DNA from: Sedimentisphaerales bacterium
GTDB taxonomy: Bacteria; Planctomycetota; Phycisphaerae; Sedimentisphaerales; Anaerobacaceae
NCBI GenBank assembly: GCA_016932095.1
Contig: JAFGDN010000011.1
Location: forward strand, 1-64,000
Direction of reading: 5' to 3'
DNA length: 64,000 nucleotides
The notes under the pieces are model-generated. The model worked only from the letters and a program-made list of their open reading frames with translations, was not told the DNA's origin and did not search any database. Made by a program: the position numbers and the translations under genes. Positions 1 to 64,000 of the stretch are shown in pieces (the first letter of the stretch is position 1; every line of letters starts with the position of its first letter).

Positions 1-2
1 GC

Positions 3-48
3 CATGAGTAGCATCCTTGCCTTTCTCTGTAACGTTCAGCTACTCATG
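3..48. repeat. 10-bp inverted repeat around the FGE fragment start
   Basis: catgagtagc at 3-12 is the exact reverse complement of gctactcatg at 39-48, with a 26-nt spacer. It sits where the FGE-like reading frame is broken, so it may mark a rearrangement junction. A chance hairpin is also possible. Confidence 0.4.
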
Positions 49-553
49 TTATCGGTTAAATATACCTCATTTTGTTAGAGGCTCTTATTCTAACGGCATC
101 TTCAGCGTTCGACATCGTGATGGGTACAATATGGACAATCATCCGATAGTAGACGTTAGCTGGTATGGGGCTAAAGCATTTTGTGATTATTATGGCTATA
201 GACTACCGACTGAATGGGAATGGCAGGCTGTGGCTGATTATCACGGCAGTTATACGTATGGCTGCGGCACAACAATAGACTCAAGCAAGGCGAATTACGA
301 CTCGAACAATCCTATAAACCTATCCGACTATCCCTATACAACGCCAGTGGACTATTACCCTTTCTATGGCTACGGGATGAACGATATATCGGGTAATGCT
401 TGGGAGTGGACATCATCAATTAAAAGTGATGGTAAATACGTTCTTCGTGGCGGCAGTTTCCTCAGCAGTGATAACTACTGTCAGGTCTCAATGAAGGTAT
501 TTAACACCCCGACCACTTGTAACTTCGACAAGGGATTTCGGGTGTGTCGTTGA
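17..553 (+). pseudogene. Formylglycine-generating-enzyme (SUMF1/FGE)-like domain, N-terminally truncated
   Basis: The translation carries the second half of an FGE-sulfatase (SUMF1-type) fold: HPIVDVSWYGAKAF, then RLPTEWEW, then GNAWEWT, then LRGGSF and a final FRVCR. The family normally has about 70-100 further N-terminal residues with the substrate-entry region. Here a stop codon at 5-7 lies in frame just upstream and the first available start is a TTG without a Shine-Dalgarno site. The N-terminal half is therefore missing, or separated by a frameshift left of the window. The Cys pair of true formylglycine-generating enzymes is not visible, so any product is more likely a paralogue of unknown role. 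Domain call firm; pseudogene status inferred. Confidence 0.6.
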
Positions 554-610
554 GAAGAAAATTTTAGATGAAAATGGAATAGTAGAAAAAGCGTGAAAGG
601 GTTATATATT

Positions 611-970
611 ATGAAAACCATCTCAGAACAAAGGATAAAGGATTGTTTGGGAATCTTGAATAAAGGAGAAGCGGAAAAACCAATCGTCAAAGAACGCCTT
701 GAAAGATTATCATTTCAGCTTGTACATCTCCTCGATGAGATAGAAGAATTCAATCAAGTTGTGTATTGTAAAGGGGCTGCGGCCTGTTGGCTTGAAAACG
801 ATGTTTTGAAAATGCTTTCCGGTTCCAAGTATTATTATGCTGGTTGGAAAACGCTTGATAAGGACCAATACTATAATGCTCCGAGTCCAGCCGCATGTGC
901 CGCACTTGGTAGAGGAAGTGCCAATGGTTGGAAAGAGTGGAAAGACAAATCAGGCAAATCAATGCGTTGA
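611..970 (+). CDS. DUF4357 domain protein
   Basis: A small protein of about 119 aa. The C-terminal half has the DUF4357 signature: a GSKYYYAGW segment, then a PSPAACAALGRGSANGWKEW stretch ending in GKSM, which matches the family's S-A-A-A-x-x-LGRSANGWxxW pattern. DUF4357 is usually found at the C-terminus of restriction-modification-linked or GIY-YIG proteins; its own function is unknown. The N-terminal 50 residues are helical and charged. The ATG at 611 is preferred because AAAGGG at 596-601 lies 9 nt upstream; a GTG at 593 would add six residues. It follows the FGE-like fragment on the same strand. No nuclease or methylase partner is visible in the window. Confidence 0.6.
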   Translation: MKTISEQRIKDCLGILNKGEAEKPIVKERLERLSFQLVHLLDEIEEFNQVVYCKGAAACWLENDVLKMLSGSKYYYAGWKTLDKDQYYNAPSPAACAALGRGSANGWKEWKDKSGKSMR

Positions 971-1070
971 TTACAGAAAACAAAAATTCAACCATGAGTC
1001 AATCTCTTGCTTTTCGGCCTCGGTGCTTTGCTTTTAAGAAAAACCCACTGATTCCCGCCAATTTGTTTCG

Positions 1071-1098
1071 TCGTGTGTCGTGCGTGATGCGTATTGCG
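1071..1098. repeat. Heptamer tandem array (consensus T-S-R-T-G-Y-G)
   Basis: Four consecutive 7-nt units: tcgtgtg, tcgtgcg, tgatgcg, tattgcg. The following 50 nt are rich in cg/gcaa words and may be a decayed continuation. It belongs to the period-7 class seen across the window. Confidence 0.7.
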
Positions 1099-1162
1099 TA
1101 ATTTTTTCGCACAACGTGCGACGCAATTCGTTGCGAGTCGCGCAACCGCAACCGATTAACGA

Positions 1163-1274
1163 CCTTCTGCCCTCCGTCTTCCGTCTTCTGCCTTCTGTCC
1201 TCTGTTATCCGTCCTCCGTCCTCCGTCTTCCGTCCTCTGCCCTCCGTCCTCTGTTATCCGTCCTCCGCATCCGG
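1163..1274. repeat. Long pyrimidine heptamer array (16 units)
   Basis: Fifteen perfectly phased 7-nt units of form [TC]C[CT]TC[CT]G plus two ttatccg units, then a decayed sixteenth. The complementary strand reads like the GGACGGA/GGACAGA arrays at 25892 and inside ispE. Open frames on both strands across it are by-products of the repeat. Confidence 0.9.
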
Positions 1275-1284
1275 CGGATTCAAA

Positions 1285-1322
1285 AATCGAAAATAGAAAA
1301 TATAAAATAGAAAATTGAAAAT
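1285..1322. repeat. A-rich heptamer array (consensus AATNGAA)
   Basis: Five phased units: aatcgaa, aatagaa, aatataa, aatagaa, aattgaa. It starts 10 nt after the pyrimidine heptamer array. The same sequence class recurs at 14905 and 21320. Confidence 0.8.
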
Positions 1323-1493
1323 CCCCCTGTCCCCCCTGCTGCCGGACGTCCCCCCGATATGAGTATTTTTGCAGTTCCAATTAAGCATTCTGCCTATGGA
1401 CAGTTTTTCACATCCTGACCACAATAGTGACAAGGTTAGTGACTTGAGCTCATTGTAAAACTGAATAAACGAATCAAGCTGGGAGGCGAAAAA

Positions 1494-1928
1494 ATGAAAA
1501 AGATGCTGACTAAAACACTTGTTCTGAGTGTAGTTGAAGTAATGGTCCTGGCGTTGGCCAGCGGCACACCCGCCTTTGGCGAGGTCTCGCCAAGGGGCGG
1601 ACAGGCAGGGATAATTCTTCCGCCCGCCTCTTCACAAACTCCGGCAGTTACCGTGTTTTGCATATCGGATAAAGGACATTCGACCTATATTGTTTTTGTG
1701 CCGACGGGTAGTTCCGGACATCCGTTGGTCACGTCCGCACAGGTCCTAAGTTGCCTGTCGATAAACAATATAATCGGGCAGGATGAAGGCAACGGCATAC
1801 AGTATTCTTCGCTTTTCAACGCTTTGCCTGAGCCGCAGACCATAGGCGCTCTCGGCCTGGCCGGTTTGATGGCGGGGCGACGGAGAAAGAGACAAGCGGC
1901 TTTTAGAGATTTGCCTTTATGTATTTGA
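1494..1928 (+). CDS. PEP-CTERM sorting-signal protein
   Basis: A 144-aa exported protein. It has an N-terminal signal peptide (MKKMLTKTLVLSVV...), a short Ser/Thr-rich middle, and near the C-terminus PEPQTIGALGLAGLMAGRRR, which is a PEP-CTERM tripartite signal (PEP motif, hydrophobic helix, Arg cluster) recognised by exosortase-type sorting in EPS-producing bacteria. GGGAGG at 1481-1486 lies 7 nt before the ATG. About 19 unusual residues follow the Arg cluster and the last 26 nt overlap the 3' end of purQ on the other strand, so the stop may have drifted. A palindromic repeat (1571-1610) encodes part of the region after the signal peptide. Function unknown; surface location inferred. Confidence 0.75.
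   Translation: MKKMLTKTLVLSVVEVMVLALASGTPAFGEVSPRGGQAGIILPPASSQTPAVTVFCISDKGHSTYIVFVPTGSSGHPLVTSAQVLSCLSINNIIGQDEGNGIQYSSLFNALPEPQTIGALGLAGLMAGRRRKRQAAFRDLPLCI
1571..1610. repeat. Palindromic element inside the PEP-CTERM gene
   Basis: It contains cctttggcgag followed by ctcgccaagg, an imperfect palindrome. The same word order, cgcctttggcgag then ctcgc then gcagg, recurs outside genes at 54820-54847. Two copies in the window make a mobile short palindrome plausible but not proven. Confidence 0.45.
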
Positions 1929-2736
1929 CGGCGTTGGCAAAAATGGTCATACCATCGGCGTCCTGGTCTTGTGTCTTGTGTCTCGTGTCTTGCCTGTCCT
2001 CGCATGTCGCAGGCGGGGGTGTCTTTAATCGCGTCCATCGCGGGTGCTGGGTATGTCTGATATGTCTTTCGGGATGCGGCATAAGGCCGAGAACCCTTCC
2101 AGTTGTGTCGGTCAAGCCGGCGATTGATTCAAAAGAGCCGTTCGGATTGACAGGGTAATCGCCGACGTTTCCGTTTTCATCAACATATTTGAACGCGACA
2201 AAGCCCTCCATCCCAAGCTTTTCGAGCGTCTGTTTGTCTCTGGTAACCACCTTGCCTTCGCCGTGAGCGATGGGCAGATAAATTCTTCTGCCCTGCTCTA
2301 TAAAAACGCATCTGTCGGTTTCTGGGGCGAGATAAACCCACCTGTCTTCGAATTTATTGCTGTCGTTATAGGTCACGGTGACGGCCTGTCCTGACGAATC
2401 TGCGAAGGGCAGTATCCCCGCTTTAACCAGGACCTGAAAACCATTGCAAATCCCTAAAACCAGCTTGCCGTCGTCGATAAACTTTCGTATGCCGTCGTAG
2501 ATGTGATGTCTGATTTGATTAGCCAGTATTTTGCCCGCCGCGACGTCGTCGCCGTAGCTGAAGCCGCCGGGGATTACTAATATCTGGTAGCCATCGAGGA
2601 TGGTCTTATCCTCGATAATCCTGTTTATATGGATTCGGTCCGCCTGCGCCCCCGTCAATTCGAGGGCGAACTGCGTTTCGAGGTCGCAGTTAATCCCCGC
2701 TGCCCGAAGGACTATTGCTTTTACATTTTCCATCAT
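1903..2736 (-). CDS. purQ: Phosphoribosylformylglycinamidine synthase, glutaminase subunit
   Basis: PurQ is a class I glutamine amidotransferase that supplies ammonia to PurL for the FGAR to FGAM step of purine synthesis. Seen: VIPGGFSYGDD around 55-64, LGICNGFQVL with the nucleophile Cys97, and PHPERH with catalytic His221 and Glu223. At 277 aa it belongs to the longer PurQ type. Residues 244-260 (TCEDRQD... to DQDAD) are encoded by a heptamer array and interrupt the normally continuous C-terminal segment just before DGMTIFANAVKYIK. The gene starts 14 nt after the end of the oxidoreductase gene on the same strand, so co-transcription is likely. purL is not in the window. Confidence 0.93.
   Translation of the reverse strand: MMENVKAIVLRAAGINCDLETQFALELTGAQADRIHINRIIEDKTILDGYQILVIPGGFSYGDDVAAGKILANQIRHHIYDGIRKFIDDGKLVLGICNGFQVLVKAGILPFADSSGQAVTVTYNDSNKFEDRWVYLAPETDRCVFIEQGRRIYLPIAHGEGKVVTRDKQTLEKLGMEGFVAFKYVDENGNVGDYPVNPNGSFESIAGLTDTTGRVLGLMPHPERHIRHTQHPRWTRLKTPPPATCEDRQDTRHKTQDQDADGMTIFANAVKYIKANL
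1967..2001. repeat. Heptamer array inside purQ
   Basis: Phased units tcttgtg, tcttgtg, tctcgtg, tcttgcc, tgtcctc on the + strand. It is translated in frame as part of PurQ residues 244-260 and lies between two conserved PurQ segments, so it looks like an insertion into an existing gene. Confidence 0.75.
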
Positions 2737-2750
2737 TCGCTTTTAGGTAA

Positions 2751-5700
2751 TCAATCCGTTTTACCGCACTGCAGTTTGGCGAGCTGCTCCATAAGGGCAT
2801 ATCGCTGTACCGCGTCGGCGTTGGCTAATTTCATCAATTGCTCGGCCGCCTCGGGTTTCGACTGCTTCAAGCTGCGATAGCGGGTCTCATTGTAAGCGTA
2901 TTCGTCGAACTTAATCGTCGGCGGCTTCGAATCGAGCTGCAAGGGGTTCCTGCCCTCGGCCTTAAGCCGCGGGTCAAAGCGAAACAAAGGCCAATGCCCG
3001 CAGGCGACCGCCTTTTTCTGCTCCTCGTAGCCGGTCCTCATATCAATTCCGTGATTGATGCACTGGGTGTAAGCGATTATCAGCGACGGCCCCGGGTACG
3101 ACTCCGCCTCGACGAATGCCTTTACCGTTTGATTTGTATTTGCGCCCATCGCCACCTTGGCGACGTAGATATTCCCGTAAGTCATCGCAAGTAAACCGAG
3201 GTCTTTTTTCGGCGCCGGCTTGCCGCCCGCGGCGAACTTGGCGACCGCGGCCCTCGGCGTCGATTTCGACATCTGGCCGCCCGTGTTCGAGTACACTTCG
3301 GTATCCAAAACCAGCACGTTGACATCCGCTCCATTTGCCAGCACGTGGTCGAGGCCGCCGTAGCCAATGTCATAAGCCCACCCGTCGCCCCCCAGCGCCC
3401 AGACCGACTTGCGGACAAGGTAATCGGCAAGCGTCAATAGTTTTTTACATTCGGGGCAATCGCTCTTTTTGCATTGCTCTTTGAGTTTGGCCACTCTGGC
3501 TCTCTGCTGTTCAATCGCGTCCTGCGACGGGTCGTTGGCGAGCACAGCGGCGCTGATTTCGCCGGCCAGCGCCGAATCCGCGCAACCCTTCTTTGCCGCA
3601 ATATCGAGCAGTTCCGCTGCCTGCTGTTTGAATTTATTGACCGTCAATCGCATACCGAGAGCGAATTCGGCGTTGTCTTCAAACAAGCTGTTGGACCATA
3701 TCGGCCCGCGGCCGTCTTCTCTTGTCGTGTAAGGCGTCGTCGGCAGGTTGCCGCCGTAAATCGACGAGCAGCCGGTGGAGTTGCCTATCATAGCCCTGTC
3801 GCCGAACAATTGCGTCAGCAGTTTCACGTATGGCGTCTCGCCGCAGCCGGCACAGGCGCCTGAATACTCGAACAATGGCATAATCAACTGGCTGCCCTTG
3901 ACGCTTTCACGCTTGAACAGTTTCGGGTCGGTATTAGGTATTGACAAAAAATATGAGTAATTTTCCCGTTCCTGCACCCGTAATGGCTCCTGTAACGACA
4001 TATTTATCGCCTTTCGGCCCGTCGGCTGCTTGTTGGCGTCCTTTTCCTGCACGGGGCACATCTGCACGCACACCCCGCAGCCGGTGCAGTCCTCAGGGGC
4101 AATCTGGATTGTCGCCTTCATTCCCGCAAATTCCTTGCCCTTCGCGTCTGCGCTCTTGAACGTCGCCGGCGCCTTTTCAAGGTATTTCTTGTCGTATGCC
4201 TTCAGCCGAATCGTCCCGTGCGGACAGACCAGCGAGCAGGTCCCGCACTGGATACAGAGCTGCGGCTCCCAAACGGGGATATTGACCGCGATGTTGCGTT
4301 TCTCATATTTGGTCGTGCCTGTCGGCCACTTGCCGTCGATTGGCAGCTTGCTTACGGGCAGCTTGTCGCCCCGAAGCGCCATAATCTCTGCCGTAACGTT
4401 CTTGACGAAATCAGGCGAATCGCCCGGCACAACGTCCCTCATCCTTATCTTGCTCGTAACCTTATCCGGCGCCTTAACCTCATAAACCCGCTCCAGCGCG
4501 CCATCGACTGCCGCGTAATTCATATTCACGATTCGCTCGCCCTTCTTGCCGTAGCTCTTTTGAATCGCCGCCTTTATTGCCTGAACGGCCTGTTCGAGCG
4601 GGATAATGTTGCTGATTTTGAAGAACGCAACCTGCATAATCGTATTGATTCTTGCGCCAAGCCCGATTTCCTGTGCAAGCGATATCGCGTCTATAACGTA
4701 GAATTTAAGTTTCTTGTCGATAATCTGCTTTTGCATCTCCATCGGCAGCGTATCCCAGACCTTGTCTGCCGGGTACATACTCGTCATCAAAAACATAGCC
4801 CCCTCCTTCGCCTGCGAGAGCAAATCATACTTTTCCGGAAAGCTCGGGTTGTGGCAGGCGACAAAATCGGCCCTTGTTATCAGATAAGGCCTGCGAATCG
4901 GCTTCTTGCCGAAACGCAGATGTGATATCGTAATCGCCCCTGCCTTTTTCGAGTCGTAAACAAAATAGCCCTGAGCGTAGTTATCTGTAAGCTCGCCGAT
5001 GATTTGTATCGAATTATGGTTTGCGCCGACGGTCCCGTCCGAGCCAAGCCCATAGAACATCGCCGTATAAATTCCCTCGCTGGGCAGCACAAATGACTCG
5101 TCGAAATCCAAACTTGTGTTGGACACGTCGTCGATGATACCAACGGTGAAGCCGTTCTTCGGCTCTGCGGCGTCTAAGTTATCGAACACCGCTTTGACCA
5201 TCGCGGGCGTGAACTCCTTCGAGCCAAGCCCGTATCTGCCGCCCACAGTAATCGGGTATTCCGTAAACGACGTCTGCTTTTTCGACATCGCCTCGCCAAT
5301 CGCCGTCCGAATATCCATATATAACGGCTCTCCCAGCGAACCCGGCTCTTTTGTCCTGTCCAAAACCGCGATTTTTTTAACAGTTTTAGGAAGTGCATCG
5401 ATGAAATCTTTTGTGCTGAAAGGCCTGAACAGGCGCACCTTTATCACGCCGACCTTCTGACCTTTCGACGCTAAGTATTCCGTCGTTTCGTGCGCCGTCT
5501 CCGCTCCTGACCCCATTATGACTATCACCTTCTCGGCGTCCGCTGCCCCGACGTAATCGAACAGCCGATACTGCCTGCCGACGATTTTCGCGAACTTGTC
5601 CATCGTCTCCTGCACAATACCCGGCGCGGCCTGATAAAACTTGTTGACCGTCTCCCTGCCCTGGAAGAAAACATCCGGGTTCTGCGCCGTTCCGGCGAGC

Positions 5701-6341
5701 ATCGGCCGGTCGGGCGTCAATGCCCTCGCCCTGACAGCCGCGACAAGCTCATCGTCAATCATTGCACGCATATCATCGAATGTCAGCTCCTCGACCTTCT
5801 GTATCTCGTGGCTGGTGCGAAAGCCGTCGAAGAAATGCAAAAACGGGATTCGCGACGCTAATGTCGCCTGCTGCGCTATCAATGCAAAATCCATAACCTC
5901 CTGAATACTATTGGAGCTAAGCATCCCCCATCCAACCTGCCTGCACGCCATTACGTCCGAGTGGTCGCCAAAAATCGATAGCGCGTGCGTCGCCAGCGAC
6001 CTTGCCGATATGTGGAACACCGTCGGCAGCAGTTCGCCCGCGATTTTATACATATCCGGTATCATTAGCAAAAGCCCCTGCGAAGCCGTAAACGTCGTCG
6101 TCAGCGCGCCGGCCGTTAATGCGCCGTGCACCGCCCCTGCCGCCCCGCCTTCCGACTGCATCTCCGTAACCGATGGAATCGTGCCCCATATATTGCTCTT
6201 GCCCTTTGAGCTCTTGTCGTCTGCTATTTCGCCCATCGACGAGCTTGGCGTTATCGGATATATCGCTATTACTTCATTTGTGGCGTGCGCCACGTGTGCA
6301 ATGGCTGTATTGCCGTCTATCGTTACCATTTTGCGTGCCAT
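2751..6341 (-). CDS. nifJ: Pyruvate:ferredoxin (flavodoxin) oxidoreductase
   Basis: A 1196-aa, single-chain PFOR that oxidatively decarboxylates pyruvate to acetyl-CoA, CO2 and reduced ferredoxin in the cytoplasm. Domains in order: pyrimidine-binding domain (residue 1 on, with IAIYPITPSSSMGE), transketolase-C-like and gamma domains (about 260-650), a 2x[4Fe-4S] ferredoxin domain with CIQCGTCSLVCP near 694 and CTGCGVCVQMCP near 750, then the TPP-binding domain with CAGCGETPY and GGDGWAYDIG. Length is typical for a full NifJ/PFOR. The start is supported by AGAGG about 11 nt upstream on the minus strand. purQ follows 14 nt downstream. The enzyme suggests anaerobic or fermentative metabolism. Confidence 0.97.
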   Translation of the reverse strand: MARKMVTIDGNTAIAHVAHATNEVIAIYPITPSSSMGEIADDKSSKGKSNIWGTIPSVTEMQSEGGAAGAVHGALTAGALTTTFTASQGLLLMIPDMYKIAGELLPTVFHISARSLATHALSIFGDHSDVMACRQVGWGMLSSNSIQEVMDFALIAQQATLASRIPFLHFFDGFRTSHEIQKVEELTFDDMRAMIDDELVAAVRARALTPDRPMLAGTAQNPDVFFQGRETVNKFYQAAPGIVQETMDKFAKIVGRQYRLFDYVGAADAEKVIVIMGSGAETAHETTEYLASKGQKVGVIKVRLFRPFSTKDFIDALPKTVKKIAVLDRTKEPGSLGEPLYMDIRTAIGEAMSKKQTSFTEYPITVGGRYGLGSKEFTPAMVKAVFDNLDAAEPKNGFTVGIIDDVSNTSLDFDESFVLPSEGIYTAMFYGLGSDGTVGANHNSIQIIGELTDNYAQGYFVYDSKKAGAITISHLRFGKKPIRRPYLITRADFVACHNPSFPEKYDLLSQAKEGAMFLMTSMYPADKVWDTLPMEMQKQIIDKKLKFYVIDAISLAQEIGLGARINTIMQVAFFKISNIIPLEQAVQAIKAAIQKSYGKKGERIVNMNYAAVDGALERVYEVKAPDKVTSKIRMRDVVPGDSPDFVKNVTAEIMALRGDKLPVSKLPIDGKWPTGTTKYEKRNIAVNIPVWEPQLCIQCGTCSLVCPHGTIRLKAYDKKYLEKAPATFKSADAKGKEFAGMKATIQIAPEDCTGCGVCVQMCPVQEKDANKQPTGRKAINMSLQEPLRVQERENYSYFLSIPNTDPKLFKRESVKGSQLIMPLFEYSGACAGCGETPYVKLLTQLFGDRAMIGNSTGCSSIYGGNLPTTPYTTREDGRGPIWSNSLFEDNAEFALGMRLTVNKFKQQAAELLDIAAKKGCADSALAGEISAAVLANDPSQDAIEQQRARVAKLKEQCKKSDCPECKKLLTLADYLVRKSVWALGGDGWAYDIGYGGLDHVLANGADVNVLVLDTEVYSNTGGQMSKSTPRAAVAKFAAGGKPAPKKDLGLLAMTYGNIYVAKVAMGANTNQTVKAFVEAESYPGPSLIIAYTQCINHGIDMRTGYEEQKKAVACGHWPLFRFDPRLKAEGRNPLQLDSKPPTIKFDEYAYNETRYRSLKQSKPEAAEQLMKLANADAVQRYALMEQLAKLQCGKTD

Positions 6342-6394
6342 AAATCTTTAACCTCTCATAAATCGTATTTCGTGAATCATTTGTGCTGCTCAAA

Positions 6395-6426
6395 CGAATA
6401 TCGAGTGCCGAGTTTCGAGTAGCGAG
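6395..6426. repeat. Heptamer array upstream of the PFOR gene
   Basis: Phased units cgaatat, cgagtgc, cgagttt, cgagtag, then cgag. It lies 54-85 nt upstream of the PFOR start, where a promoter or leader would be expected. Confidence 0.75.
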
Positions 6427-6577
6427 AAAATATACGTCAAAAACTCATTCAAAGACAAACTTTATACAACTTTTGACGCTACGCGTCAACAAGTTTAGCT
6501 GTCGCCTTTCCGTCGACGCAAATCACAGAGATGGATTATCCTGGCAAAAATATTTGAAGCCGGTGCACTTTTAAAAT

Positions 6578-6613
6578 AAACAGGCCGGGGTATTTAATAG
6601 CCCCGGCCTGTTT
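6578..6613 (-). terminator. Intrinsic terminator, probably bidirectional
   Basis: A perfect 13-bp stem (aaacaggccgggg at 6578-6590 with its complement at 6601-6613) and a 10-nt loop. It sits 27 nt beyond the stop of the 859-aa secreted protein gene. U-rich tracts follow on both strands. Confidence 0.85.
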
Positions 6614-6639
6614 GTTTTTTGAAAAAAACGCAGCCCTGG

Positions 6640-9219
6640 CTAATAAAGACGGATTTCAGCGTCTTCGAACGTTTTAGAATCGCTCGGCTTATCGAGATTC
6701 TTATACGTCACGGTTCCTTCCGCGTCCTTGATTTTTAGCGACTTAATAAACCCGGCAGACAATCCAAAAGGCGTTTCGTCGTTATCATTATCCGGATAAC
6801 TCAAAGAAGCGCTTAGAATATTTGCCGCCGCGATATTGCTGTTGATAGTCCAGGGCGGTAATTCACCTTTGATACCCTTTATCTTAATTATCTTTATCGT
6901 TGTTGGTGCAATATAATCAATATCTACCGAAGGATCGGGTAAATCAAGAACACCATCTAAATCTATATCGCTTGTGGAAGTAGTTCCTGCAAAACAGCTT
7001 GAGTCAATAATCGCGCCCGCAGTAATCGTGCCTATATGACCCGATGAACGTATTCGGATCGAATCTATCCAGTACTTGGCTGTGAGTTTTCCCAAGGCAA
7101 GAACTTTAACTTTTGAATCCGGCAGCTGATTTAAAATCAGATTGGCTTCTACAATATCCACAGCAGTTATACTCTTCACAGCATTACATGACCATTCCCC
7201 CGACAATGTCCCCGCGACTTTAACACTGTTGATATTACTATCCACGGCAACGTTAACATCCAAATCACCTGCTATTGCCCGTTTCTTATCGCCCTTGATT
7301 GTCAACCTTTCCATCGATGGAGCGTTAATTGCCCCGCCAATCCAGTCTGTCGCCGTTAGTGTCTTTATCGGTATTCCACTATTTATTGTAAGGCCTTCTG
7401 CCCGGTCGATTGTTATAGTTGTCTTTGTTTTCGGGTTCGAAGAGGCCTCGATTGTAATACCGCCAAAAACAGAAATTTTTGAGGCATTGATACTTTTTAT
7501 CGGCCCCTTACAAATTATGTTTCCAACGCTTGAGCGGGCTTTGCCTTTTGGCGAAATCGTCAGCACCGATGTATCGGTGGTATTGTAAAGGGAAATATTC
7601 GAAAATGTACAATCCTGAGAATCAATTTTACCATATCCGCCGCCTGTGATGGAAAACGTTACATTATTGTTGTTACAATCATTCAATGATACTTTTACGT
7701 TCTTTTGACTGTCTGTAGTTCCAAATGTTGACCAGGGAGCAAAATAAACAGAGTCAGGGGTTGAAACAACGGGAAAAGTACCAGAATCAATTGTAAGAGG
7801 AAAACGGACAGGAGTCAATTCTGCTCGCCATGCAAGCAATTCTGCAAATAATCCCGGCCAATATCCTATTATTTCCTTGAGATTCATATTTCCATGATAA
7901 ATCAAAGCTGAACTTCCACCATTGAACGTGATAAAACCCGCTTCACTGTAAAGTTTTCCGCCCGGACTAAAGGTAATATTATCTCCTGTCAAAGTTTCTT
8001 CTGCATAAGCATCCATAGATAAAGTTACACCTGCGCCGCAAAAAGGAATTCCGCCAGGAAAAATAAGAGCTGTCACATCCGCGTTAGCTACGTTTTGTTT
8101 ACTAATAGTATCAGATACAGTCACACTGCTGCCTAAAAGAAAAGGAGTAAAAGATTTGCTGTTTTGGAAAAGAAAATCAATTGATGGGAAACCTAAAAGA
8201 GCCAATACATCAATTTCTTTATTCAAACCGATAGCAGGAATGATAAAACGTGCCCAAACGCCATAAGAAAGACCAAAATCAAGTGCTATTCTTCCCTGAT
8301 TTGCAGCTCCCGTAACACCCATCGAACTTCCATCAAACCACACCGAACCTGGTAAAGCCCAATCTAATGGTGAGCAGTTAATTTTCCCATACATGCGTAA
8401 TTGCATTTTGCCCCACGATTCGTTGGCGCCGATATAACCTGAGTCAAGATTAAAATCGGGTAATTGAATTGGAAAATTAAAGTCAATTGGATTTGTTGCA
8501 TTGGACTGAATTACAGCTTTGCTTTCATATTTAATGGCAGATTTTTTGACGGCCTCGCTGAAACTGCTCTCAGTACCGGCTGTATCCATATCAGGTTCAT
8601 TTTCGTTTGTATATATATAATCCTGATTCATTGTTTGATTGGTCAGGAAAAAATTCGTTAAAATGTTAACAGGGACAAGGTCTCCTGCATCTGTCCGGGA
8701 ATATTTCAACATACTGGATGAAATACACTCTCCATTAATATATTGATCACATCGAACAACGGCATTGTCTGTTTTTCTAATGTCAAGTCGTATCAATTTC
8801 TTGCCTTCATACGTGCCGCCAATTACAATACAAGATTTTCCATCCACGATAGTATCTTCGCTTTCAACAAACCACTGAACTTTTCCTTCAGTTTTCTTAA
8901 AAATGCTTTGTATATCAAGCACAATCGTTAAACTCCCGGCCTCTTTGCTCTTTATCCCCTTTTCCTTGTGATAACTCATTAAAACACGTTGCTTGTTTAC
9001 GGACTTAAGATTTTGGATTGCAATACCTTTTTCCGTTATTTCTGATGCTACCTCAACCGTATACGTATTTTTTATTGTGTGAACCTTTTCAGCATCAGAT
9101 ATCCATTCCAATGAGCTCTTTTTACTTTCTGCATATAACTCCGAATTTAAAGCAAAGAAAAAAGCAGAAATTAAAAACAAGCATATTTTAACTTTTCCGC
9201 ACATTTTTACGCCTTTCAT
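6640..9219 (-). CDS. Large secreted protein of unknown function with an outer-membrane-lipoprotein-sorting-like N-terminal domain
   Basis: 859 aa with a clear signal peptide (positively charged start, then LFLISAFFFAL, cleavage near LYAES). Residues about 35-190 resemble LolA/LolB-like carriers in pattern: a tyrosine- and valine-rich beta region, FVESEDTIVDGKSC, then a segment on residual ligand use; this is a weak resemblance. Residues 230-490 resemble a secreted beta-rich domain. Residues about 500-800 form repetitive beta units (for example LTIKGDKKRAIAGDLDV) like those in other planctomycete exported proteins. AAGGAG at 9224-9232 supports the ATG at 9219. A terminator follows at 6578-6613, so it is probably monocistronic. 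No catalytic motif was recognised. Confidence 0.75.
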   Translation of the reverse strand: MKGVKMCGKVKICLFLISAFFFALNSELYAESKKSSLEWISDAEKVHTIKNTYTVEVASEITEKGIAIQNLKSVNKQRVLMSYHKEKGIKSKEAGSLTIVLDIQSIFKKTEGKVQWFVESEDTIVDGKSCIVIGGTYEGKKLIRLDIRKTDNAVVRCDQYINGECISSSMLKYSRTDAGDLVPVNILTNFFLTNQTMNQDYIYTNENEPDMDTAGTESSFSEAVKKSAIKYESKAVIQSNATNPIDFNFPIQLPDFNLDSGYIGANESWGKMQLRMYGKINCSPLDWALPGSVWFDGSSMGVTGAANQGRIALDFGLSYGVWARFIIPAIGLNKEIDVLALLGFPSIDFLFQNSKSFTPFLLGSSVTVSDTISKQNVANADVTALIFPGGIPFCGAGVTLSMDAYAEETLTGDNITFSPGGKLYSEAGFITFNGGSSALIYHGNMNLKEIIGYWPGLFAELLAWRAELTPVRFPLTIDSGTFPVVSTPDSVYFAPWSTFGTTDSQKNVKVSLNDCNNNNVTFSITGGGYGKIDSQDCTFSNISLYNTTDTSVLTISPKGKARSSVGNIICKGPIKSINASKISVFGGITIEASSNPKTKTTITIDRAEGLTINSGIPIKTLTATDWIGGAINAPSMERLTIKGDKKRAIAGDLDVNVAVDSNINSVKVAGTLSGEWSCNAVKSITAVDIVEANLILNQLPDSKVKVLALGKLTAKYWIDSIRIRSSGHIGTITAGAIIDSSCFAGTTSTSDIDLDGVLDLPDPSVDIDYIAPTTIKIIKIKGIKGELPPWTINSNIAAANILSASLSYPDNDNDETPFGLSAGFIKSLKIKDAEGTVTYKNLDKPSDSKTFEDAEIRLY

Positions 9220-9366
9220 TTTTCTTCTCCTTTTTAAAAATTATTATTTGTTATTTGTCGTTACAATAATTACTATAATTAGTTTATTTGAGTCGAATAT
9301 GTCGGGTATTGAGATAAAATGAAGGTGTTTGTGTAATTCCTCTGAACATAGTTCTTCTCCTATCCA

Positions 9367-9399
9367 TCCTCCTTCGTCCTTAAGAGACTACGGAGGACA
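9367..9399. repeat. Palindromic element, TGTCCTCCGTAG family, copy 1
   Basis: The minus strand reads tgtcctccgtag, then a variable middle, then cgaaggagga. Copy 2 at 9618-9645 has the same ends in the opposite orientation. The outer arms can pair with each other. Confidence 0.55.
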
Positions 9400-9617
9400 A
9401 GTAAAACGTTACAAAAAAATGTCATTCTCCAGTGTTGTGTATCACCGTTGTTATTGCCAATATACTCCAAAACACCCGAATTAGCAAGAGCTTCTTTTAA
9501 TTTTTTCACCACAAAGTCATAAAGATAACTTTTGTGCCTTCGTGTTAAAAAACGTATTCATTTGGGCAAACTTTGACTCGCCAGAACTCAAAACTAAGCA
9601 CTAAACACGGAGCGACC

Positions 9618-9645
9618 TGTCCTCCGTAGCGATAGCGAAGGGGGA
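9618..9645. repeat. Palindromic element, TGTCCTCCGTAG family, copy 2
   Basis: tgtcctccgtag then cgatag then cgaaggggga. Same end sequences as 9367-9399, inverted relative to it. Confidence 0.55.
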
Positions 9646-9691
9646 AGCGACGAGCCCGTTTCGGAAACGAACTTGGCCAGCTTAAAATCCT

Positions 9692-9731
9692 TGTCTAAGT
9701 GTGTCTAACTGTGCCCATCTGTGTTTTTAGC
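9692..9731. repeat. Period-10 tandem array
   Basis: Units tgtctaagtg, tgtctaactg, tgcccatctg, tgtttttagc. This is the only clear array in the window whose period is not seven. Confidence 0.5.
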
Positions 9732-9759
9732 GTAAAAATGAAGGGGGGCAAATCTGCTT

Positions 9760-9789
9760 GCCTCGGCGAAGTCCTTCGACGAAGCCGGG
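9760..9789 (-). repeat. CCCGGCTTCG...GCCGAGGC element, copy A (diverged)
   Basis: Read on the minus strand, it matches the elements at 27526-27556 and 29985-30015 at all but about four of 30 positions. It is intergenic, 27 nt beyond the stop of the lipoprotein gene. Confidence 0.7.
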
Positions 9790-9815
9790 TTAAAAAGTGT
9801 TGAGGTTATCGCTTG

Positions 9816-10853
9816 TTATCTCACGGGGTAAACGATTTTCCGACAGAACGCCAGGTATTCCTTTTCGATATTCTCGAATTTGCCGTCGATATATTTCTCG
9901 AACAGCATACTTCCGACCTTTTTGTTCCAGCCGACGGTTATGGAGATATTACGGTCGGCTGCGATTCGTTTGTCCCCATCAGATAAAGGCCATGCGCCGT
10001 TGAGCCCGTCCAGGAGAAGGTTTTGATATTTAACCAGCCGTTTGCCGTAATCATCCTCGCGCAAAAATCGCACCAGCGCGTATGCCTGGCTGTAGAAGGC
10101 GAGTGTGTCATTTGTGTCGGCCACGACTTCGCCGGGGTTGATGCCGACAAGCTCACGAAGCGGGATGATATTGCCTTTTATGAATGTCCGTTTCAGAGAG
10201 CCGAGGCGGTTGAAGTTTCGTTCCGGCGTAAAAACGAAAAATCCCTTCTCGTATTCGCTTATCTCGAACATCATCGCGATGCCCTCATCTAACCAGCTCG
10301 GCAGGCGGTACTTGAAATATCGCGAGTTATACTGGTGCCACCCCTCGTGGCCAAGACACGCGAATGTGTCTTTGAGGCCGATGTTATACGTAACGCACGC
10401 CCCGTTGAGATAATAAGCGCCTTTTTTGAGCTGCATATAAAGCGGCGCCTGCGGGCCGGTAAATTCAGTTGTGAATACCTCCCATTGCTGCCGGTTGGCG
10501 AAAAGATAGACCGTAAACAGGGTCGTAGTTTCGATGGGTTTGGGAAGCTGGCTTTGGTAGCCGCGATATGCCGATTCGAGAAAGCCGGGTATTTGCGAAA
10601 GCATCAGCGGTTCGAGAAGGGTTGTGAAAACCTCGTAATGGCTGGTTTGCAGCTTGATGCCTGTGCCGAACTGACTGTCCCAAAGCTCAACGCCTTTAAG
10701 GGCTGGTATATTCCTACTGTGAAGATATAGAATCATACCGTCAGGCGTATTGATTGGGGCGATTGTTTTTAAAGATGGGCTTGACTCACAGCCCGAAACG
10801 CAAAAAAAACAAAAAATTGCGCAAATTACACCTATTTTGCTGTTTTTTTTCAT
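9816..10853 (-). CDS. Gluzincin metallopeptidase-like lipoprotein (peptidase MA/DUF1570-like)
   Basis: 345 aa. The N-terminus is a lipoprotein signal with lipobox VSGC (Cys22), so the mature protein is probably membrane-anchored outside the cytoplasm. The zinc motif is HEGWH (His169, Glu170, His173) with a distal Glu in WLDEG (Glu190), the pattern of peptidase-MA-like gluzincins common in planctomycetes. The substrate is unknown. Its ATG overlaps the AMMECR1 stop (ATGA at 10850-10853), so the two are translationally coupled. A second protein of the same class is encoded at 59398-60342. Confidence 0.75.
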   Translation of the reverse strand: MKKNSKIGVICAIFCFFCVSGCESSPSLKTIAPINTPDGMILYLHSRNIPALKGVELWDSQFGTGIKLQTSHYEVFTTLLEPLMLSQIPGFLESAYRGYQSQLPKPIETTTLFTVYLFANRQQWEVFTTEFTGPQAPLYMQLKKGAYYLNGACVTYNIGLKDTFACLGHEGWHQYNSRYFKYRLPSWLDEGIAMMFEISEYEKGFFVFTPERNFNRLGSLKRTFIKGNIIPLRELVGINPGEVVADTNDTLAFYSQAYALVRFLREDDYGKRLVKYQNLLLDGLNGAWPLSDGDKRIAADRNISITVGWNKKVGSMLFEKYIDGKFENIEKEYLAFCRKIVYPVR

Positions 10854-11410
10854 ATTTCGTTAAATTTTGCCCCGAATACCTCAGCCGTGAATAGATATAC
10901 CTCCGTTTTAGTATCTTTCCAGGCGTCCGCATCCAGCCCCGCCTTGTGCGAGCAGCAGTAAGAGAGAAACTCTTCTTTAGACCAGCCCGTTTCTTCCGCA
11001 ACTTGAGGAAGGAAGCATCCTGAGAGGTAGCCGCGTTTGATGTAAATGCCGTCGATGCCGAGACGAAGGGAGAGTGGGTCGGCGGTCTTTTTCAGGGGCG
11101 ATAGGACGGAGATTTCAATGTTAAGATGGGCAAGTTCGTCTGGTGTGATTGGGTCATCTAAGAAACGAGGGTCGCCCGTGGCGGAGGCCCTGGCCATTTC
11201 GACGACCATATTAACAAGCGGTCTGTCGCCCGTGAAATTACCTATACAGCCGCGAAGCTGGTCGCTGTTTTTAAGGGTTACGAAACAGCCGCAATGGGTA
11301 GCGAGGTCGGGGTCGTCGGCCTCGACCTTAGGGGGGCGTTTGCCGGTTATGACGGCCTCGACGGCGTCTTTTGCGACCTTCAGCAATGCATGTTGTTGGG
11401 CTTCGTTCAT
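10850..11410 (-). CDS. AMMECR1-domain protein (AmmeMemoRadiSam system protein A type)
   Basis: 186 aa. Key features are GCFVTLKNSDQLRGCIG in the N-terminal third, RFLDDPITPDEL, and GIDGIYIKRGYLSGCFLPQV. These are the conserved core of AMMECR1/AMMECR1-like proteins, whose biochemical role is unsettled. Memo and the radical-SAM partners often found with it are absent here. The ATG at 11410 (MNEAQQHALL) is chosen over the longer frame from 11443, because the extra 11 residues (SFPRKRESRF) are the translation of the palindromic repeat at 11414-11443. It overlaps the downstream lipoprotein gene by 4 nt. Confidence 0.88.
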   Translation of the reverse strand: MNEAQQHALLKVAKDAVEAVITGKRPPKVEADDPDLATHCGCFVTLKNSDQLRGCIGNFTGDRPLVNMVVEMARASATGDPRFLDDPITPDELAHLNIEISVLSPLKKTADPLSLRLGIDGIYIKRGYLSGCFLPQVAEETGWSKEEFLSYCCSHKAGLDADAWKDTKTEVYLFTAEVFGAKFNEI

Positions 11411-11413
11411 AAA

Positions 11414-11443
11414 TCTGGATTCCCGCTTCCGCGGGAATGACAA
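11414..11443. repeat. GGATTCCCGC...GCGGGAATGAC palindrome, copy 1
   Basis: tctggattcccgc and cgcgggaatgac surround a short variable middle. The second copy is at 13396-13424. It fills the gap between the YqaA-type gene and the AMMECR1 start almost completely. Similar inverted repeats are scattered through many bacterial genomes. Confidence 0.75.
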
Positions 11444-11445
11444 AA

Positions 11446-12159
11446 CTAAAAGATTTGACCGAGTTTTTTCAAGGCATAAGCAACTATGGCAAGCAATATG
11501 ATAACAACAACGGTAGCAGTGTTGAAATACTTTTCAATGATTCGTCTTGCCCTTTCGCCGAGGAAGTAAAACAGGACGCCCTCGCTGCCGAACCGCATAG
11601 GCCTGAAAATCAAGCTTACAATTACGAACTTGAGCAGCGAAACCTCGGCCATACCGCCAAGCCAGCTAAATAACATATACGGAACGGGCGTCAGGGCGGA
11701 GATGGAAATCGCCCAAAAATCGTATTTTTGATAAAGTTCGAGGGCCTGCTGGGCCTTTTGGCCGAGGTCGATGGGGACGAAACTTATATACTCGAAGAAG
11801 GCAATGACCCGTTCGGGGCCGATTGCCAGGCCCAGCGAGAAGGCGATTGTGCCGCCGAGAACAGAAAAAAAAGAACATATCAGGCCATACCATATCGCCC
11901 GTTTCGGCTTGCCGAGGGACATCCCGATAACCATTACGTCGGCGGGAATCGGGACGCAAATCGGCTCTGTTATGGCGAGCAGGATAAGGGCCAGCATACC
12001 ATAGCGTGTATCGGCCCAGTGGACGACCCAGTTATAGAGATGCCGATGCCAGTGCCACCAGGCGACCTTCGCGTGGCTCGTGGCTCGGCCCTCGTCGCTC
12101 GTCTGACCACTCAGTTCTTTTTCCAGATTTTGTTCCACCATTCTTTCAACCTTTGCCAT
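11446..12159 (-). CDS. YqaA-type VTT-domain (DedA-superfamily) membrane protein
   Basis: 237 aa with about five hydrophobic segments. Seen: LLAITEPICVPIPADVMVIG (VTT entrance motif with Pro residues), GTIAFSLGLAIG, ALTPVPYMLFSWLGG (the conserved re-entrant segment) and a final hydrophobic helix. VTT/DedA proteins are thought to act as lipid scramblases or half-scramblases in the inner membrane; for this subfamily that is an inference. The soluble N-terminus (residues 20-30, TSDEGRATSHA) is encoded by a heptamer array. It overlaps the end of the channel gene by 49 nt; an ATG at 12141 with AAAGG upstream is an alternative start. Confidence 0.82.
   Translation of the reverse strand: MAKVERMVEQNLEKELSGQTSDEGRATSHAKVAWWHWHRHLYNWVVHWADTRYGMLALILLAITEPICVPIPADVMVIGMSLGKPKRAIWYGLICSFFSVLGGTIAFSLGLAIGPERVIAFFEYISFVPIDLGQKAQQALELYQKYDFWAISISALTPVPYMLFSWLGGMAEVSLLKFVIVSLIFRPMRFGSEGVLFYFLGERARRIIEKYFNTATVVVIILLAIVAYALKKLGQIF
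12072..12106. repeat. Heptamer array in the YqaA-type gene
   Basis: Phased + strand units cgtggct, cgtggct, cggccct, cgtcgct, cgtctga. It encodes the variable hydrophilic N-terminus just before the first membrane segment. Confidence 0.7.
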
Positions 12160-13286
12160 ATCGTCTTTTCATCTGCAAACCTTCCTGCCGGGCCGCCGGC
12201 GGTAAATAATACCGCAAAGCGCGTTACCAATGCACCCAGAAGAACATATCCTAAAATTACCTGCAACATTAATAATGTCTGACCTATCCAACTATCTGGG
12301 TTTGCGGCGATATCACCAAAACCTAACGTTGTCATTGTAACAACCGAAAAATACAACGCATGCCACAATCCTCGAATGTCACCAACAACTCCATTGACTA
12401 TTACACAGCTCGGCCACAACATATAAACAAAAGCGAACGAAAACGCCAGCACAAAGAACCAAATTATGACTTGCCAAGTGCTAATCCCATAATCACTAAA
12501 ACTCCAAAACAAACGAACCGGCCATTTAAGCAAGGGGTGCTTGGAATACCATTCCTCCCAGTTCATCCGCCGGATATTGTATTCCAAAAGCTGTTTAGTT
12601 CCCGGGTCTATCCGCGCCATATCTAAACTCACACCACTAAAATTCGTACATTTTCTGTGTACCGAAAACCTGTCAACTTTACACTCCCAAAGAAATGTGG
12701 AGCCATCGACAATAGCCTTTTCGAAACTTGCCCCTTCCAAATGAGCCTCGATGAGATACGCGCCTTTCAGCCCAGCGAAGAAGAACGACGCTCTTTCTAA
12801 ATGAGTACTGTTGAGCACAGCGTCTTCGACATCAGCAAACTTAAGATCTGCCCCTTCCAGATGGGCAGCAAGCAGGTTCGCGTTTTCTAAATGCGCCTCA
12901 CTAAGCCACGCGTCCTCCAGATGTGCACCCTCTAGTTTCGCTTCCTCCAAATATGCCCCTATGAAGTTCGCCTTTTCCAGATGGGCACCTCGGAGATCCG
13001 CCCTTTTTAAATGGCCTCCGTTTAGATTAGCATCTCTCAGATATGCTGTCTTAAATACCTCCTGCCCTGGGCTCACTCGGCGGGCTTGGGCGATATTCGC
13101 TCCTTCCAACAATACATCTTCCTCTGGATTTTCTTCACGCCACTTATTCCATTCTGTAATATCATTTTTATCCGAGCAGCGTTTGAGCATCTCGTATTGG
13201 TCAGGGTCGCAGCGCAGACCTTTCTTTGGAAGCTCAGGGTCGAGCCGGCGTTGCTGATTTTCATTATTTTTATTTTGGTCTGTCAT
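12111..13286 (-). CDS. Pentapeptide-repeat protein fused to a two-helix potassium-channel pore
   Basis: 391 aa. Residues about 57-198 are pentapeptide repeats (A-x-L-x-x units such as ADLRGAHLEKANFIG), predicted to form a right-handed quadrilateral beta-helix. Residues about 272-292 form TM1, then a pore loop with selectivity filter TTLGFGD (319-325), then TM2 at 335-360. The filter matches K+ channels of the Kir/KcsA/Kv pore family (T-x-G-[YF]-G-D). The soluble repeat domain is probably cytoplasmic and may gate the pore; this is inferred. The gene ends 49 nt inside the downstream YqaA-type gene, so both are probably in one operon. Confidence 0.85.
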   Translation of the reverse strand: MTDQNKNNENQQRRLDPELPKKGLRCDPDQYEMLKRCSDKNDITEWNKWREENPEEDVLLEGANIAQARRVSPGQEVFKTAYLRDANLNGGHLKRADLRGAHLEKANFIGAYLEEAKLEGAHLEDAWLSEAHLENANLLAAHLEGADLKFADVEDAVLNSTHLERASFFFAGLKGAYLIEAHLEGASFEKAIVDGSTFLWECKVDRFSVHRKCTNFSGVSLDMARIDPGTKQLLEYNIRRMNWEEWYSKHPLLKWPVRLFWSFSDYGISTWQVIIWFFVLAFSFAFVYMLWPSCVIVNGVVGDIRGLWHALYFSVVTMTTLGFGDIAANPDSWIGQTLLMLQVILGYVLLGALVTRFAVLFTAGGPAGRFADEKTIWQRLKEWWNKIWKKN

Positions 13287-13369
13287 TTTGTTATCCGTTT
13301 ATCAATTTTGGTATCCAGAATACGGACAGAGGAGTATAATGTCAATAAAAAGCGGTAGAAGAAGATTTC

Positions 13370-13388
13370 GGCGGGCTAAAGCCCGCCC
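13370..13388. repeat. Palindrome GGCGGGCTAAAGCCCGCCC
   Basis: ggcgggct and agcccgcc form an almost perfect hairpin with a minimal loop. It lies 8 nt before the second copy of the GGATTCCCGC palindrome, upstream of ispE. Confidence 0.6.
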
Positions 13389-13395
13389 TACAAAT

Positions 13396-13424
13396 TCTGG
13401 ATTCCCGCCTGCGCGGGAATGACA
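13396..13424. repeat. GGATTCCCGC...GCGGGAATGAC palindrome, copy 2
   Basis: Matches 11414-11443 except at three or four central positions. Its right end (gggaATGAC) supplies the first possible ATG of ispE, so the element touches or creates the translation start. Confidence 0.75.
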
Positions 13425-14396
13425 ATGATGAGCGAGCAATTTGAAAAAGTGGGCGAGGGATTACTGGTTCGTGCGCCTGGGAAAATCAATTTATCTCTAT
13501 TGGTAAAAGGCAAGCGGCCTGACGGGTTCCATAATATCGAATCGATAATGGCGAAGATTGATTTGTATGATGAGATACTCATCAAGCAGAAGACGGAGGA
13601 CGGAGGACAGAGGACAGAAGAAAGAACAAAGAACACAGAACAGAGAATGCAGAACATAGAATTGATATGCAAAGGGGAATATAAAGTGCCGGAGGGTGAG
13701 GATAACCTGGTTTATAAGGCGGCGGTAGAAATATTAAAAATCAAAAATCAAAAATCAAATAGTAATGAGGAGAGAAATACAGGATTAAAAATAACATTGA
13801 CGAAAAATATGCCGGCGGGGTCGGGACTGGGGTCTGGCAGCAGCGACGCGGCGGCGACGCTGTTGGGTATCAACAAGTTTTTCGGAATGGGTCTGGGTAA
13901 AAAAGAGCTGAGGTCATTAGCGGCGAAGTTAGGCAGTGACGTGGCGTTTTTTCTCGACGGGCCAATAGCTTTTTGCACCGGAAGAGGTGAAAAAGTGAAA
14001 AAATTAGAGAAATGTGAATTTAGGGTATTTTTGATTGTCCCAGACGTAAGTGTTTCCACCAAAAGGGTTTACGAGAATTATCGTCACGATGAAAGCCGAT
14101 ACAGACGCCTTCGAGAAGAAATAAACATATATATTGAAAAAAAGCGTCTTGATTTAATCAGCGGTTTGTGCGCAAATATATTAGAGGAAAGCTGCTTCGC
14201 ATTGCATCCGGAACTTGGGGTATTGAAAAAGAGGATTGAATCGCTTGGAATCAGGCCGGTATGTCTGAGCGGAAGCGGTTCGTCGATGTTTGTCTTTATT
14301 AATGACGCGAACCGGGAAAGAGCAGAGACATATAGAAACAGGATTGAGCGAGAATTAGAATGCACGAGTTTTATCGTGAACAACAACAGTTGGTGA
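13419..14396 (+). CDS. ispE: 4-diphosphocytidyl-2-C-methyl-D-erythritol kinase
   Basis: IspE phosphorylates CDP-methylerythritol in the non-mevalonate isoprenoid pathway (GHMP kinase family). Seen: PGKINLSLLVKGKRPDGFH near 20-38, the GHMP ATP motif PAGSGLGSGSSDAA at 132-145, and the C-terminal LSGSGSSMFVF. At 325 aa it exceeds the usual 280-300 aa. The extra residues are about 57-79 and 106-121, both encoded by heptamer arrays and both in spacer positions between conserved motifs. ATGs at 13425 and 13428 are alternative starts; the 13419 ATG lies in a palindromic repeat and no good Shine-Dalgarno site is visible. spoVG follows after 22 nt. Confidence 0.93.
   Translation: MTMMSEQFEKVGEGLLVRAPGKINLSLLVKGKRPDGFHNIESIMAKIDLYDEILIKQKTEDGGQRTEERTKNTEQRMQNIELICKGEYKVPEGEDNLVYKAAVEILKIKNQKSNSNEERNTGLKITLTKNMPAGSGLGSGSSDAAATLLGINKFFGMGLGKKELRSLAAKLGSDVAFFLDGPIAFCTGRGEKVKKLEKCEFRVFLIVPDVSVSTKRVYENYRHDESRYRRLREEINIYIEKKRLDLISGLCANILEESCFALHPELGVLKKRIESLGIRPVCLSGSGSSMFVFINDANRERAETYRNRIERELECTSFIVNNNSW
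13587..13656. repeat. Ten-unit heptamer array inside ispE
   Basis: Perfectly phased units: cagaaga, cggagga, cggagga, cagagga, cagaaga, aagaaca, aagaaca, cagaaca, gagaatg, cagaaca. It shares the 16-nt word aacagagaatgcagaa with the intergenic array at 25892-25982. Confidence 0.9.
13736..13756. repeat. A-rich heptamer array inside ispE
   Basis: Three identical units aaaaatc, followed by aaatag. It is the second repeat insertion in ispE, about 80 nt after the first, just before the GHMP motif. Confidence 0.8.
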
Positions 14397-14418
14397 ACAA
14401 TATTAACGAGGCGCTTTT

Positions 14419-14859
14419 ATGCAAATCAGCGAAGTGAGAGTAAAGCTCATAGAGAACAAGGACGACAGGTTGAAGGCGTTTTGTTCTGTGACGATGGACA
14501 ACGAGTTTGTGGTGAGGGACATCAAGATAATCGAAGGAACGAACGGGTATTTTGTGGCGATGCCGTCAAGGAAGATGAGCGACCACTGCGATAAATGCGG
14601 CGGTAAGAACCATCTTCGGGCGAAGTTCTGCAACAATTGCGGGGCTGCTCTGGCCGAAGACAGGGTTCGAAAAGACGTAAAGGGCAGGATGAAGCTTCAC
14701 GCCGACATCGCACATCCGATAAACGCCGATTGCAGGAAGAAGATTCAGGAAAAAGTGGTTGCCGCGTTTAAAGAAGAGCTTGACAGGTCCAGGCAGCCGG
14801 GATATAAGCCGGTCGATATGGATGAGCCGGACGACGAAATCCCCGAGGTAGTAACGTAA
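14419..14859 (+). CDS. spoVG: SpoVG-family RNA/DNA-binding protein with an inserted zinc ribbon
   Basis: 146 aa. The SpoVG core is clear: [39 protein letters not shown], then [19 protein letters not shown]. Between the two halves of the core, residues 57-74 form a zinc ribbon, C-x2-C-x10-C-x2-C (Cys57, 60, 71, 74), which Bacillus SpoVG lacks. SpoVG proteins bind nucleic acid and act as pleiotropic regulators; the ribbon probably adds a binding surface. The ispE-spoVG neighbourhood resembles that of Firmicutes, which supports the call. A terminator lies at 14957-14995. Confidence 0.9.
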
Positions 14860-14904
14860 AGGGTTTTCTATTTAAGACCTGCTTACGACGGGCCCGACTT
14901 GAAG

Positions 14905-14925
14905 AATAAAAAATAGAAAATTAAA
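14905..14925. repeat. A-rich heptamer array after spoVG
   Basis: Units aataaaa, aatagaa, aattaaa, in the same class as 1285-1322. A further trace (caag/ccaag words spaced 7 nt) lies at about 15003-15020. Confidence 0.6.
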
Positions 14926-14956
14926 AAATACAGCCCCGGTAAAACGGGGTAAAACG

Positions 14957-14995
14957 GCAGCTGGGTACGGTGGGGCAAACCCGGCTGCTTTTTTT
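14957..14995 (+). terminator. Intrinsic terminator of ispE-spoVG
   Basis: Stem gcagctgggt (14957-14966) pairs with acccggctgc (14979-14988) with one mismatch, and is followed by a run of seven T. A smaller ccccg/cgggg hairpin precedes it near 14934-14950. Confidence 0.8.
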
Positions 14996-15062
14996 AACCA
15001 TCAAGTCACCAAGACGCCAAAAAAATAACAATTAAAAAAACTGATGTCTTGGCGTCTCCTTT

Positions 15063-15404
15063 TCAGACATTCAGGTCATCGAGGACCTTTTCGAGAGCCA
15101 TATCGAGTCGTTCGTTCAGGTCGTATCTTCCCTGGGTGAGCTGCTGCCGGACGCGAAGGACTTTTTTCCTGCTGACTTCCGGCATCGCGGCAATCTTTTT
15201 CAACACCTTGCCGATGGGCGTCGTGTTCATATTCTCGAGGATTTGTTCCATAAGCAAATCATCATCAATGGACAAACCATCAAATAATGAATTCGCATCA
15301 GTAGTCGGGTCGAAATTGTCCTGTTGTTCCTCGAACCAGTTATTTCGCGTAGAATCCGGCATTCCAGTAACCTTGTAAATCAAGCCGCAGGCGAAAGATT
15401 CCAT
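15063..15404 (-). CDS. Small protein with a FlgM-like C-terminus
   Basis: 113 aa, soluble, acidic N-terminal half. The C-terminal 40 residues (VLRVRQQLTQGRYDLNERLD, then ALEKVLDDL) match the pattern of the anti-sigma-28 factor FlgM (V-x-x-[IL]-R-x-x-[IV]-x-x-G-x-Y). FlgM binds FliA until the flagellar hook is complete. No flagellar gene is in the window, so the role is uncertain. It is followed by a repeat-rich gap and transcribed opposite to spoVG. Confidence 0.5.
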   Translation of the reverse strand: MESFACGLIYKVTGMPDSTRNNWFEEQQDNFDPTTDANSLFDGLSIDDDLLMEQILENMNTTPIGKVLKKIAAMPEVSRKKVLRVRQQLTQGRYDLNERLDMALEKVLDDLNV

Positions 15405-15886
15405 CTTTACGACCTATAAGCTATTAACCACTATATCTTGTATGTCCCATAAATCCCTTCTGGGACCCAGTGCTGCTTTACAGTGTTATTATCGACAACG
15501 CGTATTCAAAAACTTTAACAAAGTTGGGTTTTCGCTTAAACCCCTGTGAGAGCGAAAATTACGTTAATTTTCGGCAAAAAAACCGGCTCCCAACGCTGAA
15601 AATATCGCAAAAAATTAAAAAATAACACTCAATTTCTTTCAAAATGATAATAAAAAGACGGCGTTAAGTTTCGCCGAACATATACTATATGTAGTGGATA
15701 AGGTACGGTAAATAAATAAAAGGTTATAGCTTTAAGCTGGGGGGATATTCCCGGACTTTTCGAGATAGAGAAGAAAATGCAAGGGAATCAGGTTATCAGG
15801 GAAAAACGCACTATGCCAGTAATACAAAGAGCCCCCCGAGTTTGAACCTGTGGGTCTAAACAAGCTGATAACAATAATATCCTGAT
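15405..15886. other. Gene-free stretch between the FlgM-like and GH30 genes
   Basis: About 480 nt without a supportable ORF. It should hold the promoter of the FlgM-like gene (minus strand) at the left and the 3' untranslated region of the GH30 gene at the right. A weak gggttttcgc/gcgaaaatt pairing lies at 15526-15560. No riboswitch or RNA gene was recognised. Confidence 0.5.
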
Positions 15887-18800
15887 TTAAGGCAGAAAGA
15901 CGTCGGTCTCTTCGTTGAAAGTTCCAAATGTGATTGTAAACGGTACGGTATCGCCTGGGTCGATATTGATTTTAGTATTCTTTATCGTCAGCTTAAAGGT
16001 GCACTTGCTGAAATCGAAAGTCGCGGCGGCGGTGAACTCGGGACTATCATATAAATCAACCATCGGACAGGTATATTTGCCTTTACCCGGCTTGAAGACG
16101 CCTTCGGGGATTGTAAAGGTCTGACCGCCGATTGTTGCGGAGAATGAAGTGGCTGCCATATTCACATCGGTGGCCAACGAGAACGCCCCTTTAACAGACA
16201 ACCGGTCGGAATTCGGCCTTGAGCCGCGTTTGAGCTTGATTAAGTCAACCCGCAGGGAATCCTCGACGCCCATTAAGAGGTTTATGGGAACAAGTTTTTT
16301 ACCGTTGGTAATTGACTCGCCTATATCGACAGAACCGCTCGAACCGCCGATTTTTACGGTTAATACTATGGGGCAGGACAAACCCGATAAATTGACATTT
16401 TTGGCGGAAAACGAAAACTTCAAGGTTTTCGTATTGAAGGCAAGAGAAATTTTCGACGCGTTATCGGTCAGGGATGATTTGAACCTGCCTTTTTTGAAGG
16501 TCGAGCCATTAATCGGGAAATTACAGTCAAGCGGACTCGGCATATTATCTGAATTGACAGTAATTCTGATAAAATCAGCGGCTACGATATCATCGACGGT
16601 CGCATCCATAAAACCCGAAATTGATACGGCGTCTTTTCCCTGTGTCCTGTCTTTACCGGCCCTGACGGTGCATTTGGCAACAGAGATATCAATATCGGCA
16701 TCTAACGGCGGTTCATTCATGTCAACGGGCTTTGTTGTTATGACGAGGTAATGTGAGCCAAAGGCACTGATAGATAGGAAGCCGTTACAATTAGGCGCCT
16801 GATAAAAACCAAAACCACTGGCGTCGTAGCCCCAAGCGGTGATGTAGCCATCGCGCGTAAGCGCAATTGATTTTTGAAAGCCGGCGGCGATGGACATAAA
16901 GTCATTACCTGCCGGGGGCGCCATAACGGTCGAGGCGTCCCTGCCCCAGGTTACGAGGGAACCGTTGCTTTTTAAAGCGACGTTGTAATAGTAACCGGCG
17001 CTAATGGCGGCGAAATCATGTCCTGCCGGAGTATTCAATAAGTCAGAGTAATTTGCGCCCCAGGCGACTATAGAGCCGTCGCGTTTCAAGGCAAGAGAAT
17101 GGAAGTTGCCCGCGGAGACGGCAACAAAGTCGTTACCGACAGGCGGACTGGCCTGTCCACAGGAATTGTTGCCCCAGGCAACGATAGAGCCGTCGCATTT
17201 CAAGGCCAAGCTGTGTATATAGCCGGCGCTTATAGCGACAAAATCATGACCGTCTGGAGGCGAGGCCTGGCCATAGATGTTCCAACCCCAGCCGGCAATA
17301 GAGCCATCGCTTTTCAACGCAAGCGAGTGGAAGCCGCCGGCACTAACGGTAACGAAATTGTGCCCTGCTGGTGGATTTGCATGGCCGTAGAATTGGGGAT
17401 TTGTCGCTGCCCCATTTGTATTGCAGCCGAAACCGACGATGGAGCCGTCGCGTTTTAGTGCCAGGGAATGATTCCAGCCGGCTGAAACAGCGATAAAGTC
17501 GTTACCGTCAGGTGGACTTGCCTGGCCGTATTCGTTAAGACCCCATGCGTAGATTTCACCGCCTGAGACACCAAATGACTGCGATGAGTTATCGACGTAT
17601 CCTTTATCGATTAAACCAAATGAGCTTTTACCGCAGGCATTGACGGCCCTGACCCAGTAATAATAAGTCAGGCCCGGGGTAACGTTATTATAATCGTCAT
17701 GAGGAGGCGAGGCGAAGCTGCCCAAATTAACAATCGGCTCGGAACCGCCGCTGACTGCTCGCCAAATCTCATAAGAATCGGCTTCCGAGACGGTATTCCA
17801 GTCAATCCGAATATGGTCGCTGTATTGGCCGTCGCTCGCGGACACGTCGGTTGACGGGGGAATGCAGACATAGCCGGAATCTACCGGGCTGAAAATGCCT
17901 GTTCCACAGCTATTCCTGACCCTGACGCGGTAATAATAGGTTGTTCTGGCAGAAACGAAGTCGTCAAAAGACGGCTCAATGGACTCGCCGATAATAGACG
18001 CGGGGGTCATATCGCTATTAGGGCTGCGCCATATTTCGTAAACTTCGGCGTTTGGAACCGGCTCCCAGTCCAGGTGAATATAGTCGGGGAAATCACCGTC
18101 AGAGGCAGATAAGTCATTGGGAGCACCGGGCTTACAAAATGGGACCAGCGCTACGCCGTGCCGGCCGCCTGCGGCTATGGCTGTAAAATTGCTTCCTTGT
18201 GGGGGTTCGGCCTGGCCGTAATCGTTACTGCCCCAGGCGGCCAAGGAACCGTCGGATTTTAGGGCGACGCTGAAGCTGTCGCCGGCGGCGATTGAGACAA
18301 AGTCGCTGCTTTCTGGAACGTCAATTTCGCCGAAGTCGTTGCAACCCCAGCCGACGATAAAGCCGGCGGAGTGCAAAGCGAGAGAATGACCCCAGCCGGC
18401 GGCGATTGCGATAAACTCATCGCCGTCGGGGGTTTCGGCCTGGCCATACCTGTCCCAGCCCCAGGCGACAATTGAACCGTCGTATCTGAGCGCAACGCAA
18501 TGATACCAGCCGGCGGCAATGGCGATAAAGTCGTTGCCGGATGGCACATCGGTCTGGCCGTCGTCATTGCAGCCCCAGGCGATTATGGATCCGTCTCGTT
18601 TGAGGGCAAGACAGTGGTCTGCGCCGGCGGCTATTGCGACAAAATCAGAATTGGGAGAGGAAATTTTGCACTGGTTGAAATCATTGTTACCCCAGGCGAC
18701 AATTGAGCCGTCTTCTTTCAAGGCGAGGGAATGTTCGCCTCCAGCGGCAACGGCGATGAAGTCATTGCCGGGGGGCGCGTCTGCCTGGCCGAATGAATTG

Positions 18801-21226
18801 TAACCCCAGCCGACGAGCGAGCCATCCTGGCGGAGCGCAAGAGTATGGCCGAGGCCGCCGACGGAAACAGATACGAAATCATCGCCCGTAGGCGGGACGG
18901 CCTGACCATCATCATTGTTGCCCCAGCCGACGACTGTGCCGTCGGTCTTCAGGGCAAGGGAGTGAAAACCACCACCGACAATGGTCGAAACGTTGTTTAA
19001 GTCGGAGGGAGGCATTGCCTGGCCAGCCCAATTGCCGTAAATATCGTAGTTGCTGCCCCAGGCGACGACGCTGCCATCGGCAGTTAAGGCGAGAGAATGG
19101 TCTGCGCCGGCAGCGACGGCAATAAAGTCATTGCCGTCTGGAACGTCGGTCTGGCCGAAGTCATTTTTACCCCAGGCGAGAATTCCGCCACCAGTTGTGA
19201 TAGCCAGAGTATGAAAATCACCGGCGGCAATATCTGTAAACAACCACGGGATATAGCTTTCGGGAATGATGGTTTGGCCGAAGCTGTTATCACCCCAACA
19301 AACGACGTAGCCGCCGGATGTAAGGGCAACTGAATGCCAGTAGCCGGCGGCTATAGCGACAAAGTCATTTCCAGCGGGAAGCGTTCTTTGACCAAAATTA
19401 TTGAGGCCCCAGGCAATTATTCTTCCGTCGGCTTTGAGGGCGAGGGAGTGGTTACTGCCCGATGCTATTGCGACAAAGTCGGAATTGGGCGCGGGAACGT
19501 CGCACTGGTGGGACTCGTTAAATCCCCAGGCGACGACAGAGCCGTCGGCTGTAAGGGCCAGCGAGTGGTTTTCACCGGCGGCGACGGCGACGTAATCGGA
19601 GCCCTCCGGTATTTCGGACTGGCCGAAGAAATTACGGCCCCAAGCAACAATAGAGCCGTCGATTTTGAGGCCAAGCGAATGCCAGCCGCCTGCGGCGACG
19701 TCGATAAGCCCTGTAAGGTCGGTATTTGTTTTAGTAGCGCCCCAATCGACGATTGCGCCGGGAATAACGTGTGCGGCGTTTCTGGCAAAAAATGAAATAG
19801 TAGTGATTGATTGCGGAGGCAGTGAGATTGGGTTTGAAAAAGAACCTAAGAATACCCAGTGCTCTGACGCACTGCTTCGGTAAACTTGTGAAGTGAAGGG
19901 TTTATAGGCGTTCAAGTTAAGCGTCAAGCTTTCGGCGGTAGTCGATTTGTTGAGTATCACGACTGTAAGGCGGTTGTTTTCAGGATTTTTGAAGGCGGTC
20001 ATACGCAGATTATCAGAGGGCTGTGCGGTGCAATCGAGGACGAACCAGCCGGGGTCGGTGAAGTGGGCGTATGCCTTGAAGAACCAGTAAAGGTCGTGGA
20101 TGATATAACCATAATCAGAATGTCTTGGATATGAATCGGGAGTATAAAGATTTACCATACCGCCTTCAGATGTTGGGTCGTGCCGGAACAAAGTCCAGTG
20201 GCAATATGAGGTTACGCGCATATAAGTGAGGAAATTGTGAATATGCCAAGCCAGATTGACAGCTTCATTAAAGCCGGAGACCATACCGTTTTTGACATAT
20301 TCCGTCATAAACAATGGCTTGTAGTTGTAACGGGGATCATTGGCATAATCTATCATACTTTGGAGAAGATAATCAGGATTATCATAGCCATAATTCCCAT
20401 TGCCCTCGACGTAACCGTCGCTATAAGGATGGAATGCGAAGCCGAAGCAATGGTCCTGGTCTATGAGATTATCAATATAATCACGTGAGCCGCGAGGAGA
20501 GTAATAATATTCCCCGACAGAATATCCAGCAGTATCAGGGCCGAGCATTTTGGGCATATCAGGGCCGAAACGGTAATTCAGTTCCTGCCAGACCGCCTCG
20601 AAAGCCAGGTCGTAACCTGCAACGGTTGCATTTTCTGTGGGGTCAAATCTACAGGTGTCATAGTTGAAATTCTCGTAGTCGGGCTCGTTTTGGATACTGA
20701 TGTAGTCAGGATAAACGCCGACGCTGTTCCAGCCGTCTGATGCAGTTAAGCTATCGGCCCACCACTGGGCATAGTCGTCATATATGAAATTACCAGAGGC
20801 GTTTTTTTTAAGGGTTCCGCCCTTGTAGCTGTCAGTGGTTTTGAGGTAAGGGGCTGGCGACCAGGGAGTCAGGAGAGTTTTTATATTGGGGTTACGTTCT
20901 TTTGCTTCCGAGAAGATTGTGCCAGTGGCGGTTATATTTGCATTGTCATAACCATAGGAGTTTCGTATCCTTAAAATGTCAAGACCGAGGTCTTTGAAAA
21001 GAAGTTCGTAAACCTCTTTTCTATATGGGTGAATCGATACTTGGGGTGTGTCATAGACAGCGGCACCTCCAAAACCCTCTAACTCTTGGAGCGGGGCGTT
21101 ATAATTTATAGTGCCCTGCGCAACATCAGCTTGCACTATAGTAGTTAAAGACAGGCAGATTGACAGGACTGCGGTAATGATTATTATAGTACTACCGATA
21201 AATCGGAACGAAGACCTGTTTTTCAT
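15887..21226 (-). CDS. Giant secreted GH30-type glycoside hydrolase with RCC1-like propellers and fibronectin type III domains
   Basis: 1779 aa. Signal peptide 1-33. Residues about 38-410 form a GH30 (beta/alpha)8 domain: ELEGFGGAAVYDT, the acid/base in IQNEPDY (Glu181) and the nucleophile in FMTEYV (Glu309), followed by the GH30 side beta-domain to about 490. GH30 enzymes cut glucuronoxylan or related beta-glycans. Residues about 495-1085 are RCC1-like repeats of about 37-45 residues (HSLALKxDGSIVAWG, then FxAIAAG); two Fn3-like domains follow near 1090-1275 (LDWEPVPNAEVYEIW, IDWNTVSEADSYEIW); a second RCC1 block runs to about 1570. The last 200 residues hold two copies of a planctomycete C-terminal beta domain (ISVAKCTVRAGKD... 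and similar). The repeats probably mediate binding to the polymer or cell surface; this is inferred. Confidence 0.88.
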   Translation of the reverse strand: MKNRSSFRFIGSTIIIITAVLSICLSLTTIVQADVAQGTINYNAPLQELEGFGGAAVYDTPQVSIHPYRKEVYELLFKDLGLDILRIRNSYGYDNANITATGTIFSEAKERNPNIKTLLTPWSPAPYLKTTDSYKGGTLKKNASGNFIYDDYAQWWADSLTASDGWNSVGVYPDYISIQNEPDYENFNYDTCRFDPTENATVAGYDLAFEAVWQELNYRFGPDMPKMLGPDTAGYSVGEYYYSPRGSRDYIDNLIDQDHCFGFAFHPYSDGYVEGNGNYGYDNPDYLLQSMIDYANDPRYNYKPLFMTEYVKNGMVSGFNEAVNLAWHIHNFLTYMRVTSYCHWTLFRHDPTSEGGMVNLYTPDSYPRHSDYGYIIHDLYWFFKAYAHFTDPGWFVLDCTAQPSDNLRMTAFKNPENNRLTVVILNKSTTAESLTLNLNAYKPFTSQVYRSSASEHWVFLGSFSNPISLPPQSITTISFFARNAAHVIPGAIVDWGATKTNTDLTGLIDVAAGGWHSLGLKIDGSIVAWGRNFFGQSEIPEGSDYVAVAAGENHSLALTADGSVVAWGFNESHQCDVPAPNSDFVAIASGSNHSLALKADGRIIAWGLNNFGQRTLPAGNDFVAIAAGYWHSVALTSGGYVVCWGDNSFGQTIIPESYIPWLFTDIAAGDFHTLAITTGGGILAWGKNDFGQTDVPDGNDFIAVAAGADHSLALTADGSVVAWGSNYDIYGNWAGQAMPPSDLNNVSTIVGGGFHSLALKTDGTVVGWGNNDDGQAVPPTGDDFVSVSVGGLGHTLALRQDGSLVGWGYNSFGQADAPPGNDFIAVAAGGEHSLALKEDGSIVAWGNNDFNQCKISSPNSDFVAIAAGADHCLALKRDGSIIAWGCNDDGQTDVPSGNDFIAIAAGWYHCVALRYDGSIVAWGWDRYGQAETPDGDEFIAIAAGWGHSLALHSAGFIVGWGCNDFGEIDVPESSDFVSIAAGDSFSVALKSDGSLAAWGSNDYGQAEPPQGSNFTAIAAGGRHGVALVPFCKPGAPNDLSASDGDFPDYIHLDWEPVPNAEVYEIWRSPNSDMTPASIIGESIEPSFDDFVSARTTYYYRVRVRNSCGTGIFSPVDSGYVCIPPSTDVSASDGQYSDHIRIDWNTVSEADSYEIWRAVSGGSEPIVNLGSFASPPHDDYNNVTPGLTYYYWVRAVNACGKSSFGLIDKGYVDNSSQSFGVSGGEIYAWGLNEYGQASPPDGNDFIAVSAGWNHSLALKRDGSIVGFGCNTNGAATNPQFYGHANPPAGHNFVTVSAGGFHSLALKSDGSIAGWGWNIYGQASPPDGHDFVAISAGYIHSLALKCDGSIVAWGNNSCGQASPPVGNDFVAVSAGNFHSLALKRDGSIVAWGANYSDLLNTPAGHDFAAISAGYYYNVALKSNGSLVTWGRDASTVMAPPAGNDFMSIAAGFQKSIALTRDGYITAWGYDASGFGFYQAPNCNGFLSISAFGSHYLVITTKPVDMNEPPLDADIDISVAKCTVRAGKDRTQGKDAVSISGFMDATVDDIVAADFIRITVNSDNMPSPLDCNFPINGSTFKKGRFKSSLTDNASKISLAFNTKTLKFSFSAKNVNLSGLSCPIVLTVKIGGSSGSVDIGESITNGKKLVPINLLMGVEDSLRVDLIKLKRGSRPNSDRLSVKGAFSLATDVNMAATSFSATIGGQTFTIPEGVFKPGKGKYTCPMVDLYDSPEFTAAATFDFSKCTFKLTIKNTKINIDPGDTVPFTITFGTFNEETDVFLP

Positions 21227-21251
21227 AAAATCACCCTCTATATCATTTTTT

Positions 21252-21368
21252 ATTGATTATTGATGATTTATTATTTTCAAACGGCAGGATACGGGCACAA
21301 TCCCGGTGTCCGTGCTGCATAATCGCAATAGTCAATAATCAATTGAAAATCAACAATAGATAATACCA
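21252..21368. repeat. Composite of two opposing heptamer arrays around a hairpin
   Basis: Left array 21252-21279: attgatt, attgatg, atttatt, attttca. Right array 21320-21368: seven AAT-initial units such as aatagtc, aataatc, aattgaa. The left one read on the minus strand belongs to the same AATNNNN class. Between them acgggcac (21291-21298) pairs with gtgtccgt (21306-21313), one wobble. It fills most of the gap between the two giant genes. Confidence 0.75.
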
Positions 21369-21400
21369 AATTAGCCCGATAAATTCAAGCTTTTTCGGTC

Positions 21401-24400
21401 TTAGGGGGCCTGCCACAGCCAGTCATCGCAGAATATGGCAAGGTCATATATATCGACGTCGTTATCATCATCGAGAGATATAAGCTCGTTTGGCTCGTTC
21501 CAGGCGGGGGCAAACAGCGAATAATCGAATAAATTAATGGTTTTATCGCGGTTGTAATCGGCCTTAGGCCAGTAAAATTCATCCGCGCCGAAATCGACCC
21601 GTAAGGCAGATGTTCCAAAAAGGATTCTGCGCTGACCATCTATGTCCGTATCGTTAAAATCATTGAAATTCGGGTCGCCTGCGTCTATGCACGGCGAATT
21701 TGACCTGAGATGAAAATCATTGTTATCAGCATCAATAAAACAGGGGTCGCCATCAAACCACGAATAGTTGGACATTTTGGTAACACCTTTAATGCCACCC
21801 AAGAGAATGCAATTGGATACTAAAGGATTAATTCCACCTGCCCTATTGATGCAATATTGCTCGCTGACAATTGTGGTGTTACGAATAATAGCTAACGCGC
21901 CATTCGTAATATAAACTCCTGCGTACCCATTGCGGTAAATCCAATTATTTTGAATAATGGAATTAGAATCACCACGTAGCCATATTCCTTCTTGATTCTC
22001 AAAAATCTTACATCTTATGACGACCGTAGAAAAAGAATTATGAATAGAAGCATTTTGATTATAGATGCCGTACATATTATTATAAATTGAACAATCTTGT
22101 ACCGTAACAGGGGCATTGACCTCTCGAAGGTGTATTCCAAATCCATTGTCGCATAAGATACTGTTTATAACTTTCGTTTCTGAAGAATAATTCACGTCTA
22201 TCCCAAAATCGTTGTTATCCTGAATAATGGATTCAGCGACAATGAAACTCGAAAAGTTCGCTGATATCCCGGCTCTATTCCCTGTTATATGACAATTCGA
22301 GACCAAGAGATTGCTATCGACGACTTTGATACCTAAATAGCCCCCAACGATTTTGAAGCCATCAAAGATGTTATTTGGACTAAGATCTAAAGCCGTCACT
22401 ACATTTTGATAGGAAATACCTGTTCCTTTGAGAGTTGTTTCTTTATTGGTATTATTAAAGTTGCGTTGGGAAATAGATGTCTCGTTACCATCAAAATGAC
22501 CATATAATGTAATGCCATCAATGAGTTGGAAAGTCGGATTGTTTGCTGGGACGGATGGCATATAATTTCCGTCAGCGACCCAGATTTGTGTAATATTAGA
22601 ATCGATACTTGCCCTGTCTAAGGCGTCCCGTAAATCGAGATACGCATCAAACCAAGATATTCCTGTATCAGCACCATTTAACCTGCTACAATCGACAAAA
22701 ATCACCCCTGGAATCCAAATACATACAGGAATATTTACTTCAGAAGATTTATATATGGAATCGCCGCGAATTTCACAAATGTTTGTAATTACACTACAGG
22801 GTTCCGCCTGATAATTTACCTGTGTATTTATTGTAAATGTTCTCTGGCCATTTGGAGGGAGATTGCCGATGTTCCAGGTTACGGTTCGCTCACCTGCATT
22901 ATAGACACCCTCCGGCGAAGATGAATTATAGTCAAGTTCTATCGGCAGATAATCAACAATACTGACGTTTTTGTCAACGGCCCCATTTGCATCATAAGTA
23001 ATTGTGTAGGTTATAGGTGTCTCGGGCGAAACGCAGTTTTCATCGTTGATATTATCAAAAATATCGAGGCAAACACTCCCCTGGTTCCACGTGCAGACGG
23101 GCGTATTTACTTCAGAGGAACGATAATAAAGGTCGCCGTCTATCTCGCAACGATTAGTTAAAACAATACCGGATTCCGCCTGATTGTTGACCATAACATT
23201 GATTGTAAAAACACCGTTGTCATCGGGAGTTATATTTCCAATATCCCAGGTTACGGTATCATCGAAGGGATAGTACTCACCCTCAGGAGAAGATGAAATA
23301 TAATCCACATCCTCCGGCAGATAATCAACTATCTTGACGCTACTGTCGAAAACACCATTGGCATCATAAGAAATCGTGTAAGTTATGGGCGAAAAAGGAA
23401 ATACGCAGTTGCCGTCATTTACATCATCAATTTTATTGATGTAAATATCTCCCGGGTTCCACGTGCAAACGGGCGTATTTACTTCGGCGGAACTTTCATC
23501 GTAATCGCCTTCAATTTCGCAGAAATTTGTGATGATGCTATTGGATTCTGCCAGAATATTGACCTGAGCATTTAGCGTAAAGACGCCGTTATCATCGGAA
23601 GCGATAGTGCCAATATTCCAAGTTACAGTACCATCAAAGGGATAATATTCGCCTTCCGGAGAAGATGAAATATAAGTTAGCTCGTCCGGCAGGTAATCGA
23701 CGATTTTGACGTTACTATCGGCAACGCCATTGGCATCATAGAAAATAGTATAAGTTATTGGTGAAAATGGTAATACACAGTTGCCGTCATTGATGTCATC
23801 GACCTTAATAAGGTTTAGGCCAAGTTTTTGGGAAACATTTCCAACCAAGGAATAAAGCTGAACAGGTTGCGGAATGTCAAATCCGTTTACTTCTACCGTC
23901 CATGTACCACTGACGGGATTATCAACGCAAACCTGCTCAATATTATTAAGACGGTCTTCTCCATGAACGGCTGGATAATCCTCATGCCCACTGTTGACGT
24001 CGAGAACCCAGGGATAATATCTTGTACCGTTCGGGTCCCTGACAATCAAATCCAAATCATTAACGAGCGCTTTTTCCGCAGCCGGATCTCCCGGATAATC
24101 ATCCCAGACCAGTGTTATTTTTAATTTTGGCTGGTTCGGAAAAACAATAAAAGAAAATTGTTTTTTGTCCCCCTTGTCAACAATCGTATCTTCCAGTATA
24201 ATATTATTCAAATCTTCGCTTATAAAATCTACCGCATCTTTTATATTGACTCTTCCCCAGCCATAAGTGAAATCCGGGCCGCTATTGCCTAAATCCACCG
24301 CAGTATGAAGCAATATGGCCTTTATCGTTGAAGGCAAAGGGTCTGGTTGTCCTGTGTGGGTGTTTCTCCAGTGCTGTAACATCAGGGAAGCACAACCTGT

Positions 24401-25732
24401 TACTACCGGTGTCGCCGTCGAAGTCCCGCACTGACGATAATAACAATTGTACGTCCATGTCGATTTAATCCCACCATCTCCTCCAACTTGACAGCCGGGT
24501 GCAACTATATCCGGCTTGATTCTGCCGTCGGCCGTCGGCCCTCGACTACTTTGATTATAGATTGAATCATCATTGGAATTTGTTGCTCCGACAGATATAA
24601 CGTTCTTAGCTACGGCATTGACTCTTATCGTATGCCAACTACCACCCTGATTATGAACACACCACAACATTGGGATTCTCTTCCCACAAGCCCCAATAAC
24701 AACATTGTCTTCCGCATTACATACAGTACTATATACGTCCCAACTAAGATTCCCCCAAGAATTTGTTGACAAATCTATGTGATATTCATTGATTGCTTCA
24801 TTAAAATCGCTGTAAAGTTTAAAAGTATCTGTCAACCACCATTTATAAGAAACGAGGTTAGCTTCCGAAGCCATTCCTTTCCATTGTAAAGAAGTTCCTC
24901 CACACTCTGCGCTTCTGATTCCATTTCCCAACATAGTGCCAGCCCCATGTGTGGCATGTAAACTCATGTCGCAGCAGTCCCTTTTGATAACTCTGCCTTC
25001 AAGGTCATCGTGCGTATCATCAACACATCCTTCATCCCATTCTCCAACTATTACACCTTGGCCGGTAAGATTATAAGGCGTGCCTTGAACAATATCTGCA
25101 CCACTCACAGCTCTTGCACCATCGTTAGCTGTTGTCGGCTCGTAAAATTGTTCTATATATTTAACCGCGTCGTTATTCGCGAGCTCAAAAATCAAGTCTT
25201 TCGGGAAATAAACCTCCAAGGCGTTCATCTGTTGAACTTCTGCTCTTATTGTTCCACCGTAACCGGAAATTATTGAAGAAGCATCTATTAAAGAAACATC
25301 TGAAAAGAAAAGAATCATCATCCTCGCTTCCCCATTTAAATTGGTTGAATAATCATTTACTCCGTTTTCTAGGATTGCGGGAGCGATTTTATCTTGAGGA
25401 AGGATTTCGATGATAGCCCTGACAATAGGAAGAGATATAATTTCATCTATTCTGTTAGAATCAATTGATGCAAACCATGTCTTATTCGGGACATATGTCA
25501 ACAATCTTACTCCTTTGGTCTCCAGTTGCTTTCTTTGTTCTATTGTTGTAGTGTTCTCCAACTGTATAAGAATATGAACCTTTCCCTTTATTTCCTTTAT
25601 GCTTGCCTTAGTAGAAGCGGTCACTCCAGGCGCAGGAATGAACTGTCTGGATTTAAGAAGGATTTCATTTGCATTGTTTGCAAGAGTTGAATTTATGAAA
25701 ATTAGAAATCCGGACACAAATAAGAATCTCAT
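21401..25732 (-). CDS. Secreted subtilisin-like (S8) protease with DUF11 repeats, parallel beta-helix and dockerin-like C-terminus
   Basis: 1443 aa. Signal peptide 1-20, then a propeptide-like region (to about 210). Catalytic triad of peptidase family S8: Asp233 in GEWDEG, His262 in HATHGAG, Ser438 in GTSTATP. After the protease come a P-domain-like segment (ITLVWDDYP..., about 540-640), three DUF11 repeats (each with ITYT[IF]xYDANG and a VTWNIG core), then right-handed beta-helix repeats (about 1080-1360), and finally a dockerin-like EF-hand pair, DYNRDKTINLFDYSLFAPAW and DDDNDVDIYDLAIFCDDW. AGGAGGT upstream supports the ATG at 25732. It probably acts at the surface or in a secreted assembly. 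Confidence 0.9.
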   Translation of the reverse strand: MRFLFVSGFLIFINSTLANNANEILLKSRQFIPAPGVTASTKASIKEIKGKVHILIQLENTTTIEQRKQLETKGVRLLTYVPNKTWFASIDSNRIDEIISLPIVRAIIEILPQDKIAPAILENGVNDYSTNLNGEARMMILFFSDVSLIDASSIISGYGGTIRAEVQQMNALEVYFPKDLIFELANNDAVKYIEQFYEPTTANDGARAVSGADIVQGTPYNLTGQGVIVGEWDEGCVDDTHDDLEGRVIKRDCCDMSLHATHGAGTMLGNGIRSAECGGTSLQWKGMASEANLVSYKWWLTDTFKLYSDFNEAINEYHIDLSTNSWGNLSWDVYSTVCNAEDNVVIGACGKRIPMLWCVHNQGGSWHTIRVNAVAKNVISVGATNSNDDSIYNQSSRGPTADGRIKPDIVAPGCQVGGDGGIKSTWTYNCYYRQCGTSTATPVVTGCASLMLQHWRNTHTGQPDPLPSTIKAILLHTAVDLGNSGPDFTYGWGRVNIKDAVDFISEDLNNIILEDTIVDKGDKKQFSFIVFPNQPKLKITLVWDDYPGDPAAEKALVNDLDLIVRDPNGTRYYPWVLDVNSGHEDYPAVHGEDRLNNIEQVCVDNPVSGTWTVEVNGFDIPQPVQLYSLVGNVSQKLGLNLIKVDDINDGNCVLPFSPITYTIFYDANGVADSNVKIVDYLPDELTYISSSPEGEYYPFDGTVTWNIGTIASDDNGVFTLNAQVNILAESNSIITNFCEIEGDYDESSAEVNTPVCTWNPGDIYINKIDDVNDGNCVFPFSPITYTISYDANGVFDSSVKIVDYLPEDVDYISSSPEGEYYPFDDTVTWDIGNITPDDNGVFTINVMVNNQAESGIVLTNRCEIDGDLYYRSSEVNTPVCTWNQGSVCLDIFDNINDENCVSPETPITYTITYDANGAVDKNVSIVDYLPIELDYNSSSPEGVYNAGERTVTWNIGNLPPNGQRTFTINTQVNYQAEPCSVITNICEIRGDSIYKSSEVNIPVCIWIPGVIFVDCSRLNGADTGISWFDAYLDLRDALDRASIDSNITQIWVADGNYMPSVPANNPTFQLIDGITLYGHFDGNETSISQRNFNNTNKETTLKGTGISYQNVVTALDLSPNNIFDGFKIVGGYLGIKVVDSNLLVSNCHITGNRAGISANFSSFIVAESIIQDNNDFGIDVNYSSETKVINSILCDNGFGIHLREVNAPVTVQDCSIYNNMYGIYNQNASIHNSFSTVVIRCKIFENQEGIWLRGDSNSIIQNNWIYRNGYAGVYITNGALAIIRNTTIVSEQYCINRAGGINPLVSNCILLGGIKGVTKMSNYSWFDGDPCFIDADNNDFHLRSNSPCIDAGDPNFNDFNDTDIDGQRRILFGTSALRVDFGADEFYWPKADYNRDKTINLFDYSLFAPAWNEPNELISLDDDNDVDIYDLAIFCDDWLWQAP

Positions 25733-25891
25733 TTCAATACCTCCTGGCCGGCATAAGGCCGACGGAACAATTGAATATTAGAACAGGAAAGCCGCCGAAA
25801 ATGCAAAAATATCGTCTCCTGCTCACCTTTTTTATTACGTAGCCCACAATACTAAAATTTCCGGCTAAAATCAAGGAAATTATTGGCGGTG

Positions 25892-25982
25892 CAGACAGAG
25901 GACGGAAGACAGAGGACGGATAACAGAGGGCAGAAGACGGTGGACGGAAGACAGAATGCAGAACAGAGAATGCAGAATGCAG
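25892..25982. repeat. Thirteen-unit purine heptamer array
   Basis: Phased units such as cagacag, aggacgg, aagacag, aggacgg, ataacag, agggcag, aagacgg, then aatgcag repeats. It is the purine-strand counterpart of 1163-1274 and shares a 16-nt word with the ispE array. Confidence 0.9.
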
Positions 25983-26123
25983 AGAGAATCAGTAGGGGCA
26001 GACCTGCCTGCCCTCGAATGTTGTTATCGTGGGTGTGTCTGCCCTGAAGGATATGGCATAAAAGGGTCAAATAAAGTATAGTGGGCAATAAGCTAAGGTG
26101 AAGAATCCAAAGTGAGAAAAAGA

Positions 26124-26179
26124 GATTGCTTCGCCCCACTGCTGTCTTGCGACAGCAAGACGTGGGGCTCGCAATGACG
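26124..26179. repeat. Long palindrome ATTGCTTCGCCCCAC...GTGGGGCTCGCAAT
   Basis: Outer arms attgc..gccccac and gtggggc..gcaat pair, and the inner gctgtc/gacagc form a second stem. It ends 4 nt before the GT9 start and resembles scattered bacterial hairpin elements. Confidence 0.65.
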
Positions 26180-26183
26180 GGTT

Positions 26184-27236
26184 ATGAGCGGGAAAAGCAA
26201 TATAATCGACGAATTGAGGAAGAAGCTGGCCAAGGCGGCGCTGGCGGGAGAGCGCGGGGTGATTTTACAGCCGGGGTCGCTCGGGGATTGTATCCTGACA
26301 CTGCCCTTGGCGGAGCTTATGAAGGAAACGGTCTGCCCGGGGGGCGTGGATATAATCGGGCGAACGGAATATACCGGTTTTTTGCCGGGGAGAAGCTGTG
26401 TTGATGGGGTGCGAGCGATGGATTCGATGGGGCTGCACCGGCTGTTTGTCGGAGAGAAGGATTTTGCCCTGGCGGACGGCGACCCGTTGATAACGGCGTT
26501 CGCGGAATACCCCTGGATTGTTACGTTTCTTGGCGAGCCGGACGGCGATTTCGAGAGGAACTTAATTTTCACAGCCCATTGCAGCCATGGGGCAGAGGTA
26601 ATAACGCTGGCGATGAAACCGGCTGTTAATTGTAATAAGCATATCGGCGATTTTTACAGGGAGCAGTTCATAAAAGAAAGCGGATTGGCCGAGGAGAAGC
26701 TAAACAGCCCGATTGGTATGCCTATGATAAGGCCGACGGACGCGGATATGAAAAAAGGTAAACAAATCCTGGCAGAAGCGGGTGTAACGGCGGCGCGAAA
26801 GCCGATAGTGATACAGCCGGGAAGCGGCGGGGCTGAAAAGTGCTGGAACATAGATAATTTCGTTTCGATAGCCGAAACGCTGGCCAAAGAAGGCATAGAA
26901 ACGGTATTTATTCTGGGGCCTGCCGAATTAGAACGGTTCGGCACTTCTGTGAAAAGTAAAATGGGGACGGCCGGGAAAACGCTGGCAAACCTGTCACTCA
27001 CGGAGGCGCTGGCAGTATTAAGCAACGCCGCGGGCTATATCGGCAACGACAGCGGAATAACGCATTTATCGGCGGCTTTAGGCATAAAGACGGTTGCGGT
27101 ATTCGGGCCGACAGACCCGGCGGTTTACGGGCCAATCGGGCCTGCGATAACGGCGCTGCAAAGCAGTGAGAGGGATTTCGCGGGAACGATTTCGGAGGAG
27201 CTGCAAAAGAAGGCGGCGGAAGCGCTGGTTGGATAA
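26184..27236 (+). CDS. Glycosyltransferase family 9 (LPS heptosyltransferase-like)
   Basis: 350 aa. N-terminal ILQPGSLGDCILTLPLAELM is the GT9 acceptor-domain start, and the C-terminal NDSGITHLSAALGIKTVAVF with FGPTDP is the donor-site signature of ADP-heptose transferases. A GT-B fold is expected. It probably adds a heptose or related sugar to the LPS core at the inner face of the cytoplasmic membrane. The neighbours lpxD and lpxI support an LPS role. The exact sugar cannot be read from sequence. The gene begins right after a palindromic element. Confidence 0.85.
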   Translation: MSGKSNIIDELRKKLAKAALAGERGVILQPGSLGDCILTLPLAELMKETVCPGGVDIIGRTEYTGFLPGRSCVDGVRAMDSMGLHRLFVGEKDFALADGDPLITAFAEYPWIVTFLGEPDGDFERNLIFTAHCSHGAEVITLAMKPAVNCNKHIGDFYREQFIKESGLAEEKLNSPIGMPMIRPTDADMKKGKQILAEAGVTAARKPIVIQPGSGGAEKCWNIDNFVSIAETLAKEGIETVFILGPAELERFGTSVKSKMGTAGKTLANLSLTEALAVLSNAAGYIGNDSGITHLSAALGIKTVAVFGPTDPAVYGPIGPAITALQSSERDFAGTISEELQKKAAEALVG

Positions 27237-27600
27237 AAAAGCGAGTGCCAGCAGCATAATGAAGCAGGTTGGGTCAAACGGTTGCGGTTGCGCAGCTCAT
27301 ATCGGTTGCGTAAAACGTCCATCATTGTATCATACGCAACCATCCAGCGAGTAACGAAACGAGCCGCGCAAGCGAATAGACGATAAACGCAACCCCCCGC
27401 AAAGAAGAACCGCACGCACGGTTAAACGAAAACGAAAAGCATCAGTTGACCAAATTAGGGCATCTGCTATAATACGCCGGCCTGCGAGAAAGCAGGAAGC
27501 AGGCATAAACTGCAAATTTTGGATTGCCCGGCTTCGTTTAAGGGCTACGCCGAGGCGAGTGCATTCCGCCGCAGGCAGACAAGTTCGGACTGGTGAAATT
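27237..27600. other. Gene-free stretch before lpxD
   Basis: About 360 nt. It contains cggttgcggttgcg and acgcaac words in both orientations (27275-27420), irregular CG-spaced units that may be a decayed heptamer array (27350-27395), and one copy of the 31-bp element (27526-27556). No RNA gene recognised. Confidence 0.5.
27526..27556 (+). repeat. CCCGGCTTCG...GCCGAGGC element, copy B
   Basis: 31 nt, identical to 29985-30015 except at two adjacent positions (tt versus cc). It lies 44 nt upstream of the lpxD ATG. Confidence 0.85.
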
Positions 27601-28665
27601 ATGGAAACAAAAACATTAGGTGAATTGGCGCAATACGTCGGCGGACGGGTTCGCGGTGACGCAAATGTAAAAATACATTCGGCGGCGACCTTAGGCCGGG
27701 CGGGCGAAGGCGATATAAGCTTTTTGAGCAACGATAAATACGAAAAGCAGCTCCTGACGACCAGGGCAAGCGCGGTCATCGTGGGAAGCGACACTGTCGC
27801 AACGTCGGTTCCGTTATTAGTGGCCGAGGACCCGTATTACGCGTTTATGCAGATAATGGTTCTTCTTCACGGCCATCGAAAGCACAAGAAGCTCGGAATA
27901 AGCCCCAAGGCGATAATTTCCGACAGCGCCAAAATCGGGGCTGATTGTCATATACACGAGTTCGCGACGATAGCAGACGGCGCCAGGGTAGGCAACGGCT
28001 GTATAATCTATCCCTGCACGTATGTCGGCGAGAACGTTCAAATCGGCAACGACTGCATTTTGTATCCCAACGTGGCCATATACGAGGGCTGCCGGGTAGG
28101 CAACCGCGTCATAATCAATGCCAATGCTATAATCGGCGAAGATGGATTCGGCTTCGCGACGCATAACGGCGTTCATCACAAGATACCGCAAATCGGGTGC
28201 GTTGTTATAGAAGACGACGTTGAGATAGGGGCGGGCTGCGGAATTGAGCGGGGAACGCTGAACGATACCATAATCGGGCAGGGCAGTAAATTAGGCGATT
28301 TGGTGGCGATTGGACACGGGACGAAGGTGGGGCCTCATTGCCTGTTAGTGGCGCAGGTGGGGATAGCGGGTTCCACGAGCTTAGGTAATCACTGTATCGT
28401 CGGCGGACAGGCGGGTATCGTGGGGCACATCATAATCGGCAACAACGTTGCAATCGGGGCGCAGGCGGGCGTGATAAACAACGTCGGCGACGGCAAAGTA
28501 GTGCTGGGGTCGCCCGCGATAGAAGCCAACCAGGCAAAACGGGCATACGGGCTGATTCAGTTTTTGCCGGAAATGCGGCAAAGCATTCGCGAGCTTCAGG
28601 AGCAAATCGAGCGGCTTGCGTCGGGCGGCGGGCCTGGCCAGCCGCAGCGTCCGGATGAGCCATAG
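27601..28665 (+). CDS. lpxD: UDP-3-O-(3-hydroxyacyl)glucosamine N-acyltransferase
   Basis: LpxD adds the N-linked acyl chain in lipid A synthesis. 354 aa. An N-terminal uridine-binding domain (LGELAQYVGGRVRGD, then GDISFLSNDKY) is followed by hexapeptide repeats of the left-handed beta-helix (I-G-x-x-x-x units from about 110 to 300) with a catalytic-His candidate in AIGHGTKVGPHC. A C-terminal helix (MRQSIRELQEQIERL) trimerises. The ATG at 27601 is preferred over an upstream GTG at 27559 inside the repeat region. lpxI follows directly. Confidence 0.95.
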   Translation: METKTLGELAQYVGGRVRGDANVKIHSAATLGRAGEGDISFLSNDKYEKQLLTTRASAVIVGSDTVATSVPLLVAEDPYYAFMQIMVLLHGHRKHKKLGISPKAIISDSAKIGADCHIHEFATIADGARVGNGCIIYPCTYVGENVQIGNDCILYPNVAIYEGCRVGNRVIINANAIIGEDGFGFATHNGVHHKIPQIGCVVIEDDVEIGAGCGIERGTLNDTIIGQGSKLGDLVAIGHGTKVGPHCLLVAQVGIAGSTSLGNHCIVGGQAGIVGHIIIGNNVAIGAQAGVINNVGDGKVVLGSPAIEANQAKRAYGLIQFLPEMRQSIRELQEQIERLASGGGPGQPQRPDEP

Positions 28666-28680
28666 GTGTTTTCAAGAGAT

Positions 28681-29517
28681 ATGAGCAGCGAAAATGTTAT
28701 CGGCTTGATAGCAGGCGGTGGACGGCTGCCGTTTATGATAGCAGAGGGCATCCGAAAAACGGGATTAAAACTCATCTGTGTAGGGCTTGCGGGCAGCGTG
28801 GACAGCACAATAGCCCGTGAAACAGACGTTTATTATAAGGCGGCTGTGGCAAGGCCCGGAAGCTGGATTCGCAGGATGAAAAGACACGGGGTAACAAACG
28901 CGGTAATGGCGGGCAGGGTTGAGAAGGGGCAGATTTTTACGCCGTTTAGGATACTGCGATATCTGCCGGACTGGCGGGCGGTGCGAATATGGTACTGGCG
29001 GCTTCGCAAAAAAAACAAGCAGAACGAAACGCTGTTATCGGCGCTGGCCGATGAATTAGCCAGCGGGGGAATAATGCTGGAGGATTCGACGAAATACTGT
29101 AAGGAGCACCTGGCAACGCAGGGGCCTATGACCGTGGGAAACCCAGGCGGGACGATTGAAAAAGACATCGAGTTCGGCTGGCCGATTTTGAAAAAAATAA
29201 CGGAGATGGACATAGGCCAGGCAATAGCGGTCAAGGAACGGGAAGTTCTGGCGGTGGAAGCGATAGAGGGCACGGCAGCGATGATTGAGCGGACGGGATT
29301 GCTTGTTAAATCGGGGGGCTGGACACTATTGAAGGCGGCCAAGCACAAGCAGGATATGCGGTTCGACGTGCCTTGTGTCGGGCCGGATACCATCAGGGCC
29401 CTTGCCAAAAACGGCGCAAAGTGCTTAGTTGTCGAGAAGGAAAAAACGATAATTATTGACAAGCCGGAAACTATAAAACTCGCAAATGAGTCGGGCATCG
29501 CAATCATCGGTCGTTGA
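28681..29517 (+). CDS. lpxI: UDP-2,3-diacylglucosamine pyrophosphatase, LpxI type
   Basis: LpxI hydrolyses UDP-2,3-diacylglucosamine to lipid X and UMP, replacing LpxH in many non-enterobacterial species. Seen: IGLIAGGGRLPFMIA at the start, GRVEKGQIF, the conserved ALADELASGGIMLEDST, and AVEAIEGTAAMIERTG with VKSGGW later. 278 aa is typical. The ATG at 28681 is used; a GTG at 28666 just after the lpxD stop would add five residues. The end overlaps the kinase-like gene by 32 nt, so lpxD-lpxI-kinase-glf form an operon. Confidence 0.92.
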   Translation: MSSENVIGLIAGGGRLPFMIAEGIRKTGLKLICVGLAGSVDSTIARETDVYYKAAVARPGSWIRRMKRHGVTNAVMAGRVEKGQIFTPFRILRYLPDWRAVRIWYWRLRKKNKQNETLLSALADELASGGIMLEDSTKYCKEHLATQGPMTVGNPGGTIEKDIEFGWPILKKITEMDIGQAIAVKEREVLAVEAIEGTAAMIERTGLLVKSGGWTLLKAAKHKQDMRFDVPCVGPDTIRALAKNGAKCLVVEKEKTIIIDKPETIKLANESGIAIIGR

Positions 29518-30916
29518 AACAATCCCGGCGCACCGGAGATTCCCATTTGAGCTTTCGATACGCCTGCGGGGACGAAACGCCGGGATGGAACGCGTTTTAT
29601 GCAAGGCGCTGCTGCGGGCAATTCCGAACAACAGGGAGGTATTTGACGCCGAGTGGAACAACAAGGCGGTAATCGTTAAAGTTTTTTCGCAAAGATTGGT
29701 TTCCCGAATTCGCTTTCGGAGGGAATGGGGAGGTTTGGCGAAGCTTGGCCGGCGGGGAATAAATGCGCCAAAACCGTTGTTTTGCGGAAAAACAGCGAAA
29801 GGGAAACTTGCGATAGTTACTGAGAAAGTGGCTGATTCACAAACCATAGCAGAGGTTTACAGGAAGCAAGCCGACAAAGTAAAACAAGTCGAACTACTGA
29901 TACAGGTAGCCACAGAACTTGCGCGCCAGCACGAAAAGGGAGTGTTGCAGAAGGACCTGCACCTCGGAAATTTTCTTTTGAACGGCCCGGCTTCGCCTAA
30001 GGGCTACGCCGAGGCAGGGGACAAAATAGTCATGCTCGACCCGGCGGAGATACGATTTTTTCACAGGCCGATTGGGAGGAAGAAAAGCGTTTCGCAACTG
30101 GCGCTATTGACAAATAAGCTTGACAGCAAAGACGTGGAGACGGCCCGAAGCGTATGGCGAGAGTATTTCAACGGGCGCAAGTGGCAATTCAGAGAATCGG
30201 ACGAGCAATTGCTCAGGAAAGAGGCGGCCCGGCACAAGAGAAACTGGCTGAGACGCGCCCTGAGAAAGTGCCTGCGGACGAGCAAAAAATTTCTGCGAAT
30301 AAAGAAAGACGGATACACAGCCGTATTTAACGGTCAGTTTATCGCGGGAACCGAGCCGATTGATTTTCTGCGCAGTATAGATGAGCTGATGGAAAAAGGC
30401 GTGATTTTGAAACGCGGAAATACAAGCTTTGTTTCACGATTGGCCTTCAACGGCAGGGACATCGTCATCAAGCGTTACAACCATAAAGGATTTTTTCATT
30501 CGCTGAGGCATACGCTCAAAAAAACGCGGGCGAAACAAAGCTGGCTTTATGGGCATCGGCTGACGTGGCTCGGAATACCTACGCCCAAGCCGCTTGCCTA
30601 TATCGAGCAGCGTAAAGGGGGACTGGCCTGGAAATCGTATTTGATAACCGAATACGTTGAGGGCCAAAAACTCTGCAATCTCCCGGAAAGCGACGGCGTT
30701 ACCCGGCAACGGCGTTCAGACGTAATCCGTGAGCTGATGGGCTTGCTTGATAACCTCGGCCAATATCGAATAAGTCACGGCGACTTAAAGCACTCAAACA
30801 TCCTGATTACAAACAACGGTCCCGTACTGACGGACCTCGACGCGATGAAAGTACACAGATTGAACTGGACGTATAAAAAAAGACGGATAAAAGACAAGGA
30901 ACGACTCATACGGTAA
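29486..30916 (+). CDS. Tandem lipopolysaccharide-kinase-like protein (two WaaP/Kdo-kinase-type domains)
   Basis: 476 aa with two protein-kinase-like lobes. Domain 1 (about 40-200): Lys65 in AVIVKVF, catalytic loop QKDLHLGNF with Asp157, metal Asp185 in MLDPAEIR. Domain 2 (about 290-465): Lys329 in DIVIKRY, catalytic loop HGDLKHSN (431-438), metal Asp450 in TDLDAMK. Both are close in pattern to WaaP/InaA/Kdo kinases, which phosphorylate LPS core sugars. Overlap with lpxI and the surrounding lipid A genes support that substrate. Residues 167-179 (GPASPKGYAEAGD) come from a 31-bp palindromic element inserted between the catalytic loop and metal Asp of domain 1. Both domains keep key residues, so both may be active; this is inferred. 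Confidence 0.72.
   Translation: MSRASQSSVVETIPAHRRFPFELSIRLRGRNAGMERVLCKALLRAIPNNREVFDAEWNNKAVIVKVFSQRLVSRIRFRREWGGLAKLGRRGINAPKPLFCGKTAKGKLAIVTEKVADSQTIAEVYRKQADKVKQVELLIQVATELARQHEKGVLQKDLHLGNFLLNGPASPKGYAEAGDKIVMLDPAEIRFFHRPIGRKKSVSQLALLTNKLDSKDVETARSVWREYFNGRKWQFRESDEQLLRKEAARHKRNWLRRALRKCLRTSKKFLRIKKDGYTAVFNGQFIAGTEPIDFLRSIDELMEKGVILKRGNTSFVSRLAFNGRDIVIKRYNHKGFFHSLRHTLKKTRAKQSWLYGHRLTWLGIPTPKPLAYIEQRKGGLAWKSYLITEYVEGQKLCNLPESDGVTRQRRSDVIRELMGLLDNLGQYRISHGDLKHSNILITNNGPVLTDLDAMKVHRLNWTYKKRRIKDKERLIR
29985..30015 (+). repeat. CCCGGCTTCG...GCCGAGGC element, copy C, inside a coding region
   Basis: 31 nt, two mismatches to copy B. It is read in frame as part of the tandem kinase, adding about 12 residues between HLGNFLLN and KIVMLD. 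Confidence 0.85.
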
Positions 30917-30928
30917 GGCGCAGCGGTT

Positions 30929-32023
30929 ATGTCACACTATGATTTCCTCGTCGTTGGATGCGGGATGTTCGGCGCAACTTTCGCCCGGCAAATGGCCGAA
31001 CGCGGCAGGAAGGTCCTGATTATAGAAAAAAGGCCTCACCCCGGCGGCAATTGTTATACAGAGGACCTTGAAAATATACAGGTTCACAAATACGGCCCTC
31101 ACATATTCCATACCGGCATCGACCGGGTCTGGAAATACGTCAATCGATTCGCCGAATTTAACGCCTTCATAAACAGGCCAAAAGTAAGATACCAAAACAA
31201 ACTATACTCGTTCCCCATAAATCTGATGACACTGTACCAGTTGTGGGGCACACAATCACCGGACGAGGCAAAGAAAAAGCTGGAAGAAGCAGTCGTTGAA
31301 AATAACGACCCGCGTCATTTAGAGGACTGGATACTTTCGCGCGTCGGGCGGGAAATATATGAGGTATTTTTTAAGGGCTATACAAAAAAACAATGGGGAA
31401 AAGACCCAAAAGAACTGCCCGCAAGCATCATACAAAGAGTGCCAGTCCGGCTGAACTTTAACGATAATTACTACAATGACAAATACCAGGGCATTCCCGT
31501 CGGCGGCTATACAAAACTGTTCGAGAAAATGCTCGAGGGCGTCGAAGTCAAACTCAACACCGACTATTTCGCAAACAGGCAATACTGGGACTCCGCCGCC
31601 GACACAATTGTATATACAGGAAAAATAGATGAGTATTTCAACTACAAATTCGGCGAATTGGAGTACAGGGGTCTGCGATTTGAAAGCAAACTGATGGAAG
31701 GCGACTACCAGGGCAACGCCGTCATAAATTACACCGAAGAGCAGGTGCCTTATACGCGGATAATTGAGCACAAGCATTTTGAGCTCAGGAATACGGATAA
31801 AACCGCAGTAACGTGGGAATACCCCGACAATTACGACAAAAGCAAAATTCCGTATTACCCTGTAAATGTTGAAAGAAATAATCAGCTTTACAATCTATAC
31901 AGGCAGGAGGCCGCGAGACAGAAAAAACTTATCCTCGGAGGCCGGTTGGCTGCTTATGCTTATTTAGATATGGACCAAACTATAGATGCAGCGCTAACAA
32001 CCTGCGAAAGAATAAGCACCTAA
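30929..32023 (+). CDS. glf: UDP-galactopyranose mutase
   Basis: 364 aa. N-terminal FAD Rossmann motif VVGCGMFGATFARQMAERG, EKRPHPGGN, and HKYGPHIFHT are diagnostic for Glf; YTKKQWG, RVPVRLNF-NDNYYND and the C-terminal GRLAAYAYLDMDQTI follow. It converts UDP-Galp to UDP-Galf, a precursor of galactofuranose in O-antigen or exopolysaccharide. It lies 12 nt after the tandem kinase gene. Its end overlaps that of the convergent glycosyltransferase gene by 4 nt. Confidence 0.95.
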   Translation: MSHYDFLVVGCGMFGATFARQMAERGRKVLIIEKRPHPGGNCYTEDLENIQVHKYGPHIFHTGIDRVWKYVNRFAEFNAFINRPKVRYQNKLYSFPINLMTLYQLWGTQSPDEAKKKLEEAVVENNDPRHLEDWILSRVGREIYEVFFKGYTKKQWGKDPKELPASIIQRVPVRLNFNDNYYNDKYQGIPVGGYTKLFEKMLEGVEVKLNTDYFANRQYWDSAADTIVYTGKIDEYFNYKFGELEYRGLRFESKLMEGDYQGNAVINYTEEQVPYTRIIEHKHFELRNTDKTAVTWEYPDNYDKSKIPYYPVNVERNNQLYNLYRQEAARQKKLILGGRLAAYAYLDMDQTIDAALTTCERIST

Positions 32024-32934
32024 TCCGCGTTCTTTTTTAAGCATCCCTCCACGCCAGGATACAACCGCCTTGCTATCACTGCTTTTGTCAGGAGTATCAG
32101 CGATTTTAAGCTGGGACGGAGCCGGAAAGATTGACCGAGCAATTCACGCGCCTGGTCATAGAATCCCTCTCCGGCTGCGCAACGGCCGGCCCTGTAGCAT
32201 TCCCTGCTGAACCTTTTCATCGCAATGCGAGGCGAGATAACGTGTTTTCCCCCGCCGTTATAGTAAAAGTCCGTCAGCATATCCAGTTCCGCCTTGCAGT
32301 TGGCAAATGAATCTTTTGAGGTATTACTGGAATGGCGACGCCTCATAAAAGTCGGTTCACTTAATGCAATAAAACGGTATTTCAAAGAAATCGCCAGCTC
32401 CAGTTTATAATCGTATGAGGCCTTTAACGAGGTATCGAACCCCCCTGCTTCTTCGAGCGCCTTTTTGGGGAACATCGAGCCGTTCGGATGCACAATAACA
32501 TCCTCAAACAAACGTTCGGCAATGTATCCGCTGTGCAATTTTCTTTTGCTGCGTCCGCAGACATTCCCGTCCTCGTCGATTCTGAAGTAATTGCCGTAAA
32601 CGACCACGTTACCACCATGCGATTCCATAGCATTGAGCATCCTCTCGACCGCATCCGAAACAAGGATGTCGTCGGAATGTATAAAGGATATGTACTTTCC
32701 CCGTGCAAGCTCGATTAGTTTGTTGCAGGCAGCGGCCTCTCCCTGATTTTTATGCCAGTAATACCTGGTCTTATAGCCGGAATTTTTTATCATTTCATCG
32801 GTTCCGTCGGTCGAGCCGTCGTCCACAATAATAACTTCGTAATCTTTGCAGGTCTGTGCAAATACGCTGGCGAGAGTTTCACGGAGATATTTTTTTCGAT
32901 TATAAGTCGGGACACAAATACTAACCGCGGGCAT
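32020..32934 (-). CDS. Glycosyltransferase family 2
   Basis: 304 aa with the GT2 N-terminal fold: VSICVPTYNRKKYLRETLAS, VDDGSTDGT, then the DXD-like HSDDIL. GT-A enzymes with this signature transfer a sugar from UDP/GDP donors to a polysaccharide acceptor. The C-terminal third (GRCAAGEGFYDQARELLGQS) lacks membrane helices. It is downstream of the CgeB-like gene on the same strand, with 26 nt between. Donor and acceptor unknown. Confidence 0.85.
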   Translation of the reverse strand: MPAVSICVPTYNRKKYLRETLASVFAQTCKDYEVIIVDDGSTDGTDEMIKNSGYKTRYYWHKNQGEAAACNKLIELARGKYISFIHSDDILVSDAVERMLNAMESHGGNVVVYGNYFRIDEDGNVCGRSKRKLHSGYIAERLFEDVIVHPNGSMFPKKALEEAGGFDTSLKASYDYKLELAISLKYRFIALSEPTFMRRRHSSNTSKDSFANCKAELDMLTDFYYNGGGKHVISPRIAMKRFSRECYRAGRCAAGEGFYDQARELLGQSFRLRPSLKSLILLTKAVIARRLYPGVEGCLKKNAD

Positions 32935-32960
32935 AGCACGTATTCCTATACTTTTTATGA

Positions 32961-34019
32961 TTATAAAATTTCGGCCCAGGGCGCAGAGTAAGAACCTTTT
33001 TCAACAAGGTCGAGTATCAGGGAAGCGATTTTAACACAATTGAACTGTTCGTGCACCCAATTCATGCCTGAATCAGCAATTCTCTTTCTTTCATTTTCGT
33101 GTTTGAGATACCAGTCAGCAAGCTCAAAGAACTCATCGATAGTATCAAAGTATCGCAGGTGAGTATCCTCTTTGAAGAGCAAATCACTGTCGGGAACCCT
33201 TTTAGCAAGGACAAAGGCGCCGCAGGAAAGGTAGTTAGTGAGGCGGTCGGAATGATAGAGGCGGACGGTATTGTCGGCGTTGATGTTCAGGCCGACTTTC
33301 GCGCCGCTGATGGCATAGAAATAGTCGATGCCGCCGACCTGGGGTCTGCCGCAGCAGCCGTAAACGGAACAGTTCGGCATTTCAGCCAGCCGCCGAATAA
33401 TCTCAAATCTCATATTTTCAGCGGGATAGCGGCGCGGGTCGTGCCGAATAGAACCGGTCCAGAGGACGTCGGTTTTCCATTTGTCGTCAACAACGTAGCG
33501 GCGGTCTGTGTCGGGGTCGCACAGGTTTGGCATAAAGGCGCATTTGGGCGCGCCGGCGTCGCGATAGGTCTGCAGGAATGAGCCGTTATTGGTGGCCAGA
33601 AGAATATCGAGGCGTTTAGCGATTTCGATTTTTTCGGGATGCAGATGCGGCCAGGGGTCGTCATCAAAGCCGATGAGGACAGCATTGGCGGCGGCCTTTC
33701 GTATCTGTTCAATAGTTTCGACATCGAGGAACCGTGAGAAAGTAAAATAAATGACGTTCGGCTGGTAACTTTTGACATACTCGACGAGGATTTTGTCGGC
33801 TTTTTGCTTGTAAAAGAGCTGCGTGAGGGTTTTGCTGTTGAAGGTGCTTAACTCCCTGAGGACGCTATTATAACCGAACAGTCGTGCGTCGTGGCCGAGT
33901 CGGAGTAAACCTTTTGCCAGCTTGGGCTGCTGGCTAAGAAACATTTTAACCGGCTTATGCGCCAGGTCACAAACAATCAAAATACGTTTTGGTTTGCCGA
34001 TGGCCGATTTTCTTATCAT
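32961..34019 (-). CDS. CgeB-like glycosyltransferase (group 1-type C-terminal domain)
   Basis: 352 aa. The N-terminal half (GLLRLGHDARLFGYNSVLREL, then the NVIYFTFSRFLDVETIEQIR region) and a C-terminal half with GCFVLAKRVP-like SCGAFVLAKRVPDSDLLF and FDTIDEFFELADWYL match CgeB/spore-maturation-type glycosyltransferases (PF13524-like). It starts the minus-strand pair with the GT2 gene. The role is surface-glycan assembly; the sugar is unknown. Confidence 0.7.
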   Translation of the reverse strand: MIRKSAIGKPKRILIVCDLAHKPVKMFLSQQPKLAKGLLRLGHDARLFGYNSVLRELSTFNSKTLTQLFYKQKADKILVEYVKSYQPNVIYFTFSRFLDVETIEQIRKAAANAVLIGFDDDPWPHLHPEKIEIAKRLDILLATNNGSFLQTYRDAGAPKCAFMPNLCDPDTDRRYVVDDKWKTDVLWTGSIRHDPRRYPAENMRFEIIRRLAEMPNCSVYGCCGRPQVGGIDYFYAISGAKVGLNINADNTVRLYHSDRLTNYLSCGAFVLAKRVPDSDLLFKEDTHLRYFDTIDEFFELADWYLKHENERKRIADSGMNWVHEQFNCVKIASLILDLVEKGSYSAPWAEIL

Positions 34020-34474
34020 ACAGTTACCGACTGATTGTCAAAATTTTATTATCCTCGTAATCATCAATACTGTCGCAGGTCTTTGTTTTAACAGGAAACC
34101 CATAACATATAAAGTTTCATCCATCATATATTAAGCTTGAAATACGACGTTTCAAGCTTTATCCCTCTCCTGTGCCGCGTCGAGAGATGTTAAAGCTTAA
34201 AAAATTCTTATGTATGTGAAGATATCGATATGAACTGTCTTAACGCTTGTTCAGAACGTTTGGAGTTATAGGGTCTGCGTTCAAAGCTGGTCAGGAAGCA
34301 CGGCTGATGACCTTTTGCAATTCTTCGCAGCCACCTGCGTTAACGGACCAAACTCGTCAACACAGGCGGTTTATGAAGCTATCCTGTTGATTTCTTTATC
34401 AGTGGACAGGGGCCATAATCTCATTATAATAGCCGTCAAAAAGTGGTTACAAACGACTATTGGGAAAGTTTAAT
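34020..34474. other. Gene-free stretch upstream of cysD
   Basis: About 450 nt between divergent genes. It should hold both promoters. A perfect inverted repeat lies at 34133-34159. No known sulfur riboswitch was recognised; the gtcaggaagcacggctg region (34288-34306) has no clear fold. Confidence 0.5.
34133..34159. repeat. Perfect 10-bp inverted repeat (possible operator)
   Basis: aagcttgaaa (34133-34142), 7-nt spacer, tttcaagctt (34150-34159). No T-tract follows, so an operator or a hairpin is more likely than a terminator. It lies between the CgeB-like and cysD genes. Confidence 0.5.
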
Positions 34475-35287
34475 ATGAGTTCTCGTTTCAGTCAGCTGGA
34501 CAAACTGGAAAATCAGAGCATTTTCATAATCAGGGAGGCATACAGCCAGTTCCGGGATGTGGCAATGCTATGGTCTATAGGCAAGGATTCAACCTGTCTG
34601 CTCTGGCTGGCCAGGAAGGCCTTCTTCGGACAGATTCCGTTTCCCGTGCTGCACATTGACACCACGTACAAATTCAGGGAGATTTACCAGTTCAGAGACA
34701 AATACGCCAAAGAATGGAATCTAAACCTTATCGTTGCCAAAAACGAACAGGCGGTCAGCGCCGGGATGGGCCCGAAGAAGGGAAAATTCCTTTGCTGCAA
34801 CGAACTAAAGACCGTCGCGCTAAAACAGGCGATTGCCAAATATAAGTTCAAGGCCTTGTATCTCGGAATCAGAAGGGACGAGCACGGTATCCGTGCAAAA
34901 GAAAGAGTATTTAGTCCGAGAGACGAGGACTTTGAATGGGATTACAAGAATCAGCCGCCGGAGCTATGGGACCAGTATAAGACCAAGGCCGCAGAGGAAG
35001 AGCACCTCCGTGTTCATCCCCTGCTCGGCTGGCGAGAAATCGACGTATGGGAATATGTCAGAAAAGAAAACATTCCTGTCGTCGAGCTATACTTTGCCAA
35101 AAACGGCAAACGCCTGCGCAGTATCGGCTGCGAGACGTGCTGCGGCCCCATCGATTCAGAGGCAGTTACTATAGACAAGATTATCGAGGAGTTAAATACC
35201 TCCAGGATTTCCGAGAGAAGCGGGCGGGCACAGGACAAGGAAGATGCATATACAATGCAGAAATTACGGTCTCTTGGTTATATGTAA
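34475..35287 (+). CDS. cysD: Sulfate adenylyltransferase subunit 2 (ATP sulfurylase small subunit)
   Basis: 270 aa. CysD with CysN makes adenosine phosphosulfate from ATP and sulfate. Seen: a PP-loop variant WSIGKDSTCLLWL, the HIDTTYKFREIYQFRD segment, FLGIRRDE-like YLGIRRDEHGIRAKER, HPLLGWREIDVWEYV and ERSGRAQDKE near the C-terminus. The ATG at 34475 is preceded by GGGAAAG. The TSUP gene begins 17 nt downstream and cysN follows, so the heterodimer is encoded on one transcript. Confidence 0.93.
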   Translation: MSSRFSQLDKLENQSIFIIREAYSQFRDVAMLWSIGKDSTCLLWLARKAFFGQIPFPVLHIDTTYKFREIYQFRDKYAKEWNLNLIVAKNEQAVSAGMGPKKGKFLCCNELKTVALKQAIAKYKFKALYLGIRRDEHGIRAKERVFSPRDEDFEWDYKNQPPELWDQYKTKAAEEEHLRVHPLLGWREIDVWEYVRKENIPVVELYFAKNGKRLRSIGCETCCGPIDSEAVTIDKIIEELNTSRISERSGRAQDKEDAYTMQKLRSLGYM

Positions 35288-35304
35288 TTGAAAGGAGTCA
35301 AACA

Positions 35305-36147
35305 ATGTTAGAATTGTCGTTATGGATTATTATCACAATAGTTGTATTGGCTTTTGTATGCGAGTATATGGATTCAACACTCGGTATGGGATATGGCACA
35401 ACACTTACACCGGTATTGATGCTTTTCGGTTTCAGCCCTATGAAGATTGTTCCCGCGGTCCTGTTTTCGGAACTAATTACCGGGCTGCTGGCAAGTTTTT
35501 TTCATCATCGCGAGGGAAACGTAAATTTAAAACCTGCTACAATGGATATATTCAAAATCAGAAACATGCTGAGCCCGCTTGGTTACGTTGAAAATTTCAA
35601 AAAAACGGTGCCATTGCACCTGAAAACCGCTTTACTTTTAGGGATATGCAGCGTCATCGGAACAGTCGCCGCTGTTTTCGTCGCGGTCAATATCCCCAAA
35701 TTCTGGTTAAAGCTTTACATCGGCGTGCTTGTGCTGGCAATGGGCATAATCATTCTGATTTGCCTCAATAAGAATTTCAGGTTTTCCTGGTCGAAGATGA
35801 TATCCCTGGGCGTGATTGCCTCGTTCAATAAAGGAATGAGCGGAGGCGGTTACGGCCCCGTTGTCACGGGAGGTCAGATTCTTGCAGGCATGGAAGGAAA
35901 AAGCGCCGTCGGCATAACCTCGTTTGCCGAAAGTTTAACCTGCCTGGTAGGCGTGATTATGTATGCTTTTGTATCTAAAAGCGGTTTCGACTGGAAGCTG
36001 GCCATGTGGATTATCCTCGGAGCAGTTTTATCCGTACCTCTGTCGGCCAAAAGCGTGAAATTGATGACTGAAACAAAGCTCAAGCTGCTGATTGCCATAC
36101 TTACTATTATTTTAGGCACCTGGACAATTATAAAAACACTAATGTGA
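35305..36147 (+). CDS. TauE/SafE (TSUP) family anion transporter
   Basis: 280 aa, about seven or eight hydrophobic segments. N-terminal EYMDSTLGMGYGTTLTPVLM and the second half GVIASFNKGMSGGGYGPVV are the TSUP repeat motifs. TSUP proteins carry sulfite, sulfoacetate or related anions. Its position between cysD and cysN points to a sulfur anion. AAAGGAG at 35291-35297 fixes the start. Its stop overlaps the cysN GTG start by 4 nt. Confidence 0.88.
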   Translation: MLELSLWIIITIVVLAFVCEYMDSTLGMGYGTTLTPVLMLFGFSPMKIVPAVLFSELITGLLASFFHHREGNVNLKPATMDIFKIRNMLSPLGYVENFKKTVPLHLKTALLLGICSVIGTVAAVFVAVNIPKFWLKLYIGVLVLAMGIIILICLNKNFRFSWSKMISLGVIASFNKGMSGGGYGPVVTGGQILAGMEGKSAVGITSFAESLTCLVGVIMYAFVSKSGFDWKLAMWIILGAVLSVPLSAKSVKLMTETKLKLLIAILTIILGTWTIIKTLM

Positions 36148-37400
36148 GCCGCATAAAAAAAATGTTACAGAATGATACTTTGCGTTTTGTTATTGTCGGC
36201 CACGTGGACCATGGCAAATCGACGCTGATAGGCAGATTGCTTTACGATACCGATTCGCTGCCGCCCGACAAAATTGAGGAAATTAAAAAGGCGTCGGCCG
36301 GCCAGGGCAAGCAGACCGAGTTTGCTTATCTTCTGGACCATCTGGAAGAAGAGCGCAAACAGGGCATCACCATCGATACCACGCAGGTTTTCTTCAAAAG
36401 CCCCAAAAGGCGTTACGTAATAATCGATGCCCCGGGTCATATAGAGTTTGTCAAGAATATGATTACGGGGGCCTCGCAGGCCGAAGCCGCGGTCCTGATT
36501 GTCGATGCGGCAGAAGGGGTCAAAGAACAAACCAGGCGTCATTCTTATATGTTATCGCTGCTGGGTTTTCATAAGGTGGTCGTTGTATTGAACAAAATGG
36601 ATTTGGCCGGCTTTTCAGAGGAACGTTTCAAGGCGGTCAAAAAAGATATAGAGGCGTGGCTGGGGTCGATAAACGTCGGGGCCGAGATTTTTATTCCTAT
36701 TTCTGCAATTAAGGGCGATAACGTTGCGAGCAAATCGGAAAATATGAAATGGTATGAGGGGCCGACATTTTTAGAGAGTTTAGACACTTTGGTCAACAGG
36801 CAGGCGGCGGAGGAAAAGTCCCTGCTCTTTCCCGTTCAGGATGTTTACAAGATTGCAGACAAAAGAATTAACGTCGGCAGAGTGGAGGCGGGTGTTATCC
36901 GCAAAGGCCTTGAGATAAAGATTTTGCCGAGCGGTCAGACGACAAAGGTCAATTCCATCGAGAAATTTCTCGAAGAAACGAACCGGGCCGGCGCCGGTGA
37001 ATGTATTGGTATTACGACCACCGATTCGGTTTTTCTCGAACGCGGCAATATAGTGTGCCTGCCGGGCAAAGAACCAATTTTCACCGACAGAATTTCTGCG
37101 AGTATTTTCTGGATGACCAGGCAGGGCTTCGAAAAAGGCCAGAAGCTGACTATGAGATGCGCAACCCAGGAAACCACCTGCAAGGTTGAGAGTATTAACA
37201 AGAGAATCGATTCTTCAACGCTCGATGTTATCGCAGAAAACGCTGATACCATTAAAAATCTTGAGGTGGCCGAGGTCATCATCAAAACCAAAAAGGAGCT
37301 GGCCATCAAAAACTTCAATGACGTTCAGGAATTAGGCCGGTTTGTCCTTGTCCAAAATGAGAATATATGCGCCGGCGGAATAATTACGCACGTAAGCTGA
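36144..37400 (+). CDS. cysN: Sulfate adenylyltransferase subunit 1 (GTPase)
   Basis: 418 aa EF-Tu-like GTPase: G1 GHVDHGKST, G2/switch RKQGITIDTTQV, G3 DAPGH, G4 NKMD, followed by EF-Tu domains 2 and 3. CysN drives APS synthesis by CysD through GTP hydrolysis. It ends after domain 3, with no fused APS kinase (CysC) domain. Start is GTG overlapping the TSUP stop (GTGA); an ATG at 36162 is an alternative. A phosphatase-superfamily gene starts 4 nt after it. Confidence 0.9.
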   Translation: MSRIKKMLQNDTLRFVIVGHVDHGKSTLIGRLLYDTDSLPPDKIEEIKKASAGQGKQTEFAYLLDHLEEERKQGITIDTTQVFFKSPKRRYVIIDAPGHIEFVKNMITGASQAEAAVLIVDAAEGVKEQTRRHSYMLSLLGFHKVVVVLNKMDLAGFSEERFKAVKKDIEAWLGSINVGAEIFIPISAIKGDNVASKSENMKWYEGPTFLESLDTLVNRQAAEEKSLLFPVQDVYKIADKRINVGRVEAGVIRKGLEIKILPSGQTTKVNSIEKFLEETNRAGAGECIGITTTDSVFLERGNIVCLPGKEPIFTDRISASIFWMTRQGFEKGQKLTMRCATQETTCKVESINKRIDSSTLDVIAENADTIKNLEVAEVIIKTKKELAIKNFNDVQELGRFVLVQNENICAGGIITHVS

Positions 37401-37404
37401 CATC

Positions 37405-38688
37405 ATGCCAAAAGACGCAAGAACTGTAATAATAGGCCTCGACGGCGTGCCTTTCGGCATGCTCAAGGACCTCGCCGAAACCGGCGTTATGCCTAACACC
37501 GCCGAGATTATCTCACAGGGAATATTCAAAAAAATGTACTCATCCATTCCGGAGGTCTCTTCTGTTGCGTGGTCATCAGTCATAACGGGCGAAAACCCGG
37601 GCCGGCACGGAATATTCGGCTTTACGGATTTGTCCCCCGGCTCCTACAAAATGAGGTTCCCAAATTTCAATGAACTGAAATCTCCGCCGTTTTGGGCCCT
37701 GCGGGAAGGAAAGTCAGTTATAATTAACGTGCCCTCCACTTATCCCGTACGTGAAATGAACGGCGTGCACATTTCAGGATTCGTATCCATAGATTTTGAA
37801 AAAAGCGTTTACCCGGCTTCTTTAATACCACAACTGAAGAAACTGGATTATCGCCTTGACGTCGATGCACAAAAAGCCCATAGTTCAATGGAACTGTTTC
37901 TATCGGATTTGGACGAGACGCTCGAAGCGAGAATTCGTGCCTGCAGGTATCTTTGGGAAACCCCGGACTGGCAAACCTTTATGCTCGTATTCACAGGCAC
38001 GGACCGGCTGATGCACTTTCTATGGGACGCCTACGAGGACAAGGACCACAAATACCACAATCTCTTCCTCGAACACTTCAGAAAAATCGACCATGCCGTC
38101 GGCCAAATCGCTGGTATGACCTGCGATGACGATTTACTCGTAATGCTGTCCGACCATGGCTTCGAACGGCTTGATTACGACGTTCACATCAATTACCTGC
38201 TTATGCAGCACGGGCTTCTGCAGCTCAAACCGGGACAGAATACTGAGTTAAACGACATAAGTTACGACACGGCGGCATTTGCCCTCGACCCGGCCAGAAT
38301 CTATCTAAACCTCAAAGGCAAGTTTCCCTGCGGGGCGGTCGGGCCAGCCGATACAAAAGACGTTTTATTTAAGCTTGAGAATCTCTTTCGTTCGCTTCAC
38401 GCGGACGGCAGAAATGTCGTAAGAGATATATATAAAAAAGAACAGATATACTCCGGCCCATATCTCGAAATAGCGCCTGACATGGTTCTGGTTGGCGCAG
38501 AAGGTTTTAATCTAAAGGCGGACATCAAAGCCCAGGAGCTTATTGACAAACCTATATTTTCCGGCAAGCATGCGCAGGACACCGCCTTTCTGCTGATAAA
38601 AGGTCTCTCCGACGGGATTATCGTCCCGGAAGCACCTACGGTATCGGATGTAAAAGGCATCGTAGAGAAATTCGAAAAGTCAGTATAA
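37405..38688 (+). CDS. Alkaline-phosphatase-superfamily enzyme (type I phosphodiesterase/pyrophosphatase-like)
   Basis: 427 aa. Metal-ligand pattern of the NPP/phosphodiesterase branch: IIGLDGV with Asp13, a Ser nucleophile near VSSVAWSS, GTDRLMHFLW, SDHGFE and GKHAQDTAF. It may hydrolyse nucleotide pyrophosphate or phosphodiester bonds. Co-transcribed with cysD-TSUP-cysN (4 nt gap), so a link to adenylyl-sulfate metabolism or to polymer modification is possible. The end overlaps the convergent pyruvyltransferase gene by 9 nt. A related paralogue is at 39961-41535. Confidence 0.8.
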   Translation: MPKDARTVIIGLDGVPFGMLKDLAETGVMPNTAEIISQGIFKKMYSSIPEVSSVAWSSVITGENPGRHGIFGFTDLSPGSYKMRFPNFNELKSPPFWALREGKSVIINVPSTYPVREMNGVHISGFVSIDFEKSVYPASLIPQLKKLDYRLDVDAQKAHSSMELFLSDLDETLEARIRACRYLWETPDWQTFMLVFTGTDRLMHFLWDAYEDKDHKYHNLFLEHFRKIDHAVGQIAGMTCDDDLLVMLSDHGFERLDYDVHINYLLMQHGLLQLKPGQNTELNDISYDTAAFALDPARIYLNLKGKFPCGAVGPADTKDVLFKLENLFRSLHADGRNVVRDIYKKEQIYSGPYLEIAPDMVLVGAEGFNLKADIKAQELIDKPIFSGKHAQDTAFLLIKGLSDGIIVPEAPTVSDVKGIVEKFEKSV

Positions 38689-39780
38689 TTTTACCGAATG
38701 TTTCAAGCCGAGTTCTGAACATATTTGGCAGGATTTTAAAAACTGCATTGAACGAAATTTTGAGACCGCATCGAACAAACGCCCGGCGACGGCAGAGCGA
38801 TTGGAAAGCAGGTAACTAATAATCTCCCAGGCCCTTCCTGCGGTGAATTTATCGGTTCGCAGGTTAAATTCGGCTTGTTTAATCGATTCCATAAAGTCGC
38901 GGCACTTGGGATTATACTCGAGCATCAGGGATGGCACGTAAGCGCATGTCGCCAGGGCCACTGAGTGAAGACGCACCCCGACAAAAACGCTGGCGCAACT
39001 GACGGCGTCCATAAAGCCGCTGTAATCCTCATAAAACTCATATACATCAGCATCCGAGCCGCTTTCCCTGATTACCTGCTGCGTCACAGACAAATCGTCC
39101 GGAGATACAACAAACCACCTGATACGAAAACCGGCTTTAGCAGCAATCTGTGCCAATTTTACGAACTGCTGAAAGATGCGCTCTTTGCCGCCCCACACGT
39201 TGCCCCCGGCCTGACTAACGTTAAAACCTATTATATTATCCGAAGCAATGACGTTTCTTTCCCCGGCGAGGGTCAACACGGGGTCTCCGATAACCTCGAC
39301 ATTCTGCACACCCAAATCATCGAGAATTCTTTTCGATAAGGGTCCCCGCACGCCAATATAGACACAATTTTTCAGAATTTCCGCCCATTGTTTTTGAAAA
39401 CCGAGGGGTCGGCGCATAACGGCTGATTCGAATTCCGGAGCGGCAACTCCGGAGCCGAAGACGATGCAGTGAGGCGCCAGAGAAAAACACGTTTTGGCCC
39501 AGCGATACGAGGATTCCTTATGCCCCGCGACGTTGGTTCCGCCAGCCATAAGCATCAGGTCGCAGCGGGGCAAAAGCCGGGCGACCCAGCCGGGCACAAG
39601 CCCCCTGTTGTAGTCGAGAAAACAGCCGAAGGAGTAAAGCCGTTTGAGTGCGGCATAAAGGGCCTCGTCGCCGAGATTTTTATGGCCGTGGTAACCTCCG
39701 ATATAGCCGATTCGCGGTCTTTTCGCAAAAAGTGTCCGGCGCACAAAATCATAAGTCCGAGCTGCTTTTCTGAAAACCAA
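38680..39780 (-). CDS. Polysaccharide pyruvyl transferase family protein
   Basis: 366 aa. N-terminal IGYIGGYHGHKNLGDEALY is the conserved GNxGDE-type start (PF04230), followed by LMLMAGGTNVAG, GVRGPLSKRILDDLG and HSVALATCAYVPSLMLEYNPKC near the end. The family transfers pyruvate from PEP to polysaccharide sugars or acts on related phosphate-activated sugars. It faces the cysN operon and heads into a glycan-synthesis block. Confidence 0.85.
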   Translation of the reverse strand: MVFRKAARTYDFVRRTLFAKRPRIGYIGGYHGHKNLGDEALYAALKRLYSFGCFLDYNRGLVPGWVARLLPRCDLMLMAGGTNVAGHKESSYRWAKTCFSLAPHCIVFGSGVAAPEFESAVMRRPLGFQKQWAEILKNCVYIGVRGPLSKRILDDLGVQNVEVIGDPVLTLAGERNVIASDNIIGFNVSQAGGNVWGGKERIFQQFVKLAQIAAKAGFRIRWFVVSPDDLSVTQQVIRESGSDADVYEFYEDYSGFMDAVSCASVFVGVRLHSVALATCAYVPSLMLEYNPKCRDFMESIKQAEFNLRTDKFTAGRAWEIISYLLSNRSAVAGRLFDAVSKFRSMQFLKSCQICSELGLKHSVKLY

Positions 39781-39960
39781 GGATTATCAACCCTTCAAAA
39801 AAACAGGTTTCTGTTTATCCTTTGAACTTTTATGAACTTAAAATATTCGGGGCCGCAATGAGTTTCTTTCGGCTTATCTGCCGCAGGAAAGTCGATATCC
39901 ATAATGCCGCAACCATGATTTAGAGCGTCCAACGCTCTTAATTTTTTCAAAAGCATCGCA

Positions 39961-41535
39961 TTACATATATCCCAGGGTTTTCAACCGCTCGACAATCGCG
40001 TCTTCCTGTTTCTCGGTAAGTTCTCGTTTTTCTTTGCCCGCCGAATTGATGGAACTTTGAGAATTTGTCTGGTACCGAACATTCAATTCAGACGTAAATG
40101 CCTCACGAAAAACGCTTCCATCCAAATATTCCGGCAGGGGCAAATCCAAAGCAGCATATAAAGTCGGTGCAATATCGACGATATGTTTTTGTGAACCATT
40201 GCACGATTGTATCTGCGGACCGCACAAAATATAAACTCCTATTTTTTTATGGGTTCCCGCCAACGGGTCCGCTGAAGAATGCAAATATCCTTTCCTTTTG
40301 GAAAATGAACAACGTATTTCATAACCCGCCTGCGGTTCAAGAACCAAATCGCCAACCAGTGAACGCTGAAGATTTGAGCGGCCGAAATACTCTTCGGGAG
40401 TTTCTACTTTATTGAAAATCGGTTTTTGAGTGACAGGGTCAAAGACATTTTCAAATTTATTTTTAAGCGTCTTTAGTATTTCTTCCTTATGCTCGTCTGT
40501 GCAATCTGCATTCAAATACAGATACGCCAGTGTGCTGGCGGCATGAAGAACCGCAGCTTTCCATTTTACAACTTTCCCGTTAAGTATCCGACCGGAAGTA
40601 TCGCCGGGTTCAAGAGGGAAGAAGGTCTTTCGCGCCTTTTTAAAAATCCGCCCGATTTCCTCTTGTATTGAATTACGTGTTTTTAAATACCCCCACTTTT
40701 CCAGCAAAACATTAGGACGAACCTCCCCGAATAAAGGCATTCCGCCATGGTCACTAACAATCACCGCCAGTTTTTGTTCTGTATCCGCACCAAGCATAAG
40801 AATACGCGCCACCGTATCATCCAATGAATTATAAAGCCCGAAGAACAAATCGCGTTGCCTGGGATACCTGTCTCTTTGCTCCTTGCCGACATACGACCAG
40901 ACATGGTGGTGAATGACATCGGTATCCTGAAATTGAACCATCATTACATCCCAATCCACTTTCTCAGAAACTAACTGCGCAACCTGATACTTCTGCTCAA
41001 AACTTCTTTTCACAAGTCGAATGTCATTCTCAAGAGAATGTATGTCCATTTTAGATTGGAAGATGTTTTTGGGGCTGATATCGTAATCCGGAATTTTTTT
41101 AAAGATTTCTTCTTTCAGCTCCGGCGGATACGTAAACTGGGCATCCGGAATGGGACAGCCGAATCCTGCGACCATAACGCCGTTAACCTTTGGACACGGG
41201 TAAGTCCATGGGACATTAATGCCTACAACCTTCAAACCTTGCCTGCTTAATTCTTCAAAAAACGTCGGAACACGGCAATATGACGAGTTTACAAGATTCA
41301 TTCTGCCGTTTTCAAAAGAATAGTTCTGATAACCGAAAACGCCGTGCTTTGAAGGTTTACATCCTGTGAGAAAAGATGTCCAGGCGGTCGAAGTGGTTGC
41401 CGGGTCGGTCGAACGCAAATCACCATAACAACCTTCTTTCTTCAGCCGTGCCAGTGTCGGCATGTGATGCTCTAACAATTCATTATCAAGCACATCCCAT
41501 GTTACGCCGTCTAAACCGATAATTATTACTTTCAT
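39961..41535 (-). CDS. Alkaline-phosphatase-superfamily enzyme, second paralogue
   Basis: 524 aa. Motifs: IIGLDGVTWD with Asp9, TTSTAWTSFLTGCKPSKHG with the Thr nucleophile region, DTDVIHHHVW, VSDHGGMP and GTHKKIGVYIL. Same superfamily as 37405-38688, with a longer middle. The last helix ends LKTLGYM. Its start overlaps the stop of the upstream DUF6492-like gene by 4 nt (ATGA). Possible roles: removal or transfer of phospho-substituents on surface polymers. Confidence 0.8.
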   Translation of the reverse strand: MKVIIIGLDGVTWDVLDNELLEHHMPTLARLKKEGCYGDLRSTDPATTSTAWTSFLTGCKPSKHGVFGYQNYSFENGRMNLVNSSYCRVPTFFEELSRQGLKVVGINVPWTYPCPKVNGVMVAGFGCPIPDAQFTYPPELKEEIFKKIPDYDISPKNIFQSKMDIHSLENDIRLVKRSFEQKYQVAQLVSEKVDWDVMMVQFQDTDVIHHHVWSYVGKEQRDRYPRQRDLFFGLYNSLDDTVARILMLGADTEQKLAVIVSDHGGMPLFGEVRPNVLLEKWGYLKTRNSIQEEIGRIFKKARKTFFPLEPGDTSGRILNGKVVKWKAAVLHAASTLAYLYLNADCTDEHKEEILKTLKNKFENVFDPVTQKPIFNKVETPEEYFGRSNLQRSLVGDLVLEPQAGYEIRCSFSKRKGYLHSSADPLAGTHKKIGVYILCGPQIQSCNGSQKHIVDIAPTLYAALDLPLPEYLDGSVFREAFTSELNVRYQTNSQSSINSAGKEKRELTEKQEDAIVERLKTLGYM

Positions 41536-42380
41536 CGATTATCCCCCAGCTTGCTTTTAATCCACCAGAGATAAGAGCGGTATATAAGATTGTTTGTCAA
41601 TGGATTGTTCTCGGGTTTCTTATAGTTGTGAATTGTTACGTAGTCCACCAATCCCGCCCATAATAACGGCAGATATTTCCATTTAAAGGACTGAACATTC
41701 CTCAGATTCCTCAGGCGGAAACCATCAGGAAAATGCTTCGTTACATAATAACCTATCATTTCATATTCCGAAAAACCGCTGCGTTGCGAATAATCGATAT
41801 TGTCCATAATCGCCTCATACCATTTTTTCCCGCAGCGGCCTTCAATGAAATCCAGCAAACTTTTAAGAACCGCTCGTTTGACCGGCATGTGGTGAGAGAT
41901 AAACGAATGGACAACGTTCGGCTCCTCGCCCATCAACCGCCGATAATAGTCGTAATACGGTCGATGAAATTCTTTCGAAGGCCGCAGTAAAATTCTGCCG
42001 TCCTCGAAGAAACGCGTTCTTTTAAGGAAAACGACGTCCGCATCCAGAATCAAATATGTTTCCGAAATTTCCGGTATAGCATAACACGACCCCAGCTTAA
42101 TAAGCTGCTGAAAAAGCCACCCTGCACGACAGGAATTTTGCGGATGCTCTTTTTTCCAGCGTTTTTCAATCTGCTCTTTCGAAAAGCCGTCTTCAAAAAA
42201 AGATTTTTCATTTATGACTGAAACGCCCGGAACATCAACATCGTGAATTTCCGCAACTAAAAAGATATTACGAAGCCCTTGTATATTTTTCCTGCAGCCG
42301 GCCAGACAAAATCCGAGCATGCCCATATCTTTTGAGTGACACGGAATAACAACATCAATTTTTTCCCCACTGGAATTCAT
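41532..42380 (-). CDS. DUF6492-like glycosyltransferase-fold protein
   Basis: 282 aa from the ATG at 42380. EKIDVVIPCHSKDMGML opens a GT-A fold; ILDADVVFLK is the DXD-like metal motif; FRPYYDYYRRL-like HRPYYDYYRRLMG and SGFSEYEMIGYYV are typical of DUF6492 proteins in polysaccharide loci. A longer open frame to 42512 adds an unlikely 44 residues without a start signal. It overlaps the paralogue gene downstream by ATGA. Confidence 0.65.
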   Translation of the reverse strand: MNSSGEKIDVVIPCHSKDMGMLGFCLAGCRKNIQGLRNIFLVAEIHDVDVPGVSVINEKSFFEDGFSKEQIEKRWKKEHPQNSCRAGWLFQQLIKLGSCYAIPEISETYLILDADVVFLKRTRFFEDGRILLRPSKEFHRPYYDYYRRLMGEEPNVVHSFISHHMPVKRAVLKSLLDFIEGRCGKKWYEAIMDNIDYSQRSGFSEYEMIGYYVTKHFPDGFRLRNLRNVQSFKWKYLPLLWAGLVDYVTIHNYKKPENNPLTNNLIYRSYLWWIKSKLGDNR

Positions 42381-42539
42381 ATTACAGATATTCCACAAAG
42401 TCAGAACCGCTCCTGCGGACCCATTTACACACACAAAAGAAAGAAAATCTGCTTTCGGATTTCTGCCTTTTGGGTCTTTGTCTTTTGGCAATCCCGCCGG
42501 TATCTGCAGCACTGCCTTAGTCCATTCGGAACCTGCATC

Positions 42540-43463
42540 TTATGTTCTCTCCAGTTTAAAATACGCCTGTCCGCAGTGCGTTTGTGCAGGTTTATTTTCT
42601 CTTAATTTATTTATATCAAACCTGTATCCCTGCTTATACATTTCATTTAATTTCTCAACCGTTAAATCGCACTTATCAAGCTCATTGTCTGTTGAGGTGT
42701 TAACCATATTTACCTGTATGGCTGCTGCGCATTGCTCTTGAAAATAAATATAGCCGGGGATTTTGTCGGCATTTCTCTGGCACCATCTGCAACACCAGGA
42801 CTCCAGCGTGTTGGGATTATAGAAATAGCCGAAAGATTTAAGCGTTGAGCGGGTAGAGACGACTTTACACATGGTCCTGATTAAAAAAGAGCTTGGAGCG
42901 AAAAGCTTGTGAATCAGCGGATTATTGTTCATTGTGCCGTCAATTATTCTTCTGACCAGTTCCGCCGTATAAAGCGTGGCGCAAAGCTCGAAGGAATACC
43001 GTGAAGAAGCCGTCCGTCCGGTCTTCCAGTTAAGCTTGTGCACCGTCCGGCCGGCAATTAACGCATTGGTAATCAAATCCCCCGTATCCTTAAAAAGTTC
43101 CGGGGCCATTTTGAACGAGAAGCCGAAAATATCGCGGCTATTTTCGCGAAAGGTCCTGTCAACCACTTCAAAATCTACGGAATCGAAATAGACCACGTCG
43201 TCGATGCCGAAGAGAATATACGGCGTATCGACCCGGCCGATGACGCGAAGAAAATCGCCGTGAAAATCCTTTTCTTTGATAACAATACAATCGGGAAAGC
43301 TTTTGAAAAGGCGCTCATACTCCTGCTCGAACATCTCTGCTTTATAAATTACTGATGTCTGGATAAGCTGAGCGGGGAAAAACCTGTAAAGCGATTCGAG
43401 ATAGGCGTTGAGCTGGAGAGGCCTGTTTTTGGTAAACACGATGTTGCTTATAAGTTTTTTCAT
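42540..43463 (-). CDS. Glycosyltransferase-like protein of unknown specificity
   Basis: 307 aa. The N-terminus (NIVFTKNRPLQLNAYLESL, then FGIDDVVYFD) looks like a GT-A nucleotide-sugar fold with an IDD metal site. The rest matches no family I recognise; it has six clustered Cys/Trp residues in ESWCCRWCQR. Located between GT2 and DUF6492-like genes, so a role in the same glycan is likely. Annotated only by fold resemblance. Confidence 0.6.
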   Translation of the reverse strand: MKKLISNIVFTKNRPLQLNAYLESLYRFFPAQLIQTSVIYKAEMFEQEYERLFKSFPDCIVIKEKDFHGDFLRVIGRVDTPYILFGIDDVVYFDSVDFEVVDRTFRENSRDIFGFSFKMAPELFKDTGDLITNALIAGRTVHKLNWKTGRTASSRYSFELCATLYTAELVRRIIDGTMNNNPLIHKLFAPSSFLIRTMCKVVSTRSTLKSFGYFYNPNTLESWCCRWCQRNADKIPGYIYFQEQCAAAIQVNMVNTSTDNELDKCDLTVEKLNEMYKQGYRFDINKLRENKPAQTHCGQAYFKLERT

Positions 43464-43466
43464 ATC

Positions 43467-44285
43467 TTATGAGTCCAGCGAATCGTCGCTGATTATACCC
43501 TGAATTACCGGCGAAGACAAAATTTTGTCTGCGAGCCGAGTGAATTTGCGATTGGTTTTGGCCCGCAGCTTGAATTCCTGCGGATTTATCACCTGTGTGG
43601 CGTGGGCAATATGGGCAATATAGCGACCCATTACCGAGGGATGCAATTCGACGGTTTGGTAGCCGCGGTCAAGAAGCTCATAGTAAAGTTTTTGTCCGGC
43701 GGTGAAGCCCTCGGAATTACCCATCAAAAATGAAAGCCCCTCTTTCCGTAATACCTCGGTTCGATACAGGCAGCAAATCGTGCGGTTGTAATATCGCAAT
43801 TGTTCCCGCTGTTGAGGCGCGCTTGATATGGAACGAAGCAATGCCTTGTAATCAGTATATTTTTTAAGCAGTTGCAGCCAGCGGGGCGTCAATTCAATTT
43901 TCCCTGAGCCAACGCAGGCGATTTTGGGGTCATTTTTGAAATGGGAAACAAGCTCAGTCAGCCAGCCGGGATGCTGCACAAAGGCATCGGTGTGCATCGC
44001 TACGAAAAATTCGTTGTCGCAGTTTTTCAGGCCGAGGTCGAGAGCGGCGGACTGGTCGAAGCTGCCCCTGGGCTGACCGGACGGGTGAGGGCGTTCGATG
44101 AGACGAATCCATTTAAGGGAACGAAGATACGCGGTTGAGTCGTCGTTTGAGTCGTTATCGACGACGAGCATTTCGTATGGGTAATCTGTGAATTTGCGGA
44201 TACTGCGCAGGCAAAGACGGGTAAAGTCGAGGGTTTTGTAATTGACTATGCAGATAGTTGCCTTGCCAGGCATTGGTTGGGACAT
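43467..44285 (-). CDS. Glycosyltransferase family 2
   Basis: 272 aa. TICIVNYKTLDFTRLCLRSI, VVDNDSNDDS, and AMHTDAFV (DXD-like) show a GT2 rhamnosyltransferase-like enzyme. It begins 1 nt after the rfbB stop. Adjacent dTDP-rhamnose genes make rhamnose a good donor candidate, by inference. Confidence 0.85.
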   Translation of the reverse strand: MSQPMPGKATICIVNYKTLDFTRLCLRSIRKFTDYPYEMLVVDNDSNDDSTAYLRSLKWIRLIERPHPSGQPRGSFDQSAALDLGLKNCDNEFFVAMHTDAFVQHPGWLTELVSHFKNDPKIACVGSGKIELTPRWLQLLKKYTDYKALLRSISSAPQQREQLRYYNRTICCLYRTEVLRKEGLSFLMGNSEGFTAGQKLYYELLDRGYQTVELHPSVMGRYIAHIAHATQVINPQEFKLRAKTNRKFTRLADKILSSPVIQGIISDDSLDS

Positions 44286-44286
44286 A

Positions 44287-45300
44287 TTACCTGTTTTTAT
44301 ACATTGAGTCGTAGTACTTCTGATAATCGCCGGAAACGACGTTTTCGAGCCATTTTCGGCTGGCTAAATACCACTCGATGGTTTTATTGAGGCCCTGTTC
44401 AAAAGATACGGAGGGTCGCCACTTCAACTGGCCAATAATCTTCGAGGCATCGATGGCATAACGCCTGTCGTGGCCGGGACGGTCGGTAACGTGTTTGATG
44501 AGCGATTCTGGTTTGTCGAGGCGATTGAGGATGAGCCGGACGATGTCGATATTGGTTTTTTCGTTGCAGCCGCCGATGTTATAGATTTCACCCGGCCGGG
44601 TTTCTGTGAGAACCTTCCACACGGCCGTGCAGTGGTCGTAAACGTAAAGCCAGTCGCGTATTTGCAGGCCGTCGCCGTAAACGGGAAGGTCTTTATCGTT
44701 GAGGGCGTTATTGAGCATCAGAGGGATGAGTTTTTCGGGGAACTGATATGGACCGTAGTTATTGGAGCAGCGGGTGATATTGTATTTGACGCCCCAGGTG
44801 TGGCCGAAGGCGCGGACGAGCAGGTCTGCCGATGCCTTGCTGGCAGAATAAGGCGAATTGGGACTAAGAGGGGTATTTTCGGTGAATTTGCCCTCGGGGC
44901 CGAGTGCGCCGTAAACCTCGTCGGTTGAAATCTGAATGAAGCGATTCAATTTTTTGTCTCTGGCGGCTTCGAGAAGCGTCAGCGTGCCGGCGACATTTGT
45001 TTCAATAAAGATTTTGGGCTCGGTTATGGAGCGGTCAACGTGGGTTTCTGCGGCGAAATTGATAATGGAATCGATTTTGAATTCATCGATGATTCGCTCA
45101 ATAAGCGAGCCGTCGCAGATGTCGCCTTTTATGAATTTATGATTGGAATGGTTTTCAAAGCCGGCCAGGTTTTCGAGGTTGCCGGCGTAAGTTAGCTTAT
45201 CGAGATTGACAACGAAGCAATCGGGATGTTCCGCAAGGGCCATACGGACAAAATTACTGCCGATGAAGCCGGCGCCGCCTGTAACTAATATCTTTCTCAT
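44287..45300 (-). CDS. rfbB: dTDP-glucose 4,6-dehydratase
   Basis: RfbB converts dTDP-glucose to dTDP-4-keto-6-deoxyglucose. 337 aa. NAD motif VTGGAGFIGSNFVR at the start, FAAETHVDRSI, the TDEVYGALG catalytic segment, YSASKASADLLVRAF (catalytic Tyr/Lys) and RCSNNYGPYQFPEKLIP. The ATG at 45300 overlaps the rfbD stop (ATGA); a longer frame from 45351 lies inside rfbD. It is the last of rfbA-C-D-B. Confidence 0.95.
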   Translation of the reverse strand: MRKILVTGGAGFIGSNFVRMALAEHPDCFVVNLDKLTYAGNLENLAGFENHSNHKFIKGDICDGSLIERIIDEFKIDSIINFAAETHVDRSITEPKIFIETNVAGTLTLLEAARDKKLNRFIQISTDEVYGALGPEGKFTENTPLSPNSPYSASKASADLLVRAFGHTWGVKYNITRCSNNYGPYQFPEKLIPLMLNNALNDKDLPVYGDGLQIRDWLYVYDHCTAVWKVLTETRPGEIYNIGGCNEKTNIDIVRLILNRLDKPESLIKHVTDRPGHDRRYAIDASKIIGQLKWRPSVSFEQGLNKTIEWYLASRKWLENVVSGDYQKYYDSMYKNR

Positions 45301-46145
45301 AGCTTTTTCAGGAACTCCTCGAGGGGAATCTGCCAGTTTTTTATTGGGCAATGAAGCAACGGTCTTATTTTACTGCAGTCGAACCTGGAGTTTAGCGGTC
45401 TCTGGGCAGGGGATGTGAAATCAGCGGTTTTGCAGGGATTCACAACCACATCGAGTTTGAGCGTTTCGATGATAAACCTCGCGACATCGAACCTGCTGGT
45501 ATAATCCTGACTTGCAAAATGGTATATCCCTGCTGGTTTTTTATTCAGGAGGTCGCAAACGGCTTTTGCGGCTTCCGTAGTTGCGGTGGGCGAGCCGAAC
45601 TGGTCATCGACGACTTTGAGCTCTTTCTGAGTTTTGGCCCCTTGCAGAATTTTTTTTATGAAGTTATCGCCGTGCAGGCCGTAAGTCCATTCCACTCGAA
45701 TAATACAATGACGACACTTGTTTTCATCGAGAAGGCGTTCACCCGCCAACTTTGTCCTGCCGTAAGCATTGATTGGATGGGGAAAATCTTTTTCGATATA
45801 CGGTGCGCTGCCATTACCGTCGAAAACAAAATCGGTGCTGATATGAAGCAGCCAAGCGTCAAATTTTCTTGCGAAAAGCCCAAGATTGCCCACGGCCTCG
45901 GCGTTGACGCGAAAGGCAAGTTCGGTTTCGGATTCGGCCTTATCGACGTTCGTATAGGCGGCACAGTTAATTATCGTTTTGAAACGCTGAACCACACTTA
46001 ACAACTGACGCTCATTAGTTATATCGAAATCGGGCAGGTCAAAGACCTCGAAATCGACGCCACGGTTCTTACATTCTTCGGCAACGTCCGAGCCGAGCAT
46101 CCCCCTGCCGCCGAGAATCGCCGCTTTTTCAGCCGGACCGTTCAT
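45297..46145 (-). CDS. rfbD: dTDP-4-dehydrorhamnose reductase
   Basis: 282 aa SDR enzyme that makes dTDP-L-rhamnose. Seen: AAILGGRGMLGSDVAEEC, INCAAYTNVDKAE, STDFVFDG, and YGRTKLAGER with the Tyr-x3-Lys pair. Overlaps both neighbours by 4 nt (rfbC stop and rfbB start), so translation is coupled. Confidence 0.93.
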   Translation of the reverse strand: MNGPAEKAAILGGRGMLGSDVAEECKNRGVDFEVFDLPDFDITNERQLLSVVQRFKTIINCAAYTNVDKAESETELAFRVNAEAVGNLGLFARKFDAWLLHISTDFVFDGNGSAPYIEKDFPHPINAYGRTKLAGERLLDENKCRHCIIRVEWTYGLHGDNFIKKILQGAKTQKELKVVDDQFGSPTATTEAAKAVCDLLNKKPAGIYHFASQDYTSRFDVARFIIETLKLDVVVNPCKTADFTSPAQRPLNSRFDCSKIRPLLHCPIKNWQIPLEEFLKKL

Positions 46146-46705
46146 TTATCCCCCGTGAAGCGAGGCAGCTTATTTTTCGGAATATCCTTTAACCGTGGAT
46201 AGCCGGCGTCTTTTTTAGACAGTGTCGGCGAGGCAACGGGCCAATCGATTTTCAAATCCGGGTCGTTGAAAACTATGCCTCCTTCGTCTTTGCCGCTGTA
46301 ATAATCCGTGCATTTGTATGAGAACAGGGCCGTATCGCTCAATACGCAAAAACCGTGAGCAAAATCCGGCGGTATATACATCTGTTTGTGGTTGTCCGCG
46401 GAAAGCGTTTCAGCGACCCACTGGCCGAAGGTCGGCGAGCCGACGCGAATATCGACCGCCGCGTCGAAAACCTCGCCCGAAAGCACCTGCACAAGCTTGC
46501 CCTGCGAATGTGGATACTGAAAATGCAGACCACGCAGGACGTTTTTGGCGGAGAACGAGACGTTATCCTGCACAAACGGGAGCTTTATCCCGGCTTGCTC
46601 GTAGCGTTTCTGGCTGAAGGTTTCTAAAAACCAGCCGCGTTGGTCGCCGAAAGCGTCCGGCTCAATAACAAAAACCGAAGGAATTTTAGTTTGCGTAACC
46701 TTCAT
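46142..46705 (-). CDS. rfbC: dTDP-4-dehydrorhamnose 3,5-epimerase
   Basis: 187 aa cupin enzyme. Motifs: GDQRGWFLETFS, NVLRGLHFQYPHSQGKLVQV with catalytic His, IPPDFAHGFCVLSD, YKCTDYY. Typical length. Starts 1 nt after the rfbA stop and overlaps rfbD. Confidence 0.95.
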   Translation of the reverse strand: MKVTQTKIPSVFVIEPDAFGDQRGWFLETFSQKRYEQAGIKLPFVQDNVSFSAKNVLRGLHFQYPHSQGKLVQVLSGEVFDAAVDIRVGSPTFGQWVAETLSADNHKQMYIPPDFAHGFCVLSDTALFSYKCTDYYSGKDEGGIVFNDPDLKIDWPVASPTLSKKDAGYPRLKDIPKNKLPRFTGDK

Positions 46706-47584
46706 TCAGCGGTTCTCATTTACAAGGGCAATGAGATATTGTCCGTACCAGTTTTTGGCTAACGGTTCGGCAAGTTTACGAACCTGCCCGGCGTCGATAA
46801 GGCCGAGATGAAAGGCGATTTCCTCGGGGCAGGCAATCATAAGGCCCTGCCTGTGCTGAATGGTCTGAACGAAATTTGACGCCTGTAACATCGAATCCGG
46901 TGTTCCTGTATCGAGCCAGGCAATGCCCCTACCTAACAGCTCAACCCTGAGTTTGCCTTTTTTGAGATAAGCGTTGTTGAGGTCGGTGATTTCCAGCTCA
47001 CCTCTTGGCGATGGCTTTAAGGAAGCGGCAATCTCACAGACATCTGAATCGTAGAAATAAAGCCCAACGGCGGCGTAATTTGATTTGGGTTTAGCGGGTT
47101 TTTCCTCGATTGAAATGACTTTTCCGGATTTGTCGAACTCGATTACACCATATCGCTCAGGGTCCCTGACCCAGTAGCCGAAAATCGTTGCGCCGGTTTC
47201 ACCGCCAACTGCCTTTTTAAGCGGATCGACCAGCGAATGGCCGAAGAAGATATTATCGCCCAGAATCAGGCAACCGGGGCTGCCCGCTAGAAAATGCCTG
47301 CCGATAATGAACGCCTGTGCAAGCCCTTCAGGTTTCGGCTGTTCGGCATATTCGAGCCGGATACCCCATTGTGAGCCGTCACCAAGTACCTTTTTGTATA
47401 AAGGAAGGTCGGCGGGCGTGCTTATTACGAGAATTTCCCTAATGCCTGCCAACATCAGGGTCGTCAAGGGGTAATAGACCATCGGCTTATCATACACTGG
47501 GATAAGCTGCTTGCTGATACCCCTTGTGACCGGATGCAGCCGAGTGCCTTCGCCGCCCGCGAGGATAATACCTTTATAATTCAT
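46706..47584 (-). CDS. rfbA: Glucose-1-phosphate thymidylyltransferase
   Basis: 292 aa. [31 protein letters not shown] is the nucleotidyltransferase signature (given here in part only by its ends: [11 protein letters not shown] and [10 protein letters not shown]), followed by GDNIFFGHS and [10 protein letters not shown]. It forms dTDP-glucose, the first step to dTDP-rhamnose. First gene of the rfbACDB operon. Confidence 0.95.
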
Positions 47585-47700
47585 TTATCTGTCTCCACTT
47601 AGCGATACCCGATAAACCGGCTAAACCATCCCGCCGGCTCGGTTTACCATAGCCGAGAGCGAAAAAAAAGCAAGTGAAAAAGGCGGAAAAGCGATTTTTC

Positions 47701-47730
47701 TTGACCGACTCCGCGTTAATAGGGTATGAT
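47701..47730 (+). promoter_or_regulatory. Sigma-70-type promoter of the dockerin-like gene
   Basis: TTGACC at 47701-47706, an 18-nt spacer, TATGAT at 47725-47730. It lies 26 nt before the ATG at 47756. Confidence 0.5.
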
Positions 47731-47755
47731 TGTTATTCAAGGGAATTTTCTGGTG

Positions 47756-48177
47756 ATGAAAATGCCAGTAATACAATCGAAAGACCTCAAAGCCATAGTA
47801 ACCGCAGCGATGTCGTTTTGCCTGCTTTTCGGTTCAACGAAAGCCGTCAAAGGCGACTGGAAAAGCGACGCCAACGACAACGAATCTGTCTATTCCGGCG
47901 AGGTTTCGGCCACGCCGGGTTACCAGACCTGCCCTGAGGTTATAAACGCCGGCTTAGCCCTGCTTTCAGACCTCAACGGCGAATGCTACGTTGACGAGCT
48001 TGACCTGTGGATGGTAACCGACTACTGGCTTGAGACGAATTGCGCGGGCTTGACAATTACCAGGGCAGCGATTTTGAGCCGGACGGAGACGTTGACTTTG
48101 CCGATTTTGCCGACTTTGCCCTATTGTGGCTGGAGTGCAATGACCCCGAAAATCCCGACTGCACGCCGAACTGGTAA
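47756..48177 (+). pseudogene. Secreted dockerin-like (paired EF-hand) protein, frameshifted
   Basis: A signal peptide (AIVTAAMSFCLLFG) leads to SDLNGECYVDELDLWMVTDY, a dockerin-type first calcium loop. After about position 48050 the reading continues only in another frame, where DFEPDGDVDFADFADFALLW gives the second EF-hand loop and a natural end (NPDCTPNW, stop at 48175-48177). A single-base gain or loss near 48040-48054 explains both. The unshifted frame runs to 48187 with nonsense residues. An assembly error is possible. Dockerin-like ends are typical of planctomycete exported proteins. Confidence 0.75.
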
Positions 48178-48316
48178 TAATAAGTAACATAATCTTTCTA
48201 AAATCAGGTTGCAACTGTAAGAAATCCCCTGTTTCTGTTACTATTATTATAAAAGCAACAGAGGCAAACAGGATTGCGATTAGAAACCTGATATTTGTAA
48301 ACAAGAGGTGCGAAAA

Positions 48317-49297
48317 ATGAGAAAGGTGTTTTGGGGTTCATTAGTTTGGATTTTACTGCCTTCGATAGTATCAGCAAATCAATCAACAGAGAGGTTTGAG
48401 AAGGTCGTCAACAGGATGGTCAAGGCCATTAACGACGCGAACTGGCCCGCCGTCCAGGCGGATTTCGGAAAGGAGATGCTGGACTTTTTTCCTCCCGAGA
48501 AGTCAAAACTATTCTTCGAAGGAATGGTCGCCCAATACGGTAATATTGAAAAGCTGGACTCCGCCCGATACATTCCTCCCGACAAGGCGGTTTTCCCGGC
48601 GCATTTTGAACGCGGCTTTCTCGATATAACGATTGTTTTAGATAAGCAGGACAAAATCATAGGCCTGCTGTTTCTACCTCATAAGGCAGACGTGCCGATA
48701 GTAGAAAAACATCAGACGGAACTCTCACTCCCATTTAAGGGTAAGTGGCTCGTGGTTTGGGGTGGTGACACCAGAGAGCTTAATCAGCATCACGATTTTC
48801 CAAACCAGCAATTTGCTTTCGATTTGCTTGGCGTCGATGACAACGGCAAAACCCGTAAAGGACAAAGCAATACAAACGAGGATTATTTCGCCTTCGGCAG
48901 AGAGATAATCTCGCCGGCTGACGGAAACGTGACGGACGTTATAAACGGGGTGCGTGATAATGTTCCCGGTTCGATGAATCCCTATTCGGCCCTCGGAAAC
49001 GCCGTCGTTATTCAGAATCGGGAGAACGAGGTCTCGATTCTGGCGCACCTGAAACTTGACAGTATAAAAGTTAAGGCCGGGGACAAAGTCACGAAAGGCC
49101 AGGTAATCGGTCTCTGCGGCAATTCGGGCAACTCCTCCGAGCCGCATTTACATTATCACCTCCAAAATACGCCGATAATCCAGGACGGCACAGGCATCAA
49201 ATGCCATTTTGAAAAAGTTACTATAATCAACAACGGGCAACAGCAGGAAAAAACAAATTATTCGCCGGTAAAAGGCAATGTCATAATGGCGGATTGA
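48317..49297 (+). CDS. M23-family peptidase with N-terminal DUF3887-like domain
   Basis: 326 aa from the ATG at 48317, preceded by AGAGGTG. Signal peptide, then a helical domain (about 30-125, RMVKAINDANWPAVQADFG), then a LytM/M23 fold with zinc ligands in HHDFPNQQFAFD and HLHYHL. The other key element is YSALGNAVVIQN followed by GDKVTKGQVIGLCGNSGNS. M23 enzymes cut peptidoglycan cross-links or glycine peptides; in planctomycetes the substrate is uncertain. Its 3' end overlaps the lipB-lipA gene by 40 nt on the opposite strand. Confidence 0.85.
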   Translation: MRKVFWGSLVWILLPSIVSANQSTERFEKVVNRMVKAINDANWPAVQADFGKEMLDFFPPEKSKLFFEGMVAQYGNIEKLDSARYIPPDKAVFPAHFERGFLDITIVLDKQDKIIGLLFLPHKADVPIVEKHQTELSLPFKGKWLVVWGGDTRELNQHHDFPNQQFAFDLLGVDDNGKTRKGQSNTNEDYFAFGREIISPADGNVTDVINGVRDNVPGSMNPYSALGNAVVIQNRENEVSILAHLKLDSIKVKAGDKVTKGQVIGLCGNSGNSSEPHLHYHLQNTPIIQDGTGIKCHFEKVTIINNGQQQEKTNYSPVKGNVIMAD

Positions 49298-50832
49298 GTC
49301 GAAGGCATTTCCGCGAAATATGAGCTTCGGGCGAATGGTGCTGATATAATCCACTTGAACCCAAGCTCAATCGCCTTCTGCTTCCACCAGTCAAATTTCT
49401 CCGGCGTTATGTATTCAACGACCTCAAGCGAGTCCTTCGAGGGTTTCAGATACTGGCCGATAGTCAGGCGGTCACAGCCGACACTGCGCAAATCCTTCAA
49501 GACCCGTTCCACCTCATCCTCAGTTTCGCCTAAGCCGAGCATAATCGATGATTTCGTGGGAATGCCATCGTAACTTTCTTTTGCCAATTTCAGGAGATTT
49601 AGTGAACGCTGATAATCGCCGCCTGCCCTTGCCTCTGTATACAGGGACGGAACTGTTTCCACATTATGCGCGAAGACAAACGGCTGTGCTTCCGCGAGAA
49701 TCTCAATCGCCTCGTTTTGGCAATCGCGAAAATCGGGCGTCAGAATTTCATATTTGGTATCAGGATATTGCCTGCGGACCTCATTGATACAATCTTGGAA
49801 ATGACTTGCCCCGCCGTCGGGCAGGTCGTCGCGGTCAACGCTTGTTATGACCAGATATTGCAAGCCGAGGTTTTTAACCAGTTCCGCAATTCTGGTCGGT
49901 TCAGTTGAATCTATCGGTTTGGGTTTGCCTTTCGCAACGGAACAGAATTTACAGCCCCGCGTGCAGATATTGCCTAAAATCAAAACCGTCGCCGTGCCTT
50001 TAGCCCAGCACTGGCCCCGGTTTGGGCAGTTCGCGCTCATACATATTGTCTCAAGACCGAGCGCATTTACGATTTCACTTGTCCTGCTGTATTCCCCTGC
50101 CGATGGCATTGGTCTTCGCAGCCAGTCAGGAAGTCGTCGTATTTTTTCTGTCTTCTGTCTTCTGTCTTCTGTCTTCTCAAAATGTTCAACAAGTAATGTA
50201 TTTAACCTTTCTTTCACTTCTTGCATCGGAAGTTTTTTGCCCGTTTCATTAAGCACTGACGTCATTTTTACATCGTCAAGGCCGCAGGGGATAATGTAAT
50301 CAAAGATGCTCAAATCGTTGCGGATATTTATCGCCATACCGTGGTGCGTAATCTGCCTTGAAATGCGAACGCCGATTGAAGCGATTTTTTTATCATTCAC
50401 CCATAGACCCGGAAAACCCTTTCGTCTTTCGCTTTTTACATCAAGCTGTTCCAAAAGCTCGATACCAATCTGCTCGAGAGTTCTGATGTATTCGCTGACA
50501 CCGAGGCGTAATTGCTGGAGGTTCAAAATCGGGTAAAAAACGATTTGGCCGGGGTTGTGGGCGGTTGTGCCGCCGCCCCTGCGGATTTCAACTACATCGA
50601 TTCCCTTTTCAGCAAGTTTATCACGCCCAATAAGCAGCTTATTCGCGTCTTGCCTTGCCCCCAAAGTGATTATCGGCTTATGCTCAACCATCAGGGCTGT
50701 ATTGCCTATTTCATTTCGTCGCCTCTGTTCAACCAGCAGTTGCTGTGTTTGCAGCGTTTTATGAAAATCCTCCAGTCCGTAATCAAGTATTTGCATCGAA
50801 TTGAATCGAACTTTGATGACATTTGCAGACAT
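49258..50832 (-). CDS. lipB-lipA: Fused octanoyltransferase and lipoyl synthase
   Basis: 524 aa, a fusion of the two steps of lipoate synthesis on apo-proteins. LipB part (1-218): EIRRGGGTTAHNPGQ, the KIASIGVRISRQITHHGMAIN segment (ends KIASIGV and HGMAIN), and the active Cys183 in IPCGL. LipA part (about 232-524): RLPDWLRRP, the auxiliary cluster Cys264-x4-Cys269-x5-Cys275 and the radical-SAM Cys290-x3-Cys294-x2-Cys297, then the C-terminal RSSYFAE. The joining residues 219-231 (EKTEDRRQKTEK) are encoded by a 4-unit heptamer array. The start at 50832, 1 nt after the birA stop, is preferred over 50847. LipB moves octanoyl to the carrier domain and LipA inserts sulfur. Confidence 0.92.
   Translation of the reverse strand: MSANVIKVRFNSMQILDYGLEDFHKTLQTQQLLVEQRRRNEIGNTALMVEHKPIITLGARQDANKLLIGRDKLAEKGIDVVEIRRGGGTTAHNPGQIVFYPILNLQQLRLGVSEYIRTLEQIGIELLEQLDVKSERRKGFPGLWVNDKKIASIGVRISRQITHHGMAINIRNDLSIFDYIIPCGLDDVKMTSVLNETGKKLPMQEVKERLNTLLVEHFEKTEDRRQKTEKIRRLPDWLRRPMPSAGEYSRTSEIVNALGLETICMSANCPNRGQCWAKGTATVLILGNICTRGCKFCSVAKGKPKPIDSTEPTRIAELVKNLGLQYLVITSVDRDDLPDGGASHFQDCINEVRRQYPDTKYEILTPDFRDCQNEAIEILAEAQPFVFAHNVETVPSLYTEARAGGDYQRSLNLLKLAKESYDGIPTKSSIMLGLGETEDEVERVLKDLRSVGCDRLTIGQYLKPSKDSLEVVEYITPEKFDWWKQKAIELGFKWIISAPFARSSYFAEMPSTQSAIMTLPFTGE
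50147..50177. repeat. Exact heptamer array at the lipB-lipA junction
   Basis: Slightly more than four perfect copies of tctgtct/gaagaca, exactly at the boundary between the two enzyme domains. One unit gained or lost would shift the lipA frame relative to lipB. Confidence 0.85.
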
Positions 50833-50833
50833 T

Positions 50834-51631
50834 TTAATCCCTGGCAATTGTCGTATGAGCCGAGTGGAACATTCTTATGGCGCCTGAGTCGAGATTCAGG
50901 ATGAGGCCGTGCCGCGGGTCAACGCCGATGCAGTTGCCGGTAAACCGCCTCCTGTTATATACAAGCGAAACCCTGTGATGTAATTGAGTGCTCAGTTTTT
51001 GCCACCGTTCGATAACTTTTTGCTCATTGTTCTCCGCAATTGTCAGCCAATGGTCAATCGAGGCAAGTAATCTTTTAATCAGCGAAATCCTGTCGATTTT
51101 TGAACCCGTTTCAATATCGATGCTCGTCGCCGTCTTTTGCAGGTCGGGGGGGAAGTCATCTTTTTGCTGATGGCAGTTAATGCCGATGCCTATGATGAAA
51201 GCGGTATGTTTGCCGATTTTTTTTGATTCGACAAGAATGCCAGCAACTTTTTTATTGCTAAGGATAACGTCATTCGGCCACTTGATTCTTGCTTCCGTTT
51301 TTACGCATTTCCCGATTGCCTCGGCCGTCGCCGCCGCGATTGTCAACGGGAGCGTTTCGACATCCAGTTTTGACTCTATTAGCAAAATCGAGCACAATAT
51401 GCTCTTGCCGAAGCAGCCGAACCATTTATTGCCCCCTCTGCCGCGTCCGGCTGATTGCTCCTCCGCAAGAACGACAAGGCCGTCGTTGGCTTTGTTTTTG
51501 GCGTATTGCGCAGCGATATCACTTGTGCTTGCGGTGCTGGAATAAACGATGACCTTTTTGCCAATTCGATTCGTTTTAAGATTTGCTTTTATCTTATCAG
51601 TGTCCAGCGCAATCAAAACACCCTTTGTCAT
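50834..51631 (-). CDS. birA: Biotin--[acetyl-CoA-carboxylase] ligase
   Basis: 265 aa. Seen: SSTASTSDIA, EQSAGRGRGGNKWFG, KWPNDVILSNKKVAGILVE and IGIGINC, the biotin-protein ligase core, plus a small C-terminal SH3-like domain. No N-terminal DNA-binding helix is present, so it is a class I ligase, not a repressor. It attaches biotin to the carboxyl-carrier protein. The gene precedes the lipBA fusion by 1 nt; both make cofactor-modified proteins. An ATG at 51640 adds three residues. Confidence 0.9.
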   Translation of the reverse strand: MTKGVLIALDTDKIKANLKTNRIGKKVIVYSSTASTSDIAAQYAKNKANDGLVVLAEEQSAGRGRGGNKWFGCFGKSILCSILLIESKLDVETLPLTIAAATAEAIGKCVKTEARIKWPNDVILSNKKVAGILVESKKIGKHTAFIIGIGINCHQQKDDFPPDLQKTATSIDIETGSKIDRISLIKRLLASIDHWLTIAENNEQKVIERWQKLSTQLHHRVSLVYNRRRFTGNCIGVDPRHGLILNLDSGAIRMFHSAHTTIARD

Positions 51632-51647
51632 TCCATGCACTCAAGTG

Positions 51648-51682
51648 AAAATCACAAATCATAAACCAAAAATCATAAATCG
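51648..51682. repeat. A-rich heptamer array between birA and nadC
   Basis: Five phased units: aaaatca, caaatca, taaacca, aaaatca, taaatcg. It occupies most of the 53-nt gap between the birA and nadC reading frames. Confidence 0.75.
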
Positions 51683-51684
51683 GT

Positions 51685-52554
51685 TTACCTGTCAACTCCG
51701 ATATCGACGGCTGTGGCCGAATGTGTAATCGCGCCAACCGCTATGCGGTCAACGCCGCATTGCGCAATGGCGGAAACGTTGGTCAGGGTGATATTGCCCG
51801 ACGCCTCCAATAACGGTTTACCTCGTCCGCGCATTTTTTGTTTCATCTCAACGGCGTGTTTCAACTGCCACTGCCCCATATTATCCAAAAGCACAATGTC
51901 AATATCGGGAATCTCCAGCACGTAATTGAGCTGGTCATCGACGTGGTCAACTTCAACTGCGACGAACTTCGCGTGTTTCATCATTCGGGCCTTTTTTATA
52001 ATCTTCCGCAGCTTCGGCTGGAAATTCCTGCCCAACTGCGCCAGGTGATTGTCTTTAATCAATATCCCGTCATAAAGCCCAAGCCGGTGGTTGTACCCGC
52101 CGCCGCATCGAACCGCATATTTTTCTAGCGCCCGCCAGCCGGGCAGTGTTTTTCGGGTATCGTAAATCTTCGCTTTTGTTCCCTGCACCGCGCGAACGTA
52201 TTTGCGTGTCGTTGTCGCAATGCCGCTCAGCCGCTGGAGAAAATTCAGCATCACCCGCTCTGCCGACAGTATCGAGCGCAGAGGCCCGGAAATTGTCGCC
52301 AGCCGGCACCCGACGTATGCGTGCTGGCCGTCTCTGACAAAAACCTTGAGCTGAAGCCGCTTGTCATACATCCGCAGCAGGTCTTTAACGATATTCATTC
52401 CGCATACGACAATTTCCTCGCGGGAAATAATCTCGGCTTTATCCCTGACGCTGCCGTCAAACAACAGCTCGCTGGTCATATCACGCTGCCCGAGGTCTTC
52501 CTCTATTGCCAGCTTCAAGAGGAGTCTAACTTCTTCCGTCTTCAATAGTTTCAT
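51685..52554 (-). CDS. nadC: Nicotinate-nucleotide pyrophosphorylase (carboxylating)
   Basis: 289 aa. NadC forms nicotinate mononucleotide from quinolinate and PRPP. Seen: [15 protein letters not shown], the conserved [20 protein letters not shown] segment, [16 protein letters not shown] and [12 protein letters not shown], then [13 protein letters not shown]. Its start lies inside the uvrB 3' end (29-nt overlap), indicating co-transcription. Confidence 0.95.
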
Positions 52555-54607
52555 TCTTTTTGTCGCCTTTTAATTTCAGTTTAACTTTTTTCGCGGCCAG
52601 GAAGTCGCGTTTTTTCCTTTTAGAATCAAGCAACACCAGCTCAGGCAAATCCTTCAACTCCCTGAGACGGTCCCGCAGGACCGCGGCCCGCTCAAAATCA
52701 AGCGCCTCGGCTGCTTCGAGCATTTCCTTTTCGACGGCGCTAACCAGCTCAACCTTCTCAAACTGTTCCGGTTCGAACCGCACCGCCTCGCGGGCGGTCT
52801 TGCCCGCCTTCAGCTCCACGGCCAGGCCGGAACGTATTTCCTTGCGTATGGTCTCAGGAGTGATGTTATGCTCCTTATTATACTGAAGCTGTATTTTACG
52901 ACGCCTGTTCGTTTCGTCAATAGCTTTCTGCATCGACTCGGTGACGGTATCGGCGTATAAAAATACGGTGGCATTGACGTTTCTGGCGGTCCTGCCTATG
53001 GTTTGTATAAGGGATGTTTCGCTTCGCAGGAAGCCCTCCTTGTCTGCGTCTAAAATCGCCACAAGCGACACCTCAGGCAAATCCAGCCCCTCGCGCAAAA
53101 GGTTTATCCCGACAAGAACGTCAAATTTTCCCTGTCGCAGGTCCCGCAGTATTTCCACTCGTTCGAGGGTTTCAACCTCGCTGTGCAGATATTGGCACTT
53201 AATACCTTTTTTCGCAATATATGCCGACAAATCTTCAGCTAATTTCTTTGTAAGGGTTGTTACGAGAACCCTTTCCTTGGCCTCGATGCGCTTCTCAATC
53301 TCGCCTAAAAGATGCTGCACCTGGTCTCTGGCAGGGTAAACGAAGATTTCAGGGTCAATCAGCCCTGTCGGCCTGATTATCTGCTCCACCACCTCGTGAT
53401 TACACAATTGCAGCTCAAACGGGGCCGGCGTCGCGGAAACGAAAATCACGTTGTTCCATTTCTCCTCAAACTCGTCAAAACGCAACGGCCTGTTGTCCAA
53501 TGCGCTTGGCAGCCGGAAGCCGTGCTCGACGAGGACCTCTTTTCTGCTCCTGTCGCCTGCCCACATACCCCTAATCTGCGGTATTGTTACGTGCGACTCG
53601 TCTATAAATAAAAGGAAGTTCTTCGGGAAATAATCAATCAGCGTATAAGGCCTCGCCCCCGGCGGCAAACCAGCCAGATGCCGTGAATAATTTTCTATGC
53701 CGCTGCAATAGCCGATTTCTTGGAGCATTTCGATATCATATTTGGTCCTCGCCTCAAGCCGTTGCGCCTCCAACAATTTACCCTGCCCCCGCAGCTCCGC
53801 AAGGCGCTGCTTCAATTCCTCTTTTATTCCCTCTATTGCCCTGGCTATGCTGTCTTCGCCGGGAACGTAATGCTGGGCGGGATAAATAAAGACCTGCTCT
53901 TCCTGCGCGAGAATTTCCCCGCTGACGGGGTTTATGTAAGTAATTTTTTCAATCCGGTCGCCGAAAAACTCGAATCGAATCGCATACGACTCATACGACG
54001 GATACAGCTCAACCACGTCGCCACGGACCCGAAACATCCCCCTTTGAAACTCTATATCGTTCCTCGCGTACTGGATGTCCGCTAATCGGCCTAAAAGTTC
54101 GTTTCTGTTCACGACGTCGCCGACTCTCGCACCAACTACGCTTGCCTTATATTCCTCAGGTGAACCAAGCCCGAATATGCACGACACCGACGCAACGATG
54201 ATGCAATCCCCACGGGTCGATAAGCTCATCGTCGTCGAAAGGCGCAGGCGGTCCAAATCCGCGTTTTTGGAAGCGTCCTTTTCGATATAAATATCCCTTT
54301 GAGGAATATACGCCTCGGGCTGATAGTAATCGTAGTAACTCACAAAATACTCTACCGCGTTACTGGGAAATAATTCCTTAAACTCCTCGTAAAGCTGCGC
54401 CGCCAGGGTCTTATTATGTGAAATGACGAGCGTCGGCCTGTTTATCGCCGCGATGACGTTTGCCATTGTAAAGGTTTTGCCTGAGCCGGTAACACCCATC
54501 AGCGTCTGAAACTTCCTGCCGGCGCGCAATCTTTCTATCAGCCGGTTTATCGCCTCCGGCTGGTCTCCTGACGGCTTCATCGCACTATTCAATTCAAATT
54601 GCGTCAT
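52526..54607 (-). CDS. uvrB: UvrABC excision repair helicase subunit
   Basis: 693 aa. Walker [16 protein letters not shown], beta-hairpin [20 protein letters not shown]-box variant DESHVTI, helicase motif [23 protein letters not shown] (shown by its ends) and QTIGRTARN, then the UVR motif [15 protein letters not shown] near the end. It verifies DNA damage and recruits UvrC. Usual length. First gene of uvrB-nadC-birA-lipBA. Confidence 0.97.
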
Positions 54608-54819
54608 ATCTTCTTAAACCACAACCACTAACAGAACATTTCGATTATACCCTTCGAAGCTGTTCTATGCCAAACCAAAGGCGTCTATAGTAATCGTTCC
54701 AAAGTTTGTGGTGGAATTTTCGGGGGCCGGCCGCATCGCCAGCTTCCTCAGATTACTTTTCGCAAATCGCAGACGCCATCCCTGCGCCGCAGCTATTCCG
54801 ACAAATAGCAATGTTCCAA

Positions 54820-54847
54820 CGCCTTTGGCGAGACCTCGCTATGGCAG
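54820..54847. repeat. Palindromic element, second copy of the 1571-1610 type
   Basis: cgcctttggcgag, acctcgc, atggcagg. In the gap (54608-54848) between uvrB and glyQS, where nothing else was recognised. Confidence 0.4.
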
Positions 54848-54848
54848 G

Positions 54849-56327
54849 TTATAAATCGAGTTTTTCTCGAACATAGGTTTTTAACTGGTCTGTGGCGAGG
54901 CGTATTTGCTCCATTGAGTCGCGCTGGCGGATGGTTACGGTGTTATCCTGGGTGGTTTGGCCATCGACTGTGATACAGAATGGGGTCCCGGCCTCGTCCT
55001 GCCTGCGATAGCGTCTGCCGATGGCGCCTTTATCGTCGTAGAAGCAGTTGAAATATTTTTTAAGGTCATCGAAAATTTTGCGTGCGATTTCGGGCATACC
55101 GTCGCGGTTGACTAAGGGAAAAACGCCCGCTTTTATCGGCGCGATTGCGGGGGAGAAACGCAGTAAATTTCGCGTCTCGCCGCGGACCTCTTCCTCATCA
55201 TAAGCGTCAACGAGGAAGGCCAGCGTGCTTCTATCCATACCAGCGCTTGGCTCAATCACGTATGGGATAAAGCGGCTTTTTTTTTCGTCGTCGAAGTAAG
55301 ACAGGGGGCCTTTGAGGTAGTCCTCGGCCTCTTCCTTCAATTTGATTTTCGACAGGTCGCCTTTGTTCTCGTACCAGGAATTGAGCGTTCGCATACCTCG
55401 CTGGTGCTGGCGAAGGTCGTAATCGGTGCGGTTGGCGATGCCTTCTAATTCCTGCCAGTCGCCTGAGCCGAATGGGAACTTGTATTCGACGTCAACGCAG
55501 CCCTTTGCGTAATGGGCCAATTCGTCTTTTTCGTGCTCGCGGAAACGCAGGTTTTCTTTCTTTATTCCGAGGTTCAAATACCAGTTGAAACGCTGCTGTT
55601 TCCAGTGCACGAACCACTGGTCATCGGTGCCGGGTGCGCAGAAGAACTCAAGCTCGGCCTGCTCGAATTCGCGTGTTCTGAAAATGAACGCCTTGGTTGT
55701 TATCTCGTTGCGGAAACTCTTGCCGATTTGCGCTATGCCGAATGGGATTTTGACCCGAGTTGAATCGAGGACGTTCCTGAAGTTGGCGAAAATGCCCTGC
55801 GCGGTTTCAGGCCGCAAAAAGAGTGTCATTGAATCATCGACGTTAGCTCCCATATTGGTCTCGAACATCAGGTTGAATGGCATCGGCTGGGTGAAATTGC
55901 CGACCGCGCCGCAGGCGGGACAGACCTTTCTGCTTAAATCCTGTGCGCCGGCGGCGGCAGCGGCCAATGCGATATGCTCGGTGTGCTCCTCTGCTGATTC
56001 GTTTGGCTTGTCTTTTAAGTGGTCAATGCGAGTGCGGGTATTGCATTTTTTACATTCGGCGATGAGGTCTGCGAACTGGTCGGCGTGGCCCGAGGCCTTC
56101 CAGACAAGGGGGTGCATAAGGATTGAGCAATCGATACCCACTACGTCATCCCGCATCTGGACGACGCTTTTCCACCAGGCCTTTTTGACGTTATTTTTCA
56201 GCTCAACGCCCAGCGGCCCGTAGTCGTAGCAGCTTGCCAGCCCGCCGTAGATTTCACTGGATTGGAATATGAATCCTCGCCGTTTGCACAACGATACGAT
56301 ATCCTCAAGTTTCGTCAGCTTCGCCAT
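54849..56327 (-). CDS. glyQS: Glycyl-tRNA synthetase, alpha2 type
   Basis: 492 aa class II aaRS. GFIFQSSEIYGGLASCYDYGPLGVELKNN (given by its ends GFIFQSSEIYG and DYGPLGVEL), motif 2 FRNEITTKAFIFRTREFEQ, YVIEPSAGMDRS motif 3, and a C-terminal anticodon-binding domain. Two zinc-ribbon Cys pairs (CKKC, CPAC). It charges tRNA-Gly. A sigma-70 promoter lies at 56394-56421 and the leader is echoed at 57017-57110. Confidence 0.95.
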   Translation of the reverse strand: MAKLTKLEDIVSLCKRRGFIFQSSEIYGGLASCYDYGPLGVELKNNVKKAWWKSVVQMRDDVVGIDCSILMHPLVWKASGHADQFADLIAECKKCNTRTRIDHLKDKPNESAEEHTEHIALAAAAAGAQDLSRKVCPACGAVGNFTQPMPFNLMFETNMGANVDDSMTLFLRPETAQGIFANFRNVLDSTRVKIPFGIAQIGKSFRNEITTKAFIFRTREFEQAELEFFCAPGTDDQWFVHWKQQRFNWYLNLGIKKENLRFREHEKDELAHYAKGCVDVEYKFPFGSGDWQELEGIANRTDYDLRQHQRGMRTLNSWYENKGDLSKIKLKEEAEDYLKGPLSYFDDEKKSRFIPYVIEPSAGMDRSTLAFLVDAYDEEEVRGETRNLLRFSPAIAPIKAGVFPLVNRDGMPEIARKIFDDLKKYFNCFYDDKGAIGRRYRRQDEAGTPFCITVDGQTTQDNTVTIRQRDSMEQIRLATDQLKTYVREKLDL

Positions 56328-56393
56328 TTTGACCTCAATAATTTTTCCGCCTTTGACGGATTCATGCAGTTTGTAAAAACTTTAGAAGACATG

Positions 56394-56421
56394 ATTATAC
56401 AAAAGCTAAGACTTAATGCAA
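56394..56421 (-). promoter_or_regulatory. Promoter of glyQS
   Basis: On the minus strand TTGCAT (56421-56416), 16-nt spacer, TATAAT (56399-56394). The ATG is 67 nt further on. Confidence 0.65.
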
Positions 56422-56527
56422 ATACTCGCAAAAGTATCCCAAAATTTAGAGGATGTTATCATTCAGGCATTTTCATTATCTGTAAATATTATTAAATCGA
56501 TAGCAATATAGAATTTCACAGAAAGGA

Positions 56528-57016
56528 TCATTTTTTTGGGGGGGCCACAATCTTGATTTTAATTTTTGTCCCATCCGGAAGGTCTTTGCACTGGTGAGAA
56601 AGTTGCCCGGATATACTAAAGTGTACATATACGTCTATAGTCTCAAGATTTTCTACTTCATATTTTCCACCGAGAAATGGCGGAATAGAAAAGCTATAGC
56701 ATTGCTTCGGTTTTAAATGCTTCCCTATAAGTTTTGAAGCTGCAACTAACGAACACATAAACCATTCTTCTGCTTTTTCTGGTTATAGGGTCATTTTTTT
56801 GAATTTCTCGATTGTTTCAGCTACCTCCGTAAACGTTCCACAGGAGGTATCAAGCCAGAAGACATGTCCATTTGGTCGACTTAAAAAAATATCACCGAGA
56901 GCGCTAACGAGTAAAGGAAACACATCATTGCCAATCAGCCACCGCCAATCTTCTAATAGTAGTTCGAAATCTATTTCCTTTGTATCAATCGTTAAATCGT
57001 TCAATGTCAGATTCAT
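56528..57016 (-). pseudogene. DUF1851 (T6SS Tdi1-type immunity-like) protein, interrupted by an in-frame stop
   Basis: The frame opens at 57016 (MNLTLNDLTIDTK), passes LLEDWRWLIG, VSALGDIFLSRP and FWLDTSCGTFTEVAE, meets TAA at 56783-56785, then continues in the same frame with PEKAEEWFMC, QCYSFSIPPFLGGKYEVENL and LPDGTKIKI to 56528. Both halves fit the DUF1851 pattern and the sum (about 161 aa) is the expected full length. TAA is not a known recoding codon, so the gene is probably dead. Two shorter ORFs would be called without noting this. Family proteins often serve as immunity proteins near toxins; none is visible here. Confidence 0.75.
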
Positions 57017-57047
57017 ATAAACTTACCAGTTTAGCCATTTTGACCTT
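57017..57047 (-). repeat. Duplicated glyQS leader and start remnant
   Basis: aggtcaaaATGGC[gt]AA[ga]CTG is common to the glyQS start (56316-56336) and this site. Here it begins a 17-codon frame (MAKLVSLYESDIERFND) that stops in the DUF1851 gene. It follows the promoter at 57083-57110. Confidence 0.6.
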
Positions 57048-57082
57048 TCTAATTCGATTGTTTTCAAAGGATTAGACGCACA

Positions 57083-57110
57083 TTATACAGACGGTTTGAT
57101 TGATTGCAAA
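57083..57110 (-). promoter_or_regulatory. Promoter upstream of the DUF1851 pseudogene, same type as the glyQS promoter
   Basis: Minus strand TTGCAA (57110-57105), 16-nt spacer, TATAAT (57088-57083), the same design and spacer length as at glyQS. Confidence 0.65.
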
Positions 57111-57127
57111 CTTCTGCTGTTTCTTAA

Positions 57128-58033
57128 TTATTGCGGTTCTTTGGGCTTTTCTACATTCACTGACTCATTACCCATAGGCAGTTTCAGGGACTGCTGCCAG
57201 TTGTTCTCTCCCGCTTCGAGGCAGCGGGCAAAGCCATATTCGACGTCGCCGGATGTGCAATAAAGTTTCTTTCCGGAGTATTTGTCTTTTGGGGCGTATT
57301 TGCCGAGGACGGTCGCCGGATACCAGTGGTATGGAAATTTGTGGTCTTTGAGGCCGGGGGTTATTTCGCCAATATCGACGTTGTGGGCGTGAAGAAGCAG
57401 GCGATTGGTAACATTCAGTGTAATATCCTGTGTGAGGTAGTGGTCTGCCCAGTAAACACGGTTCGGCTCGTTCGAAATGTTGCCGAGCTCGTTTGCGTCC
57501 CAGCCGAGGGGAACGTAGGCGTCGAGAAACGTCAGGTGTATATTTGCTTTGGTCTGTTTTGCTAATATTTTGGCGGCCTCGCTGATAGCCCAGGAACCGG
57601 CTGAGTGGCCAATCAGGTGAATATGCTGAGGATTTTTCAAGAGTTTCAGAATCTTCTCCGCGAGGAGCGGCCCGCCTTTATCGCGTGCATACTGGGCGGC
57701 GTCTCTCGGATTGAGCACTTGTGCCTCTTTTCGCCAGTCAAACCAGGCGCAGAGCCAATCATTGTTATCGACCTTGTCATTTATCATCAATGCCAAATCT
57801 TTCGGCCAAAGGTCTCGTTCAAACCAGCCGTGCGTCACAACCACGATTTTCCACCCGTCTTTTCGGGGCAGGTTGGCCTTTTCGGCTTTTACGATAATGC
57901 TATTCGGCTGGCCGGAAGCGATATATAAACTCGGCTCAGCCGCCGGTTTTTTGTCGCCGGCAGCAGCCGTTGCGATTATAGCCGTCAGAGCGAGCAGGAT
58001 TACAAAGCAATATTTGGTTCGATTTGAGCACAT
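57128..58033 (-). CDS. Secreted alpha/beta-hydrolase, lipase-like
   Basis: 301 aa with a signal peptide (FVILLALTAIIATAAAG). VVVTHGWFERDL opens the fold and LIGHSAGSWAI carries the nucleophile Ser in GHSAG; later FLDAYVPLGW gives a candidate acid and HAHNVDIGE plus HKFPYHWYP the His. The pattern is closest to lipase/acylhydrolase (pancreatic-lipase-like) proteins. Substrate unknown; exported location supported by the signal. Confidence 0.8.
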   Translation of the reverse strand: MCSNRTKYCFVILLALTAIIATAAAGDKKPAAEPSLYIASGQPNSIIVKAEKANLPRKDGWKIVVVTHGWFERDLWPKDLALMINDKVDNNDWLCAWFDWRKEAQVLNPRDAAQYARDKGGPLLAEKILKLLKNPQHIHLIGHSAGSWAISEAAKILAKQTKANIHLTFLDAYVPLGWDANELGNISNEPNRVYWADHYLTQDITLNVTNRLLLHAHNVDIGEITPGLKDHKFPYHWYPATVLGKYAPKDKYSGKKLYCTSGDVEYGFARCLEAGENNWQQSLKLPMGNESVNVEKPKEPQ

Positions 58034-58124
58034 AATTCCTGCCGGCTATCTTATGCGTATCCGGCTGAATTACAATAGTCGTCTTTGACATAGTAAAATG
58101 ACTCGGCTACACTCTGCCAACCTT

Positions 58125-59351
58125 ATGGAAACAAAAGCTTGCATAGTTGGCGCGGGGGCGGCGGGTTTGATGTCGGCGATTTTTGCTGCTCAAAGCGGTG
58201 CGAAAACGATTGTGATTGAAAAAAATGCGGCCGCCGGAGAGAAACTGCTTTTGACGGGCGGGGGCAGGTGCAATCTGACGCATACCGGAACGGTCGAAGA
58301 TTTTATCCGTGCTTATGGCAAATTCGGAAGGTTTCTTCGCCACTCACTTTATGAATTTTCGCCGCAAGCGACGGTTGAGTTTTTCTCGGATTTGGGGCTT
58401 GCGACAAAGACGGAAGAAAACGGCGTCGTATTTCCCACGGGCGAGCGAGGAAGCGACGTTCGGGACGCTTTACTTAGTCAATGTCAGAAACTGAATGTAG
58501 AGTTTATCTTTGGCAGGGGGATTGAGAGAATAGAGAAACGAGACAACGGTTTTGCTGCTTTTGCCGGCAGGGAGATTTTGGCGGCCCAAAAAGTGATTAT
58601 CACAACAGGCGGATTAAGTTATCCGCAAACCGGCTCAACGGGCGATGGCTTCAAACTCGCAAAATCGCTTGGCCATACAATAGTTGAGCCGAAGGCGGCG
58701 CTTGCGCCGTTGATAACAGTGGAAAAATGGACGAATGAACCGGCGGGCACGTCGCTCAATAGCGTGAAAATAACCGCTCAAGTCGAAGACAAAAAAGTTT
58801 GCGTAAAAGGCCCGATGATTTTTACACAGGACGGCATTGGCGGGCCGGCAGTGCTCGATTTGAGCAGGGAGCTTGCCGATTATTTACCAGCTAAAAAGCC
58901 GATTGAAATTTTTATCGATATGCTGCCGTCGATGAATGAAACCAAACTTGAGGAATATCTTGTTGACCGCCTGTTACAGTATTCGAGAAAAATCATTGTC
59001 AACATTCTTTTTGACGTTGTTCCAAAGAAAGTAGCAGGTTTTCTTTGCCGGCTGGCCGGGTTAGCCGAGACGCCCGCCAACCAGTTGAAAAAAGAACAGC
59101 GACGTGAAATCGTCTGGTTGTTAAAGAAGTTCCCGCTTTCGATTTCGGCGGCAAGGCCGATTGATGAGGCGATAATCACACGGGGCGGCGTCGCCGCAAA
59201 TGAAATCGACCCGAAGATGATGCAATCCAAAATATGTCCCGGTTTGTTTTTTGCCGGCGAGGTAATCGACGTTGACGGCCCCTGCGGGGGGTATAATTTG
59301 CAGATTTGCTGGTCAACAGGGGCTTTGGCGGGCAAATCGGCTGTAAAATAA
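58125..59351 (+). CDS. BaiN/HI0933-type FAD-dependent oxidoreductase
   Basis: 408 aa from METKACIVG. FAD motif VGAGAAGLMSAIFAAQ, EKNAAAGEKLLLTGGGRCNLTHT, TTGGLSYPQTGSTGDG, and the C-terminal TRGGVAANEIDPKMMQS and FFAGEVIDVDGPCGGYNLQICWSTG (by ends FFAGEVIDVDGPCGG and WSTG) are typical of HI0933-like flavoproteins. The physiological substrate in this family is unsettled. An ATG at 58098 would add nine residues; neither has a good Shine-Dalgarno site. Confidence 0.88.
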   Translation: METKACIVGAGAAGLMSAIFAAQSGAKTIVIEKNAAAGEKLLLTGGGRCNLTHTGTVEDFIRAYGKFGRFLRHSLYEFSPQATVEFFSDLGLATKTEENGVVFPTGERGSDVRDALLSQCQKLNVEFIFGRGIERIEKRDNGFAAFAGREILAAQKVIITTGGLSYPQTGSTGDGFKLAKSLGHTIVEPKAALAPLITVEKWTNEPAGTSLNSVKITAQVEDKKVCVKGPMIFTQDGIGGPAVLDLSRELADYLPAKKPIEIFIDMLPSMNETKLEEYLVDRLLQYSRKIIVNILFDVVPKKVAGFLCRLAGLAETPANQLKKEQRREIVWLLKKFPLSISAARPIDEAIITRGGVAANEIDPKMMQSKICPGLFFAGEVIDVDGPCGGYNLQICWSTGALAGKSAVK

Positions 59352-59397
59352 TCGAAGGACGCTGATTTCATCGCCCGGTTATTCCGATATGATTTGA

Positions 59398-60342
59398 ATG
59401 AAAACGGGACAGTTCAGTTTAATTAGGATAGCGAAACTGCTGGCTATAAGCGTGTTGTGCGTGCTGGCGCTGCTGTATATCGACTATACATACGGCCTGA
59501 GAAGGGCTCCGAAATCGCTTGCCAGGCAGAGCAAAACCGAGCATTTCCATATTTACGCCGACGTGGACGAAAAGACGCTGAGGCATTATGAGAATTTCTT
59601 CGAGGGGTTTTACGATTACTTTAATAAGGAGTATTTTGAAATCGGCCAGAGACGTCCGCTTAAAGTTTATCTGTTTAGCGATGTCAATAGTTACGGTCCG
59701 TATATGCTCAGCGTTCGCGGTCCCCGTACGCCTTACGGTTTCTATATGGGCACGTGGTCGAATATTATCGTGGTCAACCGCGAATCAGGGCTTGGGACAA
59801 CGACACACGAACTGGTGCATCATTACATAAGGACAAGCTTCGCGAGGCCCCCGGCGGAATGGGCTGAAGAAGGCATTTGTGTATTCTTCGAGAAATTCAT
59901 CGGCCATTTCGACGAGGACGGCGAACTGAATATCTCGTTTGGCTATTTCAGCAACTGGCGATTCCCCATTACTAAAAAATTCGTGAAATGGCTATCTCTC
60001 GACGACCTTGTTACGACAAATATGCCTGACCAGGGTATCGCTGGAGCGTTGATGCTCTTTCTTCATAAAAAAGGTCTTTTCAAAGAGTTTGTCGGACAGT
60101 TAAGACAGGCAACCGACGACCCGAACGGCGTGGCAACGCTGGAAAAAGTTTACGGCAAACCGTTATCGGTGATTGAAAAGGACTTGCAGGAATGGGTCAG
60201 GAACCAGCCGATAGATGAGGATGTCAACCTTGTCCAGGAGTCGTTTGTCCTGCCTGCGGATAAGTGGCAAATATGGTTGCAGGAAAACAACTCACGCCTC
60301 TACTGGGACGAAAACCAACAGATTTACCGCGTTAGAAAGTAA
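59398..60342 (+). CDS. Membrane-anchored gluzincin-like peptidase (peptidase MA type)
   Basis: 314 aa. One N-terminal transmembrane segment (LLAISVLCVLALLYIDY), then an extracytoplasmic domain with HELVHH (His137, Glu138, His141) and a distal Glu in WAEEG (Glu157/158). The same design as 9816-10853, but anchored by a helix instead of a lipid. Substrate unknown. It is followed by a 16-18 bp palindrome and the M48 gene. Confidence 0.72.
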   Translation: MKTGQFSLIRIAKLLAISVLCVLALLYIDYTYGLRRAPKSLARQSKTEHFHIYADVDEKTLRHYENFFEGFYDYFNKEYFEIGQRRPLKVYLFSDVNSYGPYMLSVRGPRTPYGFYMGTWSNIIVVNRESGLGTTTHELVHHYIRTSFARPPAEWAEEGICVFFEKFIGHFDEDGELNISFGYFSNWRFPITKKFVKWLSLDDLVTTNMPDQGIAGALMLFLHKKGLFKEFVGQLRQATDDPNGVATLEKVYGKPLSVIEKDLQEWVRNQPIDEDVNLVQESFVLPADKWQIWLQENNSRLYWDENQQIYRVRK

Positions 60343-60356
60343 GCGCTTCCCTTATC

Positions 60357-60374
60357 GTCCCGATAAATCGGGAC
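60357..60374. repeat. Perfect palindrome GTCCCGAT-AA-ATCGGGAC
   Basis: Two 8-bp arms around two bases, 14 nt after the stop of the gluzincin gene. No T-tract follows, so it is a repeat or a weak terminator. Confidence 0.5.
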
Positions 60375-60468
60375 TCCACAAAATTACACGAATCCTTATG
60401 CTTGCAAATAGTGCGATTTCGGATAAAATTCTGGTGAGATGAGTTTTTTGCAAGAAAGGAGAAATATT

Positions 60469-61278
60469 ATGAAGCGTGAATTAACCTTAAAAACTATCGC
60501 CTTGTGCTGCGTTTTAATGCTGCAATCATCGTGCTCGCAGGTAGCGATTACGGGGCGAAAGCAGTTCAATATCGTTCCCGACTCGATGATGAATTCTATG
60601 GCGCTGCAGTCGTATAATGAATTTCTCTCGGCCAGCAAGCTCAGCGCCGATACCGAGAAGACGCGAATGGTAAAGGACGTCGGCGTCAGGATTCAAAAGG
60701 CCGTTGAGAAGTACTGCGCAGAGAATAACCTTTCTTCTCGAATCAGCAGTTACCAGTGGGAGTTCAATCTTGTCGAGGACCCCAACGTAAACGCATGGTG
60801 TATGCCAGGCGGCAAGGTTGTTGTCTATACGGGATTGTTGCCCGTTGCGCAAAATGAGGCGGGGCTGGCGGTAGTGATGGGGCATGAAATCGCGCACGCC
60901 ATCGCCAGGCACGGCTCGGAGCGTATGTCGCAGGGGCTTATCGTTGAGCTGGGCGGTGTAGCTTTGTCGGAGGCGCTTGCCAATAAGCCGGAGCAGACGA
61001 AAAATCTGTTTTTAATGTCCTACGGGATAGGAACGCAGGTCGGCGTGCTTTTGCCTTACAGCCGGCTGCACGAAAATGAGGCCGACAGGATGGGCCTGAT
61101 TTTTATGGCGATGGCCGGCTATAATCCCAACGAGGCGATTAGTTTCTGGGAGAGAATGGCTGCATCAAGCAAAGGCCCAAAACCGCCGGAATTGCTCAGC
61201 ACCCACCCCGCCGACTCGACGAGAATCAACAATATCAAGAAGCTAATCCCGGAGGCAATGCAGTATTACAAACCGTGA
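60469..61278 (+). CDS. M48-family metallopeptidase, lipoprotein
   Basis: 269 aa. A lipobox-like QSSC at Cys22 suggests an outer-envelope lipoprotein. Zinc motif HEIAH (His139, Glu140, His143) and the distal ENEADRMGL are the M48 (LoiP/BepA-type) signature, with FSxxHP-like LSTHPADSTRI near the end. AAAGGAG upstream fixes the ATG at 60469; a longer frame from 60439 lacks it. Related proteases help quality control of outer-membrane proteins. Confidence 0.88.
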   Translation: MKRELTLKTIALCCVLMLQSSCSQVAITGRKQFNIVPDSMMNSMALQSYNEFLSASKLSADTEKTRMVKDVGVRIQKAVEKYCAENNLSSRISSYQWEFNLVEDPNVNAWCMPGGKVVVYTGLLPVAQNEAGLAVVMGHEIAHAIARHGSERMSQGLIVELGGVALSEALANKPEQTKNLFLMSYGIGTQVGVLLPYSRLHENEADRMGLIFMAMAGYNPNEAISFWERMAASSKGPKPPELLSTHPADSTRINNIKKLIPEAMQYYKP

Positions 61279-61291
61279 AAAATCGGATGTT

Positions 61292-61319
61292 GGAAGACAG
61301 AGGACGGAGGGCAGAAGAA
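61292..61319. repeat. Purine heptamer array after the M48 gene
   Basis: Units ggaagac, agaggac, ggagggc, agaagaa, the same class as 25892 and ispE. Confidence 0.7.
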
Positions 61320-61417
61320 TTTTATGGGCTTAACCCTATCCTACGTGACTAAATTGGGCAAGCCGCGGGCTTGAGTGAAAAAGTTGACATTGGAAGTTAT
61401 GCGGAGTGAATAAAACT

Positions 61418-62176
61418 ATGGGCGCACAAATTACGTTTGAAACTCATATTATAAATCAGATAAAGAAAATTACGGAACCCATAGTCCAAAAACATGCGGA
61501 GGAGCTTTGGACAGTTCTTTTGAATGAGGTTTCTGGTGACAGCGTCCCCAGGATTATTAATCGGCAGGCTTCTCCTCGAGATCTTTTCTGCAAAAAGGTA
61601 TTTTTCGCATATAATGAAATTTCTATTGCTTACGAGGGTCTTAAGGATATTGAAATATATATCGGGCGATTTCCATACGCCGATACCAATATCAATCGCA
61701 TCTCGCACCTCAAATACCACGTCGCAAATTATATGAATTCTGTCTATATCTTTAAGGAAAGATTGTGCGCATATTTAAATAAGGCGCGAAAGTGGTACAA
61801 GGCCGATCCAAGATACAGTGTTTTGCTACGATTGGTTAAACCTTTATTTAAGGATATAGAAAACTGTTTGCAGCCAATATTAAGGATAAGAGGGATGCAT
61901 GTCCATGAGAAAGAATATGAGGATCCGGATATTGATCGCTTAATCATTATAGAGGCATTGATTAGAGCAGCGAGCGTGGATGAAAAATTCCCAAAAGATT
62001 TGGGTAAAGTTAAAGATGCCGAGTACAAAGAGATTAGGCGCAAGTATAGGAAAGAGATTAAAGAAACAAACAAATCGATATCAGAGTTGCTTGATAATTA
62101 TTTTAAGGTGTTTCTTGAGATATTCTTTGATGAATACGAAAACTTTATTTATCCACAGGCGATAGAACAGGCTTAA
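61418..62176 (+). CDS. Soluble helical protein, possibly HEPN-like (Cthe_2314 type)
   Basis: 252 aa, predicted all-alpha. RISHLKYHVANYMNSVYIFKERLCAYL resembles the helical core of Cthe_2314-like HEPN proteins (shown by RISHLKYHVANY and IFKERLCAYL). No R-x4-6-H RNase motif is certain; RGMHVHEKEYE is a loose candidate. GGAG 11 nt upstream supports the ATG at 61418. Neighbours are a repeat array and a convergent membrane-protein gene. HEPN proteins are often toxins or defence components; this is a guess here. Confidence 0.45.
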   Translation: MGAQITFETHIINQIKKITEPIVQKHAEELWTVLLNEVSGDSVPRIINRQASPRDLFCKKVFFAYNEISIAYEGLKDIEIYIGRFPYADTNINRISHLKYHVANYMNSVYIFKERLCAYLNKARKWYKADPRYSVLLRLVKPLFKDIENCLQPILRIRGMHVHEKEYEDPDIDRLIIIEALIRAASVDEKFPKDLGKVKDAEYKEIRRKYRKEIKETNKSISELLDNYFKVFLEIFFDEYENFIYPQAIEQA

Positions 62177-62197
62177 AGATGTCATTTTGGCTGGATT

Positions 62198-62938
62198 TCA
62201 TTTTTTATTCGGTTCAGCAGTTGAATAATTCGGTTGGTGTTCCCCCATGTCCGCTTTCTTCATCCGCAACAGCATATCTGCGGCTGCTTGATATTTCCTA
62301 ATACCCTCCAGAAGTGGGCAGAATATAAAGTAAAGTGAGAAAAATGCCATTTGTATGGCAGCACTATATGCAAGCAGAAGTTGTTCTTTAGGTTCGGTCG
62401 TTACATTTGCCGGAAAGTCCCATATAAAAACACACCATGGTATTAAAATGGCTAAGAAGGCCACAGCAAGTGATAAACTCAAAGTTCGCCAGAAGACGAG
62501 TGTTTCCTTAACCATCTCTATTCTTGCTTGCTCTAATATTGCAGACTCATTGATGTAGTTACTCTTGAGAGGTAAATGATGAATCCAGAATGAAATGGAA
62601 TCACCAATAAAAAACAAGAGCGACCATAGTCCAAGATTACCGTGAGGAAACTCTGGAAGAAAATTGAATAAGGAAACTGCGCAAATAGCGGCGAAGAATG
62701 ATAAGGATAGCGTAGTTTTTCTGCCCACTGTGCGCGGAATCATAGAAAGCATATACATCCCAAAGAAGATTACAGGGCCTATCAAGAGGATCCAATAGCC
62801 CATTGGATATTGTCTATCACCGAACCAAATGTGCCCAGGGAGTCGGGCGTCTATGAATGTCATTGTGCCGACAGTTAAGGTTATTCCCCCCGCACTAAAG
62901 CCGGCAATTTTAGCTGAAAAAAGTTTTTCCCTATTCAA
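62198..62938 (-). CDS. Six-helix membrane protein of unknown function
   Basis: 246 aa with six hydrophobic segments, including YWILLIGPVIFFGMYML, LSFFAAICAVSLFNF, LAVAFLAILIPWCVFIW and AFFSLYFIFCPLL. A soluble C-tail follows. No family recognised. Its ATG overlaps the mutS stop (ATGA), so it is translated with mutS. Confidence 0.65.
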   Translation of the reverse strand: MNREKLFSAKIAGFSAGGITLTVGTMTFIDARLPGHIWFGDRQYPMGYWILLIGPVIFFGMYMLSMIPRTVGRKTTLSLSFFAAICAVSLFNFLPEFPHGNLGLWSLLFFIGDSISFWIHHLPLKSNYINESAILEQARIEMVKETLVFWRTLSLSLAVAFLAILIPWCVFIWDFPANVTTEPKEQLLLAYSAAIQMAFFSLYFIFCPLLEGIRKYQAAADMLLRMKKADMGEHQPNYSTAEPNKK

Positions 62939-64000
62939 TGTTCACCTCCACTGTTTACAATCTCTTCTCTTATTTTATTTAATAAATTAATTGCCTCGAT
63001 GGGGGTGAGGTTATTCACATCGACGGAGGCGAGCTTGTCTAAGACGGGTTTGTGTTTCTGGACGAAAAGTATTTCGGCGTCGGGGATTTTGGTCTTGTTT
63101 TTGGCTAAATGCGAGCCGGCGGCCTCTTTCTGGAAGGCGGTTTCAAGCTCAGCTAATATTTCCTTCGAGCGTTCCAAAATAGGTTTAGGGATACCAGCTA
63201 ATTTAGCGACGTGAATGCCGTAGGATTTGTCCGTGCCGCCGGGCAGGATTTTGTGGAGGAAAACGACCTCATCCATCCATTCCCGCACGGCTACGTTACA
63301 GTTTTTGATATTGCTGAATAGTTCCGCAAGCTCGGTCAGTTCGTGATAATGAGTGGCGAAAAGGGTGCGGCATTTGATTTTATTGGCGACGTGCTCGGTG
63401 ATTGCCCAGGCAAGCGACAGGCCGTCGTAGGTGCTTGTGCCCCGGCCGACCTCGTCGAGGATTACTAACGATTTCGAGGTGGCGTTATTGATGATGTTTG
63501 CGGTTTCGGTCATTTCGACCATAAAGGTTGACTGGCCTCGAATCAACTCATCGGATGCACCGACGCGGGTGAAGATGCGGTCAACAAGGCCGATAGTCGC
63601 ATCTTTGGCGGGCACAAACGAGCCGGCCTGCGCCATCAGAACCAGTAACGCGGCCTGCCTTATGTATGTGCTTTTGCCGCTCATATTAGGGCCTGTGATT
63701 ATCATAACGTCGCCGGACTGGTTGCCGAGGTCGATATCGTTCGGGACGAATTCTGCGCCTAAAATTTCCGCCAGAACGGGGTGTTTGCCGTCGGCTATGA
63801 TAAGCTCGCTGCTCGTCGTTATTTTTGGCCTGATGTAGCCGCGGCGTTTGGCGATATAGGCAAGGTTACAGAGGCAATCGCACTGTGCGATTGTGTCGGC
63901 CAGGGCCTGAAGTCGATGTATGAAGCCGGCGGCCCGAACGCGGACTTCCTCGAACAGTTTCAGTTCGAGGGCCAAGGCCTTTTCCTCGGCGCCCAGCGCC
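62935..64000 (-). CDS. mutS: DNA mismatch repair protein MutS, C-terminal part
   Basis: The frame stays open to the window edge (ALGAEEKALALELKLF), so the gene continues outside and the apparent start at 63975 is internal. Seen: ITGPNMSGKSTYIRQAALL (Walker A), VDRIFTRVGASDELIRGQSTFMVEMTETANI (ends VDRIFTRVGASD and STFMVEMTETA), LDEVGRGTSTYDGLSLAWA (Walker B) and ATHYHELTEL. This covers the clamp end, ATPase and HTH of MutS, which recognises base mismatches. Confidence 0.95.
   Translation of the reverse strand, partial: ALGAEEKALALELKLFEEVRVRAAGFIHRLQALADTIAQCDCLCNLAYIAKRRGYIRPKITTSSELIIADGKHPVLAEILGAEFVPNDIDLGNQSGDVMIITGPNMSGKSTYIRQAALLVLMAQAGSFVPAKDATIGLVDRIFTRVGASDELIRGQSTFMVEMTETANIINNATSKSLVILDEVGRGTSTYDGLSLAWAITEHVANKIKCRTLFATHYHELTELAELFSNIKNCNVAVREWMDEVVFLHKILPGGTDKSYGIHVAKLAGIPKPILERSKEILAELETAFQKEAAGSHLAKNKTKIPDAEILFVQKHKPVLDKLASVDVNNLTPIEAINLLNKIREEIVNSGGEH

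Follow-up and report, generated by a model that had tools for sequence, protein, structure and literature searches.

A LipB-LipA fusion gene in a Sedimentisphaerales genome carries in its linker one of many period-7 tandem arrays whose units differ between close relatives

The window analysed here, a stretch of 64,000 nt from a Sedimentisphaerales genome, harbors on its minus strand a single reading frame for octanoyltransferase (LipB) and lipoyl synthase (LipA) (positions 49258–50847), which comprises 524 aa from the ATG at 50832 or 529 aa from the TTG at 50847 and ends with the stop at 49258. The LipB domain (LplA-B_cat, PF21948; 50203–50763, minus strand), delimited by domain search and conservation, is followed by a linker of residues 219–231 (the EDRRQKTEKIRR region; 50140–50178, minus strand), placed by the alignment of relatives and a structure model, and by the radical SAM domain of LipA (49309–50139, minus strand), recognised by its CX4CX5C, CX3CX2C and RSSY motifs. 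A first-pass annotation had claimed that one 524-aa frame holds both lipB and lipA, and this was confirmed: the motifs are present, and the frame belongs to both families with 146.2 bits for TIGR00214 (lipB; NCBIfam cut-off 83.55) and 377.2 bits for TIGR00510 (lipA; NCBIfam cut-off 310.25). In the LipB half, K149 and C183, which we take to be the catalytic pair of the family, are invariant among the 15 fused relatives compared. In the LipA half, C264, C269 and C275, C290, C294 and C297, and RSSY at 502–505 are all present, and the cysteines and RSSY of the fusion are invariant or almost so in the 15 relatives, in keeping with the earlier statement that all catalytic cysteines are there. The LplA-LipA fusion family NF053790 likewise joins a lipoyl/octanoyl-transferring domain to lipoyl synthase, but its first half is LplA whereas here it is LipB; the match to this model (379.1 bits) covers the LipA half only, against a whole-model cut-off of 800. 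An AlphaFold2 model made with the 15 fused relatives has a mean pLDDT of 78.7, and residues 221–234 form its longest internal segment with pLDDT below 50 (the others being 266–268 and 463–472); because the pTM is 0.57, the relative placement of LipB and LipA is not to be taken from it. The protein is predicted to be a bifunctional LipB-LipA enzyme of two domains and a short flexible linker, and this prediction forms part of a reading that is graded below as a whole.

Codon 219 of the 524-aa frame marks the start of a perfect GAAGACA array (50146–50177, minus strand; 32 nt, 4.6 units, 100% match), so that the earlier description of the linker as an exact heptamer array was accurate. The array is well above chance, since Markov-simulated sequence yielded no period-7 array at the same threshold. 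Read in the sense direction the heptamer is free of stops in all three frames; as 7 and 3 are coprime, translation of a regular array yields one and the same 7-residue repeat whichever frame is read, and a heptamer without sense stops can therefore occupy coding DNA. In silico, a stop is reached within about 45 codons when one, two or four units are lost or gained, and the loss or gain of three units preserves the LipA frame; the idea that a single 7-nt slip unlinks LipA accordingly holds as arithmetic only. From the array up to the conserved LPDWLRRP motif, LipA has no in-frame ATG, GTG or TTG, the first start codon in the LipA frame 3' of the array being the ATG within RRPMPSAGE. No sign of natural switching was found at the array, and all same-genus versions are in frame. 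Assignment of the array to the Rickettsia-type palindromic elements was rejected, as it lacks a palindrome and its sequence varies among relatives.

The closest named records are the Phycisphaerales MAGs PMZJ01, PLLM01 and CAIODZ. All four same-genus genomes sampled carry the fusion, as does the sister lineage L014, and the unit at the same linker position is GAAGACA in the source genome (G000), AAATCAT in G025 and G026, and GAAATAC in G024; with the sister lineage, the units other than GAAGACA are AAATCAT, GAAATAC and ATACGAG. The junction comparison proposed in the first-pass annotation, for which the same fusion with an unrelated linker would speak against its account, did go against it, if in an unexpected form: the same fusion is found and the linker sequences differ, but the 7-nt period is shared. 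Were the AAATCAT arrays of G025 and G026 regular, TAA would fall in frame at two units, and precisely those two units end in A or G and not in T (read by hand). Between L007 and L005 the difference is exactly three units, a junction step of 21 nt; 21-nt steps are also suggested by lengths of 59 and 80 nt among split relatives, but with shared descent still included this quantisation does not serve as a test. Among 72 junctions, a lag-7 array (segment score of at least 9) occurs at 19 and an array of any other lag at one, the shuffle expectation for lag 7 being 0.05.

The array is found in genes of both organizations. In split relatives (L022, L029, L095, L099 and others) it lies 3' of the lipB stop, inside an N-terminal extension of lipA, and some fused relatives (L006, L013, L015 and L021) are without an array; thus, the array is neither required for the fusion nor a product of it. 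L009 and L018, which are fused, and L099, which is split, retain a nearly identical CGAGCGA array and differ by 11 nt in a 5' segment that holds the lipB stop; the three cluster together (support 91, open fork). In a tree of 72 LipB and LipA pairs, the source genus and L014 form an all-fused group (support 97), and there are 10 changes between fused and split labels, at least two of which are forced by well-supported branches; because this was a quick tree search with 27 of 68 inner branches open, the direction and number of fusion events are unsettled. Since the genus and L014 are all fused yet the junction unit differs, the fusion would predate the GAAGACA array. Comparison of these sequences thus points to a fusion that is probably older than the present array, which may merely be tolerated in the linker; this, too, is part of the reading graded as a whole. 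LipB-LipA fusions occur in several lineages, Desulfosarcina among them, and because of this recurrence the fusion by itself is a modest curiosity; no publication on a LipB-LipA fusion was recognised in the literature search.

Other small repeats are also found at these loci. A palindromic insert of about 60 nt, in frame and with the ends CCCCGTTAGAAAT and ATTTCTAACGGGG, precedes FEILTPDF in LipA of L009, L018, L098, L099 and L100; its product is PVRNSQTDKNTxRREKISNGV or a variant thereof, and in kind it resembles the Rickettsia palindromic elements. Next to the heptamer arrays in the linkers of L014, L019, L095 and L100 and in purQ of G025 and G026 stand hairpin-like pieces, among them CCCTGAGCGAAGCCGAAGGG and CCGCAGGACACCTTGCGG; these junctions therefore gather several kinds of small repeat.

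Period 7 dominates the tandem repeats of these genomes, where arrays fill spacers as well as protein linkers and their unit differs between close species at fixed sites. With a lag-match detector, the 801 kb sampled from G000, about half of it from contigs picked for GAAGACA matches (28 of the 48 period-7 arrays), yielded 48 arrays of period 7 compared to none of period 6, two of period 8 and five of period 9; the 350 kb picked regardless of such matches gave 14, 0, 1 and 4 arrays of periods 7, 6, 8 and 9 respectively, and Markov sequence gave no period-7 array. Same-genus genomes hold 2.0–3.1 period-7 arrays per 100 kb, and none was found in 137 kb from seven single-contig members of the family. 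The arrays are therefore dispersed, above chance and above other periods, as is characteristic of bacterial heptanucleotide tandem repeats. They are diverse in sequence (36 unit classes among the 65 arrays of a first sample), and certain units recur: G000 holds GAAGACA-type arrays at some 20 or more places, matches of this type occur very unevenly in 42 of 89 family genomes, and AAATCAT is found in all four same-genus genomes. Reversing the GAAGACA pattern provides no control, since the reversed unit is a rotated form of the original. Genome G069 has 233 matches to the GAAGACA pattern compared to 0–1 in its congeners G067, G068 and G071, which suggests a recent expansion in G069. In G000, 21 of the 48 arrays overlap called frames and 27 are intergenic with about 88% of the sequence called coding, a non-exclusive enrichment in spacers; the share of arrays in frame is an approximation, as genes were called by a longest-frame heuristic. 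Stop-free units were in excess within reading frames (26 of 28), but this was discarded as circular evidence, since frames are called by their openness.

Several further sites illustrate how the arrays are distributed. Within the window, a heptamer array lies inside purQ (1966–1990, minus strand), where G025 and G026 have other heptamer units at the same site, and a second array, of the AAATCAT type, occupies the birA-nadC spacer (51649–51681) and is absent from three same-genus relatives. Repeat detection also found the intergenic arrays CCTCCGT and AAAATAG (1171–1322) and the period-7/14 arrays AGACAGAGGACGGA and CAGAATG (25893–25983), and the arrays CAGAGGA/ACAGAAC and AAAAATC (13587–13759) lie at or 5' of the start of a GHMP-kinase frame. 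The valS gene contains (CGTCGCT)4 at a place where the sequence of same-genus relatives is plain, with a net gain of 9 nt; argS has an ATCGAGY array that is missing in its relatives; and a mtaB-like gene carries in-frame heptamer arrays with units that differ at one site among G000, G024 and G025. Given the valS, argS, purQ, mtaB-like and birA-nadC cases, the lipBA linker is one of many array sites. Two other features were noted: valS of G024 (L205) is interrupted, at about residue 477, by an extra segment of about 90 residues with respect to same-genus relatives, which is not a heptamer array, and positions 23079–23791 of the window hold a tandem duplication (period 372 nt, 76% match, 1.9 copies).

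Taken together, the observations are best explained, and with good probability, by period-7 arrays of fast turnover that fill permissive sites, one of which is tolerated in the linker of an older lipBA fusion. Such arrays would arise and turn over where sequence is unconstrained, that is, in spacers, gene ends and the linkers or loops of proteins, and the lipBA linker DNA would be one instance of this genome-wide class. Among arrays in coding DNA, a change in length would persist only if its net effect left the frame intact, and the role of the linker may be limited to spacing; the segment of low model confidence largely coincides with the linker and counts for its being tolerant. The arrays presumably form by slippage or by repair synthesis with a 7-nt step. 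Since units recur across loci, a preference for certain sequences or copying from one site to another must be at work as well, and the data do not separate their contributions from that of slippage.

In the account given by the first-pass annotation, the fusion arose when the array removed the lipB stop, and slippage of its units switches LipA on and off. The array does stand exactly at the junction, it is perfect, so that slippage is possible in principle, and the change of a single unit breaks the frame; the origin by stop removal is nevertheless not borne out, as fused relatives have other units. The fusion is common to the genus and its sister lineage while the unit differs, nearly the same array persists across the fused/split change between L009/L018 and L099, every same-genus junction is in frame, and LipA has no start codon of its own between the array and the first conserved motif, all of which leaves this account very improbable. 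That the two genes were joined by an assembly or sequencing artefact could be suspected from a source genome drafted in 94 contigs, and the annotation had itself allowed for an error that masks a stop codon; since the fusion recurs in frame in three other same-genus genomes, with differing linkers, a hidden stop or assembly error is refuted in practice and its probability is negligible.

If selection acted on the protein for a linker that is charged and flexible, any repeat that supplies one would be favored, which agrees with the hydrophilic and mostly basic linker peptides (EDRRQKT, RAMSHKPR) and with the low model confidence in the linker. Arrays of this kind are common in non-coding spacers, though, a period of 7 nt has no reason at the protein level and several fused relatives are without an array, so that this explanation is hardly probable either. 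A stronger case, if still somewhat unlikely, is that the arrays are copies of a few mobile or gene-converted heptamer elements, inserted or copied from site to site as in the cyanobacterial heptanucleotide repeats. The recurrence of a few unit families at many loci and genomes, including GAAGACA in almost half of the family genomes, AAATCAT in each of the four same-genus genomes and the abundance in G069, argues for it; the number of unit classes in the first sample, the lack of any target duplication or shared flank seen at the arrays, and the fact that these substitute for local sequence with net lengths of, for example, +9 or -6 nt, argue against it. Fast turnover of period-7 arrays at permissive sites is therefore retained as the preferred explanation.

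An excess of heptanucleotide repeats in bacteria is known, and the less familiar part is the in-frame turnover of the unit at one site. Earlier work observed, without explaining it, that tandem repeats in many bacteria favor a length of seven (PMC4679880; PMC4692102). Sister species supply matched sites at which the period is constant and the unit has changed, inside genes with a traceable frame, and because of these sites the 7-nt step becomes testable, as local growth versus copying from elsewhere. The arrays also offer a simple route from repeats to linkers in bifunctional enzymes. A more far-reaching and rather doubtful extension is that some process acting in this lineage in fixed 7-nt steps, such as a repair or translesion polymerase, might continually write new arrays into spacers and protein linkers and so make them a standing source of linker peptides in conserved enzymes.

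No publication on heptamer repeats in Planctomycetes was recognised in the literature search, and comparison has to be made with other groups. Over-representation of long simple sequence repeats of heptanucleotides was described in bacteria by Mrazek et al., 2007 (as cited in PMC4679880 and PMC4692102), and polymerase slippage in 7-nt steps has already been proposed for them (as cited in PMC4679880). As far as these citing papers describe them, those repeats are, like the present ones, 7-nt tandem repeats in genomic excess; the arrays found here differ by their many unit families per genome, by an overlap with reading frames in nearly half of the cases and by orthologous sites with differing units. 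Families with a single unit are reported from cyanobacteria, Xanthomonas, Beggiatoaceae and Geobacter (PMC4679880; PMC4692102; PMC2700814). The TAACTGA and GGGGAYT repeats of Calothrix are likewise dispersed short heptamer arrays, some of them translated as 7-residue repeats, but each cyanobacterial study deals with one fixed unit and its accessible text reports no conserved enzyme in whose coding sequence the unit is replaced at a given site (PMC4679880; PMC4692102). The GGACCGG elements of Geobacter metallireducens resemble the present arrays in having about four tandem heptamers in 49 places within and between genes, and differ in that they keep one conserved unit and are read as regulatory RNA, whereas the units here vary (PMC2700814). 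Finally, the Rickettsia palindromic elements (Ogata et al., as cited in PMC10969869) are also small in-frame repeats in housekeeping protein genes, but in that account they are about 150 bp long, conserved in sequence and palindromic, whereas the heptamer arrays described here are neither conserved nor palindromic.
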